Shown: positions 1-64,000 of the stretch, one piece after another | How the letters are laid out: every line of letters begins with the position of its first letter | How positions within the stretch are numbered: position 1 is the first letter of the stretch | Virus record (IMG/VR): IMGVR_UViG_3300010885_018971 | Location: 1 to 64,000 of that record | Strand: one strand, 5' to 3' | DNA length: 64,000 bases | Origin: a virus | Program-made: the position numbers and the translations under genes | The notes under the pieces: model-generated | What the model saw: only the letters and a program-made list of their open reading frames with translations | The model's database searches: none | Told to the model about the DNA's origin: nothing

Positions 1-1
1 C

Positions 2-544
2 ATTCTTATGGGCAATACCTCTCCTAGTATTGAACCTTATAGGGCTAACGCTTATCGCCAAGACACTCTATCGGGTTCTCACCTGAATAAGAATCGTTGG
101 TTGGATAAAGTTATTCAAGATCATTTGTCAGATGACAGTGGAGTCATTAGTCAAAATGAATACAATGATATTTGGTCTTCAATTATTGCCAATGATGGTA
201 GTGTTCAGCACTTGACGTGGATGGATGACTGGACTAAAGATGTATTCAAGACTTCAATGGAGATCGATCAGCGTTGGGTTATTCAACATGCTTCAGATCG
301 TCAAGAGTTTATTGATCAAGCGCAGTCACTGAATGTATTCTTCAGACCAGACAGTCATATTAAATACATCCATGCGGTTCACTTCCAAGCATGGAAACAG
401 GGATTGAAGACAATGTACTACTGCCGAAGTGACAAGATTGCCAAGGCAGATAAAGTATCAAAACGTATTGAGCGTGAAGTAATTAAAGAAATTGACCTAA
501 GAGCGATGGCTGAAGGTAATGAATGTTTAGCGTGCGAGGGATGA
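2..544 (+). CDS. nrdA: Ribonucleoside-diphosphate reductase alpha subunit, C-terminal part (5' truncated by window)
   Basis: The open frame runs in from the window edge, so only about the last 180 residues are visible. Seen: the GNTSPSIEPYRANAYRQDT stretch near the start, an LKTMYYC segment whose paired tyrosines match the radical-transfer tyrosines of class Ia enzymes, and a CLAC tail fitting the redox-active cysteine pair that re-reduces the active site. The enzyme makes deoxynucleotides for phage DNA synthesis in the cytoplasm. The nrdB gene follows after one base, as expected for an alpha2beta2 enzyme. Confidence 0.95.
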   Translation: MLMGNTSPSIEPYRANAYRQDTLSGSHLNKNRWLDKVIQDHLSDDSGVISQNEYNDIWSSIIANDGSVQHLTWMDDWTKDVFKTSMEIDQRWVIQHASDRQEFIDQAQSLNVFFRPDSHIKYIHAVHFQAWKQGLKTMYYCRSDKIAKADKVSKRIEREVIKEIDLRAMAEGNECLACEG

Positions 545-545
545 T

Positions 546-1538
546 ATGGTAAAGAAAAGTAATAGCAGATTAACAGATCAAAGAACATATTTTAAACCAT
601 TCAACTACCCATGGGCTTATGATGCATGGCTGAAGCATGAACAGGCTCACTGGCTTCATACAGAAGTTCCAATGGCTGAAGATGTAAAAGATTGGAAGAA
701 GAAACTTACTGCAGAAGAGAAACAATTCTTAACAAACATCTTTCGTTTCTTTACGCAAGGTGACATTGACGTTGCAGGTGGTTATGTAAATAACTATCTT
801 CCATACTTTCCTCAACCAGAAATCCGTATGATGTTAATGGGGTTTGCTGCACGTGAAGCACTTCACATTGCTGCATATTCTCATCTGATTGAAACTCTTG
901 GTATGCCTGAATCAACTTACAATGAGTTCCTTGAGTATCAAGAGATGAGAGACAAGCATGACTACGTTCTTGAATTATCCAGTAAGAACGGCACCTTAGA
1001 GTCAACTGCAACCCACATTGCCGTGTTCAGTGCATTCACTGAAGGGATGCAGTTGTTCTCTTCCTTTATCATGCTCTTGAATTTCCCTCGCCATGGGATG
1101 ATGAAGGGTATGGGTCAGATTGTTACTTGGTCTATCGTTGATGAAACGATGCATGCTGAGAACATGATTCGTTTATTTAAAGAGTTTATCAAAGAGAACA
1201 ATGAAATCTGGAATGATGATCTAAAGGGTAAAATCTATTCAATTGCTGAAAGGATGGTTGAACTTGAAGATAAGTTCATTGATCTATGTTATCAGGGTGC
1301 TGATATGCGTGAGTTATCATCTACAGATGTAAAACAATATATTCGCTACATTGCCGATCGTCGCCTAATTTCTTTGGGCATGAAAGGTATTTTTAAAGTT
1401 AAACGAAATCCTCTACCATGGGTTGAAGAAATGATCAATGCCCCAGTGCATGGCAATTTCTTTGAGAATCGTGTAACAGATTACGCTAAAGGTGCGTTGT
1501 CTGGAGATTGGGGAGATGTTTGGGCAAAGGCAGCATAA
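546..1538 (+). CDS. nrdB: Ribonucleoside-diphosphate reductase beta subunit
   Basis: 330 residues, ferritin-like radical-generating subunit of class I ribonucleotide reductase. All diiron ligands can be aligned: D73, E104, H107, then the Glu in FTEGMQ and the E..H of VDETMH. The radical tyrosine is kept as Y111, seven residues after E104, so this looks like a tyrosyl-radical enzyme rather than a Tyr-less variant. It is spaced one base after nrdA and its stop overlaps the next start (TAATG), so the three genes are probably co-transcribed and translationally coupled. Confidence 0.96.
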   Translation: MVKKSNSRLTDQRTYFKPFNYPWAYDAWLKHEQAHWLHTEVPMAEDVKDWKKKLTAEEKQFLTNIFRFFTQGDIDVAGGYVNNYLPYFPQPEIRMMLMGFAAREALHIAAYSHLIETLGMPESTYNEFLEYQEMRDKHDYVLELSSKNGTLESTATHIAVFSAFTEGMQLFSSFIMLLNFPRHGMMKGMGQIVTWSIVDETMHAENMIRLFKEFIKENNEIWNDDLKGKIYSIAERMVELEDKFIDLCYQGADMRELSSTDVKQYIRYIADRRLISLGMKGIFKVKRNPLPWVEEMINAPVHGNFFENRVTDYAKGALSGDWGDVWAKAA

Positions 1539-2086
1539 TGTTAAAAAATTATATTGTTCATGAGAATTATTGTAATCCAGTTGAATTCTCAATTATTAAA
1601 CAGAATTTTTTGAATGATAGAGATCTATCAATTACTGATAAAGCAGCTGCTACGATTAAAACTGCCAATGTAGATATAGCCCCATGGATGAAATGTAAAA
1701 GATATATGCATCCCATGATTGGAGTCATTTTTGCAACCAATACCAGAGAATTTGGCTTAGATTTATATCAGTTCACTGATTATGATACAGTTAATTTTAA
1801 TAAATACAGTTCAACAAATAATGGTGAATATGCATGGCATAAAGATTCTTCTGATGTTAGTGCTTTATATGATTTAAAATTAACAGCAGTTTTAAATATT
1901 TCATCTGAACCATATGAAGGTGGCGAATTTGAGATGTTCCTAGAAGAACCAACTAGAATTCCTGAAATTGACATACCAGGAAATCTTTTAATATTTCCAT
2001 CTTGGTTATATCATAGAGTTAAGCCAGTAACTAAAGGCACTAGAGAAACTATTTCATTCTGGATCAGTGGTCCAAAGATTAGGTAA
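1538..2086 (+). CDS. 2OG-Fe(II) oxygenase family protein (prolyl-hydroxylase-like)
   Basis: 182 residues from the ATG that overlaps the nrdB stop. An earlier in-frame ATG inside nrdB is rejected because the coupled start is the better one. The iron triad is visible as H101-x-D103 (WHKDS) and H159 (LYHRV), with R169 as the 2-oxoglutarate contact, in a double-stranded beta-helix-like C-terminal half (YEGGEFEMFLEE, GNLLIFPSWLYHRV). The fold is known for hydroxylating proteins or small molecules; the substrate cannot be told. Small oxygenases of this kind are common in aquatic T4-like phages. Confidence 0.8.
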   Translation: MLKNYIVHENYCNPVEFSIIKQNFLNDRDLSITDKAAATIKTANVDIAPWMKCKRYMHPMIGVIFATNTREFGLDLYQFTDYDTVNFNKYSSTNNGEYAWHKDSSDVSALYDLKLTAVLNISSEPYEGGEFEMFLEEPTRIPEIDIPGNLLIFPSWLYHRVKPVTKGTRETISFWISGPKIR

Positions 2087-2090
2087 AAAT

Positions 2091-2240
2091 ATGGTAACAA
2101 AAGTATTTGAATGCGAACAATGCGGATCGCATGGGAAGATTGTGGTAAAGGGTGACGACCATCGCTACGAAGATATAGTCTACTGTCCTGTTTGTTCTGC
2201 TGATATCTACGAAGAAGAGGAGTTTGACGAGGACGAATAA
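2091..2240 (+). CDS. Small zinc-ribbon protein
   Basis: 49-residue protein with two CxxC pairs (CEQC and CPVC) about 28 residues apart and an acidic tail rich in Glu and Asp. The pattern is that of a zinc ribbon. It sits four bases after the oxygenase gene. No function is recognised. Confidence 0.7.
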   Translation: MVTKVFECEQCGSHGKIVVKGDDHRYEDIVYCPVCSADIYEEEEFDEDE

Positions 2241-2249
2241 ATAGTCCAT

Positions 2250-2675
2250 ATGTGGACTTTTAATGACAACATCGTTGACGAATTACCCGAAGACTGTGTT
2301 GGTTTTGTTTATTTGATTACGAACAAAACCAACCACAGGAAGTATGTAGGTAAAAAATTAGCCAAATTCTCAAAGACAACTTACAAGACAGTTACCTTAA
2401 AGAATGGCACCAAGAAGAAAAAGAAAATCAAGTCAAAGATTGACTCTGATTGGATGGAATATTATGGGTCGAGCATTGAATTGAACAAAGATGTTGAAGA
2501 CCTTGGTAAAGAAAACTTTACACGAGAAATACTATATTTTTGTAAATCAAAGGCTGAATGTAGCTACATTGAAGCCAGAGAACAATTCACAAGGAGAGTT
2601 TTGGAATCTACAGATTATTACAACGGACAAATTTCAGTTCGTGTGCATGGATCCCATATCATAAACAAACTATGA
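2250..2675 (+). CDS. GIY-YIG-like nuclease domain protein
   Basis: 141 residues. Residues about 17-36 read as a degenerate GIY-YIG start (FVYLI ... KYVGKK), followed by a Lys-rich insertion and a later EAREQF helix that may supply the metal-binding Glu. Such proteins occur in T4-like phages as stand-alone endonuclease-like genes. Whether it is a mobile homing enzyme or a repair nuclease cannot be decided; its tight packing (stop overlaps the next start) argues against recent insertion. Confidence 0.6.
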   Translation: MWTFNDNIVDELPEDCVGFVYLITNKTNHRKYVGKKLAKFSKTTYKTVTLKNGTKKKKKIKSKIDSDWMEYYGSSIELNKDVEDLGKENFTREILYFCKSKAECSYIEAREQFTRRVLESTDYYNGQISVRVHGSHIINKL

Positions 2676-3733
2676 CATATCTATTATTTTTTACAGCACT
2701 CTCTTTATCGGGTGTGGCTGCTTATTATTCGATCATGGGTTTGGTTGCAATTTTTGCAGCTGCACCTATACCAATTCTTATCATGGGCTCATTGCTGGAA
2801 GCATCTAAATTAGTAGTTGCTTCTTGGTTATATCGCTCATGGAAAGAAATACCCATGCTAATGAAAAGTTACTTTACAGTGGCATTGGTAGTTTTGATGA
2901 TACTCACCTCAATGGGTATTTTTGGTTATCTATCAAAAGCGCATTTAGACCAGGCAATCCCGTCTGGAGATTTTGTTGCTAAATTATCACTCATTGACGA
3001 GAAAATTAAAACCGAAAAGGAGAACTTAAATGCAAGCCGTAAAGAACTTAATCAATTGGATGTTCAAGTCGACCAAACCATCAGTAGAACCACCGAAGCC
3101 AGTGGAGCAGAGCGAGCCATTGCCATCCGCAGAGGTCAGCAAAGAGATCGTGCCAGAATCCTTACCGAAATCGGCACCACGCAAACCAAGATCGCCAAAC
3201 TCAACGAAGAACGTGCGCCCATCGCCAGTGAAGTCCGTAAAGTCGAAGCCGAAGTCGGTCCAATAAAATACATTGCAGCATTGCTGTATGGAGATAACCC
3301 AGAGATCGATGTTTTAGAAAAAGCAGTTCGCTGGGTTATCATCATGATTGTTATCGTTTTTGACCCATTGGCAGTTTTAATGCTTATAGCGGCAAACTGG
3401 CAGTTACGTCAAAATAGGCTATTACCGAAACCAGAAGTGGTTGAAGAAGAGCCAAAAGAACCATTAACATGGCTCAAAATAACTGACAAAATCAATATTA
3501 AAGACATCTTTAATAAGAAGGTACAGCCACTCCCAGCTGAAGCCAAAGAAATTATAACTGAGTTTTTCCAGAAAGAAGAACCAGTGGGAGAAGTTAAAAA
3601 AACCAAAACTGTTAGGCATAACACAGAATATGACGCCAATGGAAGGGTCATGGGTTCAACTCACAAACATAAACTTGATGATACCATTGAAAAGAGCGTG
3701 GAAGATCTTCAGAAAGGTGATCTTCCTAAATAA
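2672..3733 (+). CDS. Membrane protein with central coiled coil, unknown function
   Basis: 353 residues. The N-terminal 90 residues hold two or three hydrophobic helices. A charged helical segment (about 105-195) is predicted coiled coil, and another strong membrane segment lies near residue 222 (RWVIIMIVIVFDPLAVLML). The rest is a Lys/Glu-rich soluble tail. Topology suggests an inner-membrane protein with a large extramembrane coil. Third codon positions turn C-rich between 3060 and 3260, where a second reading frame is open (separate entry). No family is recognised. Confidence 0.75.
   Translation: MTYLLFFTALSLSGVAAYYSIMGLVAIFAAAPIPILIMGSLLEASKLVVASWLYRSWKEIPMLMKSYFTVALVVLMILTSMGIFGYLSKAHLDQAIPSGDFVAKLSLIDEKIKTEKENLNASRKELNQLDVQVDQTISRTTEASGAERAIAIRRGQQRDRARILTEIGTTQTKIAKLNEERAPIASEVRKVEAEVGPIKYIAALLYGDNPEIDVLEKAVRWVIIMIVIVFDPLAVLMLIAANWQLRQNRLLPKPEVVEEEPKEPLTWLKITDKINIKDIFNKKVQPLPAEAKEIITEFFQKEEPVGEVKKTKTVRHNTEYDANGRVMGSTHKHKLDDTIEKSVEDLQKGDLPK
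3030..3266 (+). CDS. Nested out-of-frame ORF, basic Pro/Ser/Lys-rich protein (candidate overprinted gene)
   Basis: 78-residue frame lying entirely inside the 2672 gene in the +1 frame. It has an ideal Shine-Dalgarno AAGGAG nine bases before its ATG. The product starts with an amphipathic-looking MQAVKNLINWMFKS and continues as a Pro/Ser/Lys-rich basic chain (KSAPRKPRSPNS ... SVKSKPKSVQ). The host frame changes base composition over exactly this interval. This supports real translation, but no homolog is recognised and it could be chance. Confidence 0.45.
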   Translation: MQAVKNLINWMFKSTKPSVEPPKPVEQSEPLPSAEVSKEIVPESLPKSAPRKPRSPNSTKNVRPSPVKSVKSKPKSVQ

Positions 3734-3822
3734 ATAAGTGTCCAATTCTACGATTCTTTAATATTGGTAGTTAGTGTTTTTCGTGGGTGAATTTGTTATG
3801 TTTAAAATAACAGAAAGCAAAC

Positions 3823-4557
3823 ATGAAAACGCCAGTAAAAAAAGCACCAGTAAAAAGAGTTGCGGTGAAGAAACCGCCAGTCAAAAAAGTAGCGCCAACC
3901 AGACGCACTAAAACACCCCCAGCACCTATTGTCATTGACGTTAGTAGTACTACTAAATCAGCGTCATCGATGCTTGACAAGGCTATCGATTTAATCAAAT
4001 GGGTTGACAGCCCCTTTAAATTATTTGAAGTTATCCTGTTGGCCAGTGTGTTCTTCTTTGGTTATTTTGCCTGGGACAGTAGAACTGTTATTCTAGATGC
4101 AATAACACAAAGCAGCAAGGTGACCAATCTTAAAGAAGTAAATCATCTTATACCAGTTGCTGCTAGTCTACAAAAAGACCTAGAAGCAGTAACTGTGGTT
4201 GTACACAAAGCTGCTTTGGTAGTTAACACCCGAACAACCATGTTGTCCTTTGGTCCAAAAGGGAGAGACAACACATTAGACGGATTAGTTACCAGTTTGT
4301 TCAACAAAGATCCTGGACGTAATGCTGCAATTATTGGTATGCTCAATGGCGAGGTCACCTGCGATAAACTAGAAGGTACTAGCAAGTCTTCCGAGTGGGA
4401 AGCAAAACAAGGTGCTACATTTATCTGCCGTGGAGGTATTCCTCCGGAAGTCGGCGACTTTGATGGATATGTAGCAGTTGGATTTAAAACAGAACCAGCT
4501 GACCTAAGTGTGGTCAAGACTAGAATTAATCTAGCTACCGCTGACATGTCGCAATGA
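3823..4557 (+). CDS. Single-pass membrane protein with basic Lys/Pro N-terminus
   Basis: 244 residues. The first 35 are a low-complexity Lys/Pro/Val run (KKAPVKRVAVKKPPVKK type), then a soluble linker, one hydrophobic helix at about residues 67-85 (LFEVILLASVFFFGYFAW) and a C-terminal domain of about 150 residues with two cysteines (EVTCDKLEG, TFICRGG). A basic cytoplasmic tail with a periplasmic globular domain is the likely topology. A CTAAATAA late-type element lies 90 bases upstream. Function unknown. Confidence 0.7.
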   Translation: MKTPVKKAPVKRVAVKKPPVKKVAPTRRTKTPPAPIVIDVSSTTKSASSMLDKAIDLIKWVDSPFKLFEVILLASVFFFGYFAWDSRTVILDAITQSSKVTNLKEVNHLIPVAASLQKDLEAVTVVVHKAALVVNTRTTMLSFGPKGRDNTLDGLVTSLFNKDPGRNAAIIGMLNGEVTCDKLEGTSKSSEWEAKQGATFICRGGIPPEVGDFDGYVAVGFKTEPADLSVVKTRINLATADMSQ

Positions 4558-4895
4558 AATGGATAATAGTATTTTTATTATCATTTCTGAGTATATCTAG
4601 TTTAAGTCAATCGTGTGATGATTGCATAGGTGGAGTTGTTGCTACAGATACTAATACTTGTTTGGTATCTAATTTTTATAACATTGCACATTCAATACAT
4701 GATCCTGGTTTACGCCACCAACAATTATCATTATGGTTAACAACAAATGGAAACAGGTGTGATAGTAAGCAACTTATCTTAATTTGGAATAGACTTGCTG
4801 AGTGGGGTGGGGCATCTGACTCAGCAGAATTGCGAGGGAAACTTCTTTATTATTTTTCTAGTGCTGAGGAGAGAGAACGTAAAGGAAAATCATAA
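4554..4895 (+). CDS. Small secreted protein with signal peptide
   Basis: 113 residues starting with a clear signal peptide (MKWIIVFLLSFLSISSLSQS) followed by a CDDC motif and two further cysteines. It is likely exported to the periplasm, and the cysteines could form disulfides. The start overlaps the previous stop (ATGA). A lipoprotein is possible but the residues before the first Cys do not fit a good lipobox. Function unknown. Confidence 0.65.
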   Translation: MKWIIVFLLSFLSISSLSQSCDDCIGGVVATDTNTCLVSNFYNIAHSIHDPGLRHQQLSLWLTTNGNRCDSKQLILIWNRLAEWGGASDSAELRGKLLYYFSSAEERERKGKS

Positions 4896-5128
4896 TGGAT
4901 GGGATAACATGGTTCCCAATAGTTGCACCTAGTTACGCAAATGTAGATGGTATATTAGCTGATGTGCACGCTAAAAAAAATGAAGAACGCTGGGATGAAT
5001 ACAATAAACAGTTAATTGAAAAAATACATTTAAGAGATTATCTGTATGACATATATTTAAAAAGAGCACACGAAAAACAAATACGCATGGAAATTTTTAA
5101 TGTGAGTAGTATTGATTTGTATGTATAG
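4895..5128 (+). CDS. Small helical hypothetical protein
   Basis: 77 residues, charged and probably helical after residue 25 (NEERWDEYNKQLIEKIHLRDYLYDIYLKRA as a continuous helix). Start overlaps the preceding stop by one base and the following gene begins directly after its stop, so it belongs to the 2672-5902 set. No family recognised. Confidence 0.6.
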   Translation: MDGITWFPIVAPSYANVDGILADVHAKKNEERWDEYNKQLIEKIHLRDYLYDIYLKRAHEKQIRMEIFNVSSIDLYV

Positions 5129-5902
5129 ATGGATCCATTAACATTATTTGCACTTGCTAATGCCGCAGTATCTGCTGTAAAAAAAGGATGTCAGTTATAT
5201 AAGGACATCAAAGGTGCTGCAGGCGACGTGAGGGCTGTTCTGAAAGATCTTGATGATCAGTTTGCCAACAATCACAAAGAGAAGCCAGCCACAGTAACGC
5301 AAAGAAATGCTTACGTAGAAGAAAAGAATCGTGTCATTGAGTTGAATAAACGAGATGGTGAGACTGCTGGAATTTATACTGAGATTGGTAATCATCTTGG
5401 CGAATATTATGATAACCTAAACAAATGTATGGCTATCTTTGCTGAAGAAGAACGTCGCAGCAAAACTGAAATTTATCAAGGTGATGATAGTTTGGGTAAA
5501 CGTGCTCTACAGCGTGTTTTATTGCGTAAACAGTTGGAACAGATGGGCACAGAATTGCGTGAATTGATGGTATACCAAAGCCCACCAGAACTTGGTGCTC
5601 TTTATACTGAAGTGGAAGAGATGATGCTAGTACTTGGTAAGGAACAGAAAATCCTTATTTCAATACAAATGCAAAAAGAAGCAATTCAGCAAAAAAGACG
5701 TGCATCTAGGATGAAACAATTACAGGAAGAATTTATAATTGGTATTTTTATTATGGTAATAATATTTTCTATGGGCGGTATGTTTATGTATGTAGCCTAT
5801 GATCGCCAGCAAAAGTATCCACAGTATGGTGATGGTTTGTTTCCTAAATCTGAAATGCAAAAGAAAAAAGAATCTGAAAAACAAATTTATGTAGGCAGAT
5901 AA
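5129..5902 (+). CDS. Coiled-coil protein with C-terminal membrane anchor
   Basis: 257 residues. It begins MDPLTLFALANAAVSAVKKG, a pattern seen at the start of several aquatic T4-like phage proteins, continues as long charged helices with coiled-coil character, and has one hydrophobic helix at about 205-225 (FIIGIFIMVIIFSMGGMFMYV) before a polar tail. Likely a membrane-anchored coil on the cytoplasmic face. It closes the membrane-protein cluster. Function unknown. Confidence 0.65.
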   Translation: MDPLTLFALANAAVSAVKKGCQLYKDIKGAAGDVRAVLKDLDDQFANNHKEKPATVTQRNAYVEEKNRVIELNKRDGETAGIYTEIGNHLGEYYDNLNKCMAIFAEEERRSKTEIYQGDDSLGKRALQRVLLRKQLEQMGTELRELMVYQSPPELGALYTEVEEMMLVLGKEQKILISIQMQKEAIQQKRRASRMKQLQEEFIIGIFIMVIIFSMGGMFMYVAYDRQQKYPQYGDGLFPKSEMQKKKESEKQIYVGR

Positions 5903-5905
5903 ATA
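5898..5905 (+). promoter_or_regulatory. Possible late-type promoter element
   Basis: GATAAATA overlaps the end of the previous gene 33 bases before the lipase start. It matches the T4 late consensus TATAAATA at seven of eight positions. Short motif, so chance is possible. Confidence 0.35.
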
Positions 5906-5937
5906 TAGGGTGTATGATAAACACTAAAGGAAAATAA

Positions 5938-6663
5938 ATGCAAAAACCTGAATTATTGATATTTGCTAACATAGCTGCAATTACCTACGAAGAACCAAAA
6001 ACAGCTAAAACTAAATTCAAAGCCATTGGGTGCACTATTGTTGAATTTTTTGATATTGATAATGCGCAAGCATATCTTCTTAAAAACAATGATGGTATAC
6101 ACATATTAAGTTTTAGAGGTACAGAAGTTACTGAACCATCGGACATATTAGCTGATTTAAAAGCTGGTAAGAATATTGAAGCCATTGGTGGTAAAATCCA
6201 CGTAGGATTCAAAGGTGAGATCAACAAGTTATGGCCAGCCATAGAAAAAGCTGTTTCTGACATCAATAGCCTTTATGTTACAGGTCATAGTCTTGGTGCT
6301 GCAATGGCAACAATTGCTTCAGGCAGAATGCAGTCAAAGGTTCTGGCATTGGTAACATTTGGATCACCAAGAGTGGGTAACAAAGAATACGTTAATAGCC
6401 TAACAGTTAAACACTATAGAGTACAAAATAACTGTGATGATGTTACCAAAGTTCCTTTTCTGTTGATGGGGTTTAAACATCACGGAACTCATATGTATAT
6501 GAATTACTACGGTGCATTTAGAAACCTAACAGCTTGGCAACAAATAAAAGACATGGTTCGTAGCAGAGTAAAAGCGTATACAAAGGGACAAAAATTCCTT
6601 GGTGCATACGATCACATGATGGATAACTATATCGCCAAATTAGGAAAATTCGGCGAAGAATAA
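5938..6663 (+). CDS. Class 3 lipase-like alpha/beta hydrolase
   Basis: 241 residues. The nucleophile elbow is GHSLG with Ser118, the family's FRGTE block is at about 59-63, TFGSPRVGN at 140-148, and Asp167 or 168 in NNCDDVTKVP with His in the HHGTH segment (181-185) complete the triad. Family members cleave ester bonds of lipids. No signal peptide is seen, so it would act on the cytoplasmic membrane side or be released at lysis. AAAGGA precedes the ATG. First gene of a possible envelope-modification cassette. Confidence 0.85.
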   Translation: MQKPELLIFANIAAITYEEPKTAKTKFKAIGCTIVEFFDIDNAQAYLLKNNDGIHILSFRGTEVTEPSDILADLKAGKNIEAIGGKIHVGFKGEINKLWPAIEKAVSDINSLYVTGHSLGAAMATIASGRMQSKVLALVTFGSPRVGNKEYVNSLTVKHYRVQNNCDDVTKVPFLLMGFKHHGTHMYMNYYGAFRNLTAWQQIKDMVRSRVKAYTKGQKFLGAYDHMMDNYIAKLGKFGEE

Positions 6664-6671
6664 AATTAAAT

Positions 6672-7439
6672 ATGACAAAATATCGATCAATCTTCATAAG
6701 TGATGTGCACTTAGGTACTCGTGATTGTCAGGCGGATAAACTAAATAATTTTCTTAAGAATAATAAGTGCGATACTTTATATCTCGTTGGTGATATTATA
6801 GACGCATGGAGAATCCAACAAAACAAATGGCGTTGGAAACAATCACACACTAATGTAGTTCGTAGAGTTCTTGGTCATGCCAAGCGTGGAACTAGAGTGG
6901 TGTATATAGCAGGTAATCATGATGAGTTTTTAAGACCTATGATGCCTTATGGATTTAGTTTTGGGTTAGTGGAAATACACAATCAAATAGAACATATAGG
7001 TGCTGATGGCAATCACTACCTAGTGACACATGGTGACTTATTTGACGGTATTACGAGACTAGCTCCATGGATTAGTTTTTTGGGAGACAAAGCATATGAT
7101 TTCATTCTATCGATCAATAGTAAGTTCAATTGGATACGCCATCGTTTTGGTTTTGGGTATTTTAGTCTTAGCCAATATCTTAAGCACAGAGTAAAGAAAG
7201 CTGTAGATTTTATTTTCCAATTTGAAAAGAATCTAGCAGCATATTGCAATAAAAGAGGGTTTGATGGTGTCATCTGTGGACACATACATCACGCTGAAAT
7301 TAAAAATATTGATGGCATCATTTATATGAATGATGGTGATTGGGTTGAAAGCTGTACTGCACTCGTTGAACATTATGATGGTCGATGGGAAATTATCACT
7401 TGGACGAAAGATAAAGACGATGAACCCATCATTGAGTAA
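6672..7439 (+). CDS. LpxH-like calcineurin-family phosphoesterase
   Basis: 255 residues with the full metallophosphoesterase signature: D11-V-H13, G-D41, GNHD around residue 81, THGD near 119 and GHIHHAE near 203. The spacing and the long helical insert (residues 125-175) resemble UDP-2,3-diacylglucosamine pyrophosphatase of the lipid A pathway. Its neighbours (lipase, glycosyltransferase) support an envelope-lipid substrate, but the substrate is inferred, not shown. Confidence 0.8.
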   Translation: MTKYRSIFISDVHLGTRDCQADKLNNFLKNNKCDTLYLVGDIIDAWRIQQNKWRWKQSHTNVVRRVLGHAKRGTRVVYIAGNHDEFLRPMMPYGFSFGLVEIHNQIEHIGADGNHYLVTHGDLFDGITRLAPWISFLGDKAYDFILSINSKFNWIRHRFGFGYFSLSQYLKHRVKKAVDFIFQFEKNLAAYCNKRGFDGVICGHIHHAEIKNIDGIIYMNDGDWVESCTALVEHYDGRWEIITWTKDKDDEPIIE

Positions 7440-8136
7440 CAAAATAACAATTGTTGTTCCATGTAAAAATGAAGAGAATTATATTTCTTATTTATTGGAA
7501 CACCTGAAAAATCAAAGTATTGGCGATACCAGAATAATTATTGCAGATTGTTCAACTGATAACACAAGAGAAGTTATCAATTCAAACAAAGGCGATTTGA
7601 ATGTTGAGATTATTGATGGTGGATTAGTTTCTATTGCTAAAAATAATGGTGCCAAATTAGTAACAACGCCATACGTATTATTCATAGACAGTGATGTCAG
7701 GTTTTTCTCTGACACAGTTATAAGTGATTCTGTTGTGGAAATGGAATCAAATAACTTAGATCTTATTGGACTTTATATTAAATGTTATGATAACAGTAAA
7801 CGAGCCAAAATAGGATTTATGATTTTTAATTTTATAAACAATATTATGAAATACAAAGTTCCATTTGCTGTTGGCGCATTCATGTTAACTCGTAAAGATA
7901 GATTTGATGAGTTTGGTGGATTTTCTGAATTATATGAAACAAGTGAAGATTTCTTTCTGTCAAAACAATATGATCCTAAAAAGTTTAAATTAGTAAAACA
8001 CTATTTCGGACAAGATAGTAGAAGATTTCAAAAAATGGGATACTTTGGCATGGCATGGTATTTGATCAAAAACTTTTGGAACAGAAACAACGAAAAGTAT
8101 TGGGACAAGATAGACTACTCCAAGTACTGGAAGTGA
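7420..8136 (+). CDS. Family 2 glycosyltransferase
   Basis: 238 residues from the ATG at 7420, which overlaps the phosphoesterase end by 20 bases; a start 90 bases earlier is rejected because the family N-terminus is ITIVVPCKNEE right after this ATG. GT-A fold motifs: VPCKNEE, ADCSTDNT and the metal-binding FIDSDV (DxD). No membrane helices are evident except a hydrophobic stretch near residue 130. It likely transfers a sugar to a lipid or surface glycan; donor and acceptor unknown. Confidence 0.85.
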   Translation: MNPSLSNKITIVVPCKNEENYISYLLEHLKNQSIGDTRIIIADCSTDNTREVINSNKGDLNVEIIDGGLVSIAKNNGAKLVTTPYVLFIDSDVRFFSDTVISDSVVEMESNNLDLIGLYIKCYDNSKRAKIGFMIFNFINNIMKYKVPFAVGAFMLTRKDRFDEFGGFSELYETSEDFFLSKQYDPKKFKLVKHYFGQDSRRFQKMGYFGMAWYLIKNFWNRNNEKYWDKIDYSKYWK

Positions 8137-8811
8137 ATGAAAACTCTTGCTTTGTTTGTGCGTCATCCTGAATGTTCTACGGATTGCGCATATGCAATGG
8201 TTCATGCTTTGTCCTCTGATTATCAGATAAGAATTTTTGAAGAAATGGAATTGGATGATGATGACTTCTTTAACCATCTTGATGTTATTGCTTTTCCTGG
8301 TGGGATCGGCGATAGCGACACATATCCTAATTTCTTCACTAGAAGGAGAGCGAATCGAATCGCCAGATTCTTGGATTGTGGTGGTCACTATCTTGGCATA
8401 TGCATGGGTGCTTATTGGGCTGGAAGTAGGTACTTCGATATACTTGATGGTGTCGATCCTGTTCAATATATAAAACAACCAAATGCTGATATAAAACGAA
8501 GCTACAGTACTGTAGCTTCAGTTACATGGAAAGATCAAAACGAAAAAATGTTCTTCTATGATGGATGCGCTCTTGTTGGAGATGATAGTACTTTTAAGAC
8601 AATTGCAAGATATGCAAATGGTGATCCCATGGCCATTATACAGGGAAGAATCGGTTTGATAGGATGCCATCCAGAGGCAGCGTTGTACTGGTACGAAAAA
8701 CCTCGGCAGTACCTAAATAAGCACTGGAACGATGGTCGGAACCATAAACTTTTGCTGGATTTTGTGAACGACCTCACTGACACTCCTGTAGTCGGGAAAA
8801 AACCCTTATAA
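8137..8811 (+). CDS. Class I amidotransferase-like / BPL_N domain protein
   Basis: 224 residues beginning directly after the glycosyltransferase stop. The flavodoxin-like amidotransferase core shows FPGGIGD, a nucleophile elbow GICMGAYWAG with Cys89, and a GCHPEA segment near residue 183 giving the His-Glu partners. The arrangement is closest to the N-terminal domain of eukaryote-type biotin-protein ligases (BPL_N). The reaction is unknown. A 22-bp perfect palindrome lies inside the gene (separate entry). Confidence 0.75.
   Translation: MKTLALFVRHPECSTDCAYAMVHALSSDYQIRIFEEMELDDDDFFNHLDVIAFPGGIGDSDTYPNFFTRRRANRIARFLDCGGHYLGICMGAYWAGSRYFDILDGVDPVQYIKQPNADIKRSYSTVASVTWKDQNEKMFFYDGCALVGDDSTFKTIARYANGDPMAIIQGRIGLIGCHPEAALYWYEKPRQYLNKHWNDGRNHKLLLDFVNDLTDTPVVGKKPL
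8498..8519. repeat. 22-bp perfect palindrome inside a coding region
   Basis: GAAGCTACAGT is followed at once by its exact complement, giving a two-fold symmetric 22-mer that encodes SYSTVAS in the amidotransferase-like gene. It could be a protein-binding operator or a chance RNA hairpin. Confidence 0.8.
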
Positions 8812-8829
8812 ATCAACAACTTACGCAAT

Positions 8830-8848
8830 CCCCTCAGAAGTTGAGGGG
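8830..8848 (+). terminator. Hairpin before early promoter
   Basis: CCCCTCA, a five-base loop, then TGAGGGG form a 7-bp stem directly after the 8137 gene and 12 bases before the next -35. There is no U-tract, so it may be a weak terminator or an RNA-end stabiliser. Confidence 0.55.
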
Positions 8849-8860
8849 ATCAAATATCGC

Positions 8861-8889
8861 TTGCCTTTAATTGCAGGGTGGGGTATAAT
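8861..8889 (+). promoter_or_regulatory. Early sigma70-type promoter
   Basis: TTGCCT, 17-bp spacer, TATAAT. The flanks (ATCGCTT before, TTTAATT after the -35) match the other early promoters of this window. An ATG lies six bases after the -10, at the predicted +1. Confidence 0.85.
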
Positions 8890-8919
8890 TATTGTATGAT
8901 GAATGAAAAAGGAATCGTT

Positions 8920-9177
8920 ATGAAACAGTTGAATGCCTATATCGCCAAAATGAACCAGTGGAACGCCATCTTCAAAGGTGAGCAGTTCGAGATCCAAACT
9001 GCAAAGGGTCGCCAGCGTCTGGCTGACCGCATCGATGCTGACCTCAGTCCTGAAAACCTTACTTGCGATGGTGAACTTCCACGCAGTGTGGTGCAAGCGA
9101 AGTATCGGGAACTGACTGCTGTTGCTCGCCAACTTAAACAGTTGGATCCCTCAGTGAAATTTTATGAATTTGAATAA
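8920..9177 (+). CDS. Early hypothetical protein
   Basis: 85 residues from the ATG at 8920, which has AAAAAGGA eight bases upstream; the upstream in-frame ATGs lie at or next to the transcription start and are less likely. The protein is soluble and mixed alpha/beta with a conserved-looking QTAKGRQRLADRIDADLSPENL core. First gene of an early operon. Function unknown. Confidence 0.65.
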   Translation: MKQLNAYIAKMNQWNAIFKGEQFEIQTAKGRQRLADRIDADLSPENLTCDGELPRSVVQAKYRELTAVARQLKQLDPSVKFYEFE

Positions 9178-9188
9178 GGAGTTAGTTG

Positions 9189-9347
9189 GTGATTTTAGAT
9201 AATACTATCGCTGTGCTTAGGAAAACAATAACTGGTAAACCTAGTTATACCAAAAAATTATTAAAAGAAATGACACGTTGTGGGTGGAAGATTGCAAAAT
9301 CTCATGCTCATCCTGATGGAACTTTCACTTATGTTTTGGAGTTGTGA
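9189..9347 (+). CDS. Small hypothetical protein (GTG start)
   Basis: 52 residues from GTG, chosen because AAGGAG stands eight bases before it and the frame is open without a suitable ATG. The sequence (ITGKPSYTKKLLKEMTRCGWKIAKS) looks like a small DNA-contacting helix-turn fold but no family is recognised. The next gene starts one base after its stop. Confidence 0.55.
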   Translation: MILDNTIAVLRKTITGKPSYTKKLLKEMTRCGWKIAKSHAHPDGTFTYVLEL

Positions 9348-9348
9348 T

Positions 9349-9588
9349 ATGACAGAAACTACTAATTTCAACGGTAAAGTTTATAATTCTCGCCATGGCG
9401 GTCCATTTGATCGTGGATCTGCTGATAGTTACTATCATCGTGAACGTCGCCCACATTTCTTTAGTGGAGCAACTTACATGGATGATGAGATTGAAGAACG
9501 ATTCATGACCAAAGTGCAGATTCAAGAATATCTTGCTGGCTATGAATACAATGAGCAATTCGGTGATAAAAAAGATTGGGGTTATTAA
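9349..9588 (+). CDS. Conserved small phage protein (HGGPFDRGSADSYY motif)
   Basis: 79 residues. The ATG at 9349 is taken because the recognisable family block begins just after it: YNSRHGGPFDRGSADSYYHR, then PHFFSGATY and a C-terminal GYEYNEQFGDKKDWG. Proteins with this block occur in many tailed phages and have no assigned function. Pieces earlier in the frame overlap the previous gene and are not used. Confidence 0.75.
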   Translation: MTETTNFNGKVYNSRHGGPFDRGSADSYYHRERRPHFFSGATYMDDEIEERFMTKVQIQEYLAGYEYNEQFGDKKDWGY

Positions 9589-9589
9589 A

Positions 9590-9820
9590 ATGACAGATCA
9601 TATAAGCAGTGAAATTGTTTTTGTTTTAACAGAGAGCACCGATAATGGGGATGGTGTTCTTGGTGTTTATCGTGACTATGATAGAGCATTCAAAGAGAAG
9701 TGCGCTTTCATTCGTGACTACTATGATATTTCCGAGGATGATATAGCAGATGAAGATCTTGATGATGAGATTGAGCCAATGGGTGCATATTATGATATTG
9801 TTAAAAGGCATCTGTTATGA
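9590..9820 (+). CDS. Small acidic hypothetical protein
   Basis: 76 residues, acidic (SEDDIADEDLDDEIEP), starting at the ATG right after the previous stop; the longer frame would overlap that gene. Part of the early operon from 8861. Function unknown. Confidence 0.55.
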   Translation: MTDHISSEIVFVLTESTDNGDGVLGVYRDYDRAFKEKCAFIRDYYDISEDDIADEDLDDEIEPMGAYYDIVKRHLL

Positions 9821-10116
9821 ATAAATTCACGAAAGGTAAAATGGAAAATAAACAGAATGAAGAAATCCTGCTGATTACGCAGGAAGAATGTGCCGAGGTA
9901 ACTCAGGCAATTAGTAAAGTGTTTCGTTTCGGTATGGAAGCTGAACATAATGGTGCAACTAATCGTGAGCGACTTGAAGAAGAAGTTGGTGATTTGATGT
10001 GCATGATTGATCTCATGATTGATAGTGGGATGATTAGCGAATCCGCAGTCATGACTGCCAAACATGAGAAACTGAATAAACTCATGACATGGTCTAACAT
10101 TAGGAGTGTTGCATGA
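9817..10116 (+). CDS. MazG-like nucleotide pyrophosphohydrolase
   Basis: 99 residues with the MazG helix motifs EECAEVTQAISK (ExxE-type) and EEEVGDLMCMID (ExxD-type) that bind Mg2+ and the nucleotide. Small MazG enzymes hydrolyse (d)NTPs to monophosphates and are common in phages. Start at 9817 has AAAAGG upstream; an in-frame ATG at 9841 with AAAGGT is an alternative. Overlaps both neighbours by four bases. Confidence 0.75.
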   Translation: MNKFTKGKMENKQNEEILLITQEECAEVTQAISKVFRFGMEAEHNGATNRERLEEEVGDLMCMIDLMIDSGMISESAVMTAKHEKLNKLMTWSNIRSVA

Positions 10117-10334
10117 ACGATATAACGATCCATGGAGTTAGTAAGCGTCAGAAACGCATGTTGAACATCATGTGGAATCTAGAGAGTGAAGAAGATTACT
10201 TTGAATGGTATAATTCTTTAGACGAAGAATTGCAGAAAGAAGCCGAGTTATTGCAACGTATGATTGTAATGGCTTCTTTGGATAATAAAGAGATGGACTT
10301 GACAGAAGCAAAGGAATTGTTGTCAAAATTTTAG
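10113..10334 (+). CDS. Small helical hypothetical protein
   Basis: 73 residues, ATGA overlap with the MazG-like gene. Charged helices (SEEDYFEWYNSLDEELQKEAELLQRM). Ends exactly where the next promoter begins. Function unknown. Confidence 0.6.
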   Translation: MNDITIHGVSKRQKRMLNIMWNLESEEDYFEWYNSLDEELQKEAELLQRMIVMASLDNKEMDLTEAKELLSKF

Positions 10335-10363
10335 TTGACTTGCAAGAGGGAATGATGTATAAT
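10335..10363 (+). promoter_or_regulatory. Early sigma70-type promoter
   Basis: TTGACT, 17 bp, TATAAT; six bases later stands the ATG of the 10370 gene, so the transcript would start at or within one base of the start codon. Confidence 0.85.
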
Positions 10364-10369
10364 AAACCT

Positions 10370-10492
10370 ATGAAACCTAGAAATCTTGTCGCAAAAGATT
10401 TACGCACTCCAAAGTACCGCATGCGTGTCGTGGAGTCGAAGGTTCAGTACGTTCGTCAACCTAAACATAGGAAACCTAATCATGTTGAATAA
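10370..10492 (+). CDS. Small basic conserved phage protein
   Basis: 40 residues beginning MKPRNLVAKDLRTPKYRMRVV, an N-terminus recognisable in many tailed phages (function unknown, very basic). Because the family begins at exactly this Met and the -10 box ends six bases before it, the message appears leaderless. Overlaps the next gene by 11 bases. Confidence 0.75.
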   Translation: MKPRNLVAKDLRTPKYRMRVVESKVQYVRQPKHRKPNHVE

Positions 10493-10724
10493 AGAGTATG
10501 AGTTCTTTCGTCAGGGGTTACTCAAAACCGTAACGATTAAAGAACATGCGTATGATGTAATCGAATTCTCGATCACTCAGAAAGTAACTAATGAATCTGG
10601 CAAGGTATTGATTGATAGTGGCCACACATCATTCTTCACTCCAGATGAATTCAAACAGTTTTTCGCACCAATTGTAAATGATATGAAGGAGTATATTGAA
10701 AATGACCTCAACCAAACTGAATGA
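10482..10724 (+). CDS. Hypothetical protein
   Basis: 80 residues from the ATG at 10482 (AGGAAA nine bases upstream). Mixed alpha/beta, ending EYIENDLNQTE. A longer frame would run through the 10370 gene and is rejected. Function unknown. Confidence 0.55.
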   Translation: MLNKEYEFFRQGLLKTVTIKEHAYDVIEFSITQKVTNESGKVLIDSGHTSFFTPDEFKQFFAPIVNDMKEYIENDLNQTE

Positions 10725-10974
10725 AAATGAAATCCTTGAAAACCTGCGCACTAACAACGAAGGCATCCGAGTTCTATTCACCAAAAAAGATGGAACAGAA
10801 CGAGAAATGCTCTGCACCCTTGCTGAGTCAGCTATTCCCATGGACAAGCAACCGAAAGGTGAAGGTAGCAGCACTGTTGGATCCGCAGTTCGCGTATTCG
10901 ATCTCGACAAAAGCGAATGGCGTTCATTCCGATGGGACTCAGTGAAATCTGTTAATGGAGTTGTTTATGAATAA
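10702..10974 (+). CDS. DUF2693-like SH3-type protein
   Basis: 90 residues. RVLFTKKDGTEREMLCTLAE ... VRVFDLDKSEWRSFRWDSVKSV matches the pattern of a small phage family with an SH3-like beta barrel (DUF2693). AAGGAG lies ten bases before the ATG at 10702. Binding partner unknown; members are sometimes near DNA metabolism genes. Confidence 0.7.
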   Translation: MTSTKLNENEILENLRTNNEGIRVLFTKKDGTEREMLCTLAESAIPMDKQPKGEGSSTVGSAVRVFDLDKSEWRSFRWDSVKSVNGVVYE

Positions 10975-11176
10975 ATTATTCAGTGGTATTAGTGGAATTG
11001 GTTTGGTATTTTTCGTGCTTTTAATTATTGCACTGGTAATAATTGCTCCATTTCTAGTAATCTGGGCATTGAATACTTTGTTTCCAGTTCTAGCAATCCC
11101 CACTACGTTTGATACTTGGTCTGCAATTGTCTTGATTCATGCGTTTTTGCACTCGACTATTTCATTTAAAAAGTAA
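10967..11176 (+). CDS. Small membrane protein
   Basis: 69 residues with two hydrophobic segments (GLVFFVLLIIALVIIAPFL and a later WSAIVLIHAFL). GGAG lies upstream of the ATG at 10967; the frame overlaps the previous gene by eight bases. The LNTLFPVLAIP-TFDTW block recurs in small phage membrane proteins. Function unknown. Confidence 0.65.
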   Translation: MNKLFSGISGIGLVFFVLLIIALVIIAPFLVIWALNTLFPVLAIPTTFDTWSAIVLIHAFLHSTISFKK

Positions 11177-11195
11177 CCCTACTGGGTGAAGGGTT
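11175..11195 (+). terminator. Hairpin before early promoter
   Basis: AACCCT ... AGGGTT stem with a nine-base loop, between the 10967 gene and the next -35. Same position relative to a promoter as the hairpins at 8830, 16172 and 22463. Confidence 0.55.
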
Positions 11196-11200
11196 ATCGC

Positions 11201-11229
11201 TTGACTTTTATTCCGTTTTCAGGTATAAT
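11201..11229 (+). promoter_or_regulatory. Early sigma70-type promoter
   Basis: TTGACT, 17 bp, TATAAT. The early transcribed bases include ATGGAGG, whose GGAGG serves as the ribosome site for the ATG at 11255. Confidence 0.85.
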
Positions 11230-11254
11230 AAATTATATTATGGAGGTTTAACCT

Positions 11255-12385
11255 ATGGCTATGAATACTGCAAAACGTAAACAAGTGATCGCTCGAGCCC
11301 AGCAAAGTGCGCTTGGTTCAGAGTTTACACTATCACAAGAAAACTACACACGAGATCTTATCCACGCATTAAACTATTACAATGCGAACAATGACGACAA
11401 AGATAAGAAGAAGTGGTTCATCACACACATAGCGAAGGTCGACAAGAAATTGGCAGTCTCGCTACTGAAGGTAGATGAAAATCATTTCCGTCATGCTGGA
11501 ATTCTTGCTCGCTTGATTGATAGTGGCTCTGAACTGCAAGAGAAAGAAATCAATTACCTCAATCAGCGTATTGAGTTTTTGAAGTCTCAAATTGACAAGC
11601 GTCAAAAGTCCGAAGATAAACAAGCAAAGAAAGATGCCGTAACTGCGGCACTGGTCGCTGCACAACCATCTATCCAACAACGCATGGAAGAGAAAGCCCA
11701 TGATCTTGCTGGCGAGATTGAAGGTGCAATCGATGACTTTGTTCTTGGTGGTTGCAAAAGTGATTTCTCAGCAAAGAACTATCTGTTGACTAATCAAGTG
11801 GCTGGACCGATTGCTAAACGTATCGGTGATTTGTTTATTCCATTATCTAAAGAACTAAACGAAGTTCTGGTGGGCGAAGACGAACAGCTGGTAGAAGGTT
11901 ACTCAAACTTCAACAAACGTGAGATGAAACGATACGTCGAGTTCATCGATACGATTATTGCTGATTGTCAACAGATGGTTCAAACTGCCAAGGCTAATCG
12001 TGCACCACGTAAGCGTAAACCAGTTTCTCCAACCAAGTTGGTATCACGTATGAAGTTCTTGCGTGAGTTTGCTGAATTGAATCTCAAGTCAATCAAGCCA
12101 GATACAATTATTGGTTCTAGCGAGTTGTGGTTCTACAATACCAAATACCGTAGAATCGGTGTTTACAAAGCAATCGGTGACACTCTGTCCGTAAAAGGTA
12201 CATCGATTATTGGATTTGATGTCAAAGAATCGAAAGCATTTACGCTACGTAAGCCAGAAGAATTCTTCAAGGGACTTGCGCTGGGTAAGCGTGCATTGAA
12301 TGCCGCAATGAAGACTTTGACAACTAAACCATCTGCTCCAAATGGTCGTATTAATGAAGAAACAATTTTGATTGGAGCATTTTAA
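11255..12385 (+). CDS. Conserved phage hypothetical protein
   Basis: 376 residues. Coiled-coil helix at about 95-130 (INYLNQRIEFLKSQIDKRQ), then a mostly helical middle and a C-terminal beta-rich part (GSSELWFYNTKYRRIGVYKAI ... NGRINEETILIGAF). Long proteins with this C-terminus occur in other large phages without known function. GGAGG-led start; stop overlaps the next ATG. Neighbour of RNase H, so a DNA-replication role is possible but not shown. Confidence 0.65.
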   Translation: MAMNTAKRKQVIARAQQSALGSEFTLSQENYTRDLIHALNYYNANNDDKDKKKWFITHIAKVDKKLAVSLLKVDENHFRHAGILARLIDSGSELQEKEINYLNQRIEFLKSQIDKRQKSEDKQAKKDAVTAALVAAQPSIQQRMEEKAHDLAGEIEGAIDDFVLGGCKSDFSAKNYLLTNQVAGPIAKRIGDLFIPLSKELNEVLVGEDEQLVEGYSNFNKREMKRYVEFIDTIIADCQQMVQTAKANRAPRKRKPVSPTKLVSRMKFLREFAELNLKSIKPDTIIGSSELWFYNTKYRRIGVYKAIGDTLSVKGTSIIGFDVKESKAFTLRKPEEFFKGLALGKRALNAAMKTLTTKPSAPNGRINEETILIGAF

Positions 12386-12594
12386 TGAATAAACAATTTT
12401 CAATACCTTGGGAAGTTGCCGAAGGTATTACACTGGCTAGTTTGGAAGATCATCTGAAGATGTTGAGACAAGAAGTTAAAGATCATTTAGAGAATGGAAG
12501 TTATATGCATCCCGAGGACTATGCGGATTCAATGACTCGGCTAATTCCTTCTCTTGAAGTATTGATTCAGTACTACGGAGGTAGTATAAAATGA
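12385..12594 (+). CDS. Small conserved phage protein
   Basis: 69 residues (FSIPWEVAEGITLASLEDHLKML ... HPEDYADSMTRLIPSLEVLIQYYGG). The pattern of an N-terminal IP-E segment and a C-terminal YYG ending is shared with small proteins of other phages. Starts on the previous stop codon and overlaps the RNase H gene by four bases. Confidence 0.65.
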   Translation: MNKQFSIPWEVAEGITLASLEDHLKMLRQEVKDHLENGSYMHPEDYADSMTRLIPSLEVLIQYYGGSIK

Positions 12595-13484
12595 TTTTAG
12601 TAGACTACTCACAAGTGGCTCTATCTGCTATCTTGACTTTTCAACGTGAGTTGAAGGGTACTGAATCAGAGGTAAAGAATTTGATTCGCCATGTAACACT
12701 CTCCACAATCAAGTCATACAAGAAAAAGTATGGCAAAGAATATGGACAGGTTGTAATCTGCTGTGATGGACGCAAGTACTGGCGTAGAGATTTCTTTCAA
12801 CAATACAAAGCAAGTCGTAAGAAAGCACGTGAAGCGTCTGATTTGAACTGGACTTTGATCTTTGATACACTGTCAGAAATGCGTGACGACTTGTCTAAAC
12901 ACTTTCCATATAAAGTGATGCATTTGGAAAGATGCGAAGCCGATGATGTTATTGCAGCACTGACAAAGTGGGCACAAGAAAACGAATTGGTTACTGAGGG
13001 ACTGGTTGAGGAATCCCAGAAGATTCTTATCCTATCGTCAGACAAAGACTTCAAACAACTTCAGCTGTATCCCAACGTGAAGCAGTGGTCACCCATGCAG
13101 AAGAAGTATGTTACAGCAACTCAACGAGAAATCATAGAGTATAAAATCGAGCACATCGTGAAGGGTGATGCTGGTGATGGTATTCCAAACATTCTTAGTA
13201 AGGACGATGTATTTGTTACTGGTGAACGCCAGAAACCTATGAGCGCAAAACGTCTTCAGGAATTTATTGACAATGGTTTCATTGCATGTAAGAATGACGA
13301 TGAGCGTCGTAACTGGCAGCGCAATACAGTTCTGGTTGACTTCGATCACATCCCTGATGATGTTCGTTCAGAGATTGTCAATACATACATAAATACAAAA
13401 CCGACTGGCGATAAGATGGCTATCATGAACTATCTTATCGCCAATAAATGTCGTTTGTTATTGGATGAACTAGAGGATTTTTAA
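12591..13484 (+). CDS. rnh: RNase H / 5'-3' exonuclease, T4 rnh family
   Basis: 297 residues of the FEN-1-like family. Metal-binding acidic positions are visible in ILVDYSQ (D5), CCDGRKYWRRDFFQQYKASR, CEADDVIAAL and SSDKDFKQL. A GDAGDGIPN block corresponds to the helix-hairpin DNA-binding part. In T4 this enzyme removes RNA primers from Okazaki fragments. The position beside a DUF6433-like gene fits the replication module of aquatic T4-like phages. Confidence 0.92.
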   Translation: MILVDYSQVALSAILTFQRELKGTESEVKNLIRHVTLSTIKSYKKKYGKEYGQVVICCDGRKYWRRDFFQQYKASRKKAREASDLNWTLIFDTLSEMRDDLSKHFPYKVMHLERCEADDVIAALTKWAQENELVTEGLVEESQKILILSSDKDFKQLQLYPNVKQWSPMQKKYVTATQREIIEYKIEHIVKGDAGDGIPNILSKDDVFVTGERQKPMSAKRLQEFIDNGFIACKNDDERRNWQRNTVLVDFDHIPDDVRSEIVNTYINTKPTGDKMAIMNYLIANKCRLLLDELEDF

Positions 13485-13933
13485 TGAGAAAATATGTTAC
13501 ACAAATGTTGGAAGACATTAATAATGATCCAGCAAATATTACCAACTACAAAGGTGATGGTGCATTGCGTTTGATTCTTGAGTATGCATTTGATCCAGAG
13601 AAGAAAATGATTCTTCCTGAGGGAGAGCCACCTTTTAAACATGCAGCAGAACCATTGGGTATGACACCAACTAATTTGTTTGGAGAGTTGCGTCGTCTTT
13701 ATATTTTCTGTCGTGCAGATTTGACAATTGTAAAGCGAGAAAGTTTATTCATCTCGTTGCTTGAAGGTGTGCACCCAACAGAAGCTAAAATGTTATGCGC
13801 TGTCAAAGATCAGACCTTACACAAGATGTATCCTAAGATTACTCGAAAAGTAGTAGAAGAGGCAGGGTTTGTATCCCCAGTTGCAAAAAAGGTAGTAGCA
13901 AAAAAATCAAAGGCTGGTGCGACCCAGCCCTGA
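13484..13933 (+). CDS. DUF6433-like protein
   Basis: 149 residues. Matches the pattern of a family found beside RNase H in T4-like cyanophages: LRLILEYAFDP ... LPEGEPPFK ... LFGELRRLYIFCRADL ... LLEGVHPTEAKMLCAVKDQTLHKMYP. The C-terminal 25 residues are Ala/Lys-rich. Function unknown. Its start overlaps the RNase H stop by one base. Confidence 0.75.
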   Translation: MRKYVTQMLEDINNDPANITNYKGDGALRLILEYAFDPEKKMILPEGEPPFKHAAEPLGMTPTNLFGELRRLYIFCRADLTIVKRESLFISLLEGVHPTEAKMLCAVKDQTLHKMYPKITRKVVEEAGFVSPVAKKVVAKKSKAGATQP

Positions 13934-13977
13934 AGTTGAGGGTTGCCCAGCCTTGGTGGAGAAGGGTCATAAATCGC

Positions 13978-14006
13978 TTTACTTTAATTCATAAATAGTG
14001 TATAAT
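13978..14006 (+). promoter_or_regulatory. Early sigma70-type promoter
   Basis: TTTACT, 17 bp, TATAAT, then TATACT and an ATG at the predicted +1 (14013). Confidence 0.85.
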
Positions 14007-14037
14007 TATACTATGGAAACAAGAAAAGGAAAGAAAA

Positions 14038-14372
14038 TGAAGAAACTTATTGCAAGTATTATCATTGCTGGATCCGCTGTTGCAATCCCTGCACAAGCCC
14101 AACATTATGGTCATGGTGGTTACCATCGATCAGGTGGTGGTAATGGATGGGTTGCGCCATTGATTGGTGGAGTTATCATTGGTGGTGTTTTAAGCCAGCC
14201 AAGATATGTTTACCCAGCCCCACCTCCAGTGTATGTTTACCCACAACCACAGGTAGTTTACGGAGCACCAACCACAATGCCTGTAATTCCAGCACCTGGA
14301 CAAGTATGTGAATTGAGATCAGAAATGATCAATGGTCAAGTAGTAACAGGAAACTTCTGCTACTCAAGATAA
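14038..14372 (+). CDS. Secreted Gly/Pro-rich protein
   Basis: 111 residues from the ATG at 14038, which has AAAAGGAAAG upstream. A typical signal peptide with AQA cleavage site (MKKLIASIIIAGSAVAIPAQA) is followed by His/Gly-rich, then hydrophobic Gly-zipper (APLIGGVIIGGVL) and Pro/Tyr-rich segments and a two-cysteine C-terminus. Looks like a host-type periplasmic or outer-membrane-associated protein, possibly acquired. Has its own early promoter. Confidence 0.7.
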
Positions 14373-14402
14373 TGTTTTTGTAATGGTTAAAGGAAGATCC
14401 TG

Positions 14403-15164
14403 ATGTTTTGGTTTAAGAGAAAAGATATTGTTATTGATTGTTTCATAGCCGATGAATTGATATACAATAATTTTAAACTGGATAAAGCGAATAAATTTAT
14501 TCCACAAGAATGGAAAAATCTTCCGCCCCATCATGAGTTTAAATCAAACTCAGATCCAGAATCAACTTTAACTGTTGAGATAGGCACTCTAAAGAAATGT
14601 AAAGGGTTTATTGATTTATTCTCAAGAGGATTTATTCTACCATACTGGGCAGATACGCAAGTACAGGCTTTTACGGATAGGTATGTTTTCGCAGGGCAGT
14701 ATAAATCAGAACCAAATTCTAATTTTAGTGGACATGCTCCAGCACAATATGGTGAAATTTACACAGACTGTGCACAGATTAAATTGGAATGCCCATGGTT
14801 TCTGCAAGAGAAGACTGGAGTTAAATTTGCTTGGAATGAATGCACTTGGCATAATACTCATCGCGCAGGGATTTTTCACATACCTTCTGCTGTTATAGAT
14901 TTTAAATATCAATTTTTGGTTAATGTAAATATCTTTGTTAAGAAAGACACAAGTTTAAAATTAAATGCTGGTGATCCCTTGGTGCATATTCTACCGCTAT
15001 CAGAAAATAATGTTGTACTAAAACATCATTTGGTGAGTCAAACTGAGTATGATAGATTTCAAAATAACTACATTGAATCTATCGGATATAAAAATGCAAG
15101 AGAAATCAGAAAAGATTTAAAATTTAACACTAAAGGTAAATGTCCTTTTGGATTTGGAAAATGA
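14403..15164 (+). CDS. Hypothetical protein, cyanophage-like
   Basis: 253 residues, soluble, aromatic-rich (ILPYWADTQVQAF, APAQYGEIY, LECPWFLQEKTGVKFAWNECTWHN). A beta-rich middle and the phrase GDPLVHILPLSE suggest a small-molecule or cupin-like fold. No family can be named with confidence. AAAGGA precedes the start; its end overlaps the deaminase gene by four bases. Confidence 0.6.
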   Translation: MFWFKRKDIVIDCFIADELIYNNFKLDKANKFIPQEWKNLPPHHEFKSNSDPESTLTVEIGTLKKCKGFIDLFSRGFILPYWADTQVQAFTDRYVFAGQYKSEPNSNFSGHAPAQYGEIYTDCAQIKLECPWFLQEKTGVKFAWNECTWHNTHRAGIFHIPSAVIDFKYQFLVNVNIFVKKDTSLKLNAGDPLVHILPLSENNVVLKHHLVSQTEYDRFQNNYIESIGYKNAREIRKDLKFNTKGKCPFGFGK

Positions 15165-15616
15165 AACAAGAATGGATTGATGCATTCATGGACACTGCGG
15201 AGAGATTCGCAGATTTGTCTAGTGCAATTCGTTTGAAGGTAGGTGCAGTAGTTGTAAAAGACAATCGCATCATCTCAATTGGATATAATGGAACACCTGC
15301 TGGATGGGATAACTGTTGTGAAGAAGTGGTTGATGTTAGTCCCAATGATCCAAGATATGACTACAATCATTTCACTAAAGAATTGAAAACAAAAGATGAG
15401 GTTATTCATGCTGAAGCAAATGCTATTCTCAAACTTGCACGTGATGGTGAATCAGGCAATGGTGCCAGTTTATTCTGTACTCATGCTCCTTGTTTGCATT
15501 GCGCTAAGTTGATCTATGGTGCAGGTATCTCGAGTGTTTACTATCGTAATGCATATCGTAACAATGATGGAATTGATTTTTTAAATAAGTGTAATATTAA
15601 TGTTCTCGCAGGATAA
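15161..15616 (+). CDS. cd: dCMP deaminase
   Basis: 151 residues from the ATG at 15161. Zinc-site motifs H83-A-E85 and P-C111-LH-C114 are complete. The enzyme converts dCMP to dUMP, feeding thymidylate synthesis, and in T4 works in the dNTP-synthesising complex. The protein begins MKQEWIDAFMDTAERFADLSSA, usual for the family; an earlier ATG inside the previous gene is rejected. Confidence 0.93.
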   Translation: MKQEWIDAFMDTAERFADLSSAIRLKVGAVVVKDNRIISIGYNGTPAGWDNCCEEVVDVSPNDPRYDYNHFTKELKTKDEVIHAEANAILKLARDGESGNGASLFCTHAPCLHCAKLIYGAGISSVYYRNAYRNNDGIDFLNKCNINVLAG

Positions 15617-16157
15617 AATTATTTCATACCAGTTAGATAGTAATGAATTTACTGATGTTCAACGGGAACTTGATGCCTTCTATGAACTTGATATTCCATA
15701 TGGAAACCCGCACGATAAAAGTGCATTGGAAAGAGGACTGAACATCCATATTCCAAAGCTACATATTAGTTATGTGTCATTCGGGGAGAACGTAATAGAT
15801 ATGCATAACTTAAAATACTTGAAAAAAATTATTTTAAAATATGCACCAACAGATAATTGCTACATTGGTCAGAGTTGGGCAACTGACATGAAGGTTGGAA
15901 CAATGGCAGCATTGCACAATCATGTTTTTTTGGAGAATGATTTGTTTTTATGTGGGGTTTACTACCATGATGTAGATCCATCTGATACGCAAATACACTT
16001 TGCATCAGATGAGATGCAAACACAATTTGTAGCATTCGAAATGAAACCTGGAAAACTAATGTTTTGGCCAACTGAGTACGTGCATGGTATACCATTGAAA
16101 TCAAATCCCACAAAAAGAAGATCAGTTTCTTTCAATTTATACAAAAATGAAGACTGA
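15600..16157 (+). CDS. 2OG-Fe(II) oxygenase-like protein
   Basis: 185 residues. H106-x-H108 (LHNHVF), H162 (YVHGIP) and R173/R174 (NPTKRRSVSFN) fit the 2OG-Fe(II)_Oxy_5-type phage proteins, in which an HxH replaces HxD. Overlaps the deaminase by 17 bases. Substrate unknown. Confidence 0.7.
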   Translation: MFSQDKIISYQLDSNEFTDVQRELDAFYELDIPYGNPHDKSALERGLNIHIPKLHISYVSFGENVIDMHNLKYLKKIILKYAPTDNCYIGQSWATDMKVGTMAALHNHVFLENDLFLCGVYYHDVDPSDTQIHFASDEMQTQFVAFEMKPGKLMFWPTEYVHGIPLKSNPTKRRSVSFNLYKNED

Positions 16158-16171
16158 CGTGTCCTAAATAG

Positions 16172-16198
16172 AATTACCCTACTGCAAAAAGGGTAATT
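16172..16198 (+). terminator. Hairpin before tRNA-region promoter
   Basis: AATTACCCT and AGGGTAATT form a 9-bp perfect stem with a nine-base loop, followed by AAAATTTAACTTT. It ends the deaminase operon just before the next early promoter. No real U-tract. Confidence 0.6.
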
Positions 16199-16208
16199 AA
16201 AATTTAAC

Positions 16209-16237
16209 TTTACTTTTATTCAAAAAGGCTGTATAAT
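16209..16237 (+). promoter_or_regulatory. Early promoter upstream of first tRNA array
   Basis: TTTACT, 17 bp, TATAAT; ATG seven bases further on. It is the only visible strong promoter before the first array. Confidence 0.85.
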
Positions 16238-16244
16238 TTCTACT

Positions 16245-16358
16245 ATGAAATCGATATCCTGTTTAGCGTCAAGAAAACACCTACCACTCAATAGTGGCTG
16301 GTCGTATGCACGCCCACAGTTTGAGATTACAATGGATCTTGGGGGTTTTGGAAAGTAA
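16245..16358 (+). CDS. Possible 37-residue peptide
   Basis: Open frame starting at the predicted transcription start and ending in YARPQFEITMDLGGFGK, which reads like a folded-protein fragment rather than noise. There is no Shine-Dalgarno. It lies between the promoter and a strong terminator, so it could be a leader peptide or simply the first part of a non-coding leader. Confidence 0.3.
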   Translation: MKSISCLASRKHLPLNSGWSYARPQFEITMDLGGFGK

Positions 16359-16386
16359 AGTGTAACAGATAGTTTACTTCCCAAAG

Positions 16387-16417
16387 CCCTCTGAGATGAA
16401 AGTCCAGAGGGTTTTTT
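16387..16417 (+). terminator. Rho-independent terminator in tRNA leader
   Basis: CCCTCTG ... CAGAGGG stem followed by six T. It lies between the promoter at 16209 and the first tRNA, so the array must be reached by read-through or attenuation control. Confidence 0.85.
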
Positions 16418-16435
16418 GTTTTAGGGCATCGTCCC

Positions 16436-16457
16436 AAATTGTTCTTTAAAAATTTGC
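16436..16457 (+). promoter_or_regulatory. boxA-like antitermination site, copy 1
   Basis: TTGTTCTTTAAAAATTT closely follows the bacterial rrn boxA (TGCTCTTTAACAATTT) that binds NusB-S10. The same 22 bases recur perfectly at 17751 before the second array. A host-like device to keep polymerase going through untranslated RNA genes is the natural reading. Confidence 0.65.
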
Positions 16458-16469
16458 GTACCAAATTGT

Positions 16470-16545
16470 AGGGGATTCGCCAAGTCGGTAAGGCACTGGA
16501 TTTTGATTCCAGCATGCGGTGGTTCGAGCCCATCATCCCCTGCCA
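16470..16545 (+). tRNA. tRNA-Gln (TTG)
   Basis: Full cloverleaf with 7-bp acceptor AGGGGAT/ATCCCCT, anticodon TTG in GGATTTTGATTCC and encoded CCA. Confidence 0.93.
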
Positions 16546-16549
16546 AATT

Positions 16550-16625
16550 GCGTCCTTAGCTCAGCTGGTAGAGCAGTAGACTTTTAATCTATTGGTCGTG
16601 GGTTCGAATCCCGCAGGACGCACCA
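16550..16625 (+). tRNA. tRNA-Lys (TTT)
   Basis: Acceptor GCGTCCT/AGGACGC, canonical GGTTCGAATCC T-arm, anticodon TTT, encoded CCA. Confidence 0.95.
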
Positions 16626-16658
16626 TATAAAAATGTATTACACAGTATGTTTTTATAT

Positions 16659-16734
16659 GGTGATTGTAGCTCAATGGTAGAGTCCAGGATTGTGATTCCT
16701 GTTGTTGTGAGTTCGAATCTCATCAGTCACCCCA
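16659..16734 (+). tRNA. tRNA-His (GTG)
   Basis: Anticodon GTG. The extra 5' G opposite C73 that HisRS requires is encoded, followed by CCA. Confidence 0.95.
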
Positions 16735-16736
16735 AT

Positions 16737-16812
16737 GCCAAGGTAGCTCATCAGGTAGAGCACCAGACTGAAAATCTGGGTGTGGTTGGTTCGAGTCCAA
16801 CTCTTGGTACCA
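16737..16812 (+). tRNA. tRNA-Phe (GAA)
   Basis: Anticodon GAA in CAGACTGAAAATCTG, acceptor GCCAAGG paired with TCTTGGT, A73 and CCA encoded. Confidence 0.95.
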
Positions 16813-16817
16813 GTTAT

Positions 16818-16892
16818 AGCCAATTAGCTCAGTGGTAGAGCAATCGCTTGATAAGCGATAGGTCAGTGGATCGTAACCACTATTGGCTACCA
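16818..16892 (+). tRNA. tRNA-Ile (GAT), altered T-loop
   Basis: Anticodon GAT in CGCTTGATAAGCG, acceptor AGCCAAT/ATTGGCT, CCA encoded. The T-loop reads ATCGTAA instead of TTCGAAT: the T54-A58 pair is swapped to A54-T58. Confidence 0.9.
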
Positions 16893-16898
16893 AGTTAT

Positions 16899-16990
16899 GG
16901 AAAGTAATGCAGGTGCGTTGGTGCGCCGACCAGCCTTGAAAACTGGGTTCTCAGAAATGGGATGGGGTTCGACTCCTCTGCTTTCCGCCA
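16899..16990 (+). tRNA. tRNA-Ser (TGA)
   Basis: Class II tRNA with long variable arm, anticodon TGA, acceptor GGAAAGT/GCTTTCC, G73 typical of serine tRNAs and encoded CCA. Confidence 0.93.
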
Positions 16991-16995
16991 GTTAT

Positions 16996-17070
16996 ACCCT
17001 CTTAGTAAAATGAATATTACACATCGCTACGAACGATGAAGTGGTGGTTTGATTCCATCAGAGGGTACCA
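16996..17070 (+). tRNA. tRNA-Arg (ACG), unusual D- and T-loops
   Basis: Acceptor ACCCTCT/AGAGGGT, anticodon stem CATCG/CGATG with anticodon ACG, CCA encoded. The D-loop AATGAATA lacks GG and the T-loop is TTTGATT, so the usual G19-C56 contact would become A19-T56. Confidence 0.85.
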
Positions 17071-17075
17071 AGTTA

Positions 17076-17165
17076 GGAAGATGGGCAGGACGGTAATGCA
17101 GCAGATTGCTAATCTGTAGGGTGTAGTAATACGCTCACAGGGTTCGATTCCCTGATCTTCCACCA
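17076..17165 (+). tRNA. tRNA-Ser (GCT)
   Basis: Class II with long variable arm, anticodon GCT in CAGATTGCTAATCTG, acceptor GGAAGAT/ATCTTCC, CCA encoded. Confidence 0.93.
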
Positions 17166-17171
17166 GAGTTT

Positions 17172-17256
17172 GCGAGTATGGTGAAATAGGTAGACACAAG
17201 AGACTTAAAATCTCTCGACGCAAGTCGTGCTGGTTCGATTCCTGCTACTCGCACCA
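17172..17256 (+). tRNA. tRNA-Leu (TAA)
   Basis: Class II, anticodon TAA, acceptor GCGAGTA/TACTCGC, A73 and CCA encoded. Confidence 0.94.
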
Positions 17257-17257
17257 T

Positions 17258-17334
17258 GTCACTTTAGCTCAGTAGGATAGAGCAACAACCTTCTAAGTTG
17301 TGGGTCAGTGGTTCGAATCCACTAAGTGACGCCA
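17258..17334 (+). tRNA. tRNA-Arg (TCT)
   Basis: Anticodon TCT in ACAACCTTCTAAGTTGT, acceptor GTCACTT/AAGTGAC, G73, CCA encoded. Confidence 0.94.
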
Positions 17335-17340
17335 GATATT

Positions 17341-17415
17341 GGGCTGATAGCTTAATGGTAAAGCAGTCGACTCATAATCGATTGAGTCTAGGTTCAATTC
17401 CTAGTCAGCCCACCA
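17341..17415 (+). tRNA. tRNA with CAT anticodon, probably Ile2 (lysidine type)
   Basis: Acceptor GGGCTGA/TCAGCCC, CCA encoded. The anticodon arm TCGACTCATAATCGA resembles bacterial tRNA-Ile2, whose C34 is changed to lysidine to read ATA. Identity is inferred; an elongator Met is the alternative. Confidence 0.8.
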
Positions 17416-17420
17416 GATAT

Positions 17421-17495
17421 GCACGTGTGACTGAATGGTAAGGTAGCGGTTTGCAAGTCCGATGTTCACAGGTTCGATTCCTGTCACGTGCTCCA
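17421..17495 (+). tRNA. tRNA-Cys (GCA)
   Basis: Anticodon GCA, acceptor GCACGTG/CACGTGC, U73 typical of tRNA-Cys, CCA encoded. Confidence 0.94.
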
Positions 17496-17497
17496 GA

Positions 17498-17644
17498 TTA
17501 TTTTTTATTGTAAAGTTCGAAAAGAGTTTTTACTTTTTCTTCTAACACAGAAAGACGATTGTCAGCTTTTGCAAGTACAATCACCAATGTGATGAATCCA
17601 AGAAAGACTGGCCACAACTTCATGATGTTATCGATTAGATCCAT
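17498..17644 (-). CDS. Small single-pass membrane protein (holin-like candidate)
   Basis: 48 residues on the minus strand between the two tRNA arrays. Sequence: short N-terminus, a membrane helix (LWPVFLGFITLVIVLAKA) and a charged helical tail (DNRLSVLEEKVKTLFELY). A strong GGAGG lies seven bases before the ATG and a perfect T4 late element is upstream on the same strand. Size and topology fit a one-pass holin, antiholin or other small lysis/membrane peptide; not assigned to a family. Confidence 0.7.
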   Translation of the reverse strand: MDLIDNIMKLWPVFLGFITLVIVLAKADNRLSVLEEKVKTLFELYNKK

Positions 17645-17662
17645 GGTTCCTCCATTTTGCTC

Positions 17663-17670
17663 TATTTATA
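17663..17670 (-). promoter_or_regulatory. Late promoter TATAAATA
   Basis: Exact match to the T4 late consensus on the minus strand, 18 bases before the small membrane protein start, leaving a short leader that contains its GGAGG. Confidence 0.7.
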
Positions 17671-17705
17671 ATACCACTTTGCAAAAAGGGTCATTAAAAT
17701 ATCGC

Positions 17706-17734
17706 TTGCCTTTTATTGATAGTTGAGGTATAAT
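17706..17734 (+). promoter_or_regulatory. Early promoter of second tRNA array
   Basis: TTGCCT, 17 bp, TATAAT, with the usual ATCGC before the -35. Here no ATG follows; the boxA-like site begins 16 bases after the -10. Confidence 0.85.
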
Positions 17735-17750
17735 AACTGTAAGTTAGTTG

Positions 17751-17772
17751 AAATTGTTCTTTAAAAATTTGC
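17751..17772 (+). promoter_or_regulatory. boxA-like antitermination site, copy 2
   Basis: Perfect 22-bp repeat of the site at 16436, here abutting the first base of tRNA-Glu and close to the transcription start, as in rrn leaders. Confidence 0.7.
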
Positions 17773-17846
17773 TCGGTTCGTCTATCGGCTAGGACACTGC
17801 CCTTTCACGGCAGGAAGGAGGGGTTCGATTCCCCCACCGAGTACCA
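17771..17846 (+). tRNA. tRNA-Glu (TTC)
   Basis: Anticodon TTC, acceptor GCTCGGT with ACCGAGT, CCA encoded. Overlaps the end of the boxA repeat by two bases. Confidence 0.94.
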
Positions 17847-18059
17847 GATTTAATTGCATTGGGTTGCCAACCCCAGTAGGCAATGTGATTGTGAATGTTA
17901 TGCGACGGCATGGCCACGATTGTATTGCACGAAACCTTGAGATCGTATCAGGAGGACGCTGGACAAAGTTGGATCGTAATGTGGTAACAACCAATCGTCA
18001 GACGATGACGTGGTAAACCCTGAGTGGGTGTTGTCTATCATCCCAGTGTAATTAAATGT
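17847..18059 (+). other. Gene-free spacer RNA in tRNA array
   Basis: 213 bases between tRNA-Glu and a structured element. No supported ORF and no cloverleaf found. It contains small hairpins, such as GGGTTGCCAACCC near 17864 and ATCGTCAGACGAT at 17994. Whether it is stable RNA or only processed spacer is unknown. Confidence 0.4.
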
Positions 18060-18184
18060 GGTATTAGTTTTGCTGATGTAAGCCATGGGTAATCGTAACA
18101 CCTGAGTAACTCTGTCAATAAACGGTAGTGTGGCCACCAATTCCGTTGAGGCTTAGCAAATAGTGCGTCAGCAAAACTAATATC
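18060..18184 (+). ncRNA. Long-stem structured RNA candidate
   Basis: A 19-base left arm (GGTATTAGTTTTGCTGATG) pairs with 18166-18184 apart from G-U pairs, and a second stem TAAGCC/GGCTTA continues it after a ten-base bulge. The interior holds ACGG/CCGT. It ends two bases before tRNA-Tyr. T4 also carries stable non-tRNA species in its tRNA cluster, so a small stable RNA is plausible; function unknown. Confidence 0.5.
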
Positions 18185-18186
18185 AT

Positions 18187-18271
18187 GGAGACACGGCAAA
18201 GTTGGAGAGTTGCGGCAGACTGTAAATCTGTTCTTTCGGGTGAGTAAGTTCGAATCTTACTGTCTCCACCA
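18187..18271 (+). tRNA. tRNA-Tyr (GTA)
   Basis: Class II variable arm, anticodon GTA in CAGACTGTAAATCTG, acceptor GGAGACA/TGTCTCC, CCA encoded. Confidence 0.94.
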
Positions 18272-18341
18272 AAACAAATGATCGTAACAGATCCAATGTT
18301 TGTTAGTTTCAATGGGTGTTATAGAAACTATCTGGAATTTA

Positions 18342-18416
18342 GGTCTCAAAGTGTTCATGGACGCACACAACACTGTCACTGTTGAAGAAGGGGATCGTTA
18401 CCCCTTGAGACCGCCA
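18342..18416 (+). tRNA. tRNA-Asp (GTC), altered T-loop
   Basis: Acceptor GGTCTCA/TGAGACC, D-arm with GG, anticodon stem CAACA/TGTTG and anticodon GTC, T-stem AGGGG/CCCCT, G73 as required by AspRS, CCA encoded. The T-loop is ATCGTTA, with the same T54-A58 to A54-T58 swap as tRNA-Ile. It may be missed by search tools. Confidence 0.82.
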
Positions 18417-18421
18417 GTTAT

Positions 18422-18496
18422 CGCAGAGTAGAGAAGTAGTATCTCATCAGGTTCATACCCTGAAGGTCGGTGGTGCGATTCCATCCTCTGCAACCA
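18422..18496 (+). tRNA. Initiator tRNA-fMet (CAT)
   Basis: Acceptor CGCAGAG with CTCTGCA leaves the C1-A72 mismatch of bacterial initiators, and the D-stem has A11-T24, another initiator feature. Anticodon CAT, CCA encoded. Only two of the three G-C pairs at 29-31/39-41 are present. Confidence 0.85.
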
Positions 18497-18754
18497 AAAC
18501 ACGTGGCTTTGTTCGCCACTACTGTGACCCGCAGGATAGAAGTGCCGTGACTGGCAAGGGTGGTTCTGAAAGAAAACGTAGCCATGCGAGTGGAGCGAAG
18601 TCCTTTCACTGATGTAAAAGTCAGCAGTCTTACCGAACTGGCGTTGGCAATACGATAGTCCTATGTGTGGCAAGTTGGTGGAAGGTACGTGTGATGGGTG
18701 CGATAGCGTCGTATCTTGATGTGCTATAATTACAACGACATATAGGAAGCACCT
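18497..18754 (+). other. Gene-free segment, possible structured RNA and internal promoter
   Basis: 258 bases between fMet and Leu tRNAs. No supported ORF or cloverleaf. It contains GTGGC/GCCAC and AGTG/CACT hairpins and, at 18722-18730, TGCTATAAT, an extended -10 box that could restart transcription before the last tRNAs. Function otherwise unknown. Confidence 0.4.
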
Positions 18755-18837
18755 GCCCCGATGGTGGAATTGGTAGACACGCTGGTCTTAGAAGCCAGTA
18801 CTTCGGTGTGCGAGTTCGAGTCTCGCTTGGGGCACCA
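18755..18837 (+). tRNA. tRNA-Leu (TAG)
   Basis: Class II, anticodon TAG, acceptor GCCCCGA paired with TTGGGGC, A73, CCA encoded. Confidence 0.94.
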
Positions 18838-18845
18838 AGAATTTT

Positions 18846-18920
18846 GCCTTGTTAGCTCAGTGGTAGAGCGTCTCGTTTACACCGAGAGGGTCGGCAGTTC
18901 GAAACTGTCACAAGGTACCA
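18846..18920 (+). tRNA. tRNA-Val (TAC)
   Basis: Anticodon TAC, acceptor GCCTTGT/ACAAGGT, A73, CCA encoded. Confidence 0.95.
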
Positions 18921-18922
18921 AT

Positions 18923-18997
18923 GGTGATGTAGCACAGTGGTAGTGCAATTGCTTCATACGCAATTGGTCGTTGGTTCAAATCCAACCATCACCACCA
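18923..18997 (+). tRNA. tRNA-Met (CAT), elongator
   Basis: Acceptor GGTGATG/CATCACC fully paired, so not an initiator; anticodon CAT in ATTGCTTCATACGCAAT, CCA encoded. Elongator Met is the best assignment given a separate Ile2-like tRNA at 17341. Confidence 0.85.
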
Positions 18998-19013
18998 TTA
19001 TAAGTAGAATTAT

Positions 19014-19090
<77 letters not shown>

Positions 19091-19095
19091 AGTTT

Positions 19096-19170
19096 GCCGA
19101 ATTAGCACAGTGGTAGTGCAATCGCCTTGTAAGCGATAGGTCGTCAGTTCGAATCCGACATTCGGCACCA
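19096..19170 (+). tRNA. tRNA-Thr (TGT)
   Basis: Anticodon TGT in ATCGCCTTGTAAGCGAT, acceptor GCCGAAT/ATTCGGC, CCA encoded. Confidence 0.95.
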
Positions 19171-19176
19171 AGTTAT

Positions 19177-19251
19177 TCCAGAGTAGCACAGCGGTAGTGC
19201 AGTTGACTGTTAATCAATTGGTCGTAGGTTCGATCCCTGCCTCTGGAGCCA
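19177..19251 (+). tRNA. tRNA-Asn (GTT)
   Basis: Anticodon GTT, acceptor TCCAGAG/CTCTGGA, G73 typical of tRNA-Asn, CCA encoded. Confidence 0.95.
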
Positions 19252-19256
19252 ATATT

Positions 19257-19330
19257 GGGGGATTAGTATAATGGGATTACGGCAGCTTTGCAAGCTGTTT
19301 ATGAGAGTTCGATTCTCTCATCCTCCACCA
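19257..19330 (+). tRNA. tRNA-Ala (TGC)
   Basis: Anticodon TGC; acceptor GGGGGAT/ATCCTCC carries the G3-U70 pair that identifies alanine tRNAs; CCA encoded. Confidence 0.95.
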
Positions 19331-19364
19331 GTTTTTGTTAGATAAGTAAATAAAGGAAAATAGT

Positions 19365-19550
19365 ATGACTAATCATGAAACATTAAAGGCGCAGTTCGAA
19401 GTGTATTTGGCAGAGAACGAGAAATTTACAACCAAAGGTGTGAAGGCATCTGCGGCACGTGCACGTAAAGCATTGCAGGAAATTAGCAAAGCAATTCGTG
19501 AGCGTCGCAAAGAAATCACAGCTGAGAAAGAGGCATTGGCAGCAAAATGA
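19365..19550 (+). CDS. Histone H1-like small basic phage protein
   Basis: 61 residues, Lys/Arg/Ala-rich (TTKGVKASAARARKALQEISKAIRERRKEI). The VKAxAxRARKAL pattern matches small phage proteins often labelled histone H1-like; DNA binding is possible but unproved. AAGGAAAA precedes the start. It lies within the tRNA region between Ala and Trp tRNAs. Confidence 0.7.
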   Translation: MTNHETLKAQFEVYLAENEKFTTKGVKASAARARKALQEISKAIRERRKEITAEKEALAAK

Positions 19551-19756
19551 ACGGTAAAGGTAGCAAGGCAAGACCATTCAGTGTAACTCAACAAGAATAT
19601 GAATCTCGTTGGGATGCAATCTTTGGACGGGACATAAAAGAAGATAACACAGGCACTAGTAAGAATGAGTTTCAGGATGTATTGTCAACAGAAGATTGTA
19701 TGACAATGGAAATGCCAGGAACAATTGGTGGTGCTAAAATTGTTTTTAAAGAGTAA
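19547..19756 (+). CDS. Small conserved phage protein
   Basis: 69 residues starting MNGKGSKARPFSVTQQEYESRWDAIFG, a start seen in other phage small proteins. ATGA overlap with the previous gene. Function unknown. Confidence 0.7.
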   Translation: MNGKGSKARPFSVTQQEYESRWDAIFGRDIKEDNTGTSKNEFQDVLSTEDCMTMEMPGTIGGAKIVFKE

Positions 19757-19759
19757 AGT

Positions 19760-19833
19760 ATCTCGCTGGTGTAATGGCAGCACGTGGGTCTCCAAAACCC
19801 TTGGTCGGAGTTCGAGTCTCTGGCGGGATGCCA
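19760..19833 (+). tRNA. tRNA-Trp (CCA)
   Basis: Anticodon CCA in GGGTCTCCAAAACCC, acceptor ATCTCGC/GCGGGAT, G73 typical of tRNA-Trp, 3' CCA encoded. Confidence 0.94.
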
Positions 19834-19836
19834 ATT

Positions 19837-19910
19837 GCGGGTATGATGTAAAGGTAACCTGAATCCTTGCCAAGGATTACATCCGAGTTCGATTCTCGGT
19901 ACCCGCTCCA
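19837..19910 (+). tRNA. tRNA-Gly (GCC)
   Basis: Anticodon GCC in AATCCTTGCCAAGGATT, acceptor GCGGGTA/TACCCGC, U73 as in bacterial glycine tRNAs, CCA encoded. Confidence 0.95.
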
Positions 19911-19918
19911 GGAATTTT

Positions 19919-20599
19919 ATGAAATCACTAATTATAATTTTATTTCTATTGGCGATTGGTGTGCATGCTAAACCAGTTGAGTCATATGTTTTATATGATG
20001 CTGATAATCATTCTGTGGTTACTGGTACAAACATACACGAGATAAAACCTGTGGCCAGTTTAACAAAGATAATGACCGCAATGGTCGCTATTGATAGTGG
20101 CAACTACAACAGAGAATTACTTGAACGATTACTCATTCGTTCAGACAATACAGCAGCAGATCTGCTCGCAACACAATATCCAAACGGCAAACTAAATTTT
20201 ATTCGTGCAATGAATAATAAAGCACTGCAACTTGGATTACAAGAAACCAGTTTCCATGACCCAAGTGGGCTAAGCATATTCAATCGAAGCACTGCCAGAG
20301 AATACGTTGAGGTTGTGATTGCGGCAAATACGTATCCACTCATTAGAGAGATATCATCCACTCCCGAAAAGAAAATCAGTAGTAATAAAAAGTTTCAGAT
20401 ATTACATAATACGAATACATTATTAAAAGAGTATGACGAAATTGTATTAAGTAAAACTGGATTCACCAGCCATGCTGGTAGATGTTTAGCACTCTCAGTA
20501 GAGAATCAAAGTAAGAAACATATCATTGTTATACTTGGTGAACCAACTCCACAAAAGAGAAGCGAGATCGCTAGAAATTTAATTAAAATGACACAGTAA
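19919..20599 (+). CDS. Secreted D-Ala-D-Ala peptidase (peptidase S11 family)
   Basis: 226 residues with a signal peptide (MKSLIIILFLLAIGVHA). The three penicillin-binding motifs are complete: S47-LT-K50, S75-D-N77 and K179-T-G181, plus the family block FHDPSGLS. Such enzymes trim or cleave peptidoglycan stem peptides in the periplasm. It lacks the C-terminal domain of larger carboxypeptidases, so a short PBP7-like enzyme. It starts nine bases after a tRNA, with AGGA upstream. Likely host-derived; role may be wall remodelling or aid to lysis. Confidence 0.88.
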   Translation: MKSLIIILFLLAIGVHAKPVESYVLYDADNHSVVTGTNIHEIKPVASLTKIMTAMVAIDSGNYNRELLERLLIRSDNTAADLLATQYPNGKLNFIRAMNNKALQLGLQETSFHDPSGLSIFNRSTAREYVEVVIAANTYPLIREISSTPEKKISSNKKFQILHNTNTLLKEYDEIVLSKTGFTSHAGRCLALSVENQSKKHIIVILGEPTPQKRSEIARNLIKMTQ

Positions 20600-20610
20600 G
20601 GGGTATTATC

Positions 20611-21093
20611 ATGCGTAGAATCGACATCGATGAAGTAAAAGCATTCATCGAAGCGCAAAGTCCAACTACTAAAATTTACATTGGTGGTGACTCTGAACGA
20701 TTAATCATAGGAAACGAATGGTACGCAGATTATACTTTGGCAGTTGTTGTTCACATCAATGGTAACAGTGGCTGTAAAATTTTTGGTGAGTCAGTTAGAG
20801 AAAGAGATTACGATCAGAAGAAGAGCAGACCACGTATGCGTCTAATGAATGAGGTATACAAGATTGCAGAATTGTATTTGAAGTTACAAGATGTTTTGGA
20901 AGATAGAGAAGTAGAAGTGCACTTGGATATCAACCCAAACGAAATGTATGGTTCTTCATGCGTGATCAATGAAGCAGTGGGCTATATAAAAGGTATGTGT
21001 AATGTGGTACCATTTGTTAAACCAAATGCTTTTGCGGCATCATATTGCGCAGACAGAATGAAAGATATTCTTTCACATAAGATAGCAGCTTAA
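20611..21093 (+). CDS. RNase H-fold protein (DUF458/YkuK-like)
   Basis: 160 residues. IYIGGDSER near the start and VHLDINPNEMYGSSCVINEAVGYIKGM resemble the DUF458 family, whose RNase H-like fold carries conserved Asp residues in these blocks. Nuclease activity is inferred only. Ends directly before tRNA-Gly(TCC). Confidence 0.65.
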   Translation: MRRIDIDEVKAFIEAQSPTTKIYIGGDSERLIIGNEWYADYTLAVVVHINGNSGCKIFGESVRERDYDQKKSRPRMRLMNEVYKIAELYLKLQDVLEDREVEVHLDINPNEMYGSSCVINEAVGYIKGMCNVVPFVKPNAFAASYCADRMKDILSHKIAA

Positions 21094-21094
21094 T

Positions 21095-21168
21095 GCGGGA
21101 TTCGTAAAATGGTATTACCTTAGCCTTCCAAGCTAAAGTCGGGAGTTCGATTCTCCCATCCCGCTCCA
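21095..21168 (+). tRNA. tRNA-Gly (TCC)
   Basis: Anticodon TCC in TTAGCCTTCCAAGCTAA, acceptor GCGGGAT/ATCCCGC, U73, CCA encoded. Last tRNA of the window. Confidence 0.95.
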
Positions 21169-21181
21169 ACCAAGGATTATT

Positions 21182-21394
21182 ATGACAGATGAAGTTGAAC
21201 AACTAAAGCCCATGACCTTCTCAGAGAAGTGGCATGCGGAGAAGCTACTAAAGAAATCCAAAAAGAAAGCCAAGAAAGCACTGATTGAGAAAGGCTATGA
21301 TCCAACATCAGCCTCATCAATGGTCAAGAAGGCACTCAAGAAAATTGTCAACGACAATAGACCTGTGAAGAAAGCAGCTGGACGTGGCGGATAA
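21182..21394 (+). CDS. Small basic hypothetical protein
   Basis: 70 residues, very Lys-rich (LLKKSKKKAKKALIEKGYDP), preceded by AAGGA. May bind nucleic acid; no family recognised. Confidence 0.6.
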   Translation: MTDEVEQLKPMTFSEKWHAEKLLKKSKKKAKKALIEKGYDPTSASSMVKKALKKIVNDNRPVKKAAGRGG

Positions 21395-21827
21395 AAGATA
21401 TTTCCTTTTGACGACTGAGTGGAAGCATGGGTTCAAGCATCATAATGCAATTGCTGATCATGGCTTGAAGTCAATGGTTAATTTCAGTCGATCAATAGAC
21501 TATATAAAAGATGTCACGTATAAAGAAATTAGTCCCGAGAAGTACGAACAACTGATGTATGGAGATGACGATGGACGAGATAACCAAAGAGAAACACAGC
21601 AAGAGAATCCACCAAAAAGAAGTCGTGCAAAAGCGAAAAGCAAAGATAGCAAAAGCATACGGAATCCCAGTGGAAAATCCACACGAACTACTGGATCACA
21701 GCCCAGTAAGTTGCTCAAGTCCACTGTGCGTAATGTGTCGAAATCCAAGAAAGACATTCAAAGAACTGACGATACAGGAGCAAAGAAATTATCAAAACCT
21801 AGACGAACCAAGGGATCGTCACAGTAA
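21384..21827 (+). CDS. Hypothetical protein with basic tail overlapping the next gene
   Basis: 147 residues from GTG, overlapping the previous gene by 11 bases. The first 60 residues look like a folded domain (RYFLLTTEWKHGFKHHNAIADHG). From about residue 62 the chain becomes a Lys/Ser-rich tail encoded in the same DNA as the 21559 gene in another frame. The tail may be a by-product of that overlap. Confidence 0.5.
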   Translation: MADKRYFLLTTEWKHGFKHHNAIADHGLKSMVNFSRSIDYIKDVTYKEISPEKYEQLMYGDDDGRDNQRETQQENPPKRSRAKAKSKDSKSIRNPSGKSTRTTGSQPSKLLKSTVRNVSKSKKDIQRTDDTGAKKLSKPRRTKGSSQ

Positions 21828-21846
21828 TGGATTACCAGTAGAATGA
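21559..21846 (+). CDS. Conserved small phage protein with CxxC
   Basis: 95 residues. KIAKAYGIPVENPHELLDHSPVSCSSPLCVMCRNPRKTFKELTIQEQRN shows the Cys pairs and NPRK-KELTIQEQ ending shared with small proteins of other phages, so this frame is judged real. An in-frame ATG at 21571 is an alternative start. Overlaps the 21384 gene by about 270 bases and the next gene by four. Confidence 0.65.
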   Translation: MEMTMDEITKEKHSKRIHQKEVVQKRKAKIAKAYGIPVENPHELLDHSPVSCSSPLCVMCRNPRKTFKELTIQEQRNYQNLDEPRDRHSNGLPVE

Positions 21847-22103
21847 TACCACTATTTGTCAGCGTAGATAAGGCGAAGGAAAGATCTGCCATATGTAAGA
21901 CCTGCGATCAGTTCAAAGCAGGATTTTGTATGGAGTGTGGTTGTTTATTAAAGTTCAAGGTGCTGTTTGCAGCAGGTGATTGTCCAGTTGGTAAGTGGAA
22001 CATGGAACGAGCAACAGACATAATGGTACATACAATCGCGGATGATCTTTCCACAATCGAAGAGAGCACCACATCATGGGATAACTGGAAAGCAATAGAA
22101 TGA
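21843..22103 (+). CDS. Zinc-ribbon phage protein (DUF6171-like)
   Basis: 86 residues with four cysteine pairs or singles: CKTC, CMECGCLLKFKV and DCPVGKW. The block CMECGCLLK-KV-CP-GKW is a common T4-like phage zinc-binding pattern. Function unknown. Confidence 0.75.
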   Translation: MIPLFVSVDKAKERSAICKTCDQFKAGFCMECGCLLKFKVLFAAGDCPVGKWNMERATDIMVHTIADDLSTIEESTTSWDNWKAIE

Positions 22104-22294
22104 AAATAGACCCAAGCCGTAGCATGCAGGCATATAATGACATGCAACAACGAATCCGCATTCAAAGAAAAGTTGAAGATTTGACATTGGAGAAGAAACT
22201 AACTGCACAGAGGTTAGAAGAAATCGAACTGAAACGAATCCGCCTCAATCGTGAGTTGGATCAGGCTGGACAGAACGTGGATAAGTACGCATGA
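22100..22294 (+). CDS. Small coiled-coil protein
   Basis: 64 residues, nearly all helix with heptad-like hydrophobics (VEDLTLEKKLTAQRLEEIELK). ATGA overlaps on both sides. Function unknown. Confidence 0.6.
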   Translation: MKIDPSRSMQAYNDMQQRIRIQRKVEDLTLEKKLTAQRLEEIELKRIRLNRELDQAGQNVDKYA

Positions 22295-22422
22295 AAACAT
22301 TGACACAACAAGAAACTGAAGCGATCCTGGCAATGGCAGAGAAGATCAGTGCCCTAGAGATCGAAGTCGAACGGCTCAAGGTCATCATTTGGAAGCTAGA
22401 GGAACTTCTCAGACACAAGTGA
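22291..22422 (+). CDS. Small coiled-coil protein
   Basis: 43 residues (MKTLTQQETEAILAMAEKIS, then an amphipathic helix). Starts in the previous stop and is the last gene before a terminator. Short, but the coupling and helix pattern support it. Confidence 0.5.
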   Translation: MKTLTQQETEAILAMAEKISALEIEVERLKVIIWKLEELLRHK

Positions 22423-22462
22423 AATCGTAAACTTTGGTTTACGATCCTGGAAGACCGAAAAG

Positions 22463-22484
22463 ACCCTACTTTCAGTAGGGTTTT
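22463..22484 (+). terminator. Rho-independent terminator
   Basis: ACCCTACT, loop TTC, AGTAGGGT, then TTTTG. Ends the 21182-22422 operon and directly precedes an early promoter. Confidence 0.8.
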
Positions 22485-22496
22485 GTCATTTATCGC

Positions 22497-22525
22497 TTTA
22501 CTTTAATTCAGTCCAGACGTATAAT
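22497..22525 (+). promoter_or_regulatory. Early sigma70-type promoter
   Basis: TTTACT, 17 bp, TATAAT, with ATG at the predicted +1 (22532). Confidence 0.88.
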
Positions 22526-22555
22526 TATACTATGATGATCGAAAAGGAACTAAAA

Positions 22556-22927
22556 ATGACCGAACTGACTAGCTGGGAAGAGATGACTACCCTCGAGCAG
22601 TATGCTTGCACTTTCTGGGATATGTACAAGGACGCCCATGGTTTCCGTCCTCGCCATGTTGACACCACCAGCTGGACCGAAGCTGATTTCGAACGTGAGT
22701 TCAAAGAGTTGGGTGAGATCATGGATCGCGAAGAGATCCTCCGCAAGGAAAACGAAGCGACCGCAATCCATGCGTTCGAAATGCGCATGGCTGATCTCCT
22801 GCGCTCTGGTGCAAAGGATCGTGAGATGGCAATGCGTTGGGTCCACGAAGCCGAAGGTAGCAATGGTGACGATGAGTACCTTTGCTTCTTGGTTGGTTTG
22901 CCTTATCGTTATTTTAAAAATGTTTGA
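22556..22927 (+). CDS. Conserved early phage hypothetical protein
   Basis: 123 residues from the ATG at 22556 (AAAAGGA eight bases upstream). YACTFWDMYKDAHGFRPRHVDT resembles a block seen in many phage early proteins of unknown function. Acidic and helical overall. Codon use is more GC-rich than in the late genes. Confidence 0.7.
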   Translation: MTELTSWEEMTTLEQYACTFWDMYKDAHGFRPRHVDTTSWTEADFEREFKELGEIMDREEILRKENEATAIHAFEMRMADLLRSGAKDREMAMRWVHEAEGSNGDDEYLCFLVGLPYRYFKNV

Positions 22928-22941
22928 GAAGGAAATATATA

Positions 22942-23133
22942 ATGTCTAAATTTAATTTCATGGGTTTCTTGTTTTTCATCACTGGAATCATTGCCCTCAT
23001 GTCAGTGGTTGGTGGAATCGATACCAACCCCGATCTTTCGATCTTCCAGATGATCCAACTATTTGCAGTGTCACTGGTTGGATTTGGTTGTATGTCTCTC
23101 GGTGTTTCATTCATGAAGGATAAAGAAGTATGA
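22942..23133 (+). CDS. Small membrane protein
   Basis: 63 residues with two membrane helices (MGFLFFITGIIALMSVVGGI and LFAVSLVGFGCMSLGVSF). AAGGAAAT precedes the ATG at 22942. Function unknown. Confidence 0.6.
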   Translation: MSKFNFMGFLFFITGIIALMSVVGGIDTNPDLSIFQMIQLFAVSLVGFGCMSLGVSFMKDKEV

Positions 23134-23354
23134 TAGATCTCGCTGCATATCGGTCTCCCGTCCAAGAGGAATCGTTCTACAAAAACATTCCGATCCAACA
23201 TCTCAAGGAAGTTCAGGATCACTTTCGTGGTAAGGTCAACAAGATTCGCTACATCTTTCGTGGTCCACGCTACGATCCCATGCGAGTTTCCACTCGTAAG
23301 GCAGATGCCACTGGATTCTCAATTTACGTCAGCAACTGGGTATCAAGCAAATGA
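23130..23354 (+). CDS. Small hypothetical protein
   Basis: 74 residues, basic C-terminal half (KIRYIFRGPRYDPMRVSTRKADATGFSIYV). ATGA overlaps both neighbours in a run of coupled small genes. No family recognised. Confidence 0.6.
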   Translation: MIDLAAYRSPVQEESFYKNIPIQHLKEVQDHFRGKVNKIRYIFRGPRYDPMRVSTRKADATGFSIYVSNWVSSK

Positions 23355-23623
23355 GAACTAAGACTATCATCGATGGCTTTAAGAATAGCCAAAAATTCCG
23401 AATCATCTTCAAGGGTGATGGATCAGAAAACGATATCGGTATGTACCTGACAATCCAGCAAATGACCAACACATTTGCAACGATAAATGCTCGTGCCATC
23501 TGCTGGGATGCAATGATTCACTTGGCTTATCTACGCTATGATGCTAAGCGGATCGGTAAAGAAATCCCAACTGGTCTGGGCACTACGATACGAAATAAAC
23601 AAGTACAGGTGGATTTGCTATGA
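23351..23623 (+). CDS. Small hypothetical protein
   Basis: 90 residues, mixed alpha/beta (KFRIIFKGDGSENDIGMYLTIQQM). Translationally coupled by ATGA overlaps. No family recognised. Confidence 0.6.
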   Translation: MRTKTIIDGFKNSQKFRIIFKGDGSENDIGMYLTIQQMTNTFATINARAICWDAMIHLAYLRYDAKRIGKEIPTGLGTTIRNKQVQVDLL

Positions 23624-23841
23624 ACGAAATAACATTACATAGAGACGATCTGGAAACCATCCTGCGTCTGGTTGATCAACTAAACCCTTCCGATACGCTA
23701 AGACTATCCGCTGGATATGTCACAATCTACTCGGATCAGTCATCGGGCATTGGTCAACTGATAGATGCAGAGGTAGACGTAGATCTCAATGGGTTGCAAG
23801 GTAAGTTCAAACAAAGAATAGTGGATGAGGAAAGCTGGTGA
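23620..23841 (+). CDS. Small hypothetical protein
   Basis: 73 acidic residues, beta-rich C-terminal half (RLSAGYVTIYSDQSSGIGQLIDAEVDVDL). Coupled to both neighbours. No family recognised. Confidence 0.6.
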   Translation: MNEITLHRDDLETILRLVDQLNPSDTLRLSAGYVTIYSDQSSGIGQLIDAEVDVDLNGLQGKFKQRIVDEESW

Positions 23842-24056
23842 GTATATACAACTGGATAGATGATAAGGGATATGAAGAAGGCACTCAAGAAGACTATGAG
23901 GCATTTGCAAGAAAGCGTAGTGCAATCCTAATCAAGTACAGAGACGCTGATCTATCCACTTACATCTACTTCTGGACTATTAAAAACATCCGCATTAGTC
24001 CAATATACTCTAGCCCAGAGGAAGCGAAGTCCTGGAATGGAAAGGTAATAGAATGA
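23838..24056 (+). CDS. Small hypothetical protein
   Basis: 72 residues from GTG or the start within GTGAGT; a central YRDADLSTYIYFWTIKNIRI. Coupled to both neighbours. No family recognised. Confidence 0.55.
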   Translation: MSIYNWIDDKGYEEGTQEDYEAFARKRSAILIKYRDADLSTYIYFWTIKNIRISPIYSSPEEAKSWNGKVIE

Positions 24057-24208
24057 CTTGGATACTATACATAATACTGGGAACAACAATGCCCACATTA
24101 CATCAGGTAAATCGATATTCAGAAGAAGCTGGATGTCGTGCAGCTATTACAGAATTGCTTGGTCAAGGAGTAAGGGCTGTTTGTTTATATAAACAGGAAG
24201 CGAAATGA
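24053..24208 (+). CDS. Small hypothetical protein
   Basis: 51 residues with a hydrophobic N-terminus (MTWILYIILGTTMPTL) and a helical rest containing two cysteines. ATGA overlaps on both sides make it likely real. Possibly exported or membrane-bound. Confidence 0.55.
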   Translation: MTWILYIILGTTMPTLHQVNRYSEEAGCRAAITELLGQGVRAVCLYKQEAK

Positions 24209-24465
24209 ACGAAAAGATTAAACAGTTTGCAGAACTATCCAAAGCGTATAAGACAATATTGGTTGATGGGAAAATGCAATCAGTTCTACTAATAGATCCA
24301 GAGAGATTCGCTGGTATGATTGTTAAAGAATGTGCTAATATTGCAACAATGAATCAATTTCAGTGGGATTCTGCTGGTGGATATGTGTTAAAGCATTTTG
24401 GGATTGAACCTGATGTAAATGAGAATCTACGGAATCGTGGCACTTACTTTGGTAATGATGTATGA
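24205..24465 (+). CDS. Conserved phage hypothetical protein
   Basis: 86 residues. KECANIATMNQFQWDSAGGYVLKHFGIE follows the ECA ... HFGIE pattern of small proteins from many phages. Function unknown. Confidence 0.65.
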   Translation: MNEKIKQFAELSKAYKTILVDGKMQSVLLIDPERFAGMIVKECANIATMNQFQWDSAGGYVLKHFGIEPDVNENLRNRGTYFGNDV

Positions 24466-24872
24466 AACTAACCTTCTGTGCACTCTGTGGATCAACTGAA
24501 GCGATAGAACATCATCATATTCTACCAAAGGCAATGGGAGGAACAGATGCAAAGGATAATCTACTAACACTATGTGCAATACACCATGTGGCAATACATA
24601 AACTAAATGATAAAAGAATCCACTCTGCAAGCCTAATCAAAGAAGCCAAGAGAAAGCAAAAAGAAAATGGTGAATTTCTGGGTGGTCATATTCCCTTTGG
24701 ATATCGCCTAAAGGATAACAAACTAGTAAGGCATAGAGACGAGCAACGGATACTAAAGGATATAACACATCAGAGAGTATTGGGATTATCTTTGAGAGAG
24801 ATAAAGAAATACCTAGAGAAAGAACATGGCGTTGTGCGAAGTATCGTATGGATAGGAGATATTGTTAGATGA
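24462..24872 (+). CDS. HNH protein with serine-recombinase-like C-terminal segment
   Basis: 136 residues. The first 50 form an HNH zinc-type nuclease domain (CALCG, EHHHILPKAMGGTDAKDNLLTLC, HH). From about residue 65 the chain (KENGEFLGGHIPFGYRLKDN, then DEQRILKDI-HQRVLGLSLREIKKYL) resembles the middle recombinase domain of large serine recombinases, not an HNH partner. It lacks a resolvase catalytic domain. It could be a homing-type nuclease with a borrowed DNA-binding unit. Confidence 0.65.
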   Translation: MKLTFCALCGSTEAIEHHHILPKAMGGTDAKDNLLTLCAIHHVAIHKLNDKRIHSASLIKEAKRKQKENGEFLGGHIPFGYRLKDNKLVRHRDEQRILKDITHQRVLGLSLREIKKYLEKEHGVVRSIVWIGDIVR

Positions 24873-24923
24873 GTAAAGGTCGCACCATATCTAAATTTAT
24901 GATTGTTCTTTATACTGCCGCAA

Positions 24924-25265
24924 ATGGGTTCATATAAAGAAAAAAACTGCCCAACTTGTGGCACTGCTCACAGAAAGCAAGGGCTATACTGCTCTCGCTC
25001 GTGTGGTAATTCACGTGTTCACACGCACAGATCGCGCAAAAATCTGTCTGAGAAGATCACTCAGCACTGGCAGACTGCAGAATCCAGTGAGCAACGTGAC
25101 AAAGTGTCTTCTCAGGGCAAACTACAGCTGAAAAAGATACACAACAAGGACGACGAAGACCTTCAGCAGATGACCTTGGATGACTTCATGGTGGAACCAG
25201 TGGTGGATGACCTGAAAAATGGTCAATTTAGGGCTGGTGGTGACCTGTGGACAGAGGTGGACTGA
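24924..25265 (+). CDS. Small zinc-finger phage protein
   Basis: 113 residues from the ATG at 24924. The N-terminal GSYKEKNCPTCGTAHRKQG and LYCSRSCGNSR blocks form a four-cysteine zinc finger known from other phage proteins of unknown role. The C-terminal half is acidic (NKDDEDLQQMTLDDF). Upstream ATG at 24903 is a less likely start. Confidence 0.7.
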   Translation: MGSYKEKNCPTCGTAHRKQGLYCSRSCGNSRVHTHRSRKNLSEKITQHWQTAESSEQRDKVSSQGKLQLKKIHNKDDEDLQQMTLDDFMVEPVVDDLKNGQFRAGGDLWTEVD

Positions 25266-25326
25266 TAGAAAACGAAGGTATACGTTTTTGAAATCGTTGT
25301 TTGCACGCTACGATCGTCAAAAATAC

Positions 25327-25355
25327 TTGCTTTTTACTTGACTTTGGGCTAGAAT
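25327..25355 (+). promoter_or_regulatory. Promoter, weaker early type
   Basis: TTGCTT, 17 bp, TAGAAT, about 60 bases before a second promoter. Tandem promoters would drive the ATPase gene. Confidence 0.55.
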
Positions 25356-25417
25356 AGCTGTGTAGAGGGTTGATGATGACTAATCCCTACTGAAGTTGAG
25401 GGTTTTACAGAAATACC

Positions 25418-25446
25418 TTTACTTTAATTCGGTTTACAGCGATAAT
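25418..25446 (+). promoter_or_regulatory. Early sigma70-type promoter
   Basis: TTTACT, 17 bp, GATAAT and ATG at +1 (25453). A short CCCT/AGGG hairpin lies just upstream (25384-25402). Confidence 0.8.
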
Positions 25447-25482
25447 TATACTATGATGAATGAAAACGTGAAGGAAAACTCT

Positions 25483-26379
25483 GTGAAATCTCTTATCTCT
25501 TTTGACTCTGCCTCTGGTAAATTTGTTGGATCTCTGAACGGTAAGGTCGTGGTTCGTAGCAAGTACGAAGATGCCGTTAAGGCTCGTCTGGCTGAGATGT
25601 CTGGCACTGTGGCTGAGGCTGCTAAAGCGATTGATGCAAAGAACGAAAAGTACGGTATCAATGAGCGATTCTCTTTCGTGGAAAAGCTGGTGACCATGGT
25701 CGCTACTGGTGTCCAACCCTCTGCCGTGATCACTGGCGAAGGTGGTCTCGGTAAGACCTTCACTGTTACTAAGACCTTGGAAGCCAATGGTCTGCGTGAC
25801 ATCAGTGATTTGGCTGAGTTCCAAGTCGGTACTGTGTTAAATGCACGTAAGTGCTTTACCTTTGTTAAGGGTTACTCTACTCCCAAGGGTCTCTATCGTA
25901 CTCTGTTCGAGAACAACAAGGGTACTATCGTGTTTGATGACTGCGACGCTGTTCTTAAGGATCCCGTTGCACTTAACCTGCTCAAGTCCGCTCTTGACTC
26001 ATACGGTAAGCGTATCATCTCTTGGAATGCAGACATGAAGGATGAAGATCTGCCACGTAGCTTCAACTTCGAAGGTCGTGTTATCTTTATCTCTAACATG
26101 AGCCAAGACAAGATCGACCAAGCGATCCGTTCACGTTCTATGATGATCGACTTGTCCATGACACTGAACCAAAAGATCGATCGTATGGAGCACATCGCTC
26201 TGTCTCCTGAGTTCTTGCCTGAGTATAGTGCTGAGTGCAAGAAAGATGCGCTGGCGCTTATCCGTGAGATCAAAGATGACTGCAAAGAAATCTCTCTGCG
26301 TACTCTTATCTCTGTTACCAAGGTTCGCGCCAGTAACAAAGAGTGGAAAGACCTCGCTACTTACATGTTGACTGCTTAA
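25483..26379 (+). CDS. AAA+ ATPase
   Basis: 298 residues from GTG, which has GAAGGA seven bases upstream, the arrangement seen in sister early genes; ATG at 25453 at the transcription start is the alternative. Walker A GEGGLGKT at about 85-92, Walker B TIVFDDCD, and an arginine-finger-like RSRSMMIDLSM segment after a sensor-like VIFISNMS. Related ATPases occur in T4-like aquatic phages. Role (DNA, protein remodelling) unknown. GC-richer codons indicate high early expression. Confidence 0.8.
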   Translation: MKSLISFDSASGKFVGSLNGKVVVRSKYEDAVKARLAEMSGTVAEAAKAIDAKNEKYGINERFSFVEKLVTMVATGVQPSAVITGEGGLGKTFTVTKTLEANGLRDISDLAEFQVGTVLNARKCFTFVKGYSTPKGLYRTLFENNKGTIVFDDCDAVLKDPVALNLLKSALDSYGKRIISWNADMKDEDLPRSFNFEGRVIFISNMSQDKIDQAIRSRSMMIDLSMTLNQKIDRMEHIALSPEFLPEYSAECKKDALALIREIKDDCKEISLRTLISVTKVRASNKEWKDLATYMLTA

Positions 26380-26388
26380 GGAATAATT

Positions 26389-26583
26389 ATGAGTAAGATG
26401 GCTGAAATTGATATGGAAATTCGTGACCTTCTGGACACCACTAGGTGGTCTATAGATGAGATCGCCAACTACTGCCAATGCCCTGTAGCATGGGTTGAGG
26501 CAATAGTGGAGGAACGCTGGGTGGCTAGGCTTAATAGGAAGATGGATGAGGTCATGTCGCCTTATCAGACTTGCAACTCATGA
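26389..26583 (+). CDS. Small helix-turn-helix-like protein
   Basis: 64 residues; TRWSIDEIANYCQCPVAWVEAIVEERW has the spacing of a helix-turn-helix. AAGGAATAATT precedes the start. DNA binding is inferred only. Confidence 0.55.
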   Translation: MSKMAEIDMEIRDLLDTTRWSIDEIANYCQCPVAWVEAIVEERWVARLNRKMDEVMSPYQTCNS

Positions 26584-26696
26584 GATAATATACTCAATTT
26601 CATCTTAGGGAAGTATATTCAGTGGGCGGGACTCCTACCCATAGATCCTATAGACGAAGTTAACCCATACCATCTTTTTTCTAAGGAACTCTAATC

Positions 26697-26819
26697 ATGT
26701 ACCAAACCCTGCTGTGCTATCTAGAGGATATGTCATGGGAAGACGTCTTGATTGTATCTTTCTTCATGCTATTGGAAACAGGATTTATCTTAAGTGTTTC
26801 ATTTTCACTGCTCGCCTAA
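26697..26819 (+). CDS. Small membrane peptide
   Basis: 40 residues with one hydrophobic helix (VLIVSFFMLLETGFILSVSF). AAGGAACT stands eight bases before the ATG. Function unknown. Confidence 0.5.
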   Translation: MYQTLLCYLEDMSWEDVLIVSFFMLLETGFILSVSFSLLA

Positions 26820-26862
26820 AATGTCCCGCAGTATTTTTTTACTTCAAAAAGGTTGCTAAGGT

Positions 26863-27084
26863 ATGAATTCCATTGAGATTACCATTTCCCGAGGTTTGGA
26901 CATTAATCTTATCCTACAGCAGATTGTTGATTGGGGTTTAACCCTAGATAATCTTACCATTTGTCGTAGGGACTCCTACATGATTGATCTTGGTATTTCT
27001 TCCAAGTATAACTTTGATCTTTGTTTGTTTGAGGAATTTCTTCAAGAGTTGGAATATGAGCATGATATGAAAGAATTAGCATGA
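26863..27084 (+). CDS. Small hypothetical protein
   Basis: 73 acidic residues (LDINLILQQIVDWGLTLDNL). AAGG lies close before the ATG; the stop overlaps the next start. No family recognised. Confidence 0.55.
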   Translation: MNSIEITISRGLDINLILQQIVDWGLTLDNLTICRRDSYMIDLGISSKYNFDLCLFEEFLQELEYEHDMKELA

Positions 27085-27182
27085 GTCTAGATAGAATTGC
27101 TGGTTTTGCATTTGTAGTGGCATTGGCTGTGTTTGTACACTGGTTCTTTGCGCTATGCTTTTTTATAATCTTTCTATGGTGA
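27081..27182 (+). CDS. Small membrane peptide
   Basis: 33 residues, nearly all hydrophobic (IAGFAFVVALAVFVHWFF). ATGA overlap with the previous gene and five bases before the next. Likely inserted in the inner membrane. Confidence 0.5.
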   Translation: MSLDRIAGFAFVVALAVFVHWFFALCFFIIFLW

Positions 27183-27186
27183 TACT

Positions 27187-27528
27187 ATGAGTTTAGATGT
27201 TGATTTAATGGTGGTTCAGCCTGTATCGATTTACTCTGGGAATATTACTCACAATCTGGGTAAGATGGCTTCCGAGGTTAAGTTGAGTAATGGTAAGACT
27301 TTATATGATGTTCTTTGGCGACCTGATGAGCATGGGTTTAAGACTGGTGAGGATATTGCTGAACTTCTAGATGAAGGGTTTAATATTCTGCTCGCTTCTC
27401 CCGAAGAGTATAAGAAATATAACCCAGAGAATGGGTGGGGTTCCTATGATGGATTGGTGGATTTTGTTTATAAGTATCGTAACGCATGCTGGGATAGTCC
27501 AGAGGCAGAATTAAGGGTGAGTCGATGA
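27187..27528 (+). CDS. Conserved phage hypothetical protein
   Basis: 113 residues. The order SLDVDL, NITHNLGKMA, LWRPDEHGF, NPENGWGSYDGLVDFV, RNACWDSPEAELRVSR matches a protein found in many phages. Function unknown. Confidence 0.72.
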   Translation: MSLDVDLMVVQPVSIYSGNITHNLGKMASEVKLSNGKTLYDVLWRPDEHGFKTGEDIAELLDEGFNILLASPEEYKKYNPENGWGSYDGLVDFVYKYRNACWDSPEAELRVSR

Positions 27529-27833
27529 GTTATGCACGATGGTCGAATAGTAGTTGGTATGCCTTCTACAATGTAAATGGTAGATTATCGCTTTGGTATG
27601 ACATGGATCATACCATTGATTGGGAGTATTCGGAACTGCAGGATATCATGTCCAAGGACTCCGAGAAGATTCCGCTATTCTTCATGGCGGTGTATAAGTG
27701 TACTGAGGAAGATGCTCAAGAAGCCATGGGCTATATTCGTTATTACCTGGAGGAATATGATCCCAAGGATAGTGGAGAGTATAACAAAGAAGTGGCTGAA
27801 TTCATAAAGAAATGGGAGAGTGAAGGTGAATAA
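27525..27833 (+). CDS. Conserved phage hypothetical protein
   Basis: 102 residues, acidic with aromatic N-terminus (YARWSNSSWYAFYNVNG). ATGA overlap with its predecessor. No function known. Confidence 0.6.
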   Translation: MSYARWSNSSWYAFYNVNGRLSLWYDMDHTIDWEYSELQDIMSKDSEKIPLFFMAVYKCTEEDAQEAMGYIRYYLEEYDPKDSGEYNKEVAEFIKKWESEGE

Positions 27834-28071
27834 GATCTGGAAACTAAAGTATGAGAATGGAACTTGGATAGTTCTGTTCCATCCGAACAATGGTGAGTTT
27901 ACTAACCTGTCCCCCGAGGATATGGCATCAGTCTTTAGGACCAAACCCTCTGTTGAGGATCTTAGGACTCAGGTATGGGCAGATGACCTTATTGAGCGAT
28001 ATCTTGATACCAAGGACTTCTCCGATGCAAAATCCCTGTTACAAAAATATCGCTTGCCTTGCAAGGAATAA
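27820..28071 (+). CDS. Small hypothetical protein
   Basis: 83 residues from GTG, overlapping the previous gene by 14 bases. Tryptophan-rich N-terminal beta segment (IWKLKYENGTWIVLFHP). No family recognised. An early promoter lies in its last codons. Confidence 0.55.
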   Translation: MKVNKIWKLKYENGTWIVLFHPNNGEFTNLSPEDMASVFRTKPSVEDLRTQVWADDLIERYLDTKDFSDAKSLLQKYRLPCKE

Positions 28072-28082
28072 TGGAGTATAAT
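28054..28082 (+). promoter_or_regulatory. Early promoter inside gene end
   Basis: TTGCCT, 17 bp, TATAAT. The next ATG is one base after the -10, so this promoter cannot give a full message for the 28084 gene and more likely serves the phosphoesterase gene. Confidence 0.65.
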
Positions 28083-28083
28083 T

Positions 28084-28305
28084 ATGAATGATAAAGAAAT
28101 TATTGAAGTGGCACAAAAAGTTGATGATACAATGTATAAACTCATTGAGGAATACGAGATCTCTCCGCTGATCGTTGGAAGCATTGTTCTTGCACGATTG
28201 ATGGTTCTGACTGACATGACTGAAGAAAATAATGATTTTAGAAAGATTCTAAGATCTGCACTGGCCACGCCCAGTAAACCCTTAACTGAAAGGACTATAC
28301 AATGA
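28084..28305 (+). CDS. Small hypothetical protein
   Basis: 73 residues, helical. GGAGTATAATT before the ATG provides a ribosome site on read-through mRNA. ATGA overlap with the next gene. No family recognised. Confidence 0.6.
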   Translation: MNDKEIIEVAQKVDDTMYKLIEEYEISPLIVGSIVLARLMVLTDMTEENNDFRKILRSALATPSKPLTERTIQ

Positions 28306-29210
28306 AGATCGCTACCTGCTCTGACATTCACTTGGAATTCGGTGAAATCGAATTAAAGAATCCCAGTGATGTTGAAGTATTGATTTTGTCTGGTGACATC
28401 TGCGTTGCAGCGGATATCTTACCACTCAATGAAAAAGAATTACCAGGTTTTGCCAATGCAAAGTCTGAAATGATCCATGAGTTCTTTCAGAATTGCTGCA
28501 GAGAATTCAAACATGTGATTTATATTGCTGGTAATCATGAGCACTATCATGGTGACTACATCAAGACCATTCCCAAGTTAAAAGAACTTCTGGGATATAA
28601 CGTCAATCTTCATATTCTTGACAAAGAACGTGTTGAGTTCAATAACGTAGTGTTTCTTGGTGGTACTCTCTGGACCGACATGAACAAAGAAGATCCTAAA
28701 ACATTAGCTCAGATTCGTGGTATGATGAATGATTTTAGAACTGTTGAAAAGAGTGATGAAGTGGTTCACTACAAGACTCCGATCTATGCCGTTAAGGAAG
28801 ACGGTAGCTATGATTATGATAATGTAGTGAGCATGGAATTTCATACTCGCACAGCAAAGTTTTCCCCGCAGGATGCTGTGGTGGATCACAAAGCCATGCT
28901 TGAGTTTATTGATTCACAATACAAAGATATTCCTCCATGGAAAACGATTGTAGTTGTTGGTCACCATTCTCCCAGCAAAACATCTACACACCCTCGTTAT
29001 AGGAAAGAAGAGTTGATGAATGGTGGATACAGTTCTGATCTTGATAATTTTATCCTAGATCGTCCAGGTATCAAACTTTGGACTCATGGACATACTCATG
29101 AGGATTTTGACTACATGATTGGTAATTGTCGTATTGTTTGTAATCCTCGTGGTTACATTCACTACGAAGATCGTGCTGATCGTTTTGAATTAAAGGTGGT
29201 TGAAGTATGA
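28302..29210 (+). CDS. Calcineurin-like phosphoesterase
   Basis: 302 residues. Metal motifs D8-I-H10, GD32, GNHEHY near 84, GHHSPS near 225 and GHTHE near 266 are complete. A small-substrate or nucleic-acid phosphodiesterase is possible; the long insert (130-200) differs from the LpxH-like protein at 6672. Substrate unknown. Confidence 0.82.
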   Translation: MKIATCSDIHLEFGEIELKNPSDVEVLILSGDICVAADILPLNEKELPGFANAKSEMIHEFFQNCCREFKHVIYIAGNHEHYHGDYIKTIPKLKELLGYNVNLHILDKERVEFNNVVFLGGTLWTDMNKEDPKTLAQIRGMMNDFRTVEKSDEVVHYKTPIYAVKEDGSYDYDNVVSMEFHTRTAKFSPQDAVVDHKAMLEFIDSQYKDIPPWKTIVVVGHHSPSKTSTHPRYRKEELMNGGYSSDLDNFILDRPGIKLWTHGHTHEDFDYMIGNCRIVCNPRGYIHYEDRADRFELKVVEV

Positions 29211-29383
29211 GTACATATGTAATTACAGTTGAGGAAGATCCAGAGACTGGAGAATTAGTTCTTCCTTTCTCTGACGAAATGCTTGCTGAAGTTGGTTGGG
29301 CAGCTGGCGATATACTTAATTGGGAAATACAAGATGATGGTTCATGGACATTAAGGAAAAAAGATGGAAACGAACCAGTGTGA
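29207..29383 (+). CDS. AbrB/SpoVT-like small protein
   Basis: 58 residues; ELVLPFSDEMLAEVGWAAGDILNWEIQDDGSW fits the swapped-hairpin AbrB pattern of small phage proteins. May bind DNA. ATGA overlap with the phosphoesterase. Confidence 0.6.
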   Translation: MSTYVITVEEDPETGELVLPFSDEMLAEVGWAAGDILNWEIQDDGSWTLRKKDGNEPV

Positions 29384-29501
29384 GTACGCAGACTCTGCAC
29401 TTGAGCATTACATGAAGAAGTGCATGCGTTTAGAAGAAGAAAATCGTGAATTGAAAAAACAAATTGAAAAATTACTTTGGATGATAGAGGAGAAAGATTA
29501 A
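29364..29501 (+). CDS. Small coiled-coil peptide
   Basis: 45 residues, with an RLEEENRELKKQIEKLLWMI leucine-zipper-like helix. TAAGGAA precedes the ATG; overlaps its predecessor by 20 bases and the next start by one. Confidence 0.55.
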   Translation: METNQCEYADSALEHYMKKCMRLEEENRELKKQIEKLLWMIEEKD

Positions 29502-29797
29502 TGAGCAAATTTACTTTTATGTGTGAAGACGAACCGATGCCTTTTGCAGATGCAGTAACAACCAAAAGAACATTTGAATTCAGTGCAGTATCGTTGAATG
29601 ATATTATTCAAGAATTTGAATACTTCTTGAAGGGTGCTGGCTTCTATATTAATGGAACTCTTGATGTTGTTCCTGAAGAAGAATGCGATTATAACCCAGA
29701 TGCAAATTTAGAATTATATGATGCAATGGACTTACCGCAAACAATCCACAGTCATCATTATTATGATACAGAACGTAACAAACCAATAAAGGCTTAA
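29501..29797 (+). CDS. Conserved phage hypothetical protein
   Basis: 98 residues from the ATG on the previous stop. TTKRTFEFSAVSLNDIIQEFEYFLKGAGFYINGTLD resembles a block found in other phage proteins of unknown function. Acidic. Confidence 0.65.
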   Translation: MSKFTFMCEDEPMPFADAVTTKRTFEFSAVSLNDIIQEFEYFLKGAGFYINGTLDVVPEEECDYNPDANLELYDAMDLPQTIHSHHYYDTERNKPIKA

Positions 29798-29798
29798 A

Positions 29799-30173
29799 AT
29801 GACAAAAGTATTTACAGACGTAAGCGTATTTCTGAGTGCGTGTGGTCAAGAGGTTCCCTCTAAACCATCTGCACCATCTGAACTATCAACCCTATACATG
29901 AAGTTAATTCAAGAAGAGTTTATTGAACTCTTCACTGCAATTAAGAATGATAACAACACTGAACAACTAGATGGATGTTTTGATCTAATTTGGGTGGTTG
30001 TTGGGTACATGAAGGCACGTGGCTGGGATTGCGAAGCTGCATGGGATGAAGGCGCAAGATCTAATCTTGCAAAAATTGACCCTGTTACTGGTAATGTTAT
30101 ACGTCGCGAAGATGGTAAGATTCTTAAACCAGAGGGCTGGACACCACCTAACTTTGCGAAATTTGTCGCTTGA
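29799..30173 (+). CDS. MazG/HisE-like pyrophosphohydrolase
   Basis: 124 residues. KLIQEEFIELFTAI and GCFDLIWVVVGYM carry the acidic metal sites, and the tail SNLAKIDPVTGNVIRREDGKILKPEGWTPP matches the phage subfamily labelled phosphoribosyl-ATP pyrophosphohydrolase-like. Probably a nucleotide pyrophosphohydrolase. Confidence 0.75.
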   Translation: MTKVFTDVSVFLSACGQEVPSKPSAPSELSTLYMKLIQEEFIELFTAIKNDNNTEQLDGCFDLIWVVVGYMKARGWDCEAAWDEGARSNLAKIDPVTGNVIRREDGKILKPEGWTPPNFAKFVA

Positions 30174-30198
30174 CTTTAATTGATATTTCAGGTATAAT
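30170..30198 (+). promoter_or_regulatory. Early sigma70-type promoter
   Basis: TTGACT, 17 bp, TATAAT; the ATG of the nucleotidase-like gene is six bases further on. Confidence 0.88.
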
Positions 30199-30204
30199 TA
30201 TATT

Positions 30205-30711
30205 ATGATTATTACACTATTTTTAGATATGGATGGCGTGCTTTGCAACTTTGACAAAGCATACAGTAAACTCACAGAGATTCGTGAGAAAGATCATAAG
30301 CAATTTCGTAATGCCGTAATGAACTATAAGATTTTTGAAGATCTTGAGTTCATGCCTGATGCGCAAGAATTGCTGAATCACGTCTCCAAACTAAATGGTG
30401 TTCAAGTTGAAATTCTAACATCCATGGGTACTTTTGAAACTGATATGGGTAATCAAGCAAAACAACAAAAGATGCGTTGGTTGGATTCTAAAAACATTCC
30501 ATACAAAGCAAACTTTGTTCGTTCAAAACAAGAGAAGGCTATGTACGCTAATCCGTATACAATATTGATTGATGACTCAACTGGTTGCGTTAAGCCATTT
30601 GAAGTTGCTGGTGGTCATGCAATCCTTCATACAAGTTCCAAACAATCCATTAAAGATTTAAACTCAATTATTCCTCAGATCGGTGCTTTGTCTGCCGTGA
30701 GGTTTATATGA
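30205..30711 (+). CDS. HAD-family 5'-nucleotidase-like protein
   Basis: 168 residues. The nucleophile motif DMDGVLCNF begins at residue 8, so translation must start at the ATG at 30205, which coincides with the predicted +1: a leaderless message. Later motifs: ILTSMG and LIDDSTGCV. Matches phage 5'(3')-deoxyribonucleotidase-type proteins that dephosphorylate nucleotides. Confidence 0.82.
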   Translation: MIITLFLDMDGVLCNFDKAYSKLTEIREKDHKQFRNAVMNYKIFEDLEFMPDAQELLNHVSKLNGVQVEILTSMGTFETDMGNQAKQQKMRWLDSKNIPYKANFVRSKQEKAMYANPYTILIDDSTGCVKPFEVAGGHAILHTSSKQSIKDLNSIIPQIGALSAVRFI

Positions 30712-30998
30712 ATGATTTATTAAAACCAACATTTGATTGGATACGTGATGACTTTAAATCTAACCGAGTTCGCTTTGTTATTGAGTTGCTTGCTTGGGCT
30801 ATCAGTGTGGGTTGCTCGATTACTATGGCAGTCACAGTCCCCAACCCTCCGCTTCTTGCTCTTTATCCCATTTGGATCACTGGTTGTGCTTTGTATGCTT
30901 GGGCTAGTTGGACTAGGAAATCTTTTGGCATGCTCGCTAACTATCTACTGTTAACTACTATTGATACTGTTGGTTTACTTCGAATGCTATGGATATAA
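30708..30998 (+). CDS. Membrane protein
   Basis: 96 residues with about three hydrophobic segments (FVIELLAWAISVGCSITMAV, LLALYPIWITGCALYAWASW, MLANYLLLTTIDTVGLL). Related small membrane proteins occur in other phages. Function unknown. Confidence 0.65.
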   Translation: MNDLLKPTFDWIRDDFKSNRVRFVIELLAWAISVGCSITMAVTVPNPPLLALYPIWITGCALYAWASWTRKSFGMLANYLLLTTIDTVGLLRMLWI

Positions 30999-31462
30999 AA
31001 TTAGTTGAAATAACTTTGCCAGAAACTTTTGTTAATAGTGTTTTAGCATTACGTGGCGTAGCCAAATCTGTTAAAAGAAGTAACAAAGGTGGCTGGCATA
31101 GTCATCGTTGCAATCGTGAAACCTACTCATGGGCATCAGAAGTTGTAGATGATGTACAAAACTCAGTTGGTATTGACGGAGAAATAACTTACTGGTATAA
31201 TATTAATACTGGTAGCGATTACAATGAGTGGCATGATCACGATAGGGGTGATACTGATCAGGTGTGTGGTGTCCTCTATCTTCAAGTTCCTGAAAATGCT
31301 GGCGACTTTGAATATAAAATTAGAAAAGAAACTTTTCGGATTAAACCATATGCTGGATTATTGTTGTCATTTCCTGATGATTTAAAGCATCGTGTTTTGC
31401 CAAACGATGGTAATGGTGAAAGAGTCTCAATGGCTTTTAATTTTTGGAAAATGTTAAAGTGA
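30989..31462 (+). CDS. 2OG-Fe(II) oxygenase-like protein
   Basis: 157 residues. H82/H84-D85 (EWHDHD), H134 (DLKHRV) and R145 (GERVSMAFNF) outline the 2OG-Fe(II)_Oxy_5-type site, with the phage phrase CGVLYLQVPENAGDFEY. Substrate unknown; third oxygenase-like protein in the window. Confidence 0.75.
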   Translation: MDIKLVEITLPETFVNSVLALRGVAKSVKRSNKGGWHSHRCNRETYSWASEVVDDVQNSVGIDGEITYWYNINTGSDYNEWHDHDRGDTDQVCGVLYLQVPENAGDFEYKIRKETFRIKPYAGLLLSFPDDLKHRVLPNDGNGERVSMAFNFWKMLK

Positions 31463-32070
31463 ATATATTTTATCTACACGAAGATACTACAGAATGCGCA
31501 AAACAGCATCTTGACAAACATGTCGTTAAGATGATTCTAGAATATGCACAACTTCTTTCTACTGCTCATCGTTTACTAGATGGATATGAGTATGAAGGTA
31601 AGTCTATTTCTGGACGTAAAGCCATGAGATGGAAACTAGATGATTCTCGTGAAGATAATTTATACATGGCATCACACATGAAACACCCATCTGGGATTTG
31701 GTGTCGTGAAACTTCTGCAAACTATACATGGTTATACTCTTTGTGGAGAGATCTTATGAAAGAATATACATTTCGTTACGGTAAACACCATGTTGCAGAA
31801 AGATTAATTCCTTTCCTTGATAATTTACCAACAAACATAAAATTTGGTGATATCACTCCAATGCCGCAATGTATGCCTGAAGACTACAAAGTCCCAACAG
31901 ATTCTATCCAAGCATATCATAACTATTACATCAATGACAAACAACCATTTGCTGTTTGGACGAATAGACCAATTCCAAACTGGTTTGTATCTGCTTGGCG
32001 TATTAAAAACCACAAGGCTATTGCTTTAATTACTGAAAATAAAGTAAAGTTCAAAATGATTCCAGCATAA
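31459..32070 (+). CDS. Pyrimidine-dimer glycosylase-like protein (Pyr_excise-like)
   Basis: 203 residues from GTG, taken because the family begins VNIFYLHED at this point and GTGA couples it to the previous stop. CAKQHLDKHVVKMILEYAQLLSTAHR and PMPQCMPEDYK are the recognisable blocks of a widespread phage protein usually labelled pyrimidine dimer DNA glycosylase. Activity is not proven for this group. Confidence 0.72.
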   Translation: MNIFYLHEDTTECAKQHLDKHVVKMILEYAQLLSTAHRLLDGYEYEGKSISGRKAMRWKLDDSREDNLYMASHMKHPSGIWCRETSANYTWLYSLWRDLMKEYTFRYGKHHVAERLIPFLDNLPTNIKFGDITPMPQCMPEDYKVPTDSIQAYHNYYINDKQPFAVWTNRPIPNWFVSAWRIKNHKAIALITENKVKFKMIPA

Positions 32071-32078
32071 TGATCTAG

Positions 32079-32086
32079 CTAAATAG
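32079..32086 (+). promoter_or_regulatory. Late-type promoter element
   Basis: CTAAATAG, 17 bases before the 32103 start; same core as the elements before tail genes. Confidence 0.45.
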
Positions 32087-32102
32087 AAAAGAAGGAGTTA
32101 TT

Positions 32103-32348
32103 ATGCCAACATATTTGTTTAAGAATACCGAAACAGGTGAAGTCTTTGAAAAGGTTATGAAAATAGCCGAATTTGATTCATACAAAGAACAAAACCCCAC
32201 CCACGAAAGATACTATGATGGTTTCGCGCCAGCATTTGCGGGAGACCATGTTTCAATTAAAAAGGACACAGGATTTAAGGAGGTGCTACAAAGGGTACAC
32301 GAAAAAACACCAGGAAGTCAATTAAATACTTTATCGTCTCAAATCTAA
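32103..32348 (+). CDS. Conserved T4-like phage small protein
   Basis: 81 residues beginning MPTYLFKNTETGEVFEKVMKI and ending with FKEVLQRVHEKTPGSQL, a layout common in T4-like aquatic phages. GAAGGAG precedes the start. Function unknown. Confidence 0.65.
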   Translation: MPTYLFKNTETGEVFEKVMKIAEFDSYKEQNPTHERYYDGFAPAFAGDHVSIKKDTGFKEVLQRVHEKTPGSQLNTLSSQI

Positions 32349-32359
32349 GGAAACTCTTA

Positions 32360-33127
32360 ATGGCTCGAACAGCAGCAAAACCAAAACCAATAGATAATGT
32401 ACAAGGTGAGCCAAGATTAAAAGCAGTAAACAATACGCTAAAAATAAGAATTGATGATTTAAAAACTTTTGATCCATTGACGGGAAATCAAAAGTTATTT
32501 TTTGATGCGTATAAACGTGGAGATTACTTTGTTGCACTACATGGTGTTGCTGGAACTGGTAAAACATTTTGTGCTTTGTATAAAGCCATTGAAGAAGTAT
32601 TGGAGAAATCAAATCCATTCAACAAGATTATCGTAGTTCGATCTGCGGTTCAATCTCGTGAGATCGGTCATCTTCCAGGTGATGTAAATGAGAAGATGGA
32701 AATTTATGAACAACCATATCGTCAAATCTGTCAGACACTGTTTGATCGTAAAGACGCCTGGGATAGATTAGAAGAACAAGGTCATATTACTTTTATTTCT
32801 ACATCATTCATTCGTGGTATGTCCTTTGACGATGCTATCATTATTGTTGATGAGATGCAGAATTTGACTTATGAGGAGATTGATACCGTTATGACTCGTG
32901 TCGGTTATCGATCAAAGATTATTTGGTGTGGTGATTATCGCCAGACTGACTTGAATAAAAGAAAGAACGATGTTACTGGAATTTTAAAATTCTTTGACAT
33001 TGCTCAACACATGAGCGCATTCACTCGTATTGAGTTTACTGTTGATGATATTGTTAGATCATCTCTTGTGAAAGATTATATCTTGGCAAAACTCAGATAT
33101 GAAGACTTCGAGGATAAAAAGAAATGA
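32360..33127 (+). CDS. phoH: PhoH-like ATPase
   Basis: 255 residues. Walker A GVAGTGKT at 62-69, Walker B IIIVDEMQN near 160 and the following T-RVGYRSKIIWCGDYRQTDL block are diagnostic for the PhoH family, common in aquatic phages. It is an RNA/DNA helicase-like NTPase in related proteins; its phage role is not settled. ATGA overlap with the endolysin. Confidence 0.9.
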   Translation: MARTAAKPKPIDNVQGEPRLKAVNNTLKIRIDDLKTFDPLTGNQKLFFDAYKRGDYFVALHGVAGTGKTFCALYKAIEEVLEKSNPFNKIIVVRSAVQSREIGHLPGDVNEKMEIYEQPYRQICQTLFDRKDAWDRLEEQGHITFISTSFIRGMSFDDAIIIVDEMQNLTYEEIDTVMTRVGYRSKIIWCGDYRQTDLNKRKNDVTGILKFFDIAQHMSAFTRIEFTVDDIVRSSLVKDYILAKLRYEDFEDKKK

Positions 33128-33744
33128 TAACTGGCGAACAATTCAATCACCTATTCCCACGCAACCCTGATCCAGAGTTGTGGGCAAATTCCATGGCTGA
33201 AGTATTTCCAACTTATGAAATCAATACCCCACGTAGAGTTGCTGCATTCCTTGCTCAGTGTGGCCATGAGTCTGGTGGGTGGACAATATTCCAAGAAAAT
33301 CTAAACTACTCTGCGCAGGGTTTGAATAGCATTTTCAAGAAGTACTTTCCAACTATTGAATCGGCACAGCCATATGCTCGTAAACCAGAAATGATTGCCA
33401 ACAAGATCTATGCAAATCGCATGGGTAATGGTGCACCAGAAACTGGTGATGGATGGAAATATCGTGGACGTGGACCAATTCAATTAACTGGTTCTGCCAA
33501 CTACAAAGCATTTGCTCAAGAAATGTTTGACGACTGGGAAAATCTTTACAACAATCCAGATTGGGTTACTGAAGATAAGGACTTTGCTTTGATGTCAGCT
33601 ATTTGGTTCTGGAATAAAAACAAACTAAATGCTCTTGCTGACATTGAAGATATTAAGACAATGACTAAGCGCATTAATGGTGGTTACCTTGGACTCGAAG
33701 ACCGCATTAAACATTATAATGAATGTATCCACTTGTTAGGTTAA
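33124..33744 (+). CDS. GH19 endolysin
   Basis: 206 residues. CGHESGGW (E49) and a second Glu in FQENLNYSA (E58), with YRGRGPIQLTGSANY, identify a family 19 glycoside hydrolase. Phage members cut peptidoglycan glycan strands at lysis. No signal peptide, so it depends on a holin (see 44929 and 17498). Confidence 0.9.
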   Translation: MITGEQFNHLFPRNPDPELWANSMAEVFPTYEINTPRRVAAFLAQCGHESGGWTIFQENLNYSAQGLNSIFKKYFPTIESAQPYARKPEMIANKIYANRMGNGAPETGDGWKYRGRGPIQLTGSANYKAFAQEMFDDWENLYNNPDWVTEDKDFALMSAIWFWNKNKLNALADIEDIKTMTKRINGGYLGLEDRIKHYNECIHLLG

Positions 33745-34398
33745 ATGAAAAACTTTATACACCATGAATTCGATAAACTCCAACGTGAAACCTCTCCCAA
33801 TGGTAAAAGAGTTTACAAAACTCCGTCAGGTAGAGCCTATCCTAGCGTCACAACAGTTACAGGACTCCACTCAGCAAAATCAATCGCACAGTGGCGAGCA
33901 AGAGTCGGAGAAGCAGAAGCCAACAGAATCTCAGGTCGCGCAAGTGCACGTGGCACAAGAATCCACAGTCTCTGCGAATCATTCCTCCGCAATGAAAGAT
34001 GTGAGCCTGATATCTTCGATAGAGAATTATTTGAAGGAATTTCACCCCACCTTGAAGAAATAGATAATATACATGCGCTTGAAGATCCTCTGTACTCAGA
34101 TCATCTTGAAGTTGCGGGAACTGTTGATTGTATTGCTGAGTTTAGAGGTAAGTTATCGGTTATAGATTTTAAGACTTCTAGTAAAGTAAAAACTCGTGAT
34201 AATATTCACAACTACTTTATGCAAACATCTGCATATGCTGTTGCGTTTGAAGAAAGAACTGGTATTCCTGTTGGTAAACTTGTAATTATAATGGGGATAG
34301 ATAATGAAGATCCGATAGTGTTTGTTGAGAAACGTGATGATTGGATTGATGGTTTTTGTAAGCTAAGATTAGACTACAAAAATAAATTTGCTTTGTAA
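33745..34398 (+). CDS. PD-(D/E)XK exonuclease, RecB/Cas4-like
   Basis: 217 residues. RGTRIHSLCE, VAGTVDCIAEF, VIDFKTSSK and YFMQTSAYA give the His, Asp, D-x-K and Gln motifs of RecB-type nucleases. Starts directly after the endolysin stop. A 99-residue out-of-frame ORF lies within it (see findings). Confidence 0.82.
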   Translation: MKNFIHHEFDKLQRETSPNGKRVYKTPSGRAYPSVTTVTGLHSAKSIAQWRARVGEAEANRISGRASARGTRIHSLCESFLRNERCEPDIFDRELFEGISPHLEEIDNIHALEDPLYSDHLEVAGTVDCIAEFRGKLSVIDFKTSSKVKTRDNIHNYFMQTSAYAVAFEERTGIPVGKLVIIMGIDNEDPIVFVEKRDDWIDGFCKLRLDYKNKFAL

Positions 34399-34416
34399 AT
34401 AAATAAGAGGTATAAT
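34388..34416 (+). promoter_or_regulatory. Early promoter upstream of tmRNA
   Basis: TTGCTT, 17 bp, TATAAT. Nearest promoter to the permuted tmRNA gene, about 160 bases upstream of its acceptor piece. Confidence 0.65.
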
Positions 34417-34417
34417 T

Positions 34418-34585
34418 ATGTTATGTGATAAAGTTGAGATTGGACCCAGTATTATTATTCTAGACAAAGAGGTGACGTTAAGTTCGTTGCCTGGATGGGT
34501 AGAAGGTGATATGTTCAAATTGATTATTGGTGCAAATGGAAATGTTACATTTATCAAGGTTACCCAACCTGGAGGTGTAATGTAG
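34418..34585 (+). CDS. Small hypothetical protein
   Basis: 55 residues (VEIGPSIIILDKEVTLSSLP ... NGNVTFIKVTQPGG), plausible beta-sheet protein. The start lies one base after the -10 box, so its message would have to come from upstream. Its stop lies in the tmRNA acceptor piece. May be only precursor RNA. Confidence 0.35.
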   Translation: MLCDKVEIGPSIIILDKEVTLSSLPGWVEGDMFKLIIGANGNVTFIKVTQPGGVM

Positions 34586-34650
34586 TATTGCTGTATGAAA
34601 TGATGTAAAAGGTGTTCTGGACGGGAGTTCGATTCTCCCCACCTCCACCA
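34575..34650 (+). ncRNA. ssrA: Permuted tmRNA, acceptor piece (3' end of mature RNA)
   Basis: Ends with T-arm GGGAG-TTCGATT-CTCCC, acceptor strand CACCTCC, A and CCA. Upstream AATGTAGTA ... GATGTAAAAGG ... TTCTGGAC follows the 3' part of E. coli tmRNA. TATTGC at 34586 can pair with GCAATA at 34706 (helix P2). The exact 5' end is uncertain by about 10 bases. It is encoded before, not after, the tag-coding piece. Confidence 0.85.
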
Positions 34651-34682
34651 AAATTCATTATTGTGTAGTAGTGAGTTTTGGT
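34651..34682 (+). other. tmRNA intervening segment
   Basis: 32 bases joining the CCA end to the 5' end of the coding piece. AAAATTCA and TGAGTTTT extend the acceptor stem through the CCA (CACCA with TGGTG), giving about 18 continuous pairs in the precursor with a 14-base loop. This is the expected processing hairpin of a circularly permuted tmRNA. Confidence 0.8.
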
Positions 34683-34938
34683 GGGGGTGACTAGGTTTCG
34701 ACAGGGCAATAAGTAACTGAGTGGACAGCACGAGACAGATACTCGTAAAAAGTAAATAAAGTAAACGCAAACGACTCACAGTTCGCATTGGCAGCCTAAA
34801 CGCTGACTAGGGTTTCGGTAGGTTTCCTCGTAACAGAATAACCTACCACTGTTAGTTAGTCTATGCTTGATGCCAGCAACCGATACCTTAGTATCTCGTA
34901 CTGAACACATTGCGACGAATCTGACAAGTTGATAGTAT
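34683..34938 (+). ncRNA. ssrA: Permuted tmRNA, coding piece (tag ANDSQFALAA)
   Basis: Starts GGGGGTG, which pairs with CACCTCC and gives the G3-U70 alanine identity pair, then ACTAGGTTTCGAC as in bacterial tmRNA. The tag frame 34767-34799 reads ANDSQFALAA and stop. Downstream is an H-type pseudoknot: GGTAGGTT/AACCTACC with TAACAG/CTGTTA. It would rescue stalled ribosomes with SmpB and mark products for proteolysis. The 3' end is estimated. Confidence 0.88.
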
Positions 34939-34967
34939 TTTTTAAAACTTTTTCTAAGGAAATTCAA

Positions 34968-35150
34968 ATGAAAACATTGATCGCTACAATTTTGTCCGCA
35001 TTCGCATTAACATCTTTCGCTGCTGACGCACCTAAACCTGCTCCAGCTGCACCTGCTGCTGCACCTTCTGCTCCAGCTGCACCAGCAGCTAAAAAAGTAG
35101 AAGAGAAGAAAGTGGAAGCTAAGAAAGAAGAAAAGAAAGCATCTAAGTAA
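34968..35150 (+). CDS. Small secreted Ala/Pro/Lys-rich protein
   Basis: 60 residues from the ATG at 34968 (TAAGGAAA upstream). Signal peptide MKTLIATILSAFALTSFAA then low-complexity PAPAAPAAA and KKVEEKKVEAKKEEKK runs. Similar tiny secreted proteins are abundant in betaproteobacteria, so host origin is possible. Role unknown. Confidence 0.65.
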   Translation: MKTLIATILSAFALTSFAADAPKPAPAAPAAAPSAPAAPAAKKVEEKKVEAKKEEKKASK

Positions 35151-35666
35151 ATGAGATGTGCCGTACTCTGTAATGGACCAAGTCGTAGTCTTTACGTACC
35201 ATCTACAGAGTACGGATTTGTCATGGGTTGTAATATACCATGGACTACAGTTGATGCAACTATAGTTCTTGATGAAGAGGTAGTTAGGTTGTGGGCAAAG
35301 AAACCAGATCTAATTACAGTTCCAACATATTTTTCAGTTAAAGCATGGCAAGAAACTGATGCAATAAAGAAACGTGATTTCTTTAGACCATTTTTAGTTA
35401 AAACAATAACTCCAAAATATCCATATCATTCTAGTGGACATAATGCTGTTGAACAGGTTATTACCAAAGGTTATACGAACATAGATATATTTGGATGTGA
35501 TTCTTGGTTTAGTAAAGTAGGAAGATCTTATACAAGAACGCATATTAAAGAAGGTGGAATCGTTGATGGAGATATGAGACATATCGAAGGATGGCGCACC
35601 CGATGGAAAGAAATAATGGACAAACATTCAGAAGTAACATTAAATTTTATAGGGGAAACTAAATGA
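35151..35666 (+). CDS. Hypothetical Rossmann-like protein
   Basis: 171 residues. AVLCNGPSRSL at the start, GCNIPWTTVDATIVLDEE and SSGHNAVEQVITKGYTNIDIFGCDSWF suggest an alpha/beta fold like DUF115/MptE or sialyltransferase-like proteins. No function assigned. Starts directly after the previous stop. Confidence 0.55.
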   Translation: MRCAVLCNGPSRSLYVPSTEYGFVMGCNIPWTTVDATIVLDEEVVRLWAKKPDLITVPTYFSVKAWQETDAIKKRDFFRPFLVKTITPKYPYHSSGHNAVEQVITKGYTNIDIFGCDSWFSKVGRSYTRTHIKEGGIVDGDMRHIEGWRTRWKEIMDKHSEVTLNFIGETK

Positions 35667-35851
35667 AACATTTACTAGCAATTATAGCAATGGCTGTTGC
35701 TTCTACTGCATTTGCAGCTGAGCCAGCGAAGAAAGAACCAGCGAAGAAAGTTGAGAAGTGCATTCCTAGCAAAGAAGTAGTTTGTCAGGATTCTTTGAAA
35801 GGCAAAGAGCGTCCTACACCAAAGAAGAAAAAAGAAGAAACTACTAAATAA
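35663..35851 (+). CDS. Small secreted Lys/Pro-rich protein
   Basis: 62 residues: signal peptide MKHLLAIIAMAVASTAFA, then EPAKKEPAKK and a Lys-rich tail with two cysteines. Similar in style to the 34968 protein, suggesting duplication of use rather than of sequence. ATGA overlap with its predecessor. Confidence 0.65.
   Translation: MKHLLAIIAMAVASTAFAAEPAKKEPAKKVEKCIPSKEVVCQDSLKGKERPTPKKKKEETTK
35843..35850 (+). promoter_or_regulatory. Late-type promoter element
   Basis: CTAAATAA at the end of the previous gene, 63 bases before the 35913 start. Confidence 0.35.
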
Positions 35852-35912
35852 TTCGTGGGTTGTAGGTACCCAATAAAACCTTCATTACACAACACACAAA
35901 AAGGAGTAAATT

Positions 35913-36188
35913 ATGTCAAATTTGACACCATTCGAGATTCGCCTTGAATTACTAAAAATGGCGAAAGACATGCTTAACGATGAGTATTACGGTAAGCGTG
36001 AAGTAATTAGCAACGACTGGCAAACTAAAGTCGAATCTGCTAAAATCAATGGAGGCACGATTCCTGATCATCCAGGATTCCCTGCTATCCCATCTGAACA
36101 CGATATCATTGCTAAGGCGCAAGTCTTAAATGGTTTCGTTTCAAACGTCCCCACAACAATAGAAAAGACTAGCAAGAAGTCTACCTAA
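35913..36188 (+). CDS. Conserved T4-like phage hypothetical protein
   Basis: 91 residues. NLTPFEIRLELLKMAKDML ... IPSEHDIIAKAQVLNGFVS matches small proteins of aquatic T4-like phages. AAGGAG precedes the start. Function unknown. Confidence 0.68.
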   Translation: MSNLTPFEIRLELLKMAKDMLNDEYYGKREVISNDWQTKVESAKINGGTIPDHPGFPAIPSEHDIIAKAQVLNGFVSNVPTTIEKTSKKST

Positions 36189-36245
36189 TACGGGATTGGG
36201 AGGACTTGCTCACGCAAGTTTTCCCTTAACTAATTAAGGAGAAAT

Positions 36246-36761
36246 ATGCGAGTATATTTAAAAATACTTCTAATAATTACAACGATGGTAGGTGCCACTG
36301 CATATGTGACATCCATACCTCAAGAACAAAAATTATTCAATGTCAGATATAAAGAACTAACATCTGATGTAAGAAAACAAATTGATTGTCTTGCAGATAA
36401 CATTTACTTCGAAGCAGGACATGAACCAGAAGAAGGCAAAATTGCAGTTGCCTTGGTTACACTTAATAGAACGCAAGATCCTAGGTTTCCAAAAGAAATT
36501 TGCTCTGTAGTCAAACAGAAGGTAAACTTAGTGTGTCAGTTCTCTTGGATCTGTGAACCCATGAAAGCAATAAAACATAATGATGTATACAGAAAGTCTC
36601 AAGATGTGGCTTTGCATGTATATGCTAATTATGAAATGATTGATGACATTACAAATGGTGCACTTTACTACCATGCAGACTACGTGAATCCAGGATGGAA
36701 GTTGAAAAAGACTAAAGTCATTGGCCGACATATTTTTTATAAAGAAGGCAGTAAAATCTAA
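36246..36761 (+). CDS. SleB-like cell wall hydrolase
   Basis: 171 residues with a membrane anchor or signal segment (VYLKILLIITTMVGATAYV). CLADNIYFEAGHEPEEGKIAVALVTLNR, FPKEICSVV, CQFSW and ALYYHADYVNPGW are blocks of the SleB/Hydrolase_2 family; the Glu of YFEAG is the likely catalytic residue. It would cleave peptidoglycan in the periplasm. Overlaps the protease gene by one base. Confidence 0.85.
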   Translation: MRVYLKILLIITTMVGATAYVTSIPQEQKLFNVRYKELTSDVRKQIDCLADNIYFEAGHEPEEGKIAVALVTLNRTQDPRFPKEICSVVKQKVNLVCQFSWICEPMKAIKHNDVYRKSQDVALHVYANYEMIDDITNGALYYHADYVNPGWKLKKTKVIGRHIFYKEGSKI

Positions 36762-37321
36762 TGATGAACAAATTAAACCTCCAGCTGAATGAATCTTCTG
36801 ATTCTAGGCATTCGTTTTTTCTATTGATGGAGGAAATTACTCTTGCTACATGTAAGCAAGCAGTTGAGTGGATATTCGAAGCCAACTTTGCTGAAGAAAC
36901 ACCTGACCGATTAAATATGGTCATAACTTCTCCAGGTGGTGATTTGAATGCCGCATTTGCTTTGGTTGATACCATGCGTGGATCTTCCATTCCAATTCGA
37001 ACAATTGGACTTGGACAGATTGCTTCAGCTGGACTTATGATTTTCATTGCTGGTGAAGCAGGACAGCGTATTCTTACACCGAATACTTCTATCTTGTCAC
37101 ATCAGTACTCATGGGGTGCTTTTGGTAAGGAGCATGAGTTGTTTGCACAAATTAAAGAATTTGACTTGACAACCAAACGTATGATTGCTCATTACAAAAA
37201 ATGCACTGGATTAAAAGAAGATCAGATTCGTGAATACTTATTGCCACCACAAGATGTTTGGCTGAGTGCTCAAGAAGCTAAAAAATTAGGACTATGCGAT
37301 GACGTTAAAGAACTTAAGTAA
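36761..37321 (+). CDS. ClpP-like serine protease
   Basis: 186 residues. ITSPGGDLNAAFALVDTM, the nucleophile in GLGQIASAG (S89) and His114 in ILSHQYSWG match ClpP. No ClpX-type partner is seen here, so it may use a host unfoldase or act alone. ClpP-like genes are known in aquatic T4-like phages. The pairing with a phage tmRNA nearby is suggestive. Confidence 0.85.
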   Translation: MMNKLNLQLNESSDSRHSFFLLMEEITLATCKQAVEWIFEANFAEETPDRLNMVITSPGGDLNAAFALVDTMRGSSIPIRTIGLGQIASAGLMIFIAGEAGQRILTPNTSILSHQYSWGAFGKEHELFAQIKEFDLTTKRMIAHYKKCTGLKEDQIREYLLPPQDVWLSAQEAKKLGLCDDVKELK

Positions 37322-37490
37322 ATTTGTTCGTTATTCTGGAATTTGGGTTAGTTTCGTACTTAACCCTTATCATTGGAGACTTGAATTTAAATTCATGCAT
37401 CCAGATGAGTTGAATCCAAACATGCGTGGATTCTTTGTTTCACTTTTACCCTTAACAGTAAGAGTGGTTGTTGATGATGGAACTTGGTAA
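37299..37490 (+). CDS. Small hypothetical protein
   Basis: 63 residues overlapping the protease end by 23 bases. Aromatic, basic (YSGIWVSFVLNPYHWRLEFKFMHPDE) with a VVVDDGTW ending seen in other phage proteins. Function unknown. Confidence 0.6.
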   Translation: MTLKNLSKFVRYSGIWVSFVLNPYHWRLEFKFMHPDELNPNMRGFFVSLLPLTVRVVVDDGTW

Positions 37491-37493
37491 ATT

Positions 37494-37715
37494 ATGGAGA
37501 ACTCTTTGAATAAAAATCTGTTAACTCTAGTTATTGGGATAGTTATGATTGCAACGACTTTAATCGGTTGTTTGACGTACTATCATTTGAATCAGTTGCA
37601 AGCGATGAAATCCAACATAGAATCTGCAATCGTCAAGGGAATCGACCCAGTTGCAGTTAGGTGTTCGTACGACTCGAATACTACGGTCTGTGCCCTCTAC
37701 GCGAGTCGAAAATAA
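37494..37715 (+). CDS. Small single-pass membrane protein
   Basis: 73 residues: membrane helix LLTLVIGIVMIATTLIGCLTYY, short coil, then GIDPVAVRCSYDSNTTVCALYA with two cysteines in the presumed periplasm. Resembles small T4-like phage membrane proteins of unknown function. Confidence 0.65.
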   Translation: MENSLNKNLLTLVIGIVMIATTLIGCLTYYHLNQLQAMKSNIESAIVKGIDPVAVRCSYDSNTTVCALYASRK

Positions 37716-37748
37716 TCCCCCCAGATCCGTAGGGCATCAAAATATCCC

Positions 37749-37777
37749 TTTACTTTAATTCAAAAATAGGGTATAAT
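37749..37777 (+). promoter_or_regulatory. Early sigma70-type promoter
   Basis: TTTACT, 17 bp, TATAAT and ATG at +1 (37784), which opens a 15-codon frame overlapping the next gene start. Confidence 0.88.
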
Positions 37778-37805
37778 TATATTATGGGAGTGAACTGGAA
37801 ACACT

Positions 37806-38147
37806 ATGCAAATGATACGTACCTCGTTTAAGAAGCTGAAGCCACGCAAGCCGAATGCAAAGCAACGTGACCTCGATAAGTCTTGGGAAGACCTGCTTAA
37901 GAAATATGAGCCCAAGAAGCCGATGACGAAATCGTCGGATGAGTTCTCATATTCACTTGGAAAATCTGCTCGTCGTGAGACGCCTAAGATTCCAAGTCTT
38001 CCATTCACTGGTGGACCATGCACAAAAGCACCAGACAAAGTTTATACTGGAACTATGATGAAGGGTATTGGTACGATGCATAAGTCAAATGCTGTTCCAA
38101 TTTTTAGTGATGAAGAAGCAGTTGCTATTGCAACAATGAGGAGATGA
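37806..38147 (+). CDS. Conserved phage hypothetical protein
   Basis: 113 residues, basic N-terminal half (KKLKPRKPNAKQRDLDKSWEDLL). The tail MKGIGTMHKSNAVPIFSDEEAVAIATMRR is recognisable in many phages. Function unknown. Confidence 0.7.
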   Translation: MQMIRTSFKKLKPRKPNAKQRDLDKSWEDLLKKYEPKKPMTKSSDEFSYSLGKSARRETPKIPSLPFTGGPCTKAPDKVYTGTMMKGIGTMHKSNAVPIFSDEEAVAIATMRR

Positions 38148-38338
38148 TTATGAAAGAGTTTTGCGTTAACTGTGCTGAGAAAGAAGCCCAACTTGAAATA
38201 CTTAACCAAAAGTATGAAAGAGAAATGCAGTGTATGCGTGAACAACTGAACAAAGCAAAAAGTGAAAATGAAGCACTTTCGCTTGATGTTGCTTTTTATG
38301 GTGGCAACATCACAAACTTGTCTTGCAATGGAAAATAA
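38144..38338 (+). CDS. Small coiled-coil protein with CxxC
   Basis: 64 residues: FCVNCAEKEAQLEIL then a coiled-coil helix. Overlaps the previous stop; a second ATG six bases later is possible. A promoter for the next gene lies in its last codons. Confidence 0.55.
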   Translation: MIMKEFCVNCAEKEAQLEILNQKYEREMQCMREQLNKAKSENEALSLDVAFYGGNITNLSCNGK

Positions 38339-38346
38339 GGTATAAT
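38318..38346 (+). promoter_or_regulatory. Early promoter of the gp33-gp59 group
   Basis: TTGTCT, 17 bp, TATAAT; ATG of the next gene is six bases after the -10. Confidence 0.75.
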
Positions 38347-38352
38347 TATATT

Positions 38353-38619
38353 ATGAATCCGAACTACACCAAAATCGTATCCTGTGCCTCTGACCGTAAT
38401 CCAGTTGGCATTCAAAACATCTACGTTGAACTCCTCACTGATCGCATGAAGTTAGATAAATTCTTCTCCATGTATCTTGATAAGTTTGAACGTAAGATGG
38501 ATCCCGACAAAACTAATACACCTATCTGGGCTCTTTACAAAAAGAAACTCAAAGAATATGGTGACCTACAACAAGCCATTAAAGTGGCTGAATACTATCT
38601 AAAGAAAAGTTATGTTTAA
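38353..38619 (+). CDS. Hypothetical protein, leaderless start
   Basis: 88 residues. The only reasonable start, ATG 38353, falls at the predicted +1 of the promoter at 38318; the ten codons upstream overlap that promoter and are not used. Helical, basic. Precedes gp33. Function unknown. Confidence 0.6.
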   Translation: MNPNYTKIVSCASDRNPVGIQNIYVELLTDRMKLDKFFSMYLDKFERKMDPDKTNTPIWALYKKKLKEYGDLQQAIKVAEYYLKKSYV

Positions 38620-38827
38620 AAATTCAAACGAATTTTCACTTCACATTGAACAGTTAGTCAAAGAGAAACGAATCAATCACATGGACGCTGTACTTGAATA
38701 CTGTAAAGATAATTTCCTTGAACCAGGAGATGTTTCAAAACTTATCAATAAGTCTCTTAAGGATAAAATTGAGATGAACTTTCGTGAATTGAATTACTTA
38801 CCCAAACAGGCTCAATTGGATGTTTAA
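38612..38827 (+). CDS. 33: Late-transcription coactivator gp33-like
   Basis: 71 residues. IEQLVKEKRINHMDAVLEYCKDNFLEPGDVSKLINKSLKDKIE aligns by pattern with the core of T4 gp33 (IEKMVEEFGMSYLEA ... EENSIPETQFAKFI ... IEKIQ). The order gp33, gp59, small gene, gp32 is the mirror-image neighbourhood expected from T4. Gp33 links RNA polymerase to the sliding clamp for late promoters. Remote similarity, context strong. Confidence 0.7.
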   Translation: MFKNSNEFSLHIEQLVKEKRINHMDAVLEYCKDNFLEPGDVSKLINKSLKDKIEMNFRELNYLPKQAQLDV

Positions 38828-39441
38828 TGGACGGATTTAAGGCATATAAGTATTACATTGCAATTAAACTACACTTCACAAAAGATTCCTTTGATGTTTT
38901 CAAAAATCGTGGAACAGTCAAAGGTACTCGTGAAGCATTTAACGCAAGAAACGATAGATACATGTTTGAGAAGTTAGCTCGTAAATACCCAGTCGATAAA
39001 GATCTGATTCAGTTCTATGTTGCAAACTACGCTTATGGTAATGAAAATGTTATATATGCAATTGAAGAAGCTGACTCATACCTTATGGAATGGAATAAAC
39101 GTAAACAATCTATCACCAAGATCTTTGCAGATGATCTAAATAAGATCTTGATGGATGCATACAAACGCAAACTTAAAGAACCATCTATTTTAAATTTTAC
39201 TTTAAATCAATATCCAAGTATACTTAACCTATACCTTGGAAAACAAATTGGGATTGAAACTCTTAGGATCTTAGATGACGTAGCTACTTTAATTCAACCA
39301 TGGAAAGAAAATGCTTCCATGACTCTGCTTTGGGAAAATGAAATACGCAGAGTTGAAAAAGCAAAAGGGTTTGTTAAATATGATAAAGAAAAAACTGAAA
39401 ATCTTTATCAAGAGTTCTTGAAAGAAATCAAAGAGTTGTAA
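38827..39441 (+). CDS. 59: Helicase loader gp59-like
   Basis: 204 residues, mostly helical. The N-terminal KAYKYYIAIKLHFT-D-FDVFKNRG and RNDRYMFEKLARKY blocks and the C-terminal ENEIRRVEKAKGFV follow T4 gp59 (VYKLYLMIKQHMNGKYDVIKY, RRDKYFFQKLSEKY). Gp59 loads the gp41 helicase on gp32-coated DNA; gp32 is two genes downstream. Confidence 0.85.
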   Translation: MDGFKAYKYYIAIKLHFTKDSFDVFKNRGTVKGTREAFNARNDRYMFEKLARKYPVDKDLIQFYVANYAYGNENVIYAIEEADSYLMEWNKRKQSITKIFADDLNKILMDAYKRKLKEPSILNFTLNQYPSILNLYLGKQIGIETLRILDDVATLIQPWKENASMTLLWENEIRRVEKAKGFVKYDKEKTENLYQEFLKEIKEL

Positions 39442-39442
39442 A

Positions 39443-39661
39443 ATGGGTAAGACATTTTTAAAGAATCCGAAGCGATTCGATGACGAGATTCCTGGCCAGC
39501 GTTCTGGGAAAAACAGTAAGCATTCCAATGGGAAGAAAACTGGTGGTATGAAAACGCTAAATAGTTATGTTGAAGATTATGATGATCCTTTCGAGGATGA
39601 ATTTGAAATTAAAGATGAGATTTTCATAAAACATACTAAACAAAACGACGATACTAATTAA
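39443..39661 (+). CDS. Small hypothetical protein
   Basis: 72 residues: basic, Gly/Lys-rich N-terminus (GKTFLKNPKRFDDEIPGQRSGKNSK) and acidic C-terminus. Lies where T4 has small genes between 59 and 32. Function unknown. Confidence 0.6.
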   Translation: MGKTFLKNPKRFDDEIPGQRSGKNSKHSNGKKTGGMKTLNSYVEDYDDPFEDEFEIKDEIFIKHTKQNDDTN

Positions 39662-39685
39662 TACTTTTATACAAAGGAAATACAA

Positions 39686-40600
39686 ATGGATATTCAAACA
39701 CTCCGCAAAATGCGTTCTTCTGACTTCGGCAAAATCGCTGGAGAATTCGAGAAAATCGCAAATCCCCAAACCCAATCTAAGTCATATGCTGACGATCGCT
39801 TCTGGAAACTTGAAGGCGACAAAGCAGGTAATGGTACAGCCACCATTCGTTTTCTACCACGTGTAGAAGGTGATGAGTTGCCATGGGTTCGTATCTTTTC
39901 TCATGGTTTCCAAGGACCAACTGGTAAGTGGTACATTGAGAACTCACTAACTACTCTTGGTGAGAATGATCCTGTTGGTGAATTGAACACCAAACTTTGG
40001 AATTCAGGTTCTGACGCAAACAAGAAAATTGCTCAGGCTCAGAAACGTCGCCTATCTTTCATTGCCAATGTTTTGATCGTATCTGATCCAAAGCATCCTG
40101 AGAATGAAGGTCAGGTTAAGTTGTTTAAGTTCGGTAAGAAAATCTTTGACAAGATCATGGATAAGGCTCGCCCAACTTATGAAGACGAGACACCTGTAAA
40201 TGTGTTTGACTTGTGGGAAGGTGCTAACTTCAAACTGCGCATGCGCAAGAAAGATGGTTACACTAATTATGATGAGTCTTCATTCCAAGATCCTTCAGCT
40301 ATCACTGAGGATGAAGAAAAGATGTTGGCTATTGTAAATGCTCAAACTAAATTGTCTGAGTTTACAGATCGCAAGAACTTTAAATCTTATGATGAGTTGA
40401 AGAAAAAACTTGAAGAAGTTCTTTCTGGTGATGCGTTCTCTTCAAAATCTGCTGCTGAGATTGCTGAAGAAGAAGATCGTCCAGTGGCTGCTGCACCACA
40501 GATTAAATCTGTTCCAGCACCAAAGTCAAAGGAAGTCTCTTTGACTGATGACGATGAAGACGTAATGTCTTACTTTAAGAAAATCGCTCAAGAAAATTGA
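39686..40600 (+). CDS. 32: Single-stranded DNA-binding protein gp32
   Basis: 304 residues. Basic LRKMRSSDFGK N-terminus for cooperativity, an OB-fold core (ATIRFLPRVEGDELPWVRIFSHGF ... KWYIENSLTTLG), and an acidic C-terminal tail (SLTDDDEDVMSYFKKIAQ) that recruits partners. No cysteines are present, so the zinc site of T4 gp32 is absent. AAAGGAAA precedes the start. Confidence 0.93.
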   Translation: MDIQTLRKMRSSDFGKIAGEFEKIANPQTQSKSYADDRFWKLEGDKAGNGTATIRFLPRVEGDELPWVRIFSHGFQGPTGKWYIENSLTTLGENDPVGELNTKLWNSGSDANKKIAQAQKRRLSFIANVLIVSDPKHPENEGQVKLFKFGKKIFDKIMDKARPTYEDETPVNVFDLWEGANFKLRMRKKDGYTNYDESSFQDPSAITEDEEKMLAIVNAQTKLSEFTDRKNFKSYDELKKKLEEVLSGDAFSSKSAAEIAEEEDRPVAAAPQIKSVPAPKSKEVSLTDDDEDVMSYFKKIAQEN

Positions 40601-40616
40601 TTGATTGATGCTTAGC

Positions 40617-40643
40617 AAAAAGCCACCGAAAGGTGGCTTTTTT
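40617..40643. terminator. Bidirectional terminator
   Basis: AAAAAGCCACC, GAAA loop, GGTGGCTTTTTT between the convergent gp32 and tape-measure genes; works on either strand. Confidence 0.92.
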
Positions 40644-40646
40644 CAT

Positions 40647-43172
40647 TTAGTAGGCTCCGTACCTACTTCCAATATATTTGTTATAAGATCCCTCTTCATT
40701 TCTATATGGAGATTTTATAATATTTGATTGATTGGTTGTATTATTAACCGTAGTTGGTGCATTAACAACAGCAGTTCCACCACCACCTCTGGTTGTTAAA
40801 TCTTCTTTAGCTCCACTAACTTCATTTGATTTACCAGCAACAATATTACCAGATGATACTGTTGGAGTTATCGCATTTGCCTTTGTATTAGTTTTCTGTG
40901 CAATAGCCATATCAATCGTGCGAAGTTTCTCTTCATACGATTCAATAGATTGTTGATTCTGAGTTCTTGGTCCAGCAGCAACAGTTTTTTGTCTTAAATC
41001 TTTTAACTGCTCAAGAGTCATGGTGTTTGTAGAACCAGTATCAACCTTTATTGGAGATGCTGCACCTTGTCGTAATGTTCCAGATCCATTACCATCTGGT
41101 GCAACAGTAGCTGCCTTTTCTTGGGCTCTAGCAATGTCTCGTTGTGCTAACATCTGCTGAGGAGATTGTTGACCGCCTGCGCCTTGCGCTTTTCTTGCGA
41201 GAAATTGTTCTCTGGTCAATGTTGTAGTAGGATTTGCAGTTATGAAGTTATCATAGCTATAATCCATAGTTTCTGCTGCAGTTTTTATTGGAGATGTTTT
41301 ATTATCAACACGTCTAGGATCAGTTGCAGCTGCCTCAGCCGAACCTCTTCCTGCCCCAGCAGTACTATTTCCAGCAGGGATTTGTTTAGTTTCAGCTTTA
41401 CCGAATGGATAGAATGGACCAACAGAAACCTTCTGATTAACTACTGGTATTGTAAACCCAATTTCTGGTATGCTAATACTTTGAAGCATACCAATAATAC
41501 TAGCACCCATACCTTTAAAGAAATCAGTAACTGGTTTAAATACTTCACCAATCTTACCAAACGCATCAGTTACAAGACTCCCCAATTGTTTAAGACTATC
41601 AATTGGATGCATTATTAAATCTTGTATCTTCTGTGGAATAAACAATACCATATCCACAAAATCGCTGAATAGTTTCTCGAACGAGAATGAGTCTAACATT
41701 TTTTCAATATTTTTAAACCCAAGTGCTCCAGCTACCCAAGACACAGCATCTTTAATTAGATCAGCAAGGCCAAAGATTAAAGAATTAAATAATCCCTTAA
41801 TGGCTCCACCAATTGCACCAATTAATCCACCTTTCTCAAAACCTTCGAACGCACCCTTAACTGTATCCCAAACTGTCATGATAACAAACAGTGGGAAGAA
41901 TAGTTTCTCAGCAATGACTGCAACCTTACCTATGTATTTACCAAACTTTGATATGTACTCAGAAATGCTACTAAAAATTTTACTTAGGAATTCTGAACCA
42001 CCAATCAATCCTTTTACTGCATCATAGGCTGCAACAAATGGTTTGGTTAACTTAGATAAACCATCTTTGAAACCTTCAATGAACTTTCCGAGTTTAGATT
42101 CTTCACCAAAAGAGAATAGACTCTTTACTTTACCACCCATCTCTTCAAAGAACTTTCCAATACCTTGAAATTTTTCACTTATGAATTTCTTCAATGACTC
42201 TGGAACTAATGTTTCAAAGAATAGTTTAATTGTCTTCACCCATGCGCGAGCAAACCCAATAAGTCCACCAACCAAACCACCGATAAGTAATCCAAGTGTA
42301 CCCAGTCCACCTTCTTCTTCTCCAGGTTTGCCAATATCTTTAGCGTCTTTAGGTTTAGTATTATTGGCAATTATTCTTAGTAATTCTGTTTGAGTTTCTT
42401 CTCGTTTAATTGACTCTAGTTCCAATTCATCAGTTTTGATTGCTGGGTTACCACTCTTAATAACAGACATTGGTGTGTTGCCCATGGGCAATTTCTTTTT
42501 AGAATCAACACCCATCTCCTCAACACGATAATCCATCTTTGCTAGTTTTTGCGTACTAGTCTCTCTAGTCTCAAGAAGTTTCTTGCCTTTAGTAGTATTA
42601 CGTAGCTGTTCTTCAGAGATACCTAACTTAGTAAAATTCTGAATTTCTTTTTCATTTTTAGATATATGTTTCTGTTGCTCTTTGATATCAACAAGTTTAT
42701 TTCTGGCTTCTTGTTCAGTGGTTCCATTTAACTTCATGTCACCTTTAACAAAATTCTTATCAGATTCTCTTCTATTAAGAGCACTATCGATAAAACCACC
42801 ACTACCCTTTTTAACCATGCCCATGGTATCTAGTGTACTTCTTAGACTACCGAATTTATTGGCAAATCCTTCTTTGATTTTTTCAGCAGCAGTCTTTGGT
42901 GTTTTCTCATCAACCATCTTAGCAATGTTCTTAGAAGATTCTTTTGTTAAATCAATTAAATCTTTAATGTTATCGCTAACTTCTTGAGTTGCCTTCAACT
43001 GGTCGTCATTTACAACTTCATCTTCTTTAACTCTATCATCAGCAAGTGCCTTTGATAATTCTGTCAATGCTTTAATTGCAGATAATTGTGTAAGAGATTG
43101 TTGTTGTAGTTCCAGAAGTTTTTTAAACTCACTGGAACTTACGTTAACGACATAGTTTGTGTTTTTTGCCAT
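40647..43172 (-). CDS. 29: Tail tape measure protein (gp29-like)
   Basis: 841 residues, the longest minus-strand gene. N-terminal and middle coiled coils (about 1-110 and 160-240), hydrophobic helices at about 290-310 and 420-480 (GLGTLGLLIGGLVGGLIGFARA; VAVIAEKLFFPLFVIMTVWD) and a Ser/Thr/Asn-rich end. Length and layout fit a tape measure; T4 gp29 is 590 residues, so the tail may be longer. It directly follows the chaperone frames, the usual order. Confidence 0.8.
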   Translation of the reverse strand: MAKNTNYVVNVSSSEFKKLLELQQQSLTQLSAIKALTELSKALADDRVKEDEVVNDDQLKATQEVSDNIKDLIDLTKESSKNIAKMVDEKTPKTAAEKIKEGFANKFGSLRSTLDTMGMVKKGSGGFIDSALNRRESDKNFVKGDMKLNGTTEQEARNKLVDIKEQQKHISKNEKEIQNFTKLGISEEQLRNTTKGKKLLETRETSTQKLAKMDYRVEEMGVDSKKKLPMGNTPMSVIKSGNPAIKTDELELESIKREETQTELLRIIANNTKPKDAKDIGKPGEEEGGLGTLGLLIGGLVGGLIGFARAWVKTIKLFFETLVPESLKKFISEKFQGIGKFFEEMGGKVKSLFSFGEESKLGKFIEGFKDGLSKLTKPFVAAYDAVKGLIGGSEFLSKIFSSISEYISKFGKYIGKVAVIAEKLFFPLFVIMTVWDTVKGAFEGFEKGGLIGAIGGAIKGLFNSLIFGLADLIKDAVSWVAGALGFKNIEKMLDSFSFEKLFSDFVDMVLFIPQKIQDLIMHPIDSLKQLGSLVTDAFGKIGEVFKPVTDFFKGMGASIIGMLQSISIPEIGFTIPVVNQKVSVGPFYPFGKAETKQIPAGNSTAGAGRGSAEAAATDPRRVDNKTSPIKTAAETMDYSYDNFITANPTTTLTREQFLARKAQGAGGQQSPQQMLAQRDIARAQEKAATVAPDGNGSGTLRQGAASPIKVDTGSTNTMTLEQLKDLRQKTVAAGPRTQNQQSIESYEEKLRTIDMAIAQKTNTKANAITPTVSSGNIVAGKSNEVSGAKEDLTTRGGGGTAVVNAPTTVNNTTNQSNIIKSPYRNEEGSYNKYIGSRYGAY

Positions 43173-43173
43173 T

Positions 43174-43317
43174 TTAATTCTTCTTAGATTCTAAGCGTTG
43201 TTTTTCTTCTTCTAGATGTTGAATCAGCATAGTTACATATATCTCTCTCTCAAATGGTATCATTCCTTCTAATTCTGCCAGTGAGTATTTGTGATACTGC
43301 ATTAAAGCAAAATTCAT
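43174..43317 (-). CDS. Tail assembly chaperone, frameshift extension (T part)
   Basis: 47 codons from ATG 43317, but also continuous in the -1 frame from the slippery run at the end of the upstream gene. MNFALMQYHKYSLAELEGMIPFEREIYVTML and a charged end fit the T-type extension (pattern Y-H-K-Y--E-E-M-PFER--Y) of tail assembly chaperones. Not in previous gene lists of ORFs because it is short. Ends one base before the tape-measure ATG. Confidence 0.75.
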   Translation of the reverse strand: MNFALMQYHKYSLAELEGMIPFEREIYVTMLIQHLEEEKQRLESKKN

Positions 43318-43355
43318 TTTATAATGATTAAACAAAGACTCATGTGAGAGATTTA

Positions 43356-44069
43356 TTAAAAAAAACTATCTAGACCCTCCAGAACTTTGTTATGTTGCAG
43401 AGCGCAAACAGGACAGGTATATTTAACCTCTTGTTGCAATCTAGGCATCGTTTCAAAGAACTTCTGAATCTTCGCGAATTGTTGAGATGTTAGATTCTCA
43501 AGGAATTCAATAATGTCAGCTTTGGTTTGTTCTTTTGTATAAAAGAGTTCACTACCATTATAGATTGCTTCAATCGATGCGGAGATAACATTAAATACCG
43601 AATCAATATCAGTTGTATCTACTTTTTCAAGTTGTTTGATAATATTGATTGAAGGATACTTCATGATAACACCAACGTCATCAAAAAGTTCAATTGTTTT
43701 GTTATGACCTTCTGGGAAGGTTACATTAACTTTAGTTAAATCGAATGTAATTTTAACTCTGGCTTTTTCATCTGTGCAAACATCACATGGAAAAACTAGA
43801 TCGACATTTTCTCCAACTGACTTTGCTCTAATTTGAGTGAAGAGATATTCAAGATCAAACGTGGCCAAAGTATCTGCGTTAACTTTGCCATTGGTACAAG
43901 ACTTAACGATTTCTTTTAAGGTATTGACCATGGTCTCAGCATTTTCGCTATGTTGAGCGATTAGAAGTGCCTTTTCTTCTTTGACCAAGAATGGTCTGTA
44001 CTTAATGGATTCCTTTGTTGAAGGAATCACTGTAGTATACATTGGTGAGGTATTAATTGGTAAAGCCAT
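43356..44069 (-). CDS. 26: Baseplate hub assembly / tail chaperone gp26-like
   Basis: 237 residues. KYRPFLVKEEKALLIAQHSENAETMVNTLKEIVKSC and two CxxC pairs (FPCDVCTDE and TCPVCALQH) follow T4 gp26. The gene ends in GAT AGT TTT TTT TAA. It sits just before the tape measure, the place of a G-type tail chaperone. Confidence 0.85.
   Translation of the reverse strand: MALPINTSPMYTTVIPSTKESIKYRPFLVKEEKALLIAQHSENAETMVNTLKEIVKSCTNGKVNADTLATFDLEYLFTQIRAKSVGENVDLVFPCDVCTDEKARVKITFDLTKVNVTFPEGHNKTIELFDDVGVIMKYPSINIIKQLEKVDTTDIDSVFNVISASIEAIYNGSELFYTKEQTKADIIEFLENLTSQQFAKIQKFFETMPRLQQEVKYTCPVCALQHNKVLEGLDSFF
43358..43365 (-). other. Programmed -1 frameshift site (U8 run)
   Basis: Eight T in a row on the coding strand immediately before the TAA stop of the gp26-like gene. 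Slipping back one base avoids the stop and reads on, with no stop, through 18 codons into the frame of the 43317 ORF, giving one fused protein. This is the usual arrangement for G/GT tail chaperones. Confidence 0.75.
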
Positions 44070-44070
44070 T

Positions 44071-44502
44071 TTATGTTTCTCCTTTATTCATATTTTGGAT
44101 CATTTTCGCCAGTTCAGAAGTGCTACCAACAAAGATAGCATTATTCGTAACTGACTTCGCTGCCTCTAATTTCTTTGGGGCATCTAATTTTTGTTTCTGT
44201 TGGTGTATATCCAACAGCTGTTGATTCACGTCAGCAAGTTGTTTCATAAGGTTACCCACAACCTCAAAGGCACGTGGGTGTTCAGATTGTTTAGCTACTT
44301 CCAGAGCATGCATTAAAGCATTCTGGCCAGTAGTTAATAATTCACGAAGATTATTACGAGAGATATCGTAATCGTTTTCAATTTTTGATTCACTGGATTC
44401 AATTATTTCTCCAGTAGAAGCGTCAATCGTTTCACCTTCAGCAGAAGTCTTAGTGATCGTCGGAAGATCAAATACTTCTGATAATCTATCATCAATTTTC
44501 AT
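44071..44502 (-). CDS. 16: Terminase small subunit gp16-like
   Basis: 143 residues. DYDISRNNLRELLTTGQNALMHALEVAKQSEHPRAFEVVGNLMKQLADVNQQLLDIHQQ and NNAIFVGSTSELAKMI track the T4 gp16 core. It recognises DNA for packaging and regulates the large subunit, which is outside this window. One base separates it from gp26. Confidence 0.85.
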   Translation of the reverse strand: MKIDDRLSEVFDLPTITKTSAEGETIDASTGEIIESSESKIENDYDISRNNLRELLTTGQNALMHALEVAKQSEHPRAFEVVGNLMKQLADVNQQLLDIHQQKQKLDAPKKLEAAKSVTNNAIFVGSTSELAKMIQNMNKGET

Positions 44503-44921
44503 TAAAGTTCACCACGTTCCATTAAAATTTTCTTGTTTGCTTGGTGCTCTGTTTGTGTTAAATCTTTGTTTTCACCTTTATATGGAACTGCATAATTATT
44601 TTTTATTAGCCAGTCATTTACTTGTGTTCCATCTTCCAGAATAAAAACACCAAGGATCCTACCAAACTTATCATCATTATTATCTGACCTTTGGGTTTCA
44701 ATAATTTGCCAAGAACCGACAGGAAGTTTTTCTCCCAGTTTCTTTTTAGATAAAAGACCTCTTGGTTTTTCTTCTTTATTCGTAGTTCTAGATTCAGGTG
44801 TATCAATCCCAGCCATGCGAACACGTTGGTTTGCTAATACAATATTAAACCCTAAGTCTAAATCAATATCAACAGTATCACCATCAAGAACTTTATTAAT
44901 TTTACATTTATATTGGTACAT
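44502..44921 (-). CDS. Thermonuclease-like (SNase) protein
   Basis: 139 residues of staphylococcal-nuclease fold: KVLDGDTVDIDLDLGF, VRMAGIDTPESR with the catalytic Arg, and KFGRILGVF with the second Arg. No signal peptide. It could trim DNA ends or degrade host DNA; its place in a tail/packaging operon is noteworthy. Confidence 0.8.
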   Translation of the reverse strand: MYQYKCKINKVLDGDTVDIDLDLGFNIVLANQRVRMAGIDTPESRTTNKEEKPRGLLSKKKLGEKLPVGSWQIIETQRSDNNDDKFGRILGVFILEDGTQVNDWLIKNNYAVPYKGENKDLTQTEHQANKKILMERGEL

Positions 44922-44928
44922 AATATCC

Positions 44929-45333
44929 TCAGTCGTTACGAGTATTTCTAGTTGGTGGATCAGCAGGATCTAAACCACCACTGAATTGTGTAAGAGTTGG
45001 CTTAACTGTTAGTGGTATGCCAGATAATGTAGGTAATGCGGTTTGTGCAACTGGTGCAGGTACATTACTTGCCGCCCCTGCTACCTTTTCTTGCGTACGA
45101 CCCCATGCTGCGATACCTAGAACAGCACCCATTGCCAAGTGAAATAAACCAGCACCTTGTAGTGTTAGTGGATTCCATTGAGTTACTGGCTGTTTTAGAG
45201 AGGCTTGCAGGATTGACCATGCGACAGGAAATATGATCATATCACAAAAACAAACAATCATGTACATCCAACCCATGGCTGGGCGCCATTTCTTTTGCAT
45301 CCAGTCTTCATCTTTTTTAACTTCTTCTGCCAT
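44929..45333 (-). CDS. Holin, 3-TM family
   Basis: 134 residues. KKWRPAMGWMYMIVCFCDMIIFPVAWSILQA and LTLQGAGLFHLAMGAVLGIAAWGR resemble the Holin_3TM proteins of aquatic T4-like phages. It would make the membrane lesion that lets the GH19 endolysin (33124) reach the wall. Confidence 0.75.
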   Translation of the reverse strand: MAEEVKKDEDWMQKKWRPAMGWMYMIVCFCDMIIFPVAWSILQASLKQPVTQWNPLTLQGAGLFHLAMGAVLGIAAWGRTQEKVAGAASNVPAPVAQTALPTLSGIPLTVKPTLTQFSGGLDPADPPTRNTRND

Positions 45334-45336
45334 TTA

Positions 45337-45678
45337 TTAATCCTTCATTGCGCCAATTTTCTTCGTCATGCCGATTCTATCTTCAAGAATCGCAATGTGT
45401 TGACGATTTTCCATGATAGCATCACGGTTCTTTTGAATTTCTTTTTCTAAGTCTTGACGTAGTTTTTCACGGGCTAATTCAGCACCACTGTTGCTGGCTT
45501 GCTTGTTGTCTGTGGTTACTACTAGACTTACCTTCTGATTGAGAATAGTTACATCGTGCGATATCGCTCCTAACGCACTGATCAAATATCCTGTTGAACC
45601 AATTAGTAGTGGCAATAGGGCAAACAATAGTTTCTCTATAAATGCACCCTTTTGACTTTCTTTGTTTTCATCTGCCAT
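45337..45678 (-). CDS. Membrane protein with coiled coil
   Basis: 113 residues from the ATG at 45678 with AAGGAG upstream; a longer frame overlaps the next gene. Membrane helix IEKLLFALLPLLIGSTGYLISALG then a coiled-coil tail (REKLRQDLEKEIQKNRDAI). Beside the holin, so a lysis accessory (antiholin or spanin-like) is possible. Confidence 0.6.
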   Translation of the reverse strand: MADENKESQKGAFIEKLLFALLPLLIGSTGYLISALGAISHDVTILNQKVSLVVTTDNKQASNSGAELAREKLRQDLEKEIQKNRDAIMENRQHIAILEDRIGMTKKIGAMKD

Positions 45679-45706
45679 GTTATTCTCCTTATTGTTATTA
45701 TTGTTA

Positions 45707-46438
45707 TTACCAACCATCGCCAAAACCACCTATATCTCCCATAGGATTACCATTGGAAATAATAGTTGAGTCGTTAAAAATTCCATTAATTAAATTTACT
45801 GCTCGGTTTATTGTAGAACCAGTAGTAAAGTTCTGGGTATCTCCCTGAAGATTTAATTCAGATCTATTAACATAAGCACTCTGTGGAACTAAAGGTTTGC
45901 TAGTTACTTCAGCATCCCAATATTTGTACATCATACTTACAGTAACTTTCATAATATCTTTTTGATCATATCCAATTTGAACTGCACTAACAGTTTTAGG
46001 ATATGCTTCATACATTTTGACTATATACATAGCATCGTCATTCATGTTCTCAACCCAGATTGTCATTTCTGGACTAATGTAGTTTTTATAATAATTGAAG
46101 TTTCTTGTATTTCCCTGTTGAATACTTTTAATCCACTGGTCAAAAATACCTTTAACAATCATATCTCCATCAACATAAAAACTAAATTGAAGAGGATCAT
46201 AGTTAAACTCATAAGGCATTTCGCGAACTTCACCGAATGTTCTAATTTGAGTAGTATTAACATTCAATCCAGGAAGTGATGCTGAGTCACAAAACAAATG
46301 CATTCTCTGAAAATCATACTCGCTGTAAGTACCGATCGATCTAATTGTTTGCGGAAGAGCCATCTCAATGCTATATCGGTTGGCTTTCGCCATACCAGAA
46401 CTCTTGTGAATCTCTCCGATGAAATCTGCTATGTTGCT
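45707..46438 (-). CDS. 54: Tail-tube initiator gp54-like
   Basis: 243 residues from the ATG at 46438, which overlaps the preceding stop (ATGA). KANRYSIEMALPQTIRSIG, CDSASLPGLNVNT and MPYEFNYDPLQFSFYVDGDM show the phage tail-tube fold (gp19 family). As gp48 and gp4 are beside it, the baseplate tube initiator is more likely than the main tube; the C-terminal 60 residues are Asn/Gly-rich. Confidence 0.7.
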   Translation of the reverse strand, partial: SNIADFIGEIHKSSGMAKANRYSIEMALPQTIRSIGTYSEYDFQRMHLFCDSASLPGLNVNTTQIRTFGEVREMPYEFNYDPLQFSFYVDGDMIVKGIFDQWIKSIQQGNTRNFNYYKNYISPEMTIWVENMNDDAMYIVKMYEAYPKTVSAVQIGYDQKDIMKVTVSMMYKYWDAEVTSKPLVPQSAYVNRSELNLQGDTQNFTTGSTINRAVNLINGIFNDSTIISNGNPMGDIGGFGDGW

Positions 46439-47043
46439 CATGAAGTTGCCTGTGCGATAGAATCTTTCCAAACACGTTCTTTATTAGATTTAACAAAGCG
46501 TTCAACAGGAAGCAACATTGCAGTTGCCCAATCAGCCGAATCGACTTTCTTAAATGGAGACTTCACGTGGTCGGTCAAGTAATGTTTGATACATGGTTCA
46601 GCTGCTTTGTATTTTGATACACCAGAGATGAGTGACCATGAGTATTTTAATCGTGTAGTTCCATCCATCTTATCATTGTTCTTGAATGTCATTAGACGAT
46701 CAAGCAGTTGGATTCTAAGTGGGTATGGAAGATAATGCATATTCAATCCCATAAAACCTCCAGGGATTGATGCGTACGGAAACACTAAAGGGAATCTATC
46801 ATAGTACGGTAAAGTTGCTTTCAACTTTGGATCGTAGAAGAACATGTATAAATTACCAGGAATAATTCTAGCCTTTAGGTTAGTAGTATCCCTCATTATT
46901 CGGTTTGGTGTTATCCCTTGCTTATTTAAAAGCAATACCTGTTGGGCATACCATGCGCGAGACTTCTTCACCGAAGTTTTGAGGTCGTATTTATTACGCT
47001 CAAAAACATCGAGCATGGATGGATTTTTAGATGTAGTAGCCAT
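46438..47043 (-). CDS. Virion assembly protein, possibly gp2-like DNA end protector
   Basis: 201 residues. IIPGNLYMFFYDPKLKATLPYYDRFPLVF and GGFMGLNMHYLPYPLRIQLLDRLM are blocks conserved in T4-like aquatic phages. Its position beside gp4 suggests a head-completion role such as gp2, but this is from context only. Confidence 0.5.
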   Translation of the reverse strand: MATTSKNPSMLDVFERNKYDLKTSVKKSRAWYAQQVLLLNKQGITPNRIMRDTTNLKARIIPGNLYMFFYDPKLKATLPYYDRFPLVFPYASIPGGFMGLNMHYLPYPLRIQLLDRLMTFKNNDKMDGTTRLKYSWSLISGVSKYKAAEPCIKHYLTDHVKSPFKKVDSADWATAMLLPVERFVKSNKERVWKDSIAQATS

Positions 47044-47048
47044 ATTAC

Positions 47049-47056
47049 TTATTTAG
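47049..47056 (-). promoter_or_regulatory. Late-type promoter element
   Basis: CTAAATAA on the minus strand, five bases before the 47043 start region and inside the gap after gp4. Confidence 0.4.
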
Positions 47057-47057
47057 G

Positions 47058-47495
47058 TCATTTAAGACCAAGTTCATGCTCAGTTATTATCTTAAATTCC
47101 CAGCCACGATCCTTTGAATACTCGGTGGCAGCCTTCCATTTTGCTTGATTCTTTATAAAGGCAAGAGACTCTGTCAGGTATCTCTGGGTTTGTTTTCCAG
47201 GATAGACTGGGGGTTGGGTTTGAGAAGCTGGTTTTACCTCGATCAAGAAGGTTTTAAGTAAACCATCTTTGTTCCTAATTTGTATTTGGAAGTCTACGAA
47301 ATAACGATGAATCTTATCATCAGTTGGGCAACGATACGGTATTATTGTTTCTTCTGATTTCCATTTAACGACTGATGGATTCTTGTCACACCATGAGGCA
47401 AACCTAGTCTCCCAGGAACTTCTCATAATTATACAAGTTGGATCCCCAGAGTATTTTTCTGGAAAAACAGGCACAAATCTTCTTTTATGGAACAT
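47058..47495 (-). CDS. 4: Head completion protein gp4
   Basis: 145 residues. YSGDPTCIIMRSSWETRFASWCDKNPSVVKWKSEETIIPYRCPTDDKIHRYFVDF and LIEVKPASQTQPPV match T4 gp4 (also called gp50), a nuclease-like protein needed to finish filled heads. The D-F ... E-V-K pattern is nuclease-like. First gene of the minus-strand late operon. Confidence 0.9.
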   Translation of the reverse strand: MFHKRRFVPVFPEKYSGDPTCIIMRSSWETRFASWCDKNPSVVKWKSEETIIPYRCPTDDKIHRYFVDFQIQIRNKDGLLKTFLIEVKPASQTQPPVYPGKQTQRYLTESLAFIKNQAKWKAATEYSKDRGWEFKIITEHELGLK

Positions 47496-47523
47496 AAATA
47501 TTATAAGGAATAAATAACCACTT

Positions 47524-47531
47524 TTATTTAG
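47524..47531 (-). promoter_or_regulatory. Late-type promoter element (minus, for gp4 operon)
   Basis: CTAAATAA on the minus strand, 29 bases before the gp4 start. It faces away from the plus element at 47547. Confidence 0.55.
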
Positions 47532-47546
47532 ACTACTGCTCGTAAC

Positions 47547-47554
47547 CTAAATAA
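47547..47554 (+). promoter_or_regulatory. Late-type promoter element (plus, for gp48 operon)
   Basis: CTAAATAA, 28 bases before the gp48 start; divergent pair with the element at 47524. Confidence 0.55.
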
Positions 47555-47581
47555 TGATATAGCCAACTAAAAGAGAAACCA

Positions 47582-48688
47582 ATGGCACTACAAAACCTTA
47601 CACCTGCAAATCGTTTATATGCAGCCACATCTTTTGAGGCTGGAAAATACGACATTCAAAGCACTCAGTACCCTGATGATCTTTATAGTAACACTCGTGA
47701 ATATGGTGGAAACTACGCTTTATTCTATATTAATATTGTTCAAGAATCTAAACTTAACACACAATATAGCCAAACTACTTTAGTTGACGACGTACCAGTG
47801 GGTTTACGAGGAGATCTCGTGGGTCTTAATTTAAGTAAGAATGAATCAATTAGCGCATCTGCATTAGCTGGATTTTTTGGTGGTGCTCTTGCTGGTGGAG
47901 CATTAAATGTTGGTTCTATTAAAACTGGAATTAAGGCTGGTGCTGCTGGCGCAGTTTATGGTTCTTTAGCAACCCAAGCAATACCACTATCAACTAATGC
48001 TGAGACGTTGTCTCGTAGTCAACAGAAACGAACAAAACATGCTATCGCTTTACACATCCCAAACCAGTTAAACATTAATTATAGCGTTGACTGGCAGACT
48101 GATGAAACTTTTGCCTTTCAGGCAGCTGCAGTTGCCAACAGAGAATTAGCAAAAGCTATTTCTACGGGAGCCAAGAAAAATTCCGATAAAGCAGATGAAG
48201 TCCAAACTGCTCAAATGGGTTCTATCGCACAAGCTATTGCTTTAAGAACAGCACCTGGGATTGGTGGTGCATTATCCGCTGCAACAGGAAACTCTGCTAA
48301 TCCAAAGAAAGAACAAATATTTAAGAGCGTAAATTTTCGAGAGTTTACTTTAGATTATACATTCTCTCCAAGAGATGCTGCAGAAGCACAGGCTGTACGA
48401 AATATCATTTATCTATTCAAATTACATATGCACCCAGAGTACAAAGATGAGAATGGATTCATATTCGTGTATCCTTCTGAATTTGATATTACATATTATC
48501 AGGGTGGCAAAGAAAACTTAAATTTACATAGACACCCTTCTTGCGTACTAAAAGGTATGTCGGTAAACTATACACCTAATGGCGCATTTAATACGTTTGA
48601 GGATGGCATGCCAACTCAAATTAACATACAATTACAATTCTTAGAATTGGCTATCCTTACTAAAGAAACTATTCAGGCTAACTACTAA
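47582..48688 (+). CDS. 48: Baseplate tail-tube cap gp48-like
   Basis: 368 residues, close to the 364 of T4 gp48. Contains a Gly/Ala-rich hydrophobic stretch (ALAGFFGGALAGGALNVGS) as in related proteins and a tail-tube-like C-terminal half. The following gp53 and gp27 support the assignment. Start overlaps nothing; AGAGAAACC precedes it. Confidence 0.75.
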   Translation: MALQNLTPANRLYAATSFEAGKYDIQSTQYPDDLYSNTREYGGNYALFYINIVQESKLNTQYSQTTLVDDVPVGLRGDLVGLNLSKNESISASALAGFFGGALAGGALNVGSIKTGIKAGAAGAVYGSLATQAIPLSTNAETLSRSQQKRTKHAIALHIPNQLNINYSVDWQTDETFAFQAAAVANRELAKAISTGAKKNSDKADEVQTAQMGSIAQAIALRTAPGIGGALSAATGNSANPKKEQIFKSVNFREFTLDYTFSPRDAAEAQAVRNIIYLFKLHMHPEYKDENGFIFVYPSEFDITYYQGGKENLNLHRHPSCVLKGMSVNYTPNGAFNTFEDGMPTQINIQLQFLELAILTKETIQANY

Positions 48689-49200
48689 TGGCTTACTTCA
48701 ATAAACTTCCAGAGATGCTCTACAATTTCCAAATTGGAGATAAAGAGAGAATGGTTATCGTACGAGATATTACTGCCAACGTAAGAATTGTCAAAGCAGT
48801 TTTAGATTCAATCACGTTATATGATGAGTATGATGTTGTTGATGGCGAAACACCAGAAATTGTTTCAGAGAAAATATACGGCTCTCCAGAATACCATTGG
48901 GCAATCATGATTGCAAATCTTCGTTTCGATTATCTAAATGATTGGGTAATGCCTTACGATAGATTAGTTCAATACTGTACGGATAAGTATGGTGAAGGTG
49001 AAACTGGTAGTATTCATCACTATGAAGATGAAAATGGATATGTTGTTAATGACGACTATCCTTTGGCAACACCAATCGATAATATAACTTATGAGAGTCG
49101 TATTAATGAATCAAAACGCAGAATTAAAATTGTTTCAAAACCAATTATTCAGCAAATGGTGAATGAATTTGATACATTAATGAACCCAAATGGCATCTAA
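48688..49200 (+). CDS. 53: Baseplate wedge subunit gp53
   Basis: 170 residues. YFNKLPEMLYNFQ at the start, DEYDVVDGETPEIVSEKIYGSPEYHWAIMIANLR and NDWVMPYDRLVQYC are the gp53 family blocks. It joins wedges around the hub. Starts on the last base of gp48 and overlaps gp27 by 11 bases. Confidence 0.88.
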   Translation: MAYFNKLPEMLYNFQIGDKERMVIVRDITANVRIVKAVLDSITLYDEYDVVDGETPEIVSEKIYGSPEYHWAIMIANLRFDYLNDWVMPYDRLVQYCTDKYGEGETGSIHHYEDENGYVVNDDYPLATPIDNITYESRINESKRRIKIVSKPIIQQMVNEFDTLMNPNGI

Positions 49201-50521
49201 TACAAGTTCCAATGTTGTAAGATTTGCTGGCGATATAAACGTCAGTAAAATCACGATCAGTTCTTTAATTACAAATAAAAAATTTAATGTAAAGAACCAG
49301 CTTTTAACTATTCAAGTTTTTGAAGACATATTTTCACCATTTATTACAGGCAATTTAATCTTTAGAGAATCAGTAGATTTTGCCAGCAATTTTCCATTCG
49401 TTGGTGAAGAAGTTGTAGATATAGAATTATTTACACCATCATTAAATGAGTCCAATCCACAAGAAGGTGTTATTAAAGGTAGATTCTATATCTACAAAAT
49501 GGCAGATCGTGAAGAACTGGCAAATAGGAATACTGTTTATCAGTTACACTTTATTTCAATAGAAGCTATCACTGATCTTAATGTAAAAATCTCAAAGGGA
49601 TTTAGTGGTAAGATATCTGATATCGCAAAAGAACTTCTTGCGAATGAAGGCACACTGTCTACCAAGAAAAAACTTAATATTGAAGAAACGACCAATAAAA
49701 CAAAATATGTTTCTAACTTCTGGTCGCCAATTAAAAACATTAATTTTATTTTAAATACTGCGCAAAACATAAGTAAGTCGCCTACATACATTTTCTATGA
49801 AAGTAGATATGGATTTAATTTTGTTTCATTGGATACATTAAATGAGCAGTCATCGTTTCAAACATTCCAACAATATGATATTAAACAAATTCCAAATGCA
49901 TCTGGTGGATCGGATAGAGATTTAAATTTAGATTATAGAAAAATATCAGATTTAAGTATTCCAGTTAGCCATGACTACATGGATAAAGTCACTTCTGGTG
50001 TATATGGATCTACACTTCTGTTTGTTGATATTGCATCTAAACAATACTTTAATTTGAAAAACTCCATGTTTGATAACTGGGGTAAAGATACTGATGAATC
50101 GCGTTTAAATCAATATCCAATTTCTTCAAGAAAAATACTATCAACTTATCGATCAACGATGTATAATGATACCATTGAAGTAGGACTATTCAGTGATTAT
50201 GAAGATGTTTCAAATGCAAGAGTTCGTCAAAAACGTATCTCGAGATTAAAACAGGCTGAGGCGCATAAAATACATATTACAGTTCCTGGAAGAACTGATT
50301 ATACTTGCGGTCAAGTTGTGACAGTCATCAAGTATAAAGCAGAGCCAATAGCAAAAGACAAAAGTGACTCTAAAGAAATTTTAGATGGTATCATTAGCGG
50401 AAGATATTTAATAGCTTCGATTAACCATGTAATAGATATAGAAAAACATGAGTGCCACATGACATTAATTAAAGACTCAATGATCATTGATTTGAACAGA
50501 GGTACGACAACTTATGAATAA
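49190..50521 (+). CDS. 27: Baseplate hub gp27-like
   Basis: 443 residues (T4 gp27 has 391). KNQLLTIQVFEDIFSPFITGNLIFRESVDF and the C-terminal KIHITVPGRTDYTCGQVVTV are typical of hub proteins with tail-tube-like domains. Precedes the spike gene, overlapping by eight bases. Confidence 0.8.
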   Translation: MASNTSSNVVRFAGDINVSKITISSLITNKKFNVKNQLLTIQVFEDIFSPFITGNLIFRESVDFASNFPFVGEEVVDIELFTPSLNESNPQEGVIKGRFYIYKMADREELANRNTVYQLHFISIEAITDLNVKISKGFSGKISDIAKELLANEGTLSTKKKLNIEETTNKTKYVSNFWSPIKNINFILNTAQNISKSPTYIFYESRYGFNFVSLDTLNEQSSFQTFQQYDIKQIPNASGGSDRDLNLDYRKISDLSIPVSHDYMDKVTSGVYGSTLLFVDIASKQYFNLKNSMFDNWGKDTDESRLNQYPISSRKILSTYRSTMYNDTIEVGLFSDYEDVSNARVRQKRISRLKQAEAHKIHITVPGRTDYTCGQVVTVIKYKAEPIAKDKSDSKEILDGIISGRYLIASINHVIDIEKHECHMTLIKDSMIIDLNRGTTTYE

Positions 50522-53500
50522 ATTTTACACAGGTTGCGTAGAAGATAGAAACGATCCATTAAAGTTGGGTCGTTGTCAAGTACGTATTGTTGGTTTACAC
50601 ACTGAAGACAAAACAGTACTACCAACTAAAGATTTGCCATGGGCATTTCCAGTAACACCTATTACTTCTGCTGGTATTTCAGGTATTGGAACAGCACCAC
50701 TTGGACCAGTGGAAGGTTCATGGGTTCTAATTATGTTCATGGATCCAGACGAGCAGATGCCAATTATGATGGGTACTCTCGGTGGGATCACACAGATTCC
50801 AAATGCTAAAGATGATCCAGCAAGACTTCAAATCGATAAAGTTGATGCTGATGGTTATATAAACCAATCTGCTGGAGATCCAACTGCAAGTGGCGGTAAT
50901 GCCGCAGAAAATCTTCAAGACGGTAAAGTATATACAGATCCAAATGATATTATTGGACCACTGGCTAAACTTATTGCTCAAGGAGAATCAGGGAATGCTG
51001 GTTATGACGCATTTAATCGTGGCAGTGGAGCACCGAAGGGCACTGGGTCAGTAGGTGGCCAGAAGTTATCAATCTCTGAGATGACAATCAAAGAGATTAT
51101 GGAAAGACAGGCACTCCAACCTGGAATGCCAGACAGATTATTTGCAGTTGGTAAATATCAGTGTATTCCTACGACACTTAAAGATGCTTGTCAGAAACTT
51201 AACATCGATGTAGAACAGACTTTCTCTCCAAACATTCAAGACATTATTTGTCAAGAATATTTGGTTGCACGTAAGCGTTCACGATTGATGGCGTATTATA
51301 GAAACCCTGATAAGAATAATGAGACTTTCTTAAAAGAAGCTGGTAGGTCTCTTGCTGCTGAATTTGCATCACTTGAAGATCCAAACTTTCCTGGGTTTCC
51401 ATATGGTGGCGAGCAGGGAACATATTATAAAAACAAAAATAAAGTAAAAACCAGTTGGTCAACTGTTAAAGAAACTTTAATTCAAGAATGGGAATTTAGG
51501 AATGACCCTAAAATTCCTTCACCAACTGTAACTGTAGCTGCTGGTGATAAAATTGAACAAGGTACAGACTACACTGGTGTTCAGAAATTAGTTCCCAAAG
51601 ATGATTCAAAGTTATCTCCTCCAACACCTTCTGCTGGTGATAGTTTTGTAGGTGGTCTTATTGGAGCAGCACTACCTGACATTGCTGGTGGTGGGTTTGG
51701 TGATTTATTGGGTGATTTTGGAGATTTAGGCGATTTCGGTCTTGGAGATTTAGCATCACTTGGTGATTTAGAATCTCTTGGTTTAGATTTTCAAGGAATT
51801 GCTGATCTTGGTCTTGGAAGTTTAGCTGATTTGGGATTAGGAGATCTTGGTAGTCTTGGAGATCTTGGTGGGTTACTTGGAGATATGGGTCTAGGTGGAC
51901 TGGCCAATCTTAATACAGATTTAATTAGTTCTGTAACTTCTTTAACAACACAGTTCTCTGAATTAACAAGTTCATTCAATTTAGATGGTCCACTTACCAA
52001 TATTTTAGCCAGCACAGGTAATGGTGGGTTCAATTTAAATTCATTAGTTGGAAATGCAACAGGTTTAAATGTTAATGGTGTAGACATAAATGGTTTAGTA
52101 TCAAAAGCCACTGGTATTAATGTTAATAATTTGGTAAGTCAAGCCACCAATGGTTTGAATGTTAATAATATTATCGGTCAAGCCACCAATGGTTTGAATG
52201 TTAACAATCTAATCAACCAAGCAACTAGTGGATTGAATGTTGGTGGATTTAATGTGGCCAATTTAGCCAATCAGGTAACTGGTGGCACTGGACTTAATCT
52301 TAATAATATAGTTGGAAACGTAACAAATGGTTTAACTGGCGGTACATTTAATCTCAATAATGTAGTTGGACAGTTTACTAATGGTTTGAATGTTAATAAC
52401 ATTATTAGTCAGTCGACTGGGTTAAATCCAAATACTCTACTTAATCAATTTGGCGGTTCAATAAATCAGATTGCATCAAACCTTGGTATTCCAAATATAT
52501 CTGGTTCTGTTACTGGTCTTATTGCAAAACTTGGGTTGGTGAATCCAAATGCAAATTCATTAGTTGCAGAACTTACTAGAATTGCTGGATCATCTACTGG
52601 TCAAGCGACTTCAATATTAACTAGGTTAGAACAAGAACCAACTATTCAGCTTCCAGAAGTTATTGGTGAGACTAAACCAGACGGCACTATTAGCACAGGA
52701 AGTAACGTAGATCCAAATCTTGGATTCCAAGATCCAAATGGTCAGTATCCAAGATATAAGAATGAGCAAGATACAAATCGTTTGGCTCATGGTAACAATC
52801 TTGGAAGAACAATTGTCATGGAGAAAGAAGCTGCGCAGAAATTAGATGTGCGCATTGCTAATGGTGGTACATGGGATCAATCACCAATTCCTTATAATGC
52901 GGTATATCCATACAATAAAGTTACTCAAACCGAATCTGGACATGTAGTTGAATTTGATGATACTCCAGGTTCAGAACGTATTCACTTCTATCATAGATCT
53001 GGTTCGTTTACAGAAACTGATGCTAATGGCACACGAGTTAATCGAATAGTTGGTGATGGATACGAAATTCTAGAACGTAATGGTTACGTTTACGTCAAAG
53101 GTGCATTGAATGTATCTGTTGATGGAGCATTAAATCTTCGTACAGATAACATTTTTAACTTAGAAGTCTCTGGTGCTGCAAACATTAATATTTACAACGA
53201 TGCTAATGTTAATGTTAGTGGTAACACTAATATGGCTGTTGGTGGAACATTCAATCTAAAAGCCAACAAAATTAATATGGAGTCAGAAGGTCAATTTAAT
53301 ATTAAAGCTGGAACTGGTTTAAATATGCAATCTGGTAAAGATATGAATATCTATTCTGAAGGATCTGTATTCGTTGAAGCCGACAGTGATATTCATAATA
53401 AAGCAACTGGTGGTATATTTACTGAAAGCGATGAAGATATAAATGTTAAGTCTGGTGGGTTGATTAACCTTGATAGCGATTCAAGTACTAATATTAGTTC

Positions 53501-54560
53501 TGGAATGAAGGTTAACGTACAAGCAACTACTAACTTGAACTTAAAAGCAAATGTATATGCTACATTGAGTTCATTGGCTGCTGTTGATATTAAAGCCACT
53601 GGTTTGGTTAATATTGATGGTACACTTATTAACTTGAATAATGGTATTGCTACTGGCGCTGGTTCAGCCACTGCAGGTAGAGGTGCTAAGCCAGCTGGAT
53701 ATGCTGGACAGGCAGATATTGAAATTCCAATTGAAACTCGTGGAACTTCTGGTGTTGTTTCATTACCACAATTAAGTGTTCCTACCCGTGGATCAGAAAC
53801 TGCATTCGAAACTAATGATAAGAGTGTTGGACGTGATGATCTTGCAACTTATCGTGCAAATAGAATAGCAAAGAATGAAACATCTGCAGTTGATATTACA
53901 TCAGATACTTTCGCTAAAGATGTTGCTAAACCATCTGGAACTTCTTCTGGTGCAGTAATTGTTAATGTTTCAACTATTAAGAATATGTCTCCAGATGCAT
54001 TTAATGCAGGTATGAGATTATCAAAGAATTGGACACTCGGTGAGTTGACTAAAGGTGGAACTAGAATTCCAAAGATGACTTATATTGTTCCTTCCTCTAA
54101 AGGTGGACCAAGAGATACTAGCCTTACTCCGCAAGATATTGTTGCTAACTTAAAAATCTTGTGTGATAATATTCTTGAACCAATTACTGAAGAGTATGGT
54201 AAGAATTCATTCACTATTACTAGTTGCTTCAGAAGATGTTCCAATGGACCAAATGATCCAGGAGATCTAGGATTGCGAGATTCAAGTGGGAACTTTATTC
54301 CAGAGCATGGTGATCATGTGAAGGGAAGTGCTGTTGATATTACGTTCAAAGAAGGTAAGGCTAAAACTTATTCTGTATGTAAAGAATTACCAACTGTATT
54401 GACAAGTTGGAATCAGTTGATCATGGAATATGACAGAGGTGGTTCAGCTTATTGGATCCATGCTTCTATCAAACAGAATGGAAATAATGGCCACTGCTTC
54501 AGTATGAATAATCATAAGATGTGTGTGGCTTCTGTCAACTCAGGATTTGTGTTAGTATAA
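50514..54560 (+). CDS. 5: Spike/tail lysozyme gp5-like, multi-domain
   Basis: 1348 residues, over twice T4 gp5 (575). N-terminal OB fold (1-95: YTGCVEDRNDPLKLGRCQV ... GTLGG); lysozyme-like domain about 140-340 (AKLIAQGESGN, FAVGKYQCIP); a Gly/Leu/Asp repeat 380-466; Asn-rich GLNVNN repeats 500-665; a beta-helix needle about 860-1050 with V-G-N-N octads; and an M15-type peptidase domain 1160-1348 (HGDHVKGSAVD, YWIHAS). It pierces and digests the wall during entry. Confidence 0.88.
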   Translation: MNKFYTGCVEDRNDPLKLGRCQVRIVGLHTEDKTVLPTKDLPWAFPVTPITSAGISGIGTAPLGPVEGSWVLIMFMDPDEQMPIMMGTLGGITQIPNAKDDPARLQIDKVDADGYINQSAGDPTASGGNAAENLQDGKVYTDPNDIIGPLAKLIAQGESGNAGYDAFNRGSGAPKGTGSVGGQKLSISEMTIKEIMERQALQPGMPDRLFAVGKYQCIPTTLKDACQKLNIDVEQTFSPNIQDIICQEYLVARKRSRLMAYYRNPDKNNETFLKEAGRSLAAEFASLEDPNFPGFPYGGEQGTYYKNKNKVKTSWSTVKETLIQEWEFRNDPKIPSPTVTVAAGDKIEQGTDYTGVQKLVPKDDSKLSPPTPSAGDSFVGGLIGAALPDIAGGGFGDLLGDFGDLGDFGLGDLASLGDLESLGLDFQGIADLGLGSLADLGLGDLGSLGDLGGLLGDMGLGGLANLNTDLISSVTSLTTQFSELTSSFNLDGPLTNILASTGNGGFNLNSLVGNATGLNVNGVDINGLVSKATGINVNNLVSQATNGLNVNNIIGQATNGLNVNNLINQATSGLNVGGFNVANLANQVTGGTGLNLNNIVGNVTNGLTGGTFNLNNVVGQFTNGLNVNNIISQSTGLNPNTLLNQFGGSINQIASNLGIPNISGSVTGLIAKLGLVNPNANSLVAELTRIAGSSTGQATSILTRLEQEPTIQLPEVIGETKPDGTISTGSNVDPNLGFQDPNGQYPRYKNEQDTNRLAHGNNLGRTIVMEKEAAQKLDVRIANGGTWDQSPIPYNAVYPYNKVTQTESGHVVEFDDTPGSERIHFYHRSGSFTETDANGTRVNRIVGDGYEILERNGYVYVKGALNVSVDGALNLRTDNIFNLEVSGAANINIYNDANVNVSGNTNMAVGGTFNLKANKINMESEGQFNIKAGTGLNMQSGKDMNIYSEGSVFVEADSDIHNKATGGIFTESDEDINVKSGGLINLDSDSSTNISSGMKVNVQATTNLNLKANVYATLSSLAAVDIKATGLVNIDGTLINLNNGIATGAGSATAGRGAKPAGYAGQADIEIPIETRGTSGVVSLPQLSVPTRGSETAFETNDKSVGRDDLATYRANRIAKNETSAVDITSDTFAKDVAKPSGTSSGAVIVNVSTIKNMSPDAFNAGMRLSKNWTLGELTKGGTRIPKMTYIVPSSKGGPRDTSLTPQDIVANLKILCDNILEPITEEYGKNSFTITSCFRRCSNGPNDPGDLGLRDSSGNFIPEHGDHVKGSAVDITFKEGKAKTYSVCKELPTVLTSWNQLIMEYDRGGSAYWIHASIKQNGNNGHCFSMNNHKMCVASVNSGFVLV

Positions 54561-54561
54561 A

Positions 54562-55191
54562 ATGGCACTAAAAATAACTCAGTCTAATCTTGTTGGGTTT
54601 GAGGTAATCCCAGGAGACGAACTAGATGTAATTAGAGCAGGAACTGGTGGAGAGGATGGCTCTGGTGGTACAATACCTCAGACTTATTTACCAACAGTTT
54701 ACGAATCAATGCCGTATTCTATTGATTTAACATTCGAGGGATTATATGCAACACCAACTGAACCACCAACTTATACAACTTTACCAGCAACTCTGGTAAC
54801 TACTACCTTTAATTGGGCTTCTGTTGGATTAATATACACACCATTAACTGTTAATAGTATTAGGATATCTGGTGCATCATCTTACGACTTCAATACTCAA
54901 TATTATAATTTTGTTAAACCAGATTACAATACTCAAACATTACCACCACCAACATCGCCTCCATTTAATTTGATATATGAATATAGTCTACCAACTAATA
55001 AATCACAAAAACTTACATATGCTAGTATTTTTGTTACAATTCCCCCAGATCCACTTGACTCAATTCCTATAGGTATTATAACAGTTGATATGGAACAATG
55101 GATTCATTGGTCATTCGCAAGTGCTAGAGCGAAAGTTTTATTCTTAAAAGCAAATGGTAGTATTCCAACTAACCTACCACCAAAAGTATAA
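54562..55191 (+). CDS. Hypothetical virion protein
   Basis: 209 residues, Pro/Thr/Tyr-rich, beta-type (TYLPTVYESMPYSIDLTF, PPPTSPPFNLIYEY). Lies between the spike and its PAAR tip, so likely a baseplate or needle-associated part. No family recognised. Confidence 0.6.
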   Translation: MALKITQSNLVGFEVIPGDELDVIRAGTGGEDGSGGTIPQTYLPTVYESMPYSIDLTFEGLYATPTEPPTYTTLPATLVTTTFNWASVGLIYTPLTVNSIRISGASSYDFNTQYYNFVKPDYNTQTLPPPTSPPFNLIYEYSLPTNKSQKLTYASIFVTIPPDPLDSIPIGIITVDMEQWIHWSFASARAKVLFLKANGSIPTNLPPKV

Positions 55192-55203
55192 AGGATTTTA
55201 ATA

Positions 55204-55527
55204 ATGTTTGCAGTTTCAAGAGTTACGGATACAGTTGCTTCTCCGACTGGCACAGGTTGGAAATGCCTAATGCCAACTACAACATCAATTATTGGTCCAG
55301 GAGTTCCAACTGTATTGGTGAACTATTTGCCAATTTGTGTTTCAGGAGATGCAGTAATGCCTCATCTGGGTGCTTTTTGTAAACCAGACATATCATTTGT
55401 AATTGGCACTAGTCTTACAGTGCTTTCTGGAGGGTTTAGACCAGTTGCAAGTATTGGCGATGAGGCATTTGGATCGGATTTACCAAACTTTATAATTAGA
55501 GGTTCTTTCAATGTTCTTGTTGGTTAA
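55204..55527 (+). CDS. 5.4: PAAR-type spike tip (gp5.4-like)
   Basis: 107 residues, Gly/Val/Thr-rich beta. The N-terminal PTGTGWKCLMPTTTSIIGPG and later GDAVMPHLGAFCKPD with the Cys/His pattern fit PAAR-like tip proteins that sharpen the spike; T4 gp5.4 is 97 residues and sits after gp5. Zinc ligands not certain. Confidence 0.72.
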   Translation: MFAVSRVTDTVASPTGTGWKCLMPTTTSIIGPGVPTVLVNYLPICVSGDAVMPHLGAFCKPDISFVIGTSLTVLSGGFRPVASIGDEAFGSDLPNFIIRGSFNVLVG

Positions 55528-55530
55528 TTA

Positions 55531-55538
55531 CTAAATAA
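55531..55538 (+). promoter_or_regulatory. Late-type promoter element before gp25
   Basis: CTAAATAA followed by GTAT and the gp25 ATG. By T4 spacing, transcription would start at the ATG itself. No Shine-Dalgarno is present. Confidence 0.5.
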
Positions 55539-55542
55539 GTAT

Positions 55543-55935
55543 ATGGCAAGAAATACAAGAACATTCACCGATCTAGATCTAAATTTTCTGGCTCATCCAG
55601 TCACTAAAGACGTGACTGCCAAAACAGATGAACAGGCAGTTAAGGCGTCAATACGTAATTTGATTTTAACATCAAACTACGAAAAACCATTTCACCCAGA
55701 GATTGGCTCTCCAATTAAGTCATTATTATTCGAACCAGCAACTCCTCTGTTGCCAGTTCTTATTAAAAAGGCTATCAGACAGACTATTGAGAACTTCGAG
55801 CCGAGAGCTAGATTGACTGACATAATTGCAAATTTAAGCGCAGACAATAATGATGTTTATGTAACCGTAGAATTCACCCTAATTAATACTACAACTCCAA
55901 TTAGTGTTAATTTGGTACTTAACAGAACGAGATAA
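55543..55935 (+). CDS. 25: Baseplate wedge gp25
   Basis: 130 residues. FTDLDLNFLAHPVTKDVTAKTDEQAVKASIRNLILTSNYEKPFHPEIGSPIKSLLFEP is the gp25 lysozyme-like wedge family signature. It links sheath and baseplate. Confidence 0.93.
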   Translation: MARNTRTFTDLDLNFLAHPVTKDVTAKTDEQAVKASIRNLILTSNYEKPFHPEIGSPIKSLLFEPATPLLPVLIKKAIRQTIENFEPRARLTDIIANLSADNNDVYVTVEFTLINTTTPISVNLVLNRTR

Positions 55936-55938
55936 GAT

Positions 55939-57789
55939 ATGGCAATCGAAAGCAAAAGAATCCAAGTTAGTGAGCTAGACTTCGATCAGATTAAAACTAA
56001 CCTAAAGAATTTTCTTAAAGGTCAAAATCAGTTTTCTGACTATGATTTTGAAGGTTCTGGCCTTTCAGTTCTTCTTGATGTTTTAGCGTACAACACGCAT
56101 TATAATGCACTTTACACAAACTTGGCTGTCAATGAGATGTTTCTTGACTCAGCCAGTAAACGTGCCAGTGTAGTTTCGATTGCTAAGTCTTTGGGCTATA
56201 CCCCACAATCAGCTACATCAGCTAGAGCAATTGTTAATATGGAAGTTACCAATCCAGGATCTACTCCATATTCTTTAACGCTTCCACAATATTCTCCATT
56301 CACAACTGTTATTGATGGAAAATCTTATATCTTTTATAACACTTCTGAAGTAACAATTATTCCTCCAAATAATATCTATACGTTTGCTGATTTAGAATTA
56401 GTTGAAGGAACACCAATAACCTTTAAATATACAGTTGCTGATGGACAGCAATATATTATTCCAAATACTAATGCGGATATGTCTACTTTAAAAGTTCGTG
56501 TTCAAGAGTCTTCAAACTCAGACATGTTCACTACATTTTATCCAGCAACTTCTTTAGTGCAACTTGCATCAGACAGTAATGTATATTTCTCTAAAGAAAT
56601 CGATAATGGTTTATATGAAATTGTTTTTGGTGATGGTGTAGTATCCTCTGCTCTGACAAATGGTAATATAGTTCACTTAGATTATTTTATCACAAAAGGA
56701 TCTGTTGCTAATGGTGCACGACAATTCTTATATGCTGGAACAACCCTAATCGGTGGTGTTCCTGTAATTACAACTACAAGTCCAGCTTCTGGTGGAACTG
56801 AGTCTGAAAGTATTGACAGTATTAAATATAATGCACCAAGATTATATGCTGCGCAGAATCGTGCAGTTACGCCTGATGATTATAAAGCATTAATATATGG
56901 GGCATTTCCTTATATTAAATCTGTATCAGTTTGGGGTGGCGAGGACAATAATCCTCCAGTTTACGGTAGAACTTATATCTGCGCTAAACCAACCAATGCC
57001 ATCAAATTAACAAACCAACAAAAGTCTGATATCACAACTACGTTGCTTTCTTCTAGGAGTGTAGTTTCAATAACACCTGTTATTGTTGATCCAGAATATA
57101 TTAATATTTCTCTAGATGTTACAGTTTACTATAACGATAGAAAAACTACAAAAACTGTTTCTCAAATCTCTGCATTAGTTATTGATACTATTTTTGCTTA
57201 CGATGATACAAATCTACAGAAATTTGATGGAGTATTTAGATACTCTCAATTGAGCCGTTTGATTGATTTGGCTGAACCTTCTATTGTAAGTAATATCACA
57301 ACAGTTCTACTCCGTAGAAAAGTATCACCTCGTTATAATGTTTCTGCTGAATATACAATCAATTTAGTTAACCCAATTTTCTCAGCTGGTGTTCCTGAAG
57401 GTGCAGTAACTTCAACAGGTTTTTATATTAAAGGTAGTGAAGAAATTCACTATCTACAAGATGATGGTGTTGGTAATATTCAACTATATTATATTATTGC
57501 ATCAAACGCAGCCACGACTGGTACAACTAAACTTATCGTAAATCCAAAAATTGGAACTGTTGATTATGCTGGTGGTATTCTAAATATTAAGAATTTAAAT
57601 ATTACTGCATTGGGAGATATAGATTTTGAGATTTCATTTAAACCCCAATCAAACGATGTTGTTTCTGCTTATACACAAATTGCTGAAATTGCACGAGATC
57701 ATTTAACTGTTACTGCCATTGCCGATAAAACATCAAATGGTGATCTACGTGGCGGAAAGAATTATACATTTACTTCTAGCAGAAACTAA
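55939..57789 (+). CDS. 6: Baseplate wedge gp6
   Basis: 616 residues (T4 gp6: 660). QIKTNLKNFLKGQNQFSDYDFEGSGLSVLLDVLAYNTHYNALYTNLAVNEMFLDSA is the family N-terminus; SLGYTPQSATSARAI and ARQFLYAGTT follow. Gp6 dimers make the iris ring of the baseplate. Gp25 ends three bases earlier. Confidence 0.93.
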   Translation: MAIESKRIQVSELDFDQIKTNLKNFLKGQNQFSDYDFEGSGLSVLLDVLAYNTHYNALYTNLAVNEMFLDSASKRASVVSIAKSLGYTPQSATSARAIVNMEVTNPGSTPYSLTLPQYSPFTTVIDGKSYIFYNTSEVTIIPPNNIYTFADLELVEGTPITFKYTVADGQQYIIPNTNADMSTLKVRVQESSNSDMFTTFYPATSLVQLASDSNVYFSKEIDNGLYEIVFGDGVVSSALTNGNIVHLDYFITKGSVANGARQFLYAGTTLIGGVPVITTTSPASGGTESESIDSIKYNAPRLYAAQNRAVTPDDYKALIYGAFPYIKSVSVWGGEDNNPPVYGRTYICAKPTNAIKLTNQQKSDITTTLLSSRSVVSITPVIVDPEYINISLDVTVYYNDRKTTKTVSQISALVIDTIFAYDDTNLQKFDGVFRYSQLSRLIDLAEPSIVSNITTVLLRRKVSPRYNVSAEYTINLVNPIFSAGVPEGAVTSTGFYIKGSEEIHYLQDDGVGNIQLYYIIASNAATTGTTKLIVNPKIGTVDYAGGILNIKNLNITALGDIDFEISFKPQSNDVVSAYTQIAEIARDHLTVTAIADKTSNGDLRGGKNYTFTSSRN

Positions 57790-60287
57790 TGATTACCAGA
57801 CCTAAAGTATCTTCCCTGTTACCATCACAGGTTCCTGAGTTTGTCAGGGAAGACTACACAACATTCGTTGAATTCCTAAAAGCGTATTATGAATTCTTAG
57901 ATCAAAATTATGATACGAATTTCACTACACTTAGAGATTTAGATAAAACTCTAGACTCATTTATTGATCAGTTTAAAAACGAACTTGCAATAAATTTACC
58001 ATATAGTGTTGTAAATGAAAGATTTTTATTAGAAAAAATTAAAGATCAGTACCTCGCTAAAGGTTCTGAGGCATCTTTTAAGTTATTATTTAAAATTTTA
58101 TTTGATAAAAAAGTAACTGTAGAATATCCATCAAAACAAATTCTTCGTGCATCTGATGGTAAGTGGAATCAAGACGTTGGTGTTTTTGCCAGAGTTAATG
58201 CTGGCAGTCCAGATGATATTGTTGGTAAGATTGTTGATGTAGTTACTCCAACTAAAATTCTAAGAGTTCAAGTTGATAAAAGGCAGTATGTTGAGGTTGA
58301 GGTTGATAATGTAACTCAGATTTCTGGTGATATCTATGAATTTTATATCGATCGTAGATTCTTTGGTAGTATCAATATTGGAGATTCTCTCCGCTATGCA
58401 GATACTTTTGAAGCAACCATAGTACCAACAACAGCAAAAATTGAAATACAAAAACCTGGAAAGAAGTTTAAAGTAGGTGATTTATATCCTATTAAAAATG
58501 GTAATGGTAATGGTAGTATATTAAAAATATCTAGAGTTAGTGCTACTGGTGGCATTGAAGCTGCTGAATTTGTTAGATATGGCATTGGTTATGAAACAGA
58601 TTTTACTGCAAACATAATTCCAATATCTGGGACATCTGCCAACTCAAATTTATCTAGTAGTTTAACAATCTCTGGTGTTAGTCCAAATTATAGCATTGGG
58701 TTCAATGAATCTACCGATGGATTTTTTGAACAGGGTATTATCAATATAACAGATTATACTGAAACTGGTGAATACTGGGATGGTACATATTCTGGGCAAA
58801 TTATTCGTGAGTTCTTTGTTGATAACAAATACTCAGTTCTAGATCCAGATGAACCTGCATATGTTAAGATTAATCTTGGTGCATTAGCAAAATATCCAGG
58901 ATACTATACTACTAATGATGGTTTCTTGGATGATGCTATTTTTATTCAAGATAGTCGTTATTATCAGGCATTCGCCTATGTTCTTAAGATTGATGAGAGA
59001 TTAGATACATATCGTTCTGCAGTTAAAACTTTAGTTCACCCAGCTGGTATGGCTTTGTTTGGTGAGTTTGATATCCGAAACGAATTTGATGCTGGAACAT
59101 CTTTAGAATTTGCATTAAGATACCTTTTTGTTGCATTTCAAGATGAGCAGTTTATTGCAGACAATATATCTACAAAATTCTTAAATAAGACTCTAATATC
59201 AGGGCATTTAATAAATGATAATGCAACACCAGAGCAAGAAGAAGCAATTCCTACTGATGTAAATTTCATTGAAACATCTAAGTTAATAAACAACACAACT
59301 AGTAATTATGATGATGATGTAGAACCGAATGAAGTCTTCCCAGTAGAATCTCAATATTTAAATGCAGATGGACTAACATATAGAGATGGTATTAGCATAA
59401 TTGATTTTAGTAAGCATGTTCAATCTGCTTACTTAAATGATGGAGTTACGTTAGATACCAATTTGGTAACAATGTTGGAAGATCCAGCAATAACTTTATC
59501 AAAACCTCTGCAGGATTCTTTCTCTATGGCGGAGACTATTTCGGCAATAGATATGTCGAAACTGCTATCATCTGGGCATTTAATAAATGATAATGCAACT
59601 ACAGATTCTGAATCAGTAACTCCAACAGAGAGTTACGTAAGTTTACTATCTAAGCCGTTGGGCTCTCAATTACTTTACGATGAAATTACCACAGAAGATA
59701 GTAATGTTTCTATGGATACTATTCCAGACGCTTCTACTATTCTATTCAGTAAACTAGTGAATGATACTTTACTTTATGATGGTGTTACACTAGATGACAA
59801 TACATTCACTGTAACTGAAGATGACTATTTAAATGCAGATGGATTAACTTACCGAAAAGGTATTAGCACATTCGCTATTACTAAGGTATTTAATTCGCCT
59901 ATTTACGACCACTATTTGTATGATGGTGCAGTTTTAGATACGGATACAGTTGCGCCATCTGAATCTATTTCAGCAATAGATATGTCTAAATCGCTATCTA
60001 CACATTATTTGTATGATGGTGTAACGAACGATAATAACGAAGTACCTATTTCAGACACTACTGGAACAGATTCAGCACGAACTGTTCCATATATTGTCCT
60101 AAATAAGTCTATTACTAACATAACCACGAATTACGATGGTGACTTAGATGATGAAACAATTACTGTGACTGGTGGAGGAGGAAATATATGGTTCAACCCA
60201 TATTCTGAACCTTATCCTGTTGCACAATCATACTTTTTAAACGATAGCGGAAACTATGTTGAAGGTGAATCCGCTTTTACTGGATAA
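57789..60287 (+). CDS. 7: Baseplate wedge gp7-like protein with repeats
   Basis: 832 residues. The N-terminal 370 (VREDYTTFVEFLKAYYEFLDQN ... LKDQYLAKGSEASFKLLFKILF) match the cyanophage-type wedge protein in the gp7 position. From about residue 470 to 810 come imperfect repeats with SGHLINDNAT, YLYDGVTLD and ISAIDMSKLLSS units, Asp/Thr-rich and probably beta. Shorter than T4 gp7 (1032). Confidence 0.75.
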   Translation: MITRPKVSSLLPSQVPEFVREDYTTFVEFLKAYYEFLDQNYDTNFTTLRDLDKTLDSFIDQFKNELAINLPYSVVNERFLLEKIKDQYLAKGSEASFKLLFKILFDKKVTVEYPSKQILRASDGKWNQDVGVFARVNAGSPDDIVGKIVDVVTPTKILRVQVDKRQYVEVEVDNVTQISGDIYEFYIDRRFFGSINIGDSLRYADTFEATIVPTTAKIEIQKPGKKFKVGDLYPIKNGNGNGSILKISRVSATGGIEAAEFVRYGIGYETDFTANIIPISGTSANSNLSSSLTISGVSPNYSIGFNESTDGFFEQGIINITDYTETGEYWDGTYSGQIIREFFVDNKYSVLDPDEPAYVKINLGALAKYPGYYTTNDGFLDDAIFIQDSRYYQAFAYVLKIDERLDTYRSAVKTLVHPAGMALFGEFDIRNEFDAGTSLEFALRYLFVAFQDEQFIADNISTKFLNKTLISGHLINDNATPEQEEAIPTDVNFIETSKLINNTTSNYDDDVEPNEVFPVESQYLNADGLTYRDGISIIDFSKHVQSAYLNDGVTLDTNLVTMLEDPAITLSKPLQDSFSMAETISAIDMSKLLSSGHLINDNATTDSESVTPTESYVSLLSKPLGSQLLYDEITTEDSNVSMDTIPDASTILFSKLVNDTLLYDGVTLDDNTFTVTEDDYLNADGLTYRKGISTFAITKVFNSPIYDHYLYDGAVLDTDTVAPSESISAIDMSKSLSTHYLYDGVTNDNNEVPISDTTGTDSARTVPYIVLNKSITNITTNYDGDLDDETITVTGGGGNIWFNPYSEPYPVAQSYFLNDSGNYVEGESAFTG

Positions 60288-60306
60288 TTACCACAAGGAG
60301 AATCTT

Positions 60307-60750
60307 ATGAACTTAAAAGAAAATTTAAAAGCTACTGGTGAACTTACAATTTCTGTTTTCACCCAAGACGGAAAATTAAAAGAATCCAAGAAAGTTCCAA
60401 ACTTAGTTGTTACCGTTGGTAAAAACTATATTGCTAGTCGTATGGCTGGGACTGCTTCTACTGTTATGTCTCACATGGCAATTGGAACTGGAACTGGAAC
60501 TCCAAGCGTAGGAAACACTACTCTAGGAACTGAAGCTGGTCGTGTTTCATTGGCATCATTTACTGCTTCCACAAATACTGTTACTGCAACAGCAACATTC
60601 CCAGCTGCCACTGCTACTGGTGCTATCACTGAAGCTGCAATCTTTAATGATGGATCATCTGGTACTATGCTTTGCCGCACAACATTCCCTGTTGTTAATA
60701 AAGCTGCAGGTGATTCTATCGCTATCACTTGGGTTGTTACTGTAAGTTAA
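60307..60750 (+). CDS. Small virion structural protein
   Basis: 147 residues from the ATG at 60307 (AAGGAG upstream; an earlier ATG overlaps the wedge gene). Thr/Ala-rich beta protein (GELTISVFTQDGKLKESKKVPN, HMAIGTGTGTPSVGNTTLG) resembling head/tail fibre-associated phage proteins. Exact role unknown. Confidence 0.65.
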   Translation: MNLKENLKATGELTISVFTQDGKLKESKKVPNLVVTVGKNYIASRMAGTASTVMSHMAIGTGTGTPSVGNTTLGTEAGRVSLASFTASTNTVTATATFPAATATGAITEAAIFNDGSSGTMLCRTTFPVVNKAAGDSIAITWVVTVS

Positions 60751-60766
60751 TTAAAAGAAAACACAA

Positions 60767-63694
60767 ATGGCTACATCTTCTTTAATGAAGACCTCTCTGC
60801 ATAATTCTATTGCAGATGGTTTATATACTGAGATTATAACAAACTATTCAAGATATTATTATTTCTTGGGGAGAACTCTCACGTGGGAAGATGAGCTAAC
60901 ACCTCCAGAGCCAGTAGATAGTTATGCTTATGATTTACAAACTCGTAATGAAATTATCACAATGAAAGCGATTAAAGCTACTGACGTAGCTTATGTTGTT
61001 AATCGTATTGATTGGACTAGTGGAACAGTTTATGATCATTTTGACGATCAGTATTCAACTGAAGTCCAAGGTGTTAATTTAACTGATGGTGGATTTAGTT
61101 ATGGTTCTGCGCCAAATGTTTACATTGGTTCAGAAGGTGCTGTACTTTGGGTTCCAAATACTGCATATGTTTATGGAGATATGATTAAAGTTTTAGCCAG
61201 TGGTAAAGTTTACATAGTTACTAATACAGGAATTACTGGATCTACTGCTCCAAGTCATACCACAGGATCTCAATTAAATGGAACGGCATCTTTAGATTAT
61301 GTAAATCATAATGATGCTGGTGGATCTGGTGCAACGGCAGAATCTACTGTTCTTGATGGTTCTGTTATTGACATTAGCTTAACCAATCGTGGTAGAGGAT
61401 ATATTTCCAATCCATCAATTACAATTATTGGTGGTGGCGGTGGTGGCGCAATTGCAACTGGTGTAGTTACAATTGCTGCTTCTGGAACGCAGAAAGTGGA
61501 AAATTCTCAATTTTATGTTGTCACTGATGAATTCAATGTGTATCAATGTATTGATAATAATGATGGAACTCCATCAGTGATAAAACCAACTGGAACTTCT
61601 ATTGATGTAGTCAAAACTAGCGATGACTATATTTGGAAATTTCTTTACAATATACCGATCGCTTTAAGAAATAAATTTTTTACAGATTCTTACATGCCAG
61701 TTCTAACTGCATTAAGAGATCAATTTTATTCTTCTGGAACTTTAAAAACTATCCGTATTAATCAAGCAGGAAGTGGATATAGTTATGGAACTATTACGAT
61801 ACAGGGGGATGGTAATTCTTCTGGAGAAGCATTATATTTAACTGATCATTCTTTCACTGCTGGTGGTTCTGGTTATTCAACACCAACTATTTCTATTGAT
61901 CCTCCATTCAATGGGGTATCTCCATGGCTTTCTCAACAATCTCCTATTGTTGGTCAGTATTTAAGTTATGGTAATAATATATACCTAGTTTCAGTTGGTG
62001 GAACTACATCAACAGTTGGTCCAATTCATCGTTTTGGTACAGTAGAAAATGGAACAACTGCATTAACATATGCTGGCACTACAGTTACAGCAGAAGCTGT
62101 TGTAGAAGATGGCGAGATTACTGATCTTATTGTATATGGTATGTTAAGAGACATACAAATTCTTAGTGGTGGCTCAGGATACACTCAAGCACCAACAGTT
62201 TATTTTGATGGTGGTGGCGGTTCAGCTGCCTCAGCAACAGCAGTATTACAAAATGGATCAATAATTCGTGTAATCATCACAGATCCAGGATATGATTATA
62301 TAACTGCTCCAGATATTACATTCGGTACTTCATGGGCACCATCAACAAGTGTTAGTATTGGTGATCAGATTTATTATTCAACTAGACTTTATACTGTTAC
62401 TGGTTCAGGAACTACTGGTGTTACTGCACCAGTACACTTGTCTGGATCAGCATCAAATGGTACTGCAACCCTAGATTATGCTGGAGCTCAGGCAACTGCA
62501 AGTACTTTGATTAAATATGGGGCTGGTTACTCAGATATTCCAACAATTACTATTACAGAAGAACTTGGTGAAGGCGCAGCATTTTATTTCACTGGCATAA
62601 AATCAGAAGCTAAATTAATACCAATTTTTGCAGCAGATACTTTGGGACAAGAGTGGCAAGATAGCACCACATATACCTTAGGGTTAAAAGTTTGGTATAG
62701 TAATAGATTATATACAGTAATAACTGGTGGTATCAGTGGGGTTGTTGAGCCAACTCATACAGCAGGTTCAATAACTAATGGTACTTGCACGTTTAGATTT
62801 GAAGGTTATTTTGGTCAATTGATTGGTGTGCAAGTTGATGATCCAGGAGTCGGATACACTTATGCCAATTTGAGTATCACTGGCGATGGCGAAGATGCAG
62901 AAGTTGTTGCAGACTTATCTCCAGGTGATGTTAATACTCTTCAAGCAAATATTGAATTACTAACTGTAGATGGTAAAATATTAAACTGTCCAATTATTTC
63001 AAGTGGTTATGGTTATGGCTTTGCCACAGTTACAATCACTGGAGACGGCACTGGTGCTGTAGCAGAAGCTATTATTAGTAATGGTGCAATTGAACGTATT
63101 AATATTACTAGCAGTGGATCTGGATATCGTAAGGCAACTGTTACCATTACTGGTACAGGATTTGGTGCACAGGCAAGAGCAATTATTGGTCCATATGGTG
63201 GATATGGAAAAGAAGCGCTAAATAATTTATACGCTCGCACATTAATGTTCTATAGTAATATTTCTCAAGATAGGAATCAGGGATTTAATGTAAATAATGA
63301 CTATCGTCAGATTGGTATTATTAAGGGACCAAGGCAATATTCAAACACTCAACCATTGACTCTTATTTTAGCGTCGGCATGCTGGGTTATTTCTGGTGTA
63401 GCAAACCCTACCCTCTTCCCAATAGATTCTATCATTTATAAAACTAGTGATTCTACTAGATTTAGAATTGTTACTAATACGGGATCATCATTGCTACTTC
63501 AATCCATGGACAACGCATTAATTACAACTGGAGATGCATTTACTAATGATAACTCAGATTTATTCGCATCAACTTCAGTGACTCCTCCAAACGTAGATAA
63601 ATATTCTGGAGACTTACTGTTTATCGACAATAAACAAGCGTTTACGCCTACAAATGATGAAGCAGTTACCCTTAGAACTGTTATTAGGTTCTAA
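60767..63694 (+). CDS. 8: Baseplate wedge gp8-like protein with inserted modules
   Basis: 975 residues (T4 gp8: 334). The N-terminus (SRYYYFLGRTLTWEDE ... DVAYVVNRIDWTSGTVYDHFDDQY) and C-terminus (NDYRQIGIIKGPRQY ... NKQAFTPTNDEAVTLRTVIRF) match the cyanophage gp8-type wedge. Between lie Gly-rich GSGY units and four copies of a W-P-Y-GD-V-Y-GT-P-H-G-NGT module resembling carbohydrate-binding domains. Confidence 0.78.
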   Translation: MATSSLMKTSLHNSIADGLYTEIITNYSRYYYFLGRTLTWEDELTPPEPVDSYAYDLQTRNEIITMKAIKATDVAYVVNRIDWTSGTVYDHFDDQYSTEVQGVNLTDGGFSYGSAPNVYIGSEGAVLWVPNTAYVYGDMIKVLASGKVYIVTNTGITGSTAPSHTTGSQLNGTASLDYVNHNDAGGSGATAESTVLDGSVIDISLTNRGRGYISNPSITIIGGGGGGAIATGVVTIAASGTQKVENSQFYVVTDEFNVYQCIDNNDGTPSVIKPTGTSIDVVKTSDDYIWKFLYNIPIALRNKFFTDSYMPVLTALRDQFYSSGTLKTIRINQAGSGYSYGTITIQGDGNSSGEALYLTDHSFTAGGSGYSTPTISIDPPFNGVSPWLSQQSPIVGQYLSYGNNIYLVSVGGTTSTVGPIHRFGTVENGTTALTYAGTTVTAEAVVEDGEITDLIVYGMLRDIQILSGGSGYTQAPTVYFDGGGGSAASATAVLQNGSIIRVIITDPGYDYITAPDITFGTSWAPSTSVSIGDQIYYSTRLYTVTGSGTTGVTAPVHLSGSASNGTATLDYAGAQATASTLIKYGAGYSDIPTITITEELGEGAAFYFTGIKSEAKLIPIFAADTLGQEWQDSTTYTLGLKVWYSNRLYTVITGGISGVVEPTHTAGSITNGTCTFRFEGYFGQLIGVQVDDPGVGYTYANLSITGDGEDAEVVADLSPGDVNTLQANIELLTVDGKILNCPIISSGYGYGFATVTITGDGTGAVAEAIISNGAIERINITSSGSGYRKATVTITGTGFGAQARAIIGPYGGYGKEALNNLYARTLMFYSNISQDRNQGFNVNNDYRQIGIIKGPRQYSNTQPLTLILASACWVISGVANPTLFPIDSIIYKTSDSTRFRIVTNTGSSLLLQSMDNALITTGDAFTNDNSDLFASTSVTPPNVDKYSGDLLFIDNKQAFTPTNDEAVTLRTVIRF

Positions 63695-63700
63695 TAAATA
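63693..63700 (+). promoter_or_regulatory. Late-type promoter element
   Basis: AATAAATA at the gp8-like stop, 32 bases before the next gene. Confidence 0.4.
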
Positions 63701-63731
63701 TAAAAGATTACTTACAGGATAGAGATCAACA

Positions 63732-64000
63732 ATGTTAGATTTTAACACCGAACCGTATAATGATGACTTTGATGAAAACAATAAATTCTACAGAATTTTG
63801 TTTCGTCCAAGTTTTGCTGTTCAAGCCAGAGAATTAACTCAGCTACAAACAATTCTACAAAATCAAATTTCCCGTCAGGGTGACCACCTCTTTAAAGAAG
63901 GTGCTATGGTCATTCCAGGACAGATCTCTCTTGACACAAAATATAATTATGTTAAATTGCAGGTATTTAACTCTGCTGGTGATGTAACTGAAACATTCGT
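63732..64000 (+). CDS. DUF4815-like baseplate/structural protein (3' truncated by window)
   Basis: The first 89 residues are visible. MLDFNTEPYNDDFDENNKFYRILFRPSFAVQARELTQLQTILQNQI is the start of the DUF4815 family found in the baseplate region of aquatic T4-like phages. AGGATAGAGATC precedes the ATG. The rest is outside the window. Confidence 0.75.
   Translation, partial: MLDFNTEPYNDDFDENNKFYRILFRPSFAVQARELTQLQTILQNQISRQGDHLFKEGAMVIPGQISLDTKYNYVKLQVFNSAGDVTETF

What the first reader, a model, noticed from the sequence alone, without database searches (positions are those of the whole stretch)
16470..21168. 26 tRNAs covering all 20 amino acids, including an initiator
Anticodons read by eye: Gln, Lys, His, Phe, Ile(GAT), Ile2-like(CAT), Ser x2, Arg x2, Leu x2, Cys, Glu, Tyr, Asp, fMet, Val, Met, Pro, Thr, Asn, Ala, Trp, Gly x2. 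Every amino acid is represented and all genes encode CCA. Together with tmRNA this approaches an independent decoding set, implying that host tRNAs are depleted or cleaved during infection.
Basis: seen in the sequence. Interest (0 to 1): 0.82.

Follow-up and report, generated by a model that had tools for sequence, protein, structure and literature searches.

The report
Phage tRNA set with depletion-sensing switch
A lake virus of bacteria carries its own full set of 26 tRNAs, and just upstream sits what looks like a genetic switch whose tiny leader peptide uses nearly every amino acid, so a shortage of almost any tRNA should turn the viral tRNAs on.

Summary
The window, a fragment of a T4-like phage, holds 26 different tRNA genes for all 20 amino acids, including a CAU-Ile and an initiator, all ending in CCA. 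Only Ser-UGA is an atypical cloverleaf. Relatives keep the set while gene order shifts.

Upstream of the array (16209-16457) is a complete trp/his-type attenuator: promoter, leader ORF starting near +1, candidate pause hairpin, antiterminator, overlapping intrinsic terminator, then boxA. A scan using only the terminator sequence hit 42 viral contigs; every one with enough DNA downstream continues into a tRNA array. The leaders (37-46 residues) always contain 19 or 20 different amino acids and 23-25 of the 25 elongator classes the array encodes; equal windows of these phages' genes average about 15 and 17. Diverged leaders keep coverage by moving residues around. Both stems show compensatory changes. 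Xanthomonas phage X1 has the same layout with an unrelated 19-amino-acid leader.

Best explanation: the leader checks nearly every charged tRNA; a stall at most codons allows read-through into the tRNA genes. Host tRNA cleavage, and the switch itself, remain untested.

The parts
16209..16237 (+). sigma70-type promoter (TTTACT, 17 nt, TATAAT)
   Evidence: in relatives TTGACA/TATAAT-like; -10 to ATG spacing 5-7 nt in 76 of 77 contigs
16245..16358 (+). leader ORF, 37 aa, MKSISCLASRKHLPLNSGWSYARPQFEITMDLGGFGK, starting near the predicted +1; 19 of 20 amino acids, 24 of 25 elongator isoacceptor classes (Val missing)
16284..16297 (+). candidate pause hairpin CCACT-CAAT-AGTGG inside the HLPLxSGW core
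   Evidence: predicted in the representative folds; L119 has CCGTT/AACGG (compensatory)
16341..16391 (+). antiterminator hairpin (5' arm 16341-16359 inside the leader ORF including its stop codon; 3' arm 16373-16391)
   Evidence: -26.7 kcal/mol here; more stable than the terminator in 58 of 58 sequences; compensatory changes
16387..16417 (+). intrinsic terminator CCCTCTG-loop-CAGAGGG-TTTTTT; its 5' arm overlaps the antiterminator 3' arm
   Evidence: five pairs with changes on both sides
16439..16457 (+). boxA-like antitermination element TTGTTCTTTAAAAATTTGC
   Evidence: sequence; repeated at 17754-17772
16470..16545 (+). tRNA-Gln(UUG), first gene of the array
16550..16892 (+). tRNA-Lys(UUU), His(GUG), Phe(GAA), Ile(GAU)
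16899..16990 (+). tRNA-Ser(UGA), atypical D arm and C.A at 31:39
   Evidence: conserved in G001 and G013
16996..17415 (+). tRNA-Arg(ACG), Ser(GCU), Leu(UAA), Arg(UCU), Ile2(CAU)
17421..17495 (+). tRNA-Cys(GCA)
   Evidence: 54.2 bits; missed by default ARAGORN
17706..17772 (+). second promoter (TTGCCT-17-TATAAT) and second boxA, upstream of tRNA-Glu; no leader ORF
17771..18496 (+). tRNA-Glu(UUC), Tyr(GUA), Asp(GUC), initiator fMet(CAU, 18422-18496)
18755..19330 (+). tRNA-Leu(UAG), Val(UAC), Met(CAU), Pro(UGG), Thr(UGU), Asn(GUU), Ala(UGC)
19760..19910 (+). tRNA-Trp(CCA), Gly(GCC)
21095..21168 (+). tRNA-Gly(UCC), last gene of the array
34513..34890 (+). two-piece (permuted) beta-type tmRNA, tag ANDSQFALAA; separate from the array, possibly related in function
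   Evidence: also in 6 of 7 relatives tested

Best explanation
The array is a conserved, minimal, nearly self-sufficient decoding set whose expression is gated by ribosome-mediated attenuation. RNA polymerase starts at 16209-16237 and a ribosome begins the leader at or next to the 5' end. If all charged tRNAs are available, the ribosome keeps up, reaches the stop codon and covers the 5' arm of the antiterminator. The terminator then forms and the array stays off. If a charged tRNA is short, the ribosome stalls upstream, the antiterminator forms, uses up the terminator's 5' arm, and polymerase reads on into the tRNA genes, helped by boxA. The leader spells almost every amino acid, so depletion of nearly any tRNA should open the array. 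Untranslated leader RNA is also predicted to be open. Shown by computation: the anatomy, the compensatory changes, the coverage, and the one-to-one association with the array. Inferred: translation of the leader, read-through on stalling, and the purpose, which is replacing host tRNAs lost to defence nucleases, RNA decay or starvation.
For: (1) The terminator 25-mer, chosen without reference to the leader, occurs in 42 IMG/VR contigs. In all 38 with enough downstream DNA, tRNA-Gln follows 75-79 nt later (201 nt in one), and arrays of up to 27 follow. The element occurs once per genome in G000, G001 and G013. (2) All leaders from that unbiased scan have 19-20 amino acids and 23-25 of 25 isoacceptor classes. 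Equal-length windows in four related genomes (about 116,000) average 15.1 and 16.9 at 37 codons; P(>=24 classes) is 8e-5, and 0 of 532 gene starts reach it. With all scans there are 49 unique peptides, 27 or 28 with all 20; the only residues ever missing are Val and, once, Asp. Coverage is already complete upstream of the antiterminator arm. (3) Column-shuffled chimeras of representatives below 60% identity average 18.3 amino acids against 19.7 observed (P about 3e-5); Cys, for example, sits at position 6 or at position 22. (4) Antiterminator more stable than terminator in 58 of 58, sharing 7-11 nt. Terminator stem: 5 pairs changed on both sides, 97.8% paired, 0 of 500 shuffles as high; antiterminator: 26 doubly changed cells, 0 of 500. 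(5) Simulated ribosome positions allow the antiterminator up to about 4-6 codons before its arm and block it beyond. (6) Xanthomonas phage X1 has the same layout with a leader of unrelated sequence, 19 amino acids, all within its first 30 codons. (7) In G037 a decayed leader (GTG start, no Arg, truncated arm, no terminator or boxA) accompanies loss of the first half of the array.
Against: No experiment, expression data or proof of leader translation. The leaders are related, so they are not independent trials. Asp and often Glu codons lie too close to the antiterminator arm to be sensed well: 16-18 amino acids lie at least 5 codons upstream. Val is absent here and in many relatives although the array encodes tRNA-Val. 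In the window a second promoter before tRNA-Glu can express the second half without the attenuator. In full-length minimum-energy folds the antiterminator appears in only 21 of 57; the argument needs folding during transcription. The natural decay case is a single event.
Confidence: 0.72

Rival explanations
1. The short ORF encodes a small functional protein with its own terminator; the tRNA array is expressed by leaky read-through and the amino-acid coverage is chance or reflects the protein.
For: The core HLPLxSGW is strongly conserved and the ORF has a good promoter and terminator.
Against: Coverage far exceeds that of gene windows and gene starts and is kept by compensation. The core is also a hairpin, with compensatory change in L119. 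The ORF ends inside a stem that competes with the terminator in 58 of 58. pN/pS outside the arm is 0.74, weak constraint on residue identity. X1 has the same layout with an unrelated peptide.
Confidence: 0.1
2. The attenuator is real but senses general translation (ribosome availability or initiation, for example host shut-off) rather than individual tRNAs; a mixed leader is just an average message.
For: With no ribosome the antiterminator is predicted to form, unlike his, where untranslated RNA terminates (PMC4046918). The start lies near +1.
Against: An average message would have average coverage (about 15 amino acids, 17 classes); the leaders hold 19-20 and 23-25, including rare classes such as AUA, AGR, Cys, Trp and His.
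Confidence: 0.15
3. The tRNAs serve codon compensation (phage codon use differs from the host), as proposed for XacN1, and the array is simply large.
For: The phage is AT-rich, and XacN1 shows a codon-use correlation (PMC5852040).
Against: One gene per isoacceptor for every amino acid, with the same core set in diverged relatives, is not a biased supplement; the attenuator is not explained. The host is unknown, so host codon use could not be compared.
Confidence: 0.1
4. The tRNAs are accumulated cargo from hosts without a selected function.
For: tRNA genes are commonly picked up by phages (own knowledge).
Against: No redundancy in 26 genes, conserved set in relatives with shuffled order, intact CCA ends, dedicated regulation.
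Confidence: 0.03

Closest known systems
Ribosome-mediated transcription attenuation (trp, his, ilvGMEDA leaders of enterobacteria)
   Same: Short leader ORF just after the promoter, candidate pause hairpin, mutually exclusive antiterminator and terminator, terminator directly before the operon.
   Different: Those leaders repeat the codon of one amino acid (his: 7 consecutive His codons, PMC4046918) or a few. Here the leader holds 19-20 amino acids once or a few times each, controls tRNA genes rather than biosynthesis, belongs to a phage, starts near +1, and is predicted open when untranslated.
Phage tRNA arrays covering all or nearly all amino acids (XacN1, PMC5852040; Shigella phage Sf14, PMC12482277)
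   Same: 26 canonical tRNAs for 20 amino acids in each XacN1 terminal repeat; 26 tRNAs for 19 amino acids in Sf14.
   Different: In the XacN1 part read, tRNAs are scattered over about 20 kb among ORFs. A quick look found no leader-terminator upstream in XacN1, Felix O1, RcXuper or DLP6; the Sf14 paper mentions no attenuator.
Phage tRNAs as counter-defence against tRNA-cutting host systems (PMC10264068, PMC11555353, PARIS/AriB PMC12409363)
   Same: Same proposed purpose: restoring tRNAs during infection.
   Different: Those reports, as far as read here, describe phage tRNAs or anticodon-loop variants; a sensing switch was not seen in them.
Two-piece tmRNA in aquatic phages (Melnitz, PMC9004378)
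   Same: The window phage and relatives also carry a permuted tmRNA.
   Different: Beta-type here; Melnitz has only four tRNAs.

Membership tests
Ribosome-mediated (trp/his-type) transcription attenuator | Short leader ORF between promoter and terminator | tested here: met
   77 contigs with a callable leader of 37-46 codons
Ribosome-mediated (trp/his-type) transcription attenuator | Mutually exclusive antiterminator and intrinsic terminator | tested here: met
   58 of 58 share 7-11 nt; compensatory changes in both stems
Ribosome-mediated (trp/his-type) transcription attenuator | Ribosome at the stop codon masks the antiterminator 5' arm; upstream stalls leave it free | tested here: met
   in silico only: ribosome-position folds in 14 representatives
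Ribosome-mediated (trp/his-type) transcription attenuator | Leader codons match the product of the operon | tested here: met
   in the extended sense: 23-25 of 25 elongator classes encoded by the array; Val missing here
Ribosome-mediated (trp/his-type) transcription attenuator | Clustered repeats of the regulatory codon | tested here: not met
   amino acids occur once or a few times; this is why it is called a variant that works like an attenuator, not a plain member of the trp/his kind
Ribosome-mediated (trp/his-type) transcription attenuator | Read-through rises when the charged tRNA is limiting | not testable with these tools
   needs a reporter assay
Known RNA switches of Rfam 15, including T-box and glutamine riboswitch | Match to the family model | tested here: not met
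   only tRNA and tmRNA above gathering score in the window; none relevant at relaxed threshold
Complete phage tRNA set | tRNAs for all 20 amino acids plus initiator | tested here: met
Phage tRNAs that evade anticodon nucleases | Altered anticodon loop or anticodon in targeted tRNAs | tested here: inconclusive
   Lys-UUU loop is ordinary; no host set to compare

The most novel reading that the evidence does not exclude
A virus-encoded 'pangram' leader peptide works as a general tRNA-shortage sensor: depletion of nearly any charged tRNA switches on a complete viral tRNA set, an inducible counter to host defences that cut tRNAs. The strategy arose more than once, or diverged far enough to appear with unrelated leader sequences (the aquatic clade of the window and Xanthomonas phage X1).
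Probability: 0.6. Interest if true: 0.93.

Novelty: new variant of a known kind. Interest (0 to 1): 0.88.

Why it matters
Why phages carry many tRNAs has been debated for over 50 years. A switch that samples nearly every amino acid points to one answer, tRNA shortage during infection, and makes it directly testable: one can read off the leader which shortages the phage is built to meet. It would also be the first attenuator known to me that senses tRNA supply in general rather than one or a few amino acids, and a compact ready-made reporter for depletion of almost any tRNA. No such leader turned up in the literature searched, but the held library lacks most subscription papers.

Tried and rejected
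Leader core pattern in bacterial genomes: 33 hits, none followed by an array or attenuator, so chance; terminator 25-mer in genomes: none. Leader peptide or leader DNA in named phages: no relative found. Six viral pattern hits without array discarded. A TadA role for the deaminase upstream (15140-15616) was rejected: it is a dCMP deaminase. T4-type RNA ligase: none found, no positive control. The simple terminator scan misses the attenuator because its loop is 11 nt. Leaders upstream of arrays in Felix O1, RcXuper, DLP6 and XacN1: none recognised (a quick look only). Some automated start calls were wrong and were re-picked; L138 is still mis-set (true start gives 19 amino acids). ARAGORN at strongly relaxed thresholds gives many false genes and was used only for Ser-UGA. 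The leader-core scan guarantees the residues of the core, so the coverage claim rests first on the terminator-only scan.
Full report
WHAT THE WINDOW IS. The window is bases 1-64000 of a 90,795-base virus record. It belongs to a T4-like myovirus: it carries gp32, gp59, RNase H and gp5/gp6-like baseplate proteins, ribonucleotide reductase and PhoH. Its nearest relatives are other metagenomic contigs; among cultured phages there are only distant ones (Melnitz, BUCT-ZZ01, ACP17, Variovorax phage). The two-piece tmRNA fits the betaproteobacterial model best, so a betaproteobacterial host is my inference. The record is probably a fragment, since the relative G013 with terminal repeats has about 161.8 kb. 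'Lake' is inferred from contig origins and the host type, not from a stated source.

THE tRNA ARRAY. All 26 genes are real candidates. Twenty-five reach Infernal or ARAGORN thresholds and Ser-UGA is atypical but conserved. All encode CCA. No species is repeated. G001 carries the same species with a partly different order (Val, Asn, Ala and Thr moved) (Cys by Infernal). G013 carries them too, plus extra Thr, Ala and Glu genes; there Ser-UGA, Gly-UCC and a CAU tRNA with an unpaired end, which I read as the initiator, had to be found by hand. Eighteen of twenty further records that carry the leader have 24-30 tRNAs each. CGG, the one codon the set cannot read by ordinary wobble, is 0.5 per thousand.

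THE LEADER REGION. Reading upstream of the first tRNA gave, in order: a promoter, a 37-codon ORF starting 7 nt after the -10 box, a hairpin in the conserved core HLPLxSGW, a long hairpin whose 5' arm contains the ORF's last codons and stop, an intrinsic terminator whose 5' arm is also the 3' arm of the long hairpin, a boxA-like element, and tRNA-Gln. Because the terminator was unusually conserved, I scanned 2.9 million viral contigs for 25 bases of it alone: 42 contigs, all with a leader ORF, and all 38 with enough sequence continuing into a tRNA array that starts with tRNA-Gln. A second scan with the leader core gave 95 stretches (80 held); of those held, six are chance and nearly all the rest lead into arrays. 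The same pattern in 257 billion bases of bacterial and archaeal genomes gave only chance hits.

COVERAGE OF AMINO ACIDS. Every leader holds 19 or 20 different amino acids and 23-25 of the 25 classes that the array's elongator tRNAs define (both Leu, Ser, Arg and Gly classes, and AUA besides AUY). In gene windows of the same length, 19 amino acids occur in 1.5-4% and 24 classes in fewer than 5 in 10,000; of 532 gene starts none reached 24. Since leaders are related, I also asked whether coverage is held by compensation. Resampling each alignment column on its own among diverged leaders lowers coverage from 19.7 to 18.3, a difference that chance rarely gives (first version). Residues are swapped between places: Cys at position 6 or 22, and His and Gln exchanged in L119. 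Excluding the arm, pN/pS is 0.74, so residue identity is weakly constrained, as expected if only the set matters.

STRUCTURE. The antiterminator is more stable than the terminator in all 58 sequences (mean -23.8 against -17.3 kcal/mol) and uses up most of the terminator's 5' arm. Terminator variants CCCTCTG/CAGAGGG, CCCTCTA/TAGAGGG, CCCTCGA/TCGAGGG, CCCCGA/TCGGGG and CCCCTG/CAGGGG are compensatory; both stems beat their shuffled and slid controls on the covariation score and on doubly changed cells. For the antiterminator the count of doubly changed pairs (3) does not exceed its shuffles. G042 has a strongly changed arm that still pairs and a leader with all 20 amino acids (read by eye). With a ribosome on the stop codon the antiterminator is lost and only the terminator remains; with the A site more than about five codons upstream of the arm the antiterminator forms; with no ribosome it forms too in the 14 representatives, before the terminator is complete. 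In minimum-energy folds of the finished leader it appears in only 21 of 57, so the model depends on folding during transcription.

INDEPENDENT CASE. Checking arrays of cultured phages, I found in Xanthomonas phage X1 (OQ427096) an unannotated 39-codon ORF, MKTILLTSKNWHQVAALAVKPADERYVAGFDLNTGYGMS, upstream of its tRNA array, with antiterminator (-23.2), overlapping terminator (-17.7) and a boxA-like element. It holds 19 amino acids (only Cys missing), all within the first 30 codons, and has no sequence relative in the phage collection. In 31-codon gene windows of the window's relatives, 19 amino acids occur in 0.24%.

NATURAL LOSS. In G037 the leader starts with GTG, has lost its Arg codons and part of the arm; terminator and boxA are gone, and the array lacks its first half, leaving 11 tRNAs. 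One event only, but in the expected direction.

WHAT REMAINS OPEN. Leader translation, read-through and its trigger are inferred. Asp and Glu codons lie close to the arm and may be sensed poorly. A second promoter with boxA precedes tRNA-Glu, so the attenuator gates the first twelve tRNAs directly and the rest by read-through on top of that promoter. Which host process removes tRNAs is unknown, and the host is unidentified. Literature searches in the held open-access library found no leader of this kind.

VERDICT. Complete phage tRNA sets are known. A regulatory leader spelling nearly all amino acids in front of one is, as far as I could find, not.

Noticed in passing
window 20611-21093; L222, L223, L225, L226: An RNase H-like protein (PF04308) lies inside the tRNA array here and in G013, and inside tRNA arrays of phages DLP6, RcXuper and X1; in Rhizobium phage I1_18 it lies by CCA-adding enzyme, tRNA-His guanylyltransferase, RNA ligase and kinase genes. 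It may act on tRNA. In Vibrio phage nt-1 it is not near annotated tRNAs.
   Followed up: partly
window 34513-34890 and 36761-37321: Two-piece beta-type tmRNA (tag ANDSQFALAA) about 1.9 kb from a ClpP-like protease gene; the ClpP hit is far below the equivalog cut-offs, and a phage protease role is possible.
   Followed up: partly
L222 about 3740-3980 (DLP6): Unannotated two-piece tmRNA just before the DLP6 tRNA array, read by eye (tag ANDDSFAPMAIAA).
   Followed up: no
window 17847-18186 and 18498-18754: Two long non-coding stretches between tRNAs; the first has an inverted repeat around 18060-18180 and is about 70% conserved in G001, the second matches G012. No Rfam family.
   Followed up: partly
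window 16183-16220, 17680-17717, 8852-8896, 30166-30198, 37732-37778: A repeated promoter-like element (TGCAAAAAGGGT...ATTAAAAT upstream of a -35/-10) shared by several phage promoters.
   Followed up: no
window 19919-20599: A D-Ala-D-Ala carboxypeptidase-like gene (PF00768) sits inside the tRNA array between the two Gly tRNAs; related phage proteins are annotated pbpG.
   Followed up: no
window 16899-16990: Ser-UGA tRNA with a non-standard D arm and C.A at 31:39 shared with G013; missed by standard searches.
   Followed up: partly
L129, L132: Leader followed by a short, different array beginning with tRNA-Arg(UCU) and a terminator with a broken T tract (TTTCTT): possible loss of regulation.
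   Followed up: no
L217 about 6061: ARAGORN at slightly relaxed threshold reports a CUA-anticodon (amber-reading) tRNA in the array of G042.
   Followed up: no

What the first reader, a model, noticed from the sequence alone, without database searches (positions are those of the whole stretch)
34575..34938. Circularly permuted two-piece tmRNA encoded by a T4-like phage
The acceptor piece with T-arm and CCA (ends 34650) is encoded before the tag-coding piece (from 34683). Four independent features agree: G3-U70 acceptor pairing between the pieces, P2 pairing TATTGC/GCAATA, an 18-bp precursor stem running through the CCA into the 32-base intervening segment, and a tag ANDSQFALAA with an H-type pseudoknot after it. 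Two-piece tmRNAs are known in alphaproteobacteria, some cyanobacteria and a betaproteobacterial group; one in a phage is unusual. A ClpP-like protease gene 2 kb downstream could act on tagged proteins, which is speculation.
Basis: partly seen in the sequence, partly recalled or inferred. Interest (0 to 1): 0.92.

Follow-up and report, generated by a model that had tools for sequence, protein, structure and literature searches.

The report
Phage-encoded two-piece tmRNA gene
A T4-like virus of bacteria carries its own intact 'split' version of the RNA that rescues stuck ribosomes; the gene is real, but dozens of related viruses, including a published one with the gene in the same spot, carry one too, so it is a good new example rather than a surprise.

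Summary
Two Rfam models and ARAGORN find a permuted tmRNA: beta_tmRNA, 136.9 bits, 34513-34858; tmRNA_permuted, 129.4 bits; tag ANDSQFALAA. The one-piece model stays below its cut-off. Across 34 distinct viral sequences the acceptor stem always pairs, G3-U70 never varies, and compensatory changes far exceed controls. One claim is wrong: P2 is not TATTGC/GCAATA but TGCTGT/ACAGCA plus TGTTCTG/CAGGGCA.

"Unusual in a phage" is out of date. PMC9004378 reported 53 distinct two-piece tmRNAs in phages, and its methylophage Melnitz carries one in the same slot: PhoH - PDDEXK nuclease - tmRNA - gp33 - gp59 - gp32. About half of 89 IMG/VR contigs with permuted tmRNAs share that neighbourhood; a cyanophage has it empty.

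New here: the window's tmRNA belongs to a phage-borne, beta-type lineage, 65% identical to its nearest bacterial relatives (Rhodocyclales) and about 80% to other phages. Melnitz, in the same slot, has an alpha-type one. Likely function: ribosome rescue with host SmpB; no SmpB was found in this record or 14 others. The ClpP link is speculative.

The parts
34586..34650 (+). Piece 1 of the permuted tmRNA (acceptor piece): P2 5' strands, T-arm, acceptor 3' strand CACCTCC, A73, encoded CCA; 5' end inferred
   Evidence: CM and ARAGORN; sequence; T-arm 97.6% paired across relatives, acceptor 100%
34651..34682 (+). Intervening segment (to be excised); with A73-CCA it folds back to extend the acceptor stem by 16 bp
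   Evidence: MFE of 34640-34689 -33.4 kcal/mol, 23 bp; stretch between the acceptor strands alone -16.3 against shuffled mean -3.3; comparable stem in nearly all of 37 other viral contigs
34683..34858 (+). Piece 2 (mRNA-like piece): acceptor 5' strand GGGGGTG with G3, D-like region GGTTTCGACAGG, tag frame, post-tag pseudoknot; 3' end uncertain (34858 by CM, 34890 by ARAGORN's fixed offset)
34767..34799 (+). Tag reading frame GCA AAC GAC TCA CAG TTC GCA TTG GCA GCC TAA = ANDSQFALAA*
   Evidence: ARAGORN, sequence; same tag in L002 and L079
34589..34594 (+). P2 outer helix 5' strand TGCTGT, pairs with 34725-34730 ACAGCA
   Evidence: 89.9% paired, 5 of 6 pairs with compensatory change
34613..34619 (+). 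P2 inner helix 5' strand TGTTCTG, pairs with 34702-34708 CAGGGCA
   Evidence: 97.5% paired, 6 of 7 pairs with compensatory change
34809..34848 (+). Post-tag H-type pseudoknot (approximate bounds): AGGG pairs with TCCT in the loop of hairpin GGTAGGTT/AACCTACC
   Evidence: comparative pairing in phage relatives
33745..34398 (+). PDDEXK exonuclease, upstream border of the tmRNA slot
   Evidence: PF12705, phrog_298; upstream of the tmRNA in many viral contigs
34418..34585 (+). 55-aa ORF ending (TAG 34583-34585) just before the tmRNA; no family match
   Evidence: sequence; PHROGs none
36761..37321 (+). ClpP-like protease, Ser/His/Asp triad retained; minority cargo of the slot
   Evidence: PF00574 106 bits; alignment to solved ClpP; synteny
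38612..39441 (+). gp33 late-transcription coactivator (38612-38827) and gp59 helicase loader (38827-39441), downstream border of the slot
   Evidence: phrog_254 and phrog_269
39686..40600 (+). gp32 ssDNA-binding protein, T4-like marker
   Evidence: PF08804; 51.6% to Pelagibacter phage HTVC008M, 50.3% to Melnitz

Best explanation
It is a functional phage-borne ssrA gene of the circularly permuted, two-piece kind. One precursor transcript is made (here probably by read-through from upstream phage genes, since no sigma-70 promoter lies next to it, unlike in several relatives). Its acceptor stem, closed by the intervening hairpin, is cut by host RNase P at G34683 and by tRNA 3'-end nucleases at the encoded CCA (34650), leaving an acceptor piece of about 65 nt and an mRNA-like piece of about 180-210 nt held together by the acceptor stem and P2. 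Host AlaRS charges it through G3-U70. With host SmpB and EF-Tu it enters ribosomes stalled on broken messages during infection, adds ANDSQFALAA, and frees the ribosome; the LAA-ended tag sends the stalled peptide to host Clp proteases, possibly helped by the phage's own ClpP subunit. Shown here: the gene, its anatomy, its conservation and its place. Inferred from the tmRNA family: processing, charging, trans-translation. Speculative: the ClpP partnership.
For: Two CMs and ARAGORN; permuted order with the one-piece model below cut-off. Across 34 distinct viral sequences 29 pairs are 89% formed, with 127 cells changed on both sides against 35.7 in shuffles and 20 of 29 pairs with compensatory change; the acceptor stem, which joins the two pieces, is 100% paired and G3-U70 invariant. 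Precursor stem in nearly all relatives. Tag intact and of the AND...ALAA kind; most relatives keep an open tag frame ending in AA or a similar tail. Conserved neighbourhood in divergent T4-like contigs and in published Melnitz. No SmpB in this record or in 14 related records, so host SmpB would be needed. ClpP triad kept, no Clp ATPase in the record.
Against: No expression or processing data. The 90.8-kb record is probably incomplete (T4-like genomes are larger), so absence of SmpB or ClpX in this phage is not final. The host is unknown, so whether its own tmRNA is one- or two-piece is unknown. No promoter stands next to the gene in this phage. The 3' end is not defined.
Confidence: 0.8

Rival explanations
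1. The gene is a host tmRNA captured recently by chance (or an assembly chimera/contamination) and has no role in the phage.
For: Phages can pick up ssrA pieces through integration near ssrA; two of the 89 'viral' contigs (L054, L069) do look like Rhodocyclales genes.
Against: The window gene is embedded in phage genes shared with L079, another contig of the same phage (100% aa). Nearest bacterial sequences are 65% identical, phage relatives about 80%. A motif specific to its clade is absent from the genome-contig collection (84,980 species); a broader motif that it fits found essentially only Rhodocyclales-type genes. Most phages of the set encode CCA, Rhodocyclales genes mostly CC plus C/T.
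Confidence: 0.04
2. It is a decayed relic: structure still recognisable but no longer processed or charged.
For: No own promoter in the window phage; beta CM score (136.9) lower than some phage relatives (up to 184.8).
Against: All acceptor, T-arm and P2 pairs, G3-U70, CCA, tag frame and precursor stem are intact; compensatory evolution across the clade.
Confidence: 0.06
3. The phage tmRNA serves mainly to tag and destroy host (or defence) proteins, with the phage ClpP as dedicated protease, rather than to rescue ribosomes.
For: ClpP-like gene with intact triad 1.9 kb downstream in the same gene cluster, and in the same cluster in L002, L060, L074, L084; PMC9004378 suggested selective degradation of host proteins for Melnitz.
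Against: Most slot phages with a permuted tmRNA lack this ClpP nearby (L010, L019, L055, L057, L075 and others); BUCT-ZZ01 has the ClpP without a tmRNA found by ARAGORN in the region examined; by general knowledge tmRNA acts on stalled ribosomes, not on chosen proteins.
Confidence: 0.1

Closest known systems
Two-piece tmRNA of Methylophilales phage Melnitz (MZ577097.1; PMC9004378)
   Same: Permuted tmRNA in a T4-like phage, in the same slot: PhoH - PDDEXK nuclease - tmRNA - gp33 - gp59 - gp32
   Different: Melnitz: alpha_tmRNA best (106.7 bits), long intervening segment, glutamine riboswitch at its 3' side, own promoter. Window: beta_tmRNA best, 32-nt intervening segment, no riboswitch found, no adjacent promoter. 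The two do not group on the tmRNA tree.
Betaproteobacterial two-piece tmRNA (Rfam RF01850; Rhodocyclales such as Thauera, Azonexus, Dechloromonas)
   Same: Best-scoring of the three lineage models, over cut-off; same order of parts, same tag type
   Different: 65% identity; bacterial copies mostly have CTCCACC followed by C/T where the phage encodes CCA; tags such as ANDERFALAA/ANDEQFAIAA against ANDSQFALAA
Permuted tmRNAs of cultured phages: Stenotrophomonas DLP_6 and BUCTxx99, Pseudomonas PaMx31, Xanthomonas XacN1 and Rb1, Alcaligenes QDWS595, Achromobacter JWDelta/Axy11
   Same: Permuted form over RF04321 cut-off in all; DLP_6, PaMx31, XacN1 and QDWS595 also over the beta cut-off
   Different: No sign of the T4-like slot in the short stretches read; no tmRNA annotation in them; diverged sequences
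Cyanobacterial two-piece tmRNA (RF01851), as in Synechococcus phage S-CAM3
   Same: Permuted two-piece form in a Kyanoviridae phage
   Different: Window scores 48.4 bits, below the cyano cut-off

Membership tests
tmRNA (ssrA) | Alanine-type acceptor stem with G3-U70 and CCA | tested here: met
   G34685:T34644; CCA 34648-34650; G3-U70 invariant in 34/34
tmRNA (ssrA) | Resume codon and short tag ending in a protease-recognised tail | tested here: met
   ANDSQFALAA*
tmRNA (ssrA) | T-arm, D-like loop without anticodon arm, P2 | tested here: met
   CM alignment, covariation
Permuted two-piece tmRNA (RF04321) | Acceptor 3' strand encoded upstream of 5' strand; score over cut-off | tested here: met
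   129.4 bits against 47; one-piece model below cut-off
Permuted two-piece tmRNA (RF04321) | Intervening segment removed, two mature RNAs | not testable with these tools
   Hairpin precursor is in line with it; needs RNA data
beta_tmRNA (RF01850) | Best score among permuted lineage models and over cut-off | tested here: met
   beta 136.9, alpha 68.5, cyano 48.4 bits
beta_tmRNA (RF01850) | Descent from betaproteobacterial ssrA | tested here: inconclusive
   Groups with Rhodocyclales against alphaproteobacteria at 100/100 but in a phage-only subgroup (82/83); AU tests reject neither arrangement
T4-like phage (Kyanoviridae-related) | gp32, gp33, gp59, T4-type baseplate genes | tested here: met
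Trans-translation system | SmpB partner encoded with the tmRNA | tested here: not met
   No SmpB in this record or 14 related records; it would have to come from the host, as usual for phage tmRNAs
Trans-translation system | Tagging activity in cells | not testable with these tools
   needs experiment

The most novel reading that the evidence does not exclude
Beta-type permuted tmRNAs form an old, phage-borne lineage that moves among phages independently of host type (including phages of hosts with one-piece tmRNA such as Pseudomonas, Xanthomonas and Stenotrophomonas), and phages carried the two-piece form between bacterial groups; the Rhodocyclales two-piece tmRNA could then be a phage-derived replacement rather than an independent permutation. 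The T4-like slot between the PDDEXK nuclease and gp33 would be a standing tmRNA site whose occupant is exchanged.
Probability: 0.2. Interest if true: 0.65.

Novelty: new member of a known kind. Interest (0 to 1): 0.34.

Why it matters
It settles that the gene is intact and under selection for structure, and places it: a phage-lineage, beta-type two-piece tmRNA in a conserved T4-like gene slot. The same slot holds an alpha-type tmRNA in Melnitz, which bears on the published argument that Melnitz's alpha-type tmRNA records a host jump (PMC9004378): the occupant of the slot may be exchangeable among phages. It also makes testable whether phages spread the two-piece form.

Tried and rejected
Window-specific pseudoknot stem TAACAG/CTGTTA: good score in the window but not kept in L002, L072 or L074. 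One-piece arrangement: rejected. Glutamine riboswitch as in Melnitz: none found near the window gene. Adjacent sigma-70 promoter: present in several relatives (L002, L008, L011, L020, L035, Melnitz) but not in the window. Recent host capture: no close bacterial homologue found. Deposited phages: only weak matches to the T-arm/acceptor, no megablast match for 24 kb. The founding paper on the betaproteobacterial two-piece tmRNA (Sharkady and Williams 2004) was not held. The short tmRNA alignment (194 columns) cannot resolve deep branching; cyanobacterial tmRNAs could not be added to the tree.

Full report
OBSERVATION. The sequence at 34583-34890 (+) is a permuted tmRNA gene. Rfam gives beta_tmRNA 136.9 bits (E=1.2e-41) and tmRNA_permuted 129.4 bits, and ARAGORN calls a permuted tmRNA with tag ANDSQFALAA. 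On the same record the alpha model gives 68.5 bits, the cyano model 48.4 (below cut-off) and the one-piece model 44.4 (below cut-off, acceptor piece only).

ANATOMY. Read from the sequence: acceptor 3' strand CACCTCC 34640-34646, A73 34647, CCA 34648-34650; intervening 34651-34682; acceptor 5' strand GGGGGTG 34683-34689; tag 34767-34799. I aligned the window with 34 viral relatives (34 distinct rows in all) and counted pairs for the CM structure: 89.0% of cells paired (shuffled 76.4%), 20 of 29 pairs with compensatory change, 127 cells with change on both sides (shuffled 35.7), and sliding the partners by 1-3 columns collapses the signal. The acceptor stem is 100% paired, with G3-U70 invariant and pair 34642:34687 seen as CG, UA and GC, i.e. 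compensation between the two pieces. The relatives were found with a pattern that fixed part of the acceptor stem (CTCC and GGGG.TG), so the invariance of those pairs, G3-U70 included, is partly built in; the variable pair, the T-arm and P2 were largely free. The D-like hairpin was poorly kept in this alignment (43%), which may be misalignment. The precursor stem is 23 bp in the window, and nearly all relatives have an equivalent stem. After the tag, a hairpin whose sequence changes with pairing kept (GGTAGGTT/AACCTACC, GATTGGTT/AACCAATC, GGCAGTTT/AAACTGCC, GTAGATTGT/ACAATCTAC) holds a CCT motif in its loop that can pair with a G-rich stretch just upstream: an H-type pseudoknot (not tested against shuffles in that form).

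SURROUNDINGS. The phage is T4-like: gp32, gp33, gp59, PhoH, RNR small subunit, T4-type baseplate proteins, with 24 tRNAs by ARAGORN. Nearest named relatives by gp32 are Pelagibacter phage HTVC008M (51.6%), S-CREM1 and Melnitz (50.3%). No deposited phage is close at the DNA level. The record is 90,795 bases, probably partial.

RELATIVES. A single pattern scan of IMG/VR returned 89 contigs; ARAGORN finds a permuted tmRNA with a tag in most of them; one (L022) is not a clean permuted gene and a few are truncated. L079 is the same phage. Twenty of 20 beta-like records tested pass the beta cut-off. In 46 contigs, on the same strand, the PDDEXK nuclease lies within 5 kb upstream and/or gp33, gp59 or gp32 within 5 kb downstream (my count; many contigs are near copies of each other). 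Published Melnitz has this order; cyanophage S-CREM1 has the order without a tmRNA. ClpP is in the slot only in the window/L079, L002, L060, L074 and L084.

ORIGIN. A tree of 194 columns groups beta-type bacteria and phages against alphaproteobacteria (100/100), puts the window in starred phage-only clades, and places Melnitz with the alphaproteobacteria (Melnitz has a long branch). Nearest bacterial identity is 65.2%, nearest different phages about 80%. All phage beta-type sequences as one clade is not rejected (p-AU 0.59), but nor is window plus Rhodocyclales (p-AU 0.31), so descent is unresolved; slot phages as one clade is rejected (p 0.0024; 1.8e-5 with Melnitz), which suggests that occupants of the slot have been exchanged. 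The groups for these tests were named after the tree had been seen. Bacterial sampling came from motif scans that the window itself fits; the stricter one found nothing in 84,980 species and the looser one essentially only Rhodocyclales-type genes. Cyanobacterial tmRNAs were not in the tree.

FUNCTION. Inferred from the tmRNA family: ribosome rescue. No SmpB in the record or in 14 related ones, including Melnitz, whose record is a complete genome, so host SmpB would be needed. The ClpP-like protein keeps Ser/His/Asp but the record has no Clp ATPase, so any role would need a host ATPase. Several relatives have near-consensus sigma-70 promoters 9-11 bases before the nominal gene start, in line with early expression proposed for Melnitz (PMC9004378); the window phage lacks one.

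NOVELTY. PMC9004378 (2022) counted 402 phages with tmRNA, 133 distinct, 53 two-piece; PMC11915505 (2025) lists 79 phage tmRNAs. The find is a new member of a known kind. What I did not find stated in the papers searched is that T4-like phages share one slot filled by different tmRNA types, and that phages of hosts with (by general knowledge) one-piece tmRNA carry beta-type permuted genes.

Noticed in passing
L213 (PaMx31), L214 (XacN1), L217 (DLP_6), L215, L216, L209, L208, L212: Cultured phages of Pseudomonas, Xanthomonas, Stenotrophomonas, Alcaligenes and Achromobacter hold permuted tmRNAs over Rfam cut-offs that carry no tmRNA annotation in the features shown for the match.
   Followed up: partly
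G008 contig C14 (L218, L219; record title Pseudomonas indica NBRC 103045): The genome has a standard tmRNA (191.9 bits, 72437-72815) and, 24 kb away, a Rhodocyclales-like permuted tmRNA (166.7 bits, 48114-48322), with an ORF that reads like a large serine recombinase between them: possibly a mobile element carrying a two-piece tmRNA into a one-piece host.
   Followed up: partly
L006, L016, L024, L027, L028, L046, L067, L080, L081: Some viral permuted tmRNAs have unusually long tags of about 27-33 residues (e.g. ATQRDSMRKNNVLAFVPRFVAPMQMAA), against 10 in the window.
   Followed up: no
L043, L085, L029, L039: Some viral tags end in LVA or AANA instead of LAA (ANSDSFRLVA, ANEAFFGKFALVA, ANDAQFLVAANA), which might alter protease recognition.
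   Followed up: no
L091 11221-11694 (Melnitz): Melnitz tmRNA is alpha-type with a glutamine riboswitch match directly after it, in the slot that holds a beta-type tmRNA in the window phage.
   Followed up: partly
window 17421-17492: Rfam finds a tRNA (54.2 bits) that ARAGORN did not list, within the tRNA cluster 16470-19910.
   Followed up: no
window 34968-35150 and 35663-35851: Two small proteins with signal-peptide-like starts and Ala/Pro/Lys-rich tails follow the tmRNA; a similar short reading frame follows it in L025, and matches are seen in L072 and L084. No family match for either.
   Followed up: no
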